NCBI GenBank assembly: GCA_943324575.2
Contig: CALPMD020000009.1
Location: 1-13,246, forward strand
Direction of reading: 5' to 3'
From: Akkermansia muciniphila
GTDB lineage: Bacteria > Verrucomicrobiota > Verrucomicrobiia > Verrucomicrobiales > Akkermansiaceae
Length of the DNA: 13,246 nt
In this document: piece after piece, positions 1 through 13,246 of the stretch
Layout: the number at the start of each line of letters is the position of its first letter
Numbering within the stretch: position 1 is the stretch's first letter
Program-made: the position numbers and the translations under genes
The notes under the pieces: generated by a model
What the model saw: only the letters and a program-made list of their open reading frames with translations
Told to the model about the DNA's origin: nothing
Database searches by the model: none

Positions 1-3000
1 GGAAGAGGTTGACGCTTTGGGCTTGGTCGATCCACTTCTGGCGGCGGGCTGCGGCGTCGATGATGTATTCGTGATCGATGCCGAAGACGGTCTTGTGCTT
101 GAGTTTGAGAGCTTCGGGGATCTCGTCGATGGCGTCGAGTTCACCGTCGAAGTACTTGAGCTGGTCAAGCATGTCCTGGTTCCAGAGGCCGAGTTTCTTG
201 AGGTCTTTGACGAGCTCGGAGTTGAGGATGATGAACTCGCCGCCGAGGTTGGATTTGACGTAGAGGTTTTTGTAGTTCGGCTCGATGCAGGGGGTGGTGC
301 CCATGATGTTCGAGATGGTCGCGGTGGGGGCGATGGCGAGCACGTTCGAGTTGCGCATGCCGTGTTTGGCGATTTTTTCGCGAACGTGAGTCCAGTCCAT
401 CTTGCCGCCGCGTGGGACATCGATTTTGCGACCGCGCTCGAATTCGAGAAGGTCGACGGTGTCCTGTGGCAGGAGGCCGCGATCCCACTTGGAGCCCTTG
501 TAGCTGGAGTAGGTGCCGACTTCGGAGGCGAGGTCGCTGGACGCATTGTAGGCGTAGTAGGCGATCGCTTCCATGAACTCGTCGTTGAACTCAATGGCCG
601 CTTGCGAGGCGAAGGCGAGGTTGCGCTTGTAGAGGGCGTTCTGCACACCCATGACGCCGAGGCCGATGGGACGGTGGCGGGTGTTGGCAGTCTTCGCCGC
701 AACCGTGGGGTAGAAGTTGATGTCGATGACGTTGTCCAGTGCGCGGATGGCGACGGTGATCGTCTCCTTGAGCATCTCGTGGTCGAGCGCGCCATCGGCC
801 GTGATGTGCGTATCGAGCACGACGGAACCGAGGTTGCAGACGGCCGTTTCCTCGTCGGAGGTGTTGAGGGTGATCTCGGTGCAGAGGTTGCTGGAGTGGA
901 TGACGCCGCAGTGGTCTTGCGGGGAGCGGACGTTGCAAGGGTCCTTGAAGGTGATCCATGGGTGACCGGTTTCGAAGACCGTTTTGAGCATGGACTTCCA
1001 GAGCTCGAGGGCGGCGATCTGGCGGGACCAGATTTTGCCTTCGGCGGCCATCGCTTCGTACTCGCAGTAGCGGGTTTCGAAGGCGCTGCCGTAGAGGTCG
1101 TGGAGATCGGGGACTTCGTTGGAGCGGAAGAGCGTCCAGGTGCCGCGCTCTTCCATGCGTTTCATGAAGAGGTCGGGAACCCAGTTCGCAGTGTTCATGT
1201 CGTGGCAACGGCGGCGTTCGTCACCGGTATTTTTGCGGAGCTCGAGGAAGTCCTCGATGTCGTTGTGCCACGTTTCCAGATACGCACAACCTGAGCCGCG
1301 GCGCTTGCCGCCTTGGTTGACGGCGACGAGTTGGTCGTTGTGGAGTTTGAGGAAAGGAATGATGCCTTGCGACTCGCCATTGGTGCCTTGGATGTAGCCA
1401 CCGGTGCCGCGGACTGCGGTCCATGAGCCACCGAGACCACCCGCCCACTTGCTGAGGAAGGCGTTTTCCGCGATGCCGCGATACATGATCGATTCGATGG
1501 AGTCGTCGACCTTGTAAAGGTAGCAGGAGGAGAGCTGGCTGTGGAGCGTACCCGAGTTGAAAAGGGTCGGTGTGGAGGAGCAGAAGCGGCGACCTTTGTA
1601 GAGGTTGTAGAGGCGGATGGCCCACTCTTCGCGGTTGGTTTCCTCTTTCTTGAAGAGACCCATGGAGACGCGCATCCAGAAGAACTGCGGGGTCTCGATG
1701 CGGCGGTGCTTGTTGCCCGTTTTGTCAACGACAAGGTAACGATCGTAGAGGGTCTGAATGCCGAGATAGTCGAAGTCGAGATCGGCCGTGGGGTCGAACG
1801 CATCGGCGAGTTTGTCGATGTTGTAAACTTCGAGCAATTCGGGGTTGATGCGTTTGATGGAGACGCCGTATTTGAGGTAAGACTTGAAGGCGACCTTGTG
1901 AGCTTGCTTCAGTTTGTCGATGCCGTCCTTGAGGATGCTCCAGTCGAGGACTTCTTCGTAGATGTAGGAAAGGAGAATGCGTCCTGCGAATTTTGCGAAG
2001 TCGGCGTCTTTTTCGATCAGAGCCTTGGCGTTGAGGATGATGGTGTTCTTAAGATCCTTCTCGGAAATCTCCGTGCCGACGGAGCGGCGAAGCTCGCGTT
2101 CGATTTCGACATCCGTCAGGTTGAGGCTAAGGCCGATGGAGGCATAGGCGATGCGCTTGCGGAGATCGGTGCCATCCCAGAACGAGGACACGCCTTCGTC
2201 CGAGGTGATGGTCACCATCAGTTCCTGATTGGGATCCTCGGCGTTGGCTTCTTCTTCAATGCGAAGACGCGAGCGCTGGGCGCGATACAAAATATAGTGT
2301 TCCGCAGCCTTGAAGTAACCTTGGCGCATGAGTTCTTCTTGAACCATGTCCTGAACGTCTTCGATGTGGACGAAGGATTGGTCGCCGCGGCGGATTCGGT
2401 CAGTCACGCCTTTTGCGATATCGATGGCAGGCTCGGGGTTTTCCTTGATGGTGAGGAAAGCCTTGCGCACGGCGATTTCGATTTTCGTTTCAGACCAAGG
2501 AACGACGTTGCCGCTGCGACGGATGAGACGGACGGGCAGAGAATTCGGGCCTGCGTGGACATCGACGCTACCGTGTTTTTCCATCGAACGACGGAAGGCG
2601 AGGGACTTCGCGACGTCGTAGGCCTCGTTTTCGAGTAGGGCCTTTTCGATGAGGAGATAGAGGTCAGCTTCGGATAGGCGCAGGCGGCCACCCTCGTCGA
2701 GGGACTTGGTCAGCGAATTTGCAACGCTGTGGGCGACGTCCGAAACGAACTGACGGTTGACGTCGGAGAAGATGGAATTTTCATCGTGGCTGCGTGAAAT
2801 CAGCAAGTCAGCCAGAGAATCACCGATGGCGTCCGCGACATCTTCTAATGAAAACTGGGTGTCCGTGGTGCCGCGAGTGACGATGATGTCGGCGATGGGA
2901 GCACGCTTTTCGGATGGGAGAATATCCCGCCACGCGTAGCCGCGTTCCATGGTGGGGGTGGAGAAGCGATCGGTGATGACCTTTTTGAGAAGGAGATCTT

Positions 3001-3025
3001 CGTTGGTATTAACAGAGCGGTACAT
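1..3025 (-). CDS. nrdA: Ribonucleoside-diphosphate reductase class I alpha subunit (R1), 3' end beyond the window
   Basis: This is the catalytic subunit that reduces ribonucleoside diphosphates to deoxyribonucleotides together with NrdB. From the ATG at 3025, 1008 codons are visible before the window edge. By comparison with my recollection of the chlamydial R1, roughly 80-90 C-terminal residues are missing, including the tyrosine pair and the redox-active cysteine pair. Active-site residues seen: C501 (SSCYLYK), the N713-C715-E717 triad (NLCTE) and partner C730 (ETAVC). Nucleotide-handling segments such as RKNTGDERRR and APTATISNI are intact. The N-terminus is long, with about 370 residues preceding the barrel. 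It contains one clear ATP-cone (about 165-252, with WSETKIEIAV and ending HYILYRAQR), a degenerate cone-like segment before it (about 46-150) and a third cone-like segment after it (about 268-360). This matches the layout of Chlamydia R1. nrdB lies 49 bp upstream on the same strand, so the two probably form an operon. No Shine-Dalgarno precedes the start. Identity is very secure. Confidence 0.97.
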   Translation of the reverse strand, partial: MYRSVNTNEDLLLKKVITDRFSTPTMERGYAWRDILPSEKRAPIADIIVTRGTTDTQFSLEDVADAIGDSLADLLISRSHDENSIFSDVNRQFVSDVAHSVANSLTKSLDEGGRLRLSEADLYLLIEKALLENEAYDVAKSLAFRRSMEKHGSVDVHAGPNSLPVRLIRRSGNVVPWSETKIEIAVRKAFLTIKENPEPAIDIAKGVTDRIRRGDQSFVHIEDVQDMVQEELMRQGYFKAAEHYILYRAQRSRLRIEEEANAEDPNQELMVTITSDEGVSSFWDGTDLRKRIAYASIGLSLNLTDVEIERELRRSVGTEISEKDLKNTIILNAKALIEKDADFAKFAGRILLSYIYEEVLDWSILKDGIDKLKQAHKVAFKSYLKYGVSIKRINPELLEVYNIDKLADAFDPTADLDFDYLGIQTLYDRYLVVDKTGNKHRRIETPQFFWMRVSMGLFKKEETNREEWAIRLYNLYKGRRFCSSTPTLFNSGTLHSQLSSCYLYKVDDSIESIMYRGIAENAFLSKWAGGLGGSWTAVRGTGGYIQGTNGESQGIIPFLKLHNDQLVAVNQGGKRRGSGCAYLETWHNDIEDFLELRKNTGDERRRCHDMNTANWVPDLFMKRMEERGTWTLFRSNEVPDLHDLYGSAFETRYCEYEAMAAEGKIWSRQIAALELWKSMLKTVFETGHPWITFKDPCNVRSPQDHCGVIHSSNLCTEITLNTSDEETAVCNLGSVVLDTHITADGALDHEMLKETITVAIRALDNVIDINFYPTVAAKTANTRHRPIGLGVMGVQNALYKRNLAFASQAAIEFNDEFMEAIAYYAYNASSDLASEVGTYSSYKGSKWDRGLLPQDTVDLLEFERGRKIDVPRGGKMDWTHVREKIAKHGMRNSNVLAIAPTATISNIMGTTPCIEPNYKNLYVKSNLGGEFIILNSELVKDLKKLGLWNQDMLDQLKYFDGELDAIDEIPEALKLKHKTVFGIDHEYIIDAAARRQKWIDQAQSVNLF

Positions 3026-3074
3026 TTGCAGAAGAGAAGGTTTAATTTAAAAAACGGGAGGGTTATAGGAGGGA

Positions 3075-4178
3075 TCAGAGTTCGTCATCATCCACCGAGC
3101 CCAGTGCGGAGGCTTTCTGGTACTCGGTGACTCGGCCTTCGAAGAAGTTGGTCTCCTTTTTGATGTCCATCATCTCGGCGAGCCAAGGGAAAGGGTTGGA
3201 GACGGATTCATTGAGCGGGGCGAGGCCGCAAGAGGTCAGTCGGCGGTCTGCAATATAGTCGATGTAGGTTTCGAAATCGACCGAGTTGAGCCCGAGGCCT
3301 GCCACGGGGAGGCAATCGCGGATGAACTGTTTCTCGAGGGTGATACCCTCTTTCATCGTGTCGCGGAGGTCATTGCGGAAGTCCTCGGTCCAGATGTCTG
3401 GATTTTCATCGATGAGATCCATGAGAAGGTTCCGGAAAACCTCGATGTGGTTTGACTCGTCACGCAGCGTGTAACGGAACATCTGGCCGATGCCTGGGAA
3501 TTTGTTCTGACGGTAGAGGCTCAGAATCATGCCAAACAGCCCGTAGAACTGAGTGCCCTCCATGACTTGACCGAACATGAAAATGTTTTTGGCCAGAGCC
3601 TGCTTGTTGGCCGTGATCGTGAGATCTACATCGCGGCGGAGGGCGCGACTGTTGGAGACGACAAAATTATTTTTCGCTTGGATCGAAGGAATATCCTCGA
3701 ACATCGCCTCGCACTCGTGCGGGTTGATTCCGAGTGAGGAAATCATGTAAACGAGCGAATCCGCATGGATGTTTTCTTCGTGGGCGTGGCGGCCCAGCAC
3801 CAGTTTAAGTTCAGGTGCGGTAACGACTTCGCGGACGACGTGCAGCACGTTGTCGCCGACAATCCCTTCGGCCGCCGAGAAATAGCCGATGCCCATCTTG
3901 ATGATCCAGCGTTCGACGTCCGAGATTTCATCAGAGCGCCACTGCTCGACGTCCTTCTGCATTGTGACGTCCTCGGGCTCCCAGTGATTGTTCTTCATCG
4001 TCTTGTACAGATCGTACGCCCACTGGTATTTGAGTGGGAGGATGTTGAAGAACATCGTTTGCTTGCCGTTGATCACTCTCTTACTGGCGTAGGCTTGCTC
4101 GGCTTTTTCGCGATCCAATAAGAAGGTGCGGTTTCCTAGTGCGACGGTGGTAGTAGTGGCGGAGGTGATGGTGGACAT
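3075..4178 (-). CDS. nrdB: Ribonucleotide reductase class Ic-type beta subunit (R2) with leucine at the radical-tyrosine position
   Basis: This subunit builds the metal cofactor that generates the active-site radical in NrdA. It has 367 residues from the ATG at 4178. An in-frame ATG at 4259 would add 27 residues (MDVVSF...) that look like untranslated sequence, so I chose 4178. All six metal ligands are visible: E104 (AAEG), E135 and H138 (HEENIH), E207 (MEG), E241 and H244 (RDESNH). The first ligand is Glu, as in Chlamydia, not Asp as in E. coli. Four residues after H138, where E. coli has Y122 and Chlamydia has F127, the codon is CTC (L142). Other class Ic features remain: Y236 aligns with Chlamydia Y222, W66 with W51, and C-terminal Y353 with the subunit-interface tyrosine. 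The C-terminus ends in an acidic tail, DDDEL. The R2 assignment is secure. The class Ic (Mn/Fe) assignment is inferred from sequence. Confidence 0.96.
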   Translation of the reverse strand: MSTITSATTTTVALGNRTFLLDREKAEQAYASKRVINGKQTMFFNILPLKYQWAYDLYKTMKNNHWEPEDVTMQKDVEQWRSDEISDVERWIIKMGIGYFSAAEGIVGDNVLHVVREVVTAPELKLVLGRHAHEENIHADSLVYMISSLGINPHECEAMFEDIPSIQAKNNFVVSNSRALRRDVDLTITANKQALAKNIFMFGQVMEGTQFYGLFGMILSLYRQNKFPGIGQMFRYTLRDESNHIEVFRNLLMDLIDENPDIWTEDFRNDLRDTMKEGITLEKQFIRDCLPVAGLGLNSVDFETYIDYIADRRLTSCGLAPLNESVSNPFPWLAEMMDIKKETNFFEGRVTEYQKASALGSVDDDEL

Positions 4179-4290
4179 ACAATTTGAGGGAAAAGGAAAG
4201 CGGATGAGTCTGGGAAGGTAGCTGCAACCGCAGCGACTTGAAAAACTGACAACATCCATCGATCAGGTCAAATCTGTTTTTCGCCATGTG

Positions 4291-4310
4291 GTATCCACAA
4301 ATTATTCACA
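4291..4310 (+). promoter_or_regulatory. Two tandem DnaA-box-like 9-mers between the nrdB promoter and gene
   Basis: TTATTCACA at 4302-4310 fits the relaxed DnaA-box consensus TTWTNCACA exactly. GTATCCACA at 4291-4299 differs from the strong box TTATCCACA at one position. They are in the same orientation and start 11 bp apart, about one helical turn. In E. coli the nrdAB promoter is controlled by DnaA, so DnaA control of this nrd operon is a reasonable inference. Nine-mers this short occur by chance in AT-rich sequence, so the call depends on the tandem arrangement and position. Confidence 0.4.
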
Positions 4311-4326
4311 ATACTATATATTGTGC
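4311..4326 (-). promoter_or_regulatory. Candidate NrdR box overlapping a putative nrdB -10 element
   Basis: The 16-mer at this position matches 14 of 16 positions of the NrdR-box consensus as I remember it (acaCwAtATaTwGtgt). It lies 133 bp upstream of the nrdB start codon. NrdR is the ATP/dATP-sensing repressor of ribonucleotide reductase genes. Within it, read on the minus strand, is TATAGT (plus-strand 4313-4318), a 5/6 match to a sigma-70 -10 element, so repressor binding would plausibly occlude the promoter. I found no good -35 at standard spacing. The site also overlaps a perfect inverted repeat, CACAATA-ctata-TATTGTG, at 4307-4325. NrdR normally binds a pair of boxes about three helical turns apart, and I see no convincing second box at 31-32 bp on either side, which lowers confidence. 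Confidence 0.55.
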
Positions 4327-4337
4327 TTTGGACGACG

Positions 4338-4354
4338 TGTTTACTTTGTAAACA
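4338..4354. promoter_or_regulatory. Perfect palindrome TGTTTAC-ttt-GTAAACA upstream of nrdB
   Basis: Two perfect 7-bp arms flank a 3-bp spacer, about 160-176 bp upstream of the nrdB start and just beyond the NrdR-like box. The size and symmetry suit a dimeric regulator's operator. It does not match the NrdR consensus, and I do not recognise the regulator. It could serve nrdBA or the divergent yceD-rpmF side. Confidence 0.4.
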
Positions 4355-4513
4355 GCAGCCATTATCTAGGCCTTGCGGCGATTGGCAAGCCGGCTCTGAG
4401 AGCGGCCGGATACTAAAAAATATTTGAAAAACTGTTAGATCGCGACGGAGTGAGGGGGGATTTAAAAAAAATTCTAAATTTTGTAAGATTGAGGACAAGC
4501 ATACGTCATTTTT

Positions 4514-4542
4514 TTCACAAAGCACTGAAAAACAGTGATAAA
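4514..4542 (+). promoter_or_regulatory. Candidate sigma-70 promoter reading towards yceD-rpmF
   Basis: TTCACA (4514-4519, 5/6 match to TTGACA) is followed after exactly 17 bp by GATAAA (4537-4542, 4/6 match to TATAAT), in the AT-rich part of the divergent intergenic region. It would start transcription near 4550 and give yceD a leader of about 300 nt. The call is by consensus only. Confidence 0.33.
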
Positions 4543-4849
4543 AATTTCTAAGGCCCGAACTTTTTTGAGCAGGTTATGGGTGATCTTGCCGTCAAAGAAG
4601 ACACAAACCGACCACCTCTCAATCAAACGGAATGGATCGGTGTGCACGTCCTTTTAGGATCGTGGTCGACCTCCTTCGAAAGACAGACAAGGGCGGTGGC
4701 ATTCGAGCGGGTCGAAAAGGCCTTTAAATGCTGTAGGTGCGGGACTTTGCGAGGGAACGAATCCTCTTGGACTGCAGGCCGCAGGGTCGAGAATGGCCAG
4801 GAAAAGAATTCCAGCTTGGCGCTGCTCGGCGAGAAGTTACATTGGGCCT
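4543..4849 (+). other. Gene-free leader upstream of yceD, nothing recognised
   Basis: Together with the nrd control region, 671 bp (4179-4849) lie between the divergent nrdB and yceD starts. A 119-codon reading frame from 4576 overlaps the start of yceD by 86 bp. It has no recognisable domain and an erratic composition, so I do not call it a gene. I looked for tRNA, RNase P RNA, tmRNA and SRP RNA signatures and saw none. If the promoter near 4514 is real, this segment is a roughly 300-nt untranslated leader and could carry regulation of the ribosomal protein gene downstream. Confidence 0.5.
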
Positions 4850-5353
4850 ATGAAACGACATTTATTGATCGATCTTTCCAGTTTACCCGAAGAGGGAAAG
4901 GCGCTTTCCGGAGAATTGCCCAAAGAAATTTTTGACCTCCCAGAGGATGATGCGAAGCCCGTTGGGCCGCTGAAATATGAGCTGTGGGCGCAGCGCTTCG
5001 GCTCCGAAATTCTGCTCACGGGATCGCTGTCCGCTGCGTTTGAATTCACCTGCGTTAGGACGCTGCATCCTTTTATTCAAAGCATTCATCTGGAAAATGT
5101 GGCGGTCTCTTTGGAGATTGAAAGGGAAGGGGAGATCGACGTCACGGACGCCTTGCGCGAAGAGGTTTTGATCAACTTCCCGCTGGATCCGCGGTGCGAG
5201 GATGGAGACGTCCCGCAGAAGTGCGAAATCGATTCTCGATATTTATCAGTGGACAAGCCGGCAGAAGATGGGCTACCCACTCCCCCCCGCGCCGAGAGTA
5301 ACGACCGATGGTCTGCTCTCGACATCCTCAAGGACCTCAAGGACCCAACTTAA
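4850..5353 (+). CDS. YceD/DUF177 family protein preceding rpmF
   Basis: This is a 167-residue acidic protein of the DUF177 (YceD) family, whose gene sits immediately upstream of rpmF across much of the bacteria. The family is linked to 23S rRNA accumulation or maturation in other organisms, but the molecular mechanism is unclear to me. Family features seen: a Cys-Arg element followed by a hydrophobic strand (FTCVRTLHPF, 67-75), the mid-region DVTDALREEVLINFPLDPRC (97-116) with a second Cys at 125, and the typical C-terminal RWSALDILKDLK (153-164). I chose the ATG at 4850 because the protein then begins MKRHLLIDLSSL, as family members do. An in-frame ATG at 4793 would add 19 atypical residues. 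rpmF starts 14 bp after the stop, so the two are almost certainly co-transcribed. A weak GAGAAG lies about 14 bp before the start. Confidence 0.88.
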   Translation: MKRHLLIDLSSLPEEGKALSGELPKEIFDLPEDDAKPVGPLKYELWAQRFGSEILLTGSLSAAFEFTCVRTLHPFIQSIHLENVAVSLEIEREGEIDVTDALREEVLINFPLDPRCEDGDVPQKCEIDSRYLSVDKPAEDGLPTPPRAESNDRWSALDILKDLKDPT

Positions 5354-5367
5354 CCGAACACAAGACC

Positions 5368-5550
5368 ATGGCCGTACCAAAGCGCCGCCAATCCAAAAGC
5401 CGTCAAAAAATGCGCCGCGGCGCCAACCGCTGGCGTGCACCGATCTTTAAAAGCTGCCCAGAATGTGGCAGTAAAGTGCCATCGCACATTGCCTGCCCGT
5501 CCTGTGGCTACTATCGCGATCGCCAAGTTCTCGACGTCGAAGCGCTCTAA
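5368..5550 (+). CDS. rpmF: Large ribosomal subunit protein bL32
   Basis: This is a 60-residue basic protein starting MAVPKRRQSKSRQKMRR, the hallmark N-terminus of bL32, a component of the 50S subunit. Four cysteines in two CxxC pairs (C30, C33, C43, C46) form a zinc ribbon, so this is the zinc-binding C+ form. A reading frame extends upstream to 5308 but overlaps yceD in another frame. The universal MAVPK start fixes the true start at 5368. It lies 14 bp after yceD and is followed by an intrinsic terminator. Confidence 0.98.
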   Translation: MAVPKRRQSKSRQKMRRGANRWRAPIFKSCPECGSKVPSHIACPSCGYYRDRQVLDVEAL

Positions 5551-5576
5551 AGCGTTTCACGTGTTGATTCATTTTG

Positions 5577-5612
5577 ATTACCGCTCTGGGGTTTCCTCGG
5601 GCGGTAATTTTT
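5577..5612 (+). terminator. Rho-independent terminator after rpmF
   Basis: A perfect 8-bp stem, ATTACCGC (5577-5584) with GCGGTAAT (5601-5608), has a 16-nt loop and is followed at once by a T-run (ending 5612), with further T-rich sequence behind it. It begins 26 bp after the rpmF stop. It should end or attenuate the yceD-rpmF transcript, so plsX-fabH probably depends on readthrough or its own promoter in the 50 bp before plsX. Confidence 0.75.
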
Positions 5613-5662
5613 CGTTGCCTTTTTCGATTTTAAAGTCTGCGTAATCGTATTCTCAAATTAGC

Positions 5663-6691
5663 ATGAAAGTCGCCTTAGACGCCATGGGTGGGGACCACGC
5701 CCCCGCAGTAAACATCGGAGGAGCCATCGACGCTCTGCGCTATTACCCGAAGCTGCAGCACCTGTATCTGGTGGGGGTGCGTGAAGAGCTCGAAGAGGAA
5801 TGCAAAAAACAAGGGCTCGATCTGACTGACTCTCGCGTCAGCATCATTCATGCGCCCGAGGTCATCGGTATGGCGGAACCGGGTGCTAAAACCGTGCGCC
5901 GCAAAAAACTTTCCTCCATCAGCATCGCCATGGACATGGTGAAAGAAGGGCAAGCTGATGCCTTTGTTTCCGCGGGAAATACGGGAGCTGCCGTAGCTGC
6001 TGCGACGTTGAAGCTGCGCACTTTGCCCGGCGTCGATCGTGCCGGCATCGCCTCCGCCCTGCCCAACGAACATGGCTTGTGCCACATTCTCGATGCGGGG
6101 GCCAATCCCGAGGCAAAACCTCACCACCTCGTTGCCTACGCGGTGATGGGCACCGCCTTTTCGCGCGGGGTTCTCGGCGTGAAAGAGCCCAAAGTCGGCC
6201 TGATGTCCAACGGCGAAGAAGACGAAAAAGGCACCGCCTTCACCAAGGAAGCGTTCAAACTCCTCAAGGAAACGCCCGGCATCAACTTCGTCGGTAACGT
6301 CGAAGGCCGCGATCTGTTTGAAACCGAACTCGACGTTGTGCTCTGCGACGGTTTTGTCGGCAACGTCATGCTCAAGACCATCGAGGCCACGGCCAAGGCG
6401 GTTTCCAAGTGGCTCAAAACCGAGATCCAAGGCAATCCGCTGCGCATCGCCGGTGCGATGTTGGCCAAGGGCGCGTTCAAAGCGCTCAAGGCGAAAAGCA
6501 GCTATGAAACTTACGGCGGCAGTCCGCTGTTAGGCGTCAATGGCGTGGTCATCATCGCTCACGGTTCATCCTCGGCTCTGGCCGTTCGCAATGCGATCCG
6601 CGTTGGCTTGGAAACCGTCGAAACCGGCGTGAATGTCAGAATCCTCGAGGCCTTGGCCGTGATTCCCGTGGCAGCTCCTGCAGAGCTGTAG
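5663..6691 (+). CDS. plsX: Phosphate acyltransferase PlsX
   Basis: PlsX converts acyl-ACP and orthophosphate to acyl-phosphate, the acyl donor for PlsY in the first step of phospholipid synthesis. It is a soluble or peripheral cytoplasmic enzyme. The 342-residue length is normal. Family motifs seen in order: the N-terminal DAMGGDHAP (6-14), SAGNTGA (103-109), SNGEEDEKGT (182-191), LCDGFVGNVMLK (227-238) and GGSPLLGVNGVVIIAHGSS (285-303). The ATG at 5663 is right for the family, but no Shine-Dalgarno precedes it. fabH follows after 64 bp, the standard plsX-fabH pairing. Nothing looks damaged or unusual. Confidence 0.97.
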   Translation: MKVALDAMGGDHAPAVNIGGAIDALRYYPKLQHLYLVGVREELEEECKKQGLDLTDSRVSIIHAPEVIGMAEPGAKTVRRKKLSSISIAMDMVKEGQADAFVSAGNTGAAVAAATLKLRTLPGVDRAGIASALPNEHGLCHILDAGANPEAKPHHLVAYAVMGTAFSRGVLGVKEPKVGLMSNGEEDEKGTAFTKEAFKLLKETPGINFVGNVEGRDLFETELDVVLCDGFVGNVMLKTIEATAKAVSKWLKTEIQGNPLRIAGAMLAKGAFKALKAKSSYETYGGSPLLGVNGVVIIAHGSSSALAVRNAIRVGLETVETGVNVRILEALAVIPVAAPAEL

Positions 6692-6755
6692 ATTTAGTTC
6701 GGAATCTCACTTCGCGCTTGTGGCATCCGCTCGGGGATTCCACTGTCCCGCCCGT

Positions 6756-7757
6756 ATGAGTGAATTGACTTCCGCCATCCAAGTTTGCATCGCCGGGACT
6801 GGCAGTTATCTGCCGGAACGAATCCTGACCAACGCCGAGCTTGCGATCCAAGTGGACACCAGCGACGAGTGGATCACTTCCCGCACCGGCATCAAGGAGC
6901 GCCGGATTGCCGCGGAAGGCGAGTTCACCTCCCACATGGCTTCCTACGCTGCCAAGCGTGCGCTGGAACAAGCCGGCCTCGCCGCTGAAGATGTCGAGCT
7001 GATCATCGTTGCTACCATCACGCCCGACACGCCGACTCCGGCCACCGCCTGTTATGTCCAACAGATCCTCGGCGCGAATCGCGCCGTGGCATTCGACATT
7101 TCTGCCGCCTGTTCGGGATTCCTCTACGCCATGAAAATTTCCAAGCGCCTCATCTCCGACGGCGCTTTCAAAAACGCCCTCATCATCGGCGCTGAAAAAC
7201 TTTCCACCGTTACCAACTGGGAAGACCGCACGACCTGCGTGCTCTTTGGCGATGGTGCTGGTGCCGCTGTTTTACGGCGCTCCGAACCGGGCGAAGGCGC
7301 GATCCTCGCCACCGAGATGGGTACCGATGGCAACCTCACCCATCTGCTCAATATTCCCGGTGGCGGCAGCGCTTGCCCGATCACCAGCAGCAATGTGAAC
7401 GACCACCTTTTCTCGCTCACCATGATGGGCAAGGAAGTCTTCAAACACGCCGTCACTCGCATGAAAGAGGCAGCCGAAAAAGTCATCGAGCGCGCCGGCC
7501 TAAAAGCCGAAGACATCGCCTGCGTCATTCCCCATCAGGCGAATCTGCGCATTATTGATGCCATTGCCGACCGGCTCGCCGTGCCGAACGAGCGCGTCTT
7601 CGTCAACCTCGACAAGTACGGCAACACCTCTGCCGCCGCAGTGGCCATTGCGCTTGATGAAGCAAGCCGCACGGGAGCCTTCAAGCGCGGGGACAATATC
7701 GTACTCGTCGTCTTTGGTGCGGGCCTCACTTGGGCCGCCGCGGCGATCCGTTGGTAG
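6756..7757 (+). CDS. fabH: Beta-ketoacyl-ACP synthase III
   Basis: This enzyme condenses acetyl-CoA (or another short acyl-CoA) with malonyl-ACP to start type II fatty-acid synthesis. It has 333 residues with the complete Cys-His-Asn triad: C119 (DISAACSGF), H260 (IPHQANLR) and N290 (KYGNTSAA). The N-terminal GTGSYLPERILTN and the GDGAGA loop are also typical. I chose the ATG at 6756 (MSELTSAIQ). An in-frame ATG at 6720 adds 12 residues lacking family similarity. It follows plsX and is probably co-transcribed with it. The primer specificity (straight or branched) cannot be read from the sequence. The next gene begins 47 bp later, and no hairpin terminator separates them. Confidence 0.97.
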   Translation: MSELTSAIQVCIAGTGSYLPERILTNAELAIQVDTSDEWITSRTGIKERRIAAEGEFTSHMASYAAKRALEQAGLAAEDVELIIVATITPDTPTPATACYVQQILGANRAVAFDISAACSGFLYAMKISKRLISDGAFKNALIIGAEKLSTVTNWEDRTTCVLFGDGAGAAVLRRSEPGEGAILATEMGTDGNLTHLLNIPGGGSACPITSSNVNDHLFSLTMMGKEVFKHAVTRMKEAAEKVIERAGLKAEDIACVIPHQANLRIIDAIADRLAVPNERVFVNLDKYGNTSAAAVAIALDEASRTGAFKRGDNIVLVVFGAGLTWAAAAIRW

Positions 7758-7804
7758 CCCGTTGCAGGGCTTAGCTCATGTTCTGTTTGTCTTAAAAACC
7801 CATT

Positions 7805-10800
7805 ATGAAAATCCGTCCTATTCATTCGCTTGCCTTCCTTATCCTAGGAGGATGTGCCGTTTTTTTCGTTCTCCACTTCGCCCGATCACCTCTTCCCGCT
7901 GCTCGAAAAAGTGATGCCGCCGAAAGCCCCGCTGCAGTGCCGACCTCCAAGGATTTCAGCTTCGGCTACTTCCCCAACGGGTGGCGCAAGATCAAAGGCG
8001 ATGCATCCCCTGATATCCTGAGCATCGAAACGGGCTACTACGGCTTCAGCGTGGATGTAGACCGCCTTTCCAAGGCCCGCTTTGGCTTGATCAATGACAA
8101 TTGCGATTACTCGCAGGCCCTCGCCGCGGGTACGGAACGACTCGACGACCTTGCTCCCGCTGAATTGTCGATCCAACTTAAGTTGGATGGCAAGGTTTAC
8201 CGCGCGGTGAATTGCTCCGCAGGTCGGAGGGTTGATGGCAACCGGATGTCAGACGCATTCCTTTGGGAATCCGCGCGCCTGGTCCAGCATTTCAGCTTGA
8301 ATGATGTGCAATTCGCCGACGAAGCCGGGAACGTGCTTGGGTGCAGCGCATCACTGGATCTCGTGGCGTGGCCCGACAGCCTGACGCTCACGGCTGACAT
8401 GACGCCGCGCTTCGTGTCTCGCGATGCTGCCGCCAAGGGTGTCGCCGGAGCAGGTTGGTCTGTGGCATCTGCCACCTTGGATTTGGCCAACTCCAAAGAT
8501 CACGACCCCTCGAACTTTACGGTCGAATGTTGGTTCAAATTTCCTGAAGCCAATCCGCCGGCGCAATACCCAGCATGGATTCTGTGCAGGAACCAAAGCA
8601 ACGATGTGGATGGCAACTACGGCTTTACCCTCAATCCCAATAATACGGTGACTGCCTCGATGAACATCGGTGGCAACAAGGAGAATAGTCACGAAATAGT
8701 CTCTAAGAACCCAGCTCCGCTCACACCCGATGTTTGGCACCTTCTGGCGCTCACCTATGAAGGCCAGACGATGACGTTTTACATCGACGGCAAGGCTGTC
8801 GGGACTAAGAAGATCGGGCGGGCACGCACACCGGCGAATTCTTCCTTGCAGATCGGTCAGCGGGCCGACGGGAAGCGCCAAACAGCCCCAGTCACCTATG
8901 ATCAAATTCGCATCTGGGACCGGGCAGTGACGTCTCAGGAGATCGCCGCGCATGCCTCGCAACCCACCAAAATCGATGCTCGCAACGGTCTGGTTTTTGA
9001 AGAGAACTTCGATGTCTATAACGGCAAGTTCACGCCACCGCTCTGGACCAACGCCCAAATCAGTGTCGGCTTGAAAAGTCATGCTCACGACTGGCACGCG
9101 CAGCAGGCGGTGACAGGCGAATGGAACGAAGGTGAACACAAAAGGGTTAGCCTCACTTGCGATGTGTTAGAAGGGCGGCTTCCGCAGAAGGATATCGCCG
9201 TCCGTCTTCTCAATCAGGATTTCCCTGTCCAGTTCGAGGCGAACAATAATTGTCACGTCACACGAGTTAGAAATCCCAAGCGCACCTGGGATGGCACCAA
9301 ATGCGAGGATTTGCGGGAATACGATGAGTTTCTCATCGAGGTCGAAAACAAGAGCGTCAAAAACGGCAGTATTCCATTCCTACTGGACTTCACCTATCCC
9401 TTCGGTATGACGGGACTCTGCCCGATCCTTTGCGGCGCGGATGGAACGCCCACGGGCATTCCGGTGCAACTCAGCAAGAATTGGCACCATTATAGACTAG
9501 GTTGTTATCTGCGCGCCTATACCTTGCTTCCGGCACCTGTGGGCAAATCCACTTACATGATGCGAGTCCCCTACGGCTTTTATGGAACCTTGCCGCAGGC
9601 CACGCATGCTCAGCTTTCACTCGCCAGCGATGCGCGCTGGGGCAATAACAGCGGCAATGGCCGCTGGGATCAAATCGCTGTCGGAGGATGGGGGGAGACC
9701 CTCTGTTTGGATATGGACTTCAGCTTGACCGATAACATCATCACGGATAATCGTGGCATGCTTATCAGGAATGGGAAGGAAGGGCCGAAGTGGGGCTGGT
9801 GTGAAGCCGGATGGGGGGGGGATTGGCTTGGCCTCAAAGATTCCGCTGGCAAGCAACTTTTATTGAATGGGATCAAGACCTCCTACTTGTCCCACGGCCC
9901 CTGCTTGAGCGACGTGCGTTATGACGGACACTACGGCAGCTCACGTGAAGTGAAGCTCAAGAGCACGGTGCGAGTCCCGCGTAGCGACGATTACGTAAGG
10001 ACATACTTCGAGCAATCCTATGACTTCAATGGTACTTTCCCGACCAAGGGTGCTTGGCTTTTCAAAATGGGAAAAACCCATAAACTTGTCACGCCCCGCG
10101 TCGCCTATGGCAATCGCGACGGGTTGATCACCGAACACCAAGCTCCGGCTAAAGCCAAGCCCGGTAATCTCATGGTCGACCATCTCGAACTCACAGGCGA
10201 AGGTCCTTGGTGGGTCGCCTATCCCGATGCCGACGTCCAACTCCCGCCCGGACGTGAAAACTTTGGTAAAGCGAGCCGTGCGTTCATCATCCGCTCGTTC
10301 AAAGCGACCTTTGGCGGCAAGACCATCAGCAAGCCATCGATCTCCCTGATCGTGGGCAACGTCTTGCCAGATGGCAGGCTGGACATCGACTGCGTCATGG
10401 TGCCGCCGAAGGATGTCACGGAATTCCAGCCCGGCGACCGCGTGGAGATGGATGTGGAGTGGATCAACGTGCCGCGCATCGCGGAAGACTACTACGGCCC
10501 CAACGAAGCGCTCCGCACACACCTTGTCGAAGCACCCCGCTCATGGAAGACCGTGCATCGCGAGGCGATCGGCAATGATCTCACGGTCAGCGCCTCTGGA
10601 GGTACCGTGACACACCGCTACCCGATCATCATCCACGCGAAAGAACCGCTTGTGTCCATGAATGCCGTAAAGGATCTCGCCAATAAGCTACCAAGTTCGT
10701 GGGCAGATATCGGATTGCCGAATCGCGTGATTCCTTGGCTGAGGCCCAGTGTCACTGTAGATATCAAGGGCGGCGTGGGTTATGTGCCGATCCGATTTGA

Positions 10801-10996
10801 CGGCTTACCCATTGCCGATGGATACCGACTCTACGAACAGGTGGCTGGAAAGCTCATTCCGCTCGATCAATCCCTCCATGGCAACGATTTTTGGCAGGCC
10901 GACTATGAGGCCACCACAAAAACCTACAGCTTGACCTATAACCTGCCACTCGACGGTAAGCCGACCTCCCGTTGGGTATTCAAGTCAATCAAGTAA
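7805..10996 (+). CDS. Large exported LamG-domain protein of unknown function
   Basis: This is a 1063-residue protein. The N-terminus (MKIRPIHSLAFLILGGC...) has a short basic head and a hydrophobic stretch at 8-25. LGGC at 14-17 could be a lipobox, but the hydrophobic run continues past the Cys, so a signal anchor is equally possible. Residues about 222-386 form a LamG/concanavalin A-like jellyroll, with FTVECWFKF, the WHLLALTYEG strand, FYIDGKAVG and the closing IRIWDRAVTSQEIAAHA. The flanking segments (about 50-200 and 390-1063) look beta-rich and aromatic (GWGETLCLDMDF, GWCEAGWGGDW, YGPNEALRTHL). I do not recognise a catalytic family in them. The arrangement suggests a LamG inserted into or added to a larger beta-sandwich protein acting on, or binding, extracellular glycans. 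That is inference. A run of nine G lies at 9813-9821 inside the frame (W670-G672). A different role from the upstream lipid genes is likely. Confidence 0.85.
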   Translation: MKIRPIHSLAFLILGGCAVFFVLHFARSPLPAARKSDAAESPAAVPTSKDFSFGYFPNGWRKIKGDASPDILSIETGYYGFSVDVDRLSKARFGLINDNCDYSQALAAGTERLDDLAPAELSIQLKLDGKVYRAVNCSAGRRVDGNRMSDAFLWESARLVQHFSLNDVQFADEAGNVLGCSASLDLVAWPDSLTLTADMTPRFVSRDAAAKGVAGAGWSVASATLDLANSKDHDPSNFTVECWFKFPEANPPAQYPAWILCRNQSNDVDGNYGFTLNPNNTVTASMNIGGNKENSHEIVSKNPAPLTPDVWHLLALTYEGQTMTFYIDGKAVGTKKIGRARTPANSSLQIGQRADGKRQTAPVTYDQIRIWDRAVTSQEIAAHASQPTKIDARNGLVFEENFDVYNGKFTPPLWTNAQISVGLKSHAHDWHAQQAVTGEWNEGEHKRVSLTCDVLEGRLPQKDIAVRLLNQDFPVQFEANNNCHVTRVRNPKRTWDGTKCEDLREYDEFLIEVENKSVKNGSIPFLLDFTYPFGMTGLCPILCGADGTPTGIPVQLSKNWHHYRLGCYLRAYTLLPAPVGKSTYMMRVPYGFYGTLPQATHAQLSLASDARWGNNSGNGRWDQIAVGGWGETLCLDMDFSLTDNIITDNRGMLIRNGKEGPKWGWCEAGWGGDWLGLKDSAGKQLLLNGIKTSYLSHGPCLSDVRYDGHYGSSREVKLKSTVRVPRSDDYVRTYFEQSYDFNGTFPTKGAWLFKMGKTHKLVTPRVAYGNRDGLITEHQAPAKAKPGNLMVDHLELTGEGPWWVAYPDADVQLPPGRENFGKASRAFIIRSFKATFGGKTISKPSISLIVGNVLPDGRLDIDCVMVPPKDVTEFQPGDRVEMDVEWINVPRIAEDYYGPNEALRTHLVEAPRSWKTVHREAIGNDLTVSASGGTVTHRYPIIIHAKEPLVSMNAVKDLANKLPSSWADIGLPNRVIPWLRPSVTVDIKGGVGYVPIRFDGLPIADGYRLYEQVAGKLIPLDQSLHGNDFWQADYEATTKTYSLTYNLPLDGKPTSRWVFKSIK
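9813..9821 (+). repeat. Nine-G homopolymer inside the LamG-protein gene
   Basis: Nine consecutive G residues sit in the coding sequence for W670-G671-G672. Losing one G leads to a TGA after about 14 codons. Gaining one leads to a TGA after about 35 codons. A shorter run of six G lies about 120 bp upstream. Homopolymers of this length are prone to slippage, so it could be a phase-variable switch or simply an indel-prone spot in sequencing. Confidence 0.9.
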
Positions 10997-11414
10997 CTCT
11001 GACGAACACATCCCATTCCCTTTGTTTCGCGCCTCATCGACTGGACTCCAAGGCGCCCGTTTTCGGTCTGACAACGAGCGTTTTCGGTCTGGCAACGAGC
11101 GTTTTCGGTCTGGCAACGAGCGTTTTCGGTCTGACAACGAGCGTTTTCGGTCTGGAAACGAGCGTTTTTAGTCTGGCAACGAGCGTTTTTAGTCTGGCAA
11201 CGAGCGTTTTTGGTCTGGCAACGAGCGTTTTTAGTCTGGAAACGAGCGTTTTTAGTCTGGAAACGAGCGTTTTTTAAGGAGTTTCGCCGGCCTGTTCCAC
11301 GCCGCTTTGCCAGTTTCGCTGTAGCAGGCCACACGGCAGCACCCCGGCTTGCGCCAGCCACTAAAATCCATCGTTAGATTTCGCGTGCCGTGGGGTGGGG
11401 GATCTGTTTGAGTC
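10997..11414. other. Gene-free stretch between the LamG gene and hprK
   Basis: Besides the 21-bp array, this 418-bp interval contains no gene I can support. A minus-strand frame opening at a GTG (11361) and continuing to 10936 covers the array and the end of the LamG gene, but its sequence outside the repeats is featureless. No clear intrinsic terminator follows the LamG gene, and no promoter with good consensus is seen before hprK. Confidence 0.6.
11057..11273. repeat. Tandem array of ten 21-bp repeats plus a partial copy
   Basis: Ten consecutive units of exactly 21 bp start at 11057, 11078, 11099, 11120, 11141, 11162, 11183, 11204, 11225 and 11246, with a truncated eleventh at 11267. Each reads GCGTTTT, then CGG, TAG or TGG, then TCTG, then AC, GC or GA, then AACGA. 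The first five units carry CGG and the last five TAG or TGG, so the array has two sub-families. Each junction creates the palindrome AACG-AG-CGTT, repeated at 21-bp spacing (two helical turns). Because 21 is a multiple of three, both strands stay open through the array as degenerate heptapeptides (VFGLATS on plus, NARCQTE on minus). Neither frame has a credible start or domain, so I treat it as a non-coding minisatellite. Confidence 0.97.
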
Positions 11415-12374
11415 ATGGCCATGCCACCACGAGTGAAGACGGTCGCCTCGATTTCGGTCGAAAAGTTTTACGAATCCCACGCGGAGGCACTGGGGCTGCA
11501 GTTGCACGGCGAGCGGGTCGGTTTCGATCGCTTGATCAGCGAGCCCGCCATGAATCGTCCAGGTCTGGCGCTGGCGGGTTTCTTTTCCTACTTCGCCAAG
11601 AAGCGGGTGCAGGTGTTGGGTAATTCCGAGCTGTCGTACTTGAAAAAACTGCCCGAGGCGATGCGGGTCGATCGCTTCCGCCGGATGTGTGATCGGGAGA
11701 TTCCTTGCATCGTGATCGCCCGCGGCTCGACCTTGGACGAAAGCCTAACAGCAGTGGCCAGGGAGCACCGCATCCCGGTTTTTAACACGTCGCAGGTGAC
11801 GATGAATTTCCTCAATGCGGCGACGATCCGGCTGGAGCATGAGTTTGCGCCCAGCGTCACGCTGCACGGCTGCATGGTCGATATGCGTGGGGTGGGGGTG
11901 CTGATCGTCGGCAAGAGCGGATCGGGGAAATCGGAGACCGCGATCGGCCTGTTAGAGCGCGGTGCCTCGTTGGTGGCTGATGATATGGTGCGCATCAAGT
12001 ATGTGGGCGGCGAACTGGTGGCGACTTCGCCAGACCTCTCGCGCGGCTACATGGAGATTCGCGGCATCGGGATCATCAACGTGGCGAACTTGTTCGGCTT
12101 GGCATCGATCCGTCCAGACAAGCGTCTCGATCTGGTCGTTACGCTCAAGCCGCAGGCCGATCTCAACGAGGTGGATCGCATCGGCCTACAACAAAAGACC
12201 TATGAGATTTTGGGCCAGCAGGTGGTCCATGTGGAGATCCCCGTCGGTCCCGGGCGCGACACCGCGCGGATGGTGACGATCGCCGCACTCGATCAGCAGT
12301 TGCGCCGTCTGGGCTACAACATGGCGGACGAATTCAACCAAAAGCTGCTCAACCAAATGGCTGGCGGCAAGTGA
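11415..12374 (+). CDS. hprK: HPr kinase/phosphorylase
   Basis: This bifunctional cytoplasmic enzyme phosphorylates and dephosphorylates a regulatory serine of HPr-like proteins, linking energy and carbon status to regulation. It has 319 residues. The N-terminal domain (about 1-145) contains RVQVLGNSELSYL. The kinase core has the catalytic-region His (H151 in LHGCMVD), the Walker A loop GKSGSGKS (166-173), the acidic pair D189-D190 (VADD) and the family signature MEIRGIGIINV (213-223). The late loop reads VGPGRD (277-282), where many relatives have an Asn after GR. The start could be 11415 or the ATG two codons on (11421). No ptsH, ptsI, ptsN or rapZ is in the window, so its partner is encoded elsewhere. 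The gene ends directly against the convergent HNH gene. Confidence 0.96.
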   Translation: MAMPPRVKTVASISVEKFYESHAEALGLQLHGERVGFDRLISEPAMNRPGLALAGFFSYFAKKRVQVLGNSELSYLKKLPEAMRVDRFRRMCDREIPCIVIARGSTLDESLTAVAREHRIPVFNTSQVTMNFLNAATIRLEHEFAPSVTLHGCMVDMRGVGVLIVGKSGSGKSETAIGLLERGASLVADDMVRIKYVGGELVATSPDLSRGYMEIRGIGIINVANLFGLASIRPDKRLDLVVTLKPQADLNEVDRIGLQQKTYEILGQQVVHVEIPVGPGRDTARMVTIAALDQQLRRLGYNMADEFNQKLLNQMAGGK

Positions 12375-12986
12375 TCAGGCAGAGCGCCGGCCGTCGGTAC
12401 GCTCATGGTGCAGGAAGTGGCCCCAGCTTTCATCTCCGAGCCCGTTTTCGTGCATGCCATAGAGCGGTCGCCAGCGCGGGGCGATGGGTTGGCACTTCGG
12501 GTGCATATTGGCCTCATGCGGCAGTTTGTTGCCTTTGCGCGTGTTGCAGCGGAAACAGGAGGTGACAATGTTATCCCAAGTGGTGCGCCCGCCTTTGTCG
12601 CGGGGTGTGACGTGATCGAGATTGAGCTGCGCCTCCGGTAGAATCTGGGTGCAGTATTGGCAGGTGAAGCGGTCCCGCAGAAAGACATTGCGGCGGGAAA
12701 ATTTGACCTCCAACCGTGGCAAGCGGTCGTATTTGGAAAGGACGACGATTTTCGGCGGGCGGATCGCCAGTCTCGCGCCGTGGATCATTTCCGCTGTTAG
12801 GTGCTCTTGAGAATAGCAGATCCACGAGGAAAGATCGTGGGAATTGAAACGCTCCTCACCTTCCACCTGCACAACCTGCGCGTGGCCCAGGCACAACAAA
12901 TGCAGCGAGCGGCGAACCGAGCAGGTATGGATCGGTTGCCAGAACCGATTCAAAACAAGCACGGGATGTTCGAGTACGCCATTCAT
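12375..12986 (-). CDS. HNH endonuclease-family protein
   Basis: This is a 203-residue protein from the ATG at 12986. A TTG at 12998 would add four residues, but MNGVLEHPVLVLN resembles the family start, and GGGAAAG precedes the ATG. The N-terminal part (LVLNRFWQPIHTCSVRRSLHLL, about 10-31) and FSRRNVFLRDRFTCQYC (96-112) are typical of a widespread stand-alone bacterial HNH family. The HNH core is complete: C109 and C112, then D124-H125 (NLDHVTPRDKGG), N139 (WDNIVTS), and C144 and C147 with N148. A four-Cys zinc knuckle is therefore expected. The substrate is unknown. Relatives are usually single genes rather than parts of restriction systems, and no methylase lies nearby. Its stop is adjacent to that of hprK on the other strand. 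Confidence 0.92.
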   Translation of the reverse strand: MNGVLEHPVLVLNRFWQPIHTCSVRRSLHLLCLGHAQVVQVEGEERFNSHDLSSWICYSQEHLTAEMIHGARLAIRPPKIVVLSKYDRLPRLEVKFSRRNVFLRDRFTCQYCTQILPEAQLNLDHVTPRDKGGRTTWDNIVTSCFRCNTRKGNKLPHEANMHPKCQPIAPRWRPLYGMHENGLGDESWGHFLHHERTDGRRSA

Positions 12987-13246
12987 CAGCTTTCCCAATC
13001 AATCGTAGGCAAGCTAGCAAAGCCCAGCGGCACGGCAACCCAAAAGCGCGCGCGGTTAGAGCGCGTAGATCAAAATTCGCTGTCCAAAAATCCTTGGATC
13101 TGCCATACTCCCGTTCGATCTGGATCTTGACCCAAGTGCCTCTGGATGGCGAATCTGACGCTTTGTGACGAATTTGTCACAAACAACTCCTTGGGCAATC
13201 GTTGCTGGGGCAATAACAAGCGTTCGTGTTCGGCGAGATCGTCACC
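12987..13246. other. Right-edge non-coding stretch
   Basis: No reading frame with family similarity is visible in these 260 bases on either strand. The only structure I can point to is the 22-bp palindrome at 13162-13183. A TTGACC at about 13127-13132 lacks a matching -10 element at 17 bp. Confidence 0.5.
13162..13183. promoter_or_regulatory. 22-bp near-perfect palindrome, probable operator
   Basis: Arms TTTGTGAC (13162-13169) and GTCACAAA (13176-13183) are perfect inverted repeats around a 6-bp AT-rich centre (gaattt). Only one base pair in 22 breaks the symmetry. It lies about 180 bp upstream of the HNH gene, and the gene it serves may be beyond the right edge. The gap between TGTGA and TCACA is 8 bp. 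CRP and Rex sites normally have 6, so I do not assign it to either. Confidence 0.55.

Follow-up and report, generated by a model that had tools for sequence, protein, structure and literature searches.

Leucine at the radical-tyrosine position of a class I ribonucleotide reductase small subunit from Akkermansia muciniphila

The subclasses of class I ribonucleotide reductase (RNR) differ in the way they store one oxidising equivalent. An nrdB gene in the window (the whole stretch of DNA analysed here, 13,246 nucleotides) raises the question of how this is done by a small subunit (R2) that has leucine at the position of the radical tyrosine. The gene lies directly beside that of its putative catalytic partner, at the edge of the contig:

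2..3025, minus strand: nrdA, catalytic subunit R1 with an ATP cone at its N-terminus, cut by the contig end (PF02867, PF00317, PF03477)
3075..4178, minus strand: nrdB, class I RNR small subunit (R2) of 367 aa (PF00268, NF005550, match to Chlamydia trachomatis R2c)
4311..4326, no strand assigned: NrdR-box-like site upstream of nrdB, agreeing at 14 of 16 positions with what we take to be the consensus

In profile searches nrdB scores 226 bits against PF00268 (cut-off 33.6) and 338 bits against NCBIfam NF005550 (cut-off 309). Translation from the ATG at 4178 gives the 367-residue product, and an in-frame ATG upstream at 4259 would extend it to 394 residues. The nrdA gene starts 49 bases downstream of nrdB on the same strand and matches profiles for the R1 barrel, the all-alpha domain and the ATP cone; it is incomplete, since base 1 of the window is also base 1 of the contig. 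A PF00268 match, six carboxylate or histidine ligands (see below) and an adjoining nrdA together identify the product as a class I small subunit.

The source genome assembly comprises 1.49 Mb in 253 contigs and is 70% complete. Within this incomplete assembly no second R2 was found, a profile search gave no match to class III NrdD, and the sole match to the class II NrdJ model was nrdA itself, below the cut-off. NrdI (PF07972), the partner protein of class Ib, likewise gave no match in the assembly, and the same search was positive in 3 of 14 control genomes. The NrdR-box-like site is a candidate and suggestive only. When the 322 bases upstream were shuffled base by base 500 times, no shuffle reached the site's score of 14 and 2 reached 13; among 500-base upstream stretches of relatives, scored against the same presumed consensus, 50 of 159 reach at least 13 and 109 of 159 score 12 or less. 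Elsewhere in the window, positions 7805-10996 (plus strand) encode a protein of 1063 residues; Pfam recognises a single concanavalin A-like domain (Laminin_G_3) in it and matches nothing in the large rest of the chain. Between this LamG-domain gene and a gene for HPr kinase lies a tandem array (11058-11274; 21-base unit, 10.3 copies, 94% matches) that is crossed by open reading frames on both strands.

The nrdB product matches the structure of C. trachomatis R2c (PDB entry 4d8f) with an E-value of 2.9e-77 and 263 bits in phmmer; class Id structures are far weaker matches (8dq3, 60 bits; 6cwo, 26 bits). The alignment to C. trachomatis R2c spans residues 21-359 and is gapless around L142, which aligns with Phe127 in chain 1syy and shares a column with the engineered Tyr of the F127Y mutant, 2ani. 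The initial annotation had placed L142 at the radical position, in a protein with all six metal ligands and Glu as the first of them, and had equated Y144 and Y236 with C. trachomatis Y129 and Y222. The alignment bears out each of these assignments, the ligands being E104, E135, H138, E207, E241 and H244. The residues used in the argument below are encoded as follows:

3867..3869, minus strand: E104, the first carboxylate ligand, a Glu
3765..3767, minus strand: H138, metal ligand in the E135-x-x-H138 motif
3753..3755, minus strand: L142 (CTC), at the position of the radical tyrosine and of C. trachomatis Phe127, placed by alignment to 1syy and 2ani; Leu in relatives
3537..3539, minus strand: L214, Gly in Phe-type R2c by comparison of aligned rows
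3471..3473, minus strand: Y236, counterpart of C. trachomatis Y222
3468..3470, minus strand: T237, four residues before ligand E241 and at the place of class Id Thr191 in the Flavobacterium johnsoniae alignment; Ile in Phe-type R2c
3120..3122, minus strand: Y353, C-terminal relay Tyr by alignment

W66 and D240 complete a set of relay-type residues. The counterparts of W66, D240, Y236, Y144 and Y353 have relay functions in C. trachomatis and E. coli; Y236 presumably shares the relay role of Y222, and Y353 is taken here to be the equivalent of E. coli Y356 and C. trachomatis Y338. An AlphaFold model built from a 53-sequence alignment is middling (pLDDT below 50 at residues 106-116, 129-135 and 339-348) and poor in the part that holds Y99 and Y144; statements about the metal surroundings rest on position in the sequence.

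Set against the known subclasses, the nrdB product shares two features with class Ic, namely the lack of a radical tyrosine at i+4 after the ExxH motif and Glu as the first carboxylate ligand, and departs from it in having Leu in place of Phe at the radical site. The radical Tyr and Asp first ligand of classes Ia and Ib are replaced by Leu142 and Glu104. In class Ie the metal ligands are replaced, and here all six are intact; the available text of PMC7239806 describes that class as metal-free. R2lox models match below their cut-offs in the profile search, and both Y353 and nrdA are present, while R2lox proteins lack the C-terminal relay Tyr and are not thought to pair with R1, according to the accessible part of PMC3824934. 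With Leu at the site, no classical tyrosyl radical can form at residue 142, and the oxidant is hence likely to be metal-centred, as originally proposed.

The CTC codon of L142 is a single base from TTC (Phe), and the initial annotation had advised checking both the base call and the fixation of L142 among relatives. Leu is found in the window's own locus and at all 80 of the related loci (the best 80 of 580 confirmed stretches), in 120 of 120 homologues (the closest 120 of 3568), and, with a Leu-bearing query further removed, again in 120 of 120 homologues (the closest 120 of 7977); both homologue sets are nearest relatives and no random sample. Over 80 rows including the window's locus, the codons are CTC (41), CTG (21), CTT (7), CTA (5), TTG (4) and TTA (2), and over 87 further rows they are CTG (31), CTC (31), TTG (10), CTT (9), TTA (3) and CTA (3), not counting the Leu rows L054 and L111, which have an ambiguous residue. 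The residue has thus been retained under selection while its codon turned over synonymously, since all six Leu codons are in use among the relatives. A sequencing or assembly error that turned Phe into Leu was accordingly rejected for the clade: against the one-base distance stand Leu in 80/80 loci and 240/240 homologues, and the chance of such an error at 3753-3755 is negligible.

R2s with Leu, Phe or Tyr at this position are referred to below as Leu-, Phe- and Tyr-type. An R2 match is present in 125 of 387 genomes from the same phylum, and the residue at 142 in the 131 R2 reading frames is Leu in 88 (including three divergent tandem paralogues and one fragment), Tyr in 28, Phe in 14 (including one R2lox-like protein) and Arg in one, a frameshifted fragment; two R2 fragments (G349 and G369) are left out of this count. 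In this sample of the phylum, no R2 is as common as the Leu-type. The Arg comes from L207 (3129-4252, minus strand), an R2 gene in genome G330 that is broken across two reading frames. At least 18 genomes of one genus, g2 in family f1, yielded no class I R2, and the five with one (L085, L086, L088, L092 and L093) carry the Asp/Tyr type and not the Leu-type. The Leu-type comprises at least two subclades, one with Tyr at position 144, to which the window belongs, and one with His there (120/120 of the closest 120 of 7977). Among the matches listed, named relatives bear Verrucomicrobiota-type names, except for one 'Bacterium' locus and two 'Blastochloris sp.' MAG clusters, and nothing in plasmid and phage collections matched at 60% identity or more. 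Haloferula rosea and Luteolibacter marinus, two cultured species with the Leu-type, are represented among the related loci.

Trees were built from 74 hand-picked rows, drawn from the 131 genome reading frames, four proteins found with the distant query and nine named references. C. trachomatis is absent from them and is represented by Phe-types of the same phylum, two haloarchaea and Aureimonas. In the more careful tree, from which 13 long-branch rows were dropped and columns 104, 140, 142, 144, 209, 210, 214 and 237 omitted, a single branch separates the 44 Leu-type rows from all others (bootstrap 99, SH-aLRT 96), with a long-branch warning at the outgroup. The tree of all 74 rows keeps the Leu rows together with one degenerate paralogue (SH-aLRT 99), under the same warning. 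The Phe-type rows need three changes and are intermixed with Asp/Tyr rows. With its rows clustering apart and the Phe rows so mixed, the Leu-type does not appear to have arisen by a recent point change within a Phe group.

Some relatives carry a second R2 beside a normal Leu-type R2. In 260 genomes of the window's family there are 13 such matches at 58% identity or more, one in genome G378, where it matches a Persicirhabdus sediminis protein, and twelve in a neighbouring genus, g201. Twelve were examined (L134, 3299-4513, plus strand; L219; L221-L231; L134 and L219 are the same gene): in all 12, E104, H138, E241 and H244 are missing and residue 353 is not Tyr, and 11 of the 12 have a normal R2 in the same stretch. 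The protein used as query is 100% identical over 87% of its length to P0242, a protein named from Persicirhabdus sediminis. Of 97 further homologues, 78 are degenerate (P0242-P0306 and others), with Arg for H244 in 78/78, Tyr at 353 in 0/78 and E104 kept in 1/78; the C-terminus is a short, Leu-containing acidic tail in 77/78. They divide into a Q/R set of 65 and a G/Q set of 13 that includes Rubritalea (P0307-P0315, P0317, P0318, P0323 and P0329; E104G, E135Q, H138Q, E241A/T, H244R), the two being about 48-50% identical. Median dN/dS is 0.11 for the second R2s (17 of 78 pairs computable) and 0.04 for the normal R2s (18 of 66 pairs), rough values given that synonymous sites are near saturation and one pair is a duplicate. 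The degenerate tandem R2 looks to be under purifying selection, and by analogy it may be a bacterial counterpart of yeast Rnr4 (beta-prime), which is described in the available sections of PMC3824934 as a partner of Rnr2 that lacks residues for a diiron centre. In the literature searched, no bacterial tandem R2 of this metal-less kind was found; the dual-form nrdB of Candidatus Liberibacter asiaticus has a truncated copy (PMC5154197, as far as its accessible text goes), unlike the full-length degenerate R2. A different kind of tandem R2 paralogue at L182 (3703-5529, plus strand) and L189 (3396-4643, minus strand) keeps all metal ligands and has Asn for Y236 and His for Y144.

Fixed differences from the Phe-type were sought as residues present in at least 90% of both Leu subclades (83 and 120 rows) and different in at least 90% of 13 Phe-type rows. 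The positions so defined include L142 (Phe in the Phe-type), L214 (Gly), T237 (Ile), T209 (Ile), Q210 (Phe), D140 (His) and Y99 (Phe). D140 was dropped as a mark of the Leu-type; Asp also occurs there in two haloarchaeal Phe-types. L214 is found in 164/169 Leu rows (three Met, one Gln, one gap) against Gly in 16/17 Phe rows, and may be the packing partner of L142. T237 is present in 167/169 Leu rows, the exceptions being Leu in a degenerate paralogue and one gap, and its counterpart is Thr in 120/120 rows of the second Leu subclade (closest 120 of 7977); the same position is Ile in 16/17 Phe rows, and Ile (29) or Ser (5) among 34 Tyr rows. Y99 is Tyr in 168/169 Leu rows and in 120/120 second-subclade rows (closest 120 of 7977), and Phe in 16/17 Phe rows; it is also Tyr in 14/34 Tyr-type rows.

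T237 draws attention to class Id. In F. johnsoniae R2, in an alignment numbered from Y104, Thr191 lies four residues before its Glu ligand, as T237 does before E241. The available text of PMC8463856 reports that Thr191 hydrogen-bonds Tyr104 and keeps it off Mn1. The other residues that mark class Id are missing from the nrdB product: the Tyr that accompanies the Glu ligand is Leu142, and the place of class Id Lys71 is taken by Gly108, a Gly in 167/167 Glu/Leu rows and in 120/120 second-subclade rows (closest 120 of 7977). The residue pairings given in that part of PMC8463856 are Tyr/Asp (Ia and Ib), Phe/Glu (Ic) and Tyr/Glu (Id), from which the Leu/Thr/Glu combination departs. The Leu-type separates two variables, the residues at C. 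trachomatis positions 127 and 223, that go together in the characterised enzymes, and raises a testable question: which residues beside the cluster choose between Mn/Fe and Mn/Mn, and between a metal-based and a tyrosine-based oxidant?

On balance we lean towards the nrdB product being a working aerobic class I R2 in which catalysis would start from an oxidised dimetal cluster, as in class Ic, and not from a tyrosyl radical. The cluster is probably Mn/Fe, with Mn/Mn as the main rival. We infer a cycle in which the four Glu and two His would hold Mn (site 1) and Fe (site 2), O2 would oxidise the pair to Mn(IV)/Fe(III), and W66 and Y236 would relay the extra electron required for activation. The hole would then leave via W66/D240 and Y353 towards the Tyr-Tyr pair and active-site Cys of the adjoining NrdA. 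Leu142 would be an inert packing residue in the place of the Tyr or Phe of other subclasses, perhaps offset by Leu214, and Thr237 may place its hydroxyl close to the metals, where it could bind either a ligand carboxylate or a metal-bound water. Several points tell against so close a likeness to class Ic. In the tree the Leu-types fall outside the Phe-types, among which Asp/Tyr types are interspersed, Thr237 resembles a residue of a dimanganese class, and no biochemical study, nor any metal or spectroscopic data, on a Leu-type R2 was found in the literature searched, which lay mostly outside subscription papers. The 'otherwise class Ic framework' of the initial annotation is right as to the ligands, the missing Tyr and the Glu first ligand, and too simple in view of the separate grouping and the fixed differences, Thr237 among them. 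Its Mn/Fe cofactor is likely yet not given, because Leu-types cluster apart and carry Thr at the class Id Thr191 position.

That Thr, conserved across both Leu subclades where Phe rows have Ile, and the Glu first ligand shared with class Id would also suit a dimanganese cluster, with Mn(III)/Mn(IV) as its oxidised state and superoxide perhaps as the oxidant. We consider this unlikely: Lys71 has no equivalent, there is no Tyr for Thr237 to hold, and the sequence is much nearer to Ic than to Id structures by the bit scores given above. The R1 encoded by nrdA has an ATP cone, while class Id R1s are without one in the accessible part of PMC8463856. Nor is Thr exclusive to dimanganese function as far as has been shown; a Blattabacterium Glu/Tyr protein has Ser there. 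Nothing points directly to a diiron metal-centred enzyme, or to a weakly active, drifted R2 kept for another reason, and the ligands themselves do not reveal cluster composition. This reading is improbable given strict conservation with synonymous turnover, the position of the gene as the sole R2 found in the incomplete (70%) genome, adjoining nrdA, and the quite different look of the relatives' degenerate paralogues. A tyrosyl radical relocated to Y99 or Y144, at a diiron or dimanganese site, might be suggested by the near-invariance of Y99 in Leu-types and its replacement by Phe in Phe-types. Y99, with its Tyr shared by a good part of the Tyr-type rows, is no special mark of the Leu-type, and the first ligand is Glu, not the Asp that is paired with the radical Tyr in Ia and Ib. 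Y144, the match of C. trachomatis Y129, is unlikely to be a required radical site because His replaces it in the second Leu subclade (120/120 of the closest 120 of 7977). Relocation is thus quite improbable. It is also interesting to speculate, as a bolder and not very probable proposal, that the Leu-type R2s might form a further class I RNR subclass, with Leu/Thr/Glu around the dimetal site and an oxidant unlike that of characterised Ic enzymes (for example Mn/Mn via O2, or Mn/Fe with altered potential and assembly). Such a subclass would outnumber the other R2s in the sample of the phylum, and one of its lineages would have a metal-free beta-prime alongside it.

The substitution itself is already on record. 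In its available text, PMC3824934, citing Hogbom 2010, documents Leu, Ile and Val in place of Phe in R2c proteins, in keeping with the mention in the initial annotation of Leu variants in surveys, and classes these aliphatic variants under R2c. They resemble the nrdB product in having the Tyr replaced by an aliphatic residue. The nrdB product is an uncharacterised variant and not the discovery of a substitution, because Leu had been recorded for R2c before. About 150 tyrosine-less R2 sequences were counted in GenBank as of a 2014 review (PMC4118035, accessible text), and the available portion of PMC3019208 describes the Phe substitution and does not mention leucine. Ic-like sequences share a network cluster with Ia-like ones, and large areas are called unexplored, in the text available from PMC8463856. 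A redox-inert Phe or Leu at the radical site is also reported in the accessible text of PMC9531940 for class O ferritin-like proteins, which have about 240 residues, no R1-binding extension and a different catalytic subunit; the nrdB product, by contrast, is a full-length PF00268 R2 with a tail and a class I R1. Class Id R2s (F. johnsoniae, 6cwp; Leeuwenhoekiella blandensis, 6sf5) are alike in their Glu first ligand and in the Thr four residues before the last Glu ligand, and unlike in their radical-site Tyr, their Lys71, their R1s without an ATP cone and their remote sequence. The closest solved structure is that of C. trachomatis class Ic R2c (1syy, 4d8f, 4m1i), with which the nrdB product has in common four Glu and two His ligands, the absence of a radical-site Tyr, the equivalents of Y129 and Y222, and the C-terminal Tyr, and from which it differs in having Leu for Phe127, Leu214 for Gly200, Thr237 for Ile223, Gln210 for Phe196 and Asp140 for His125.
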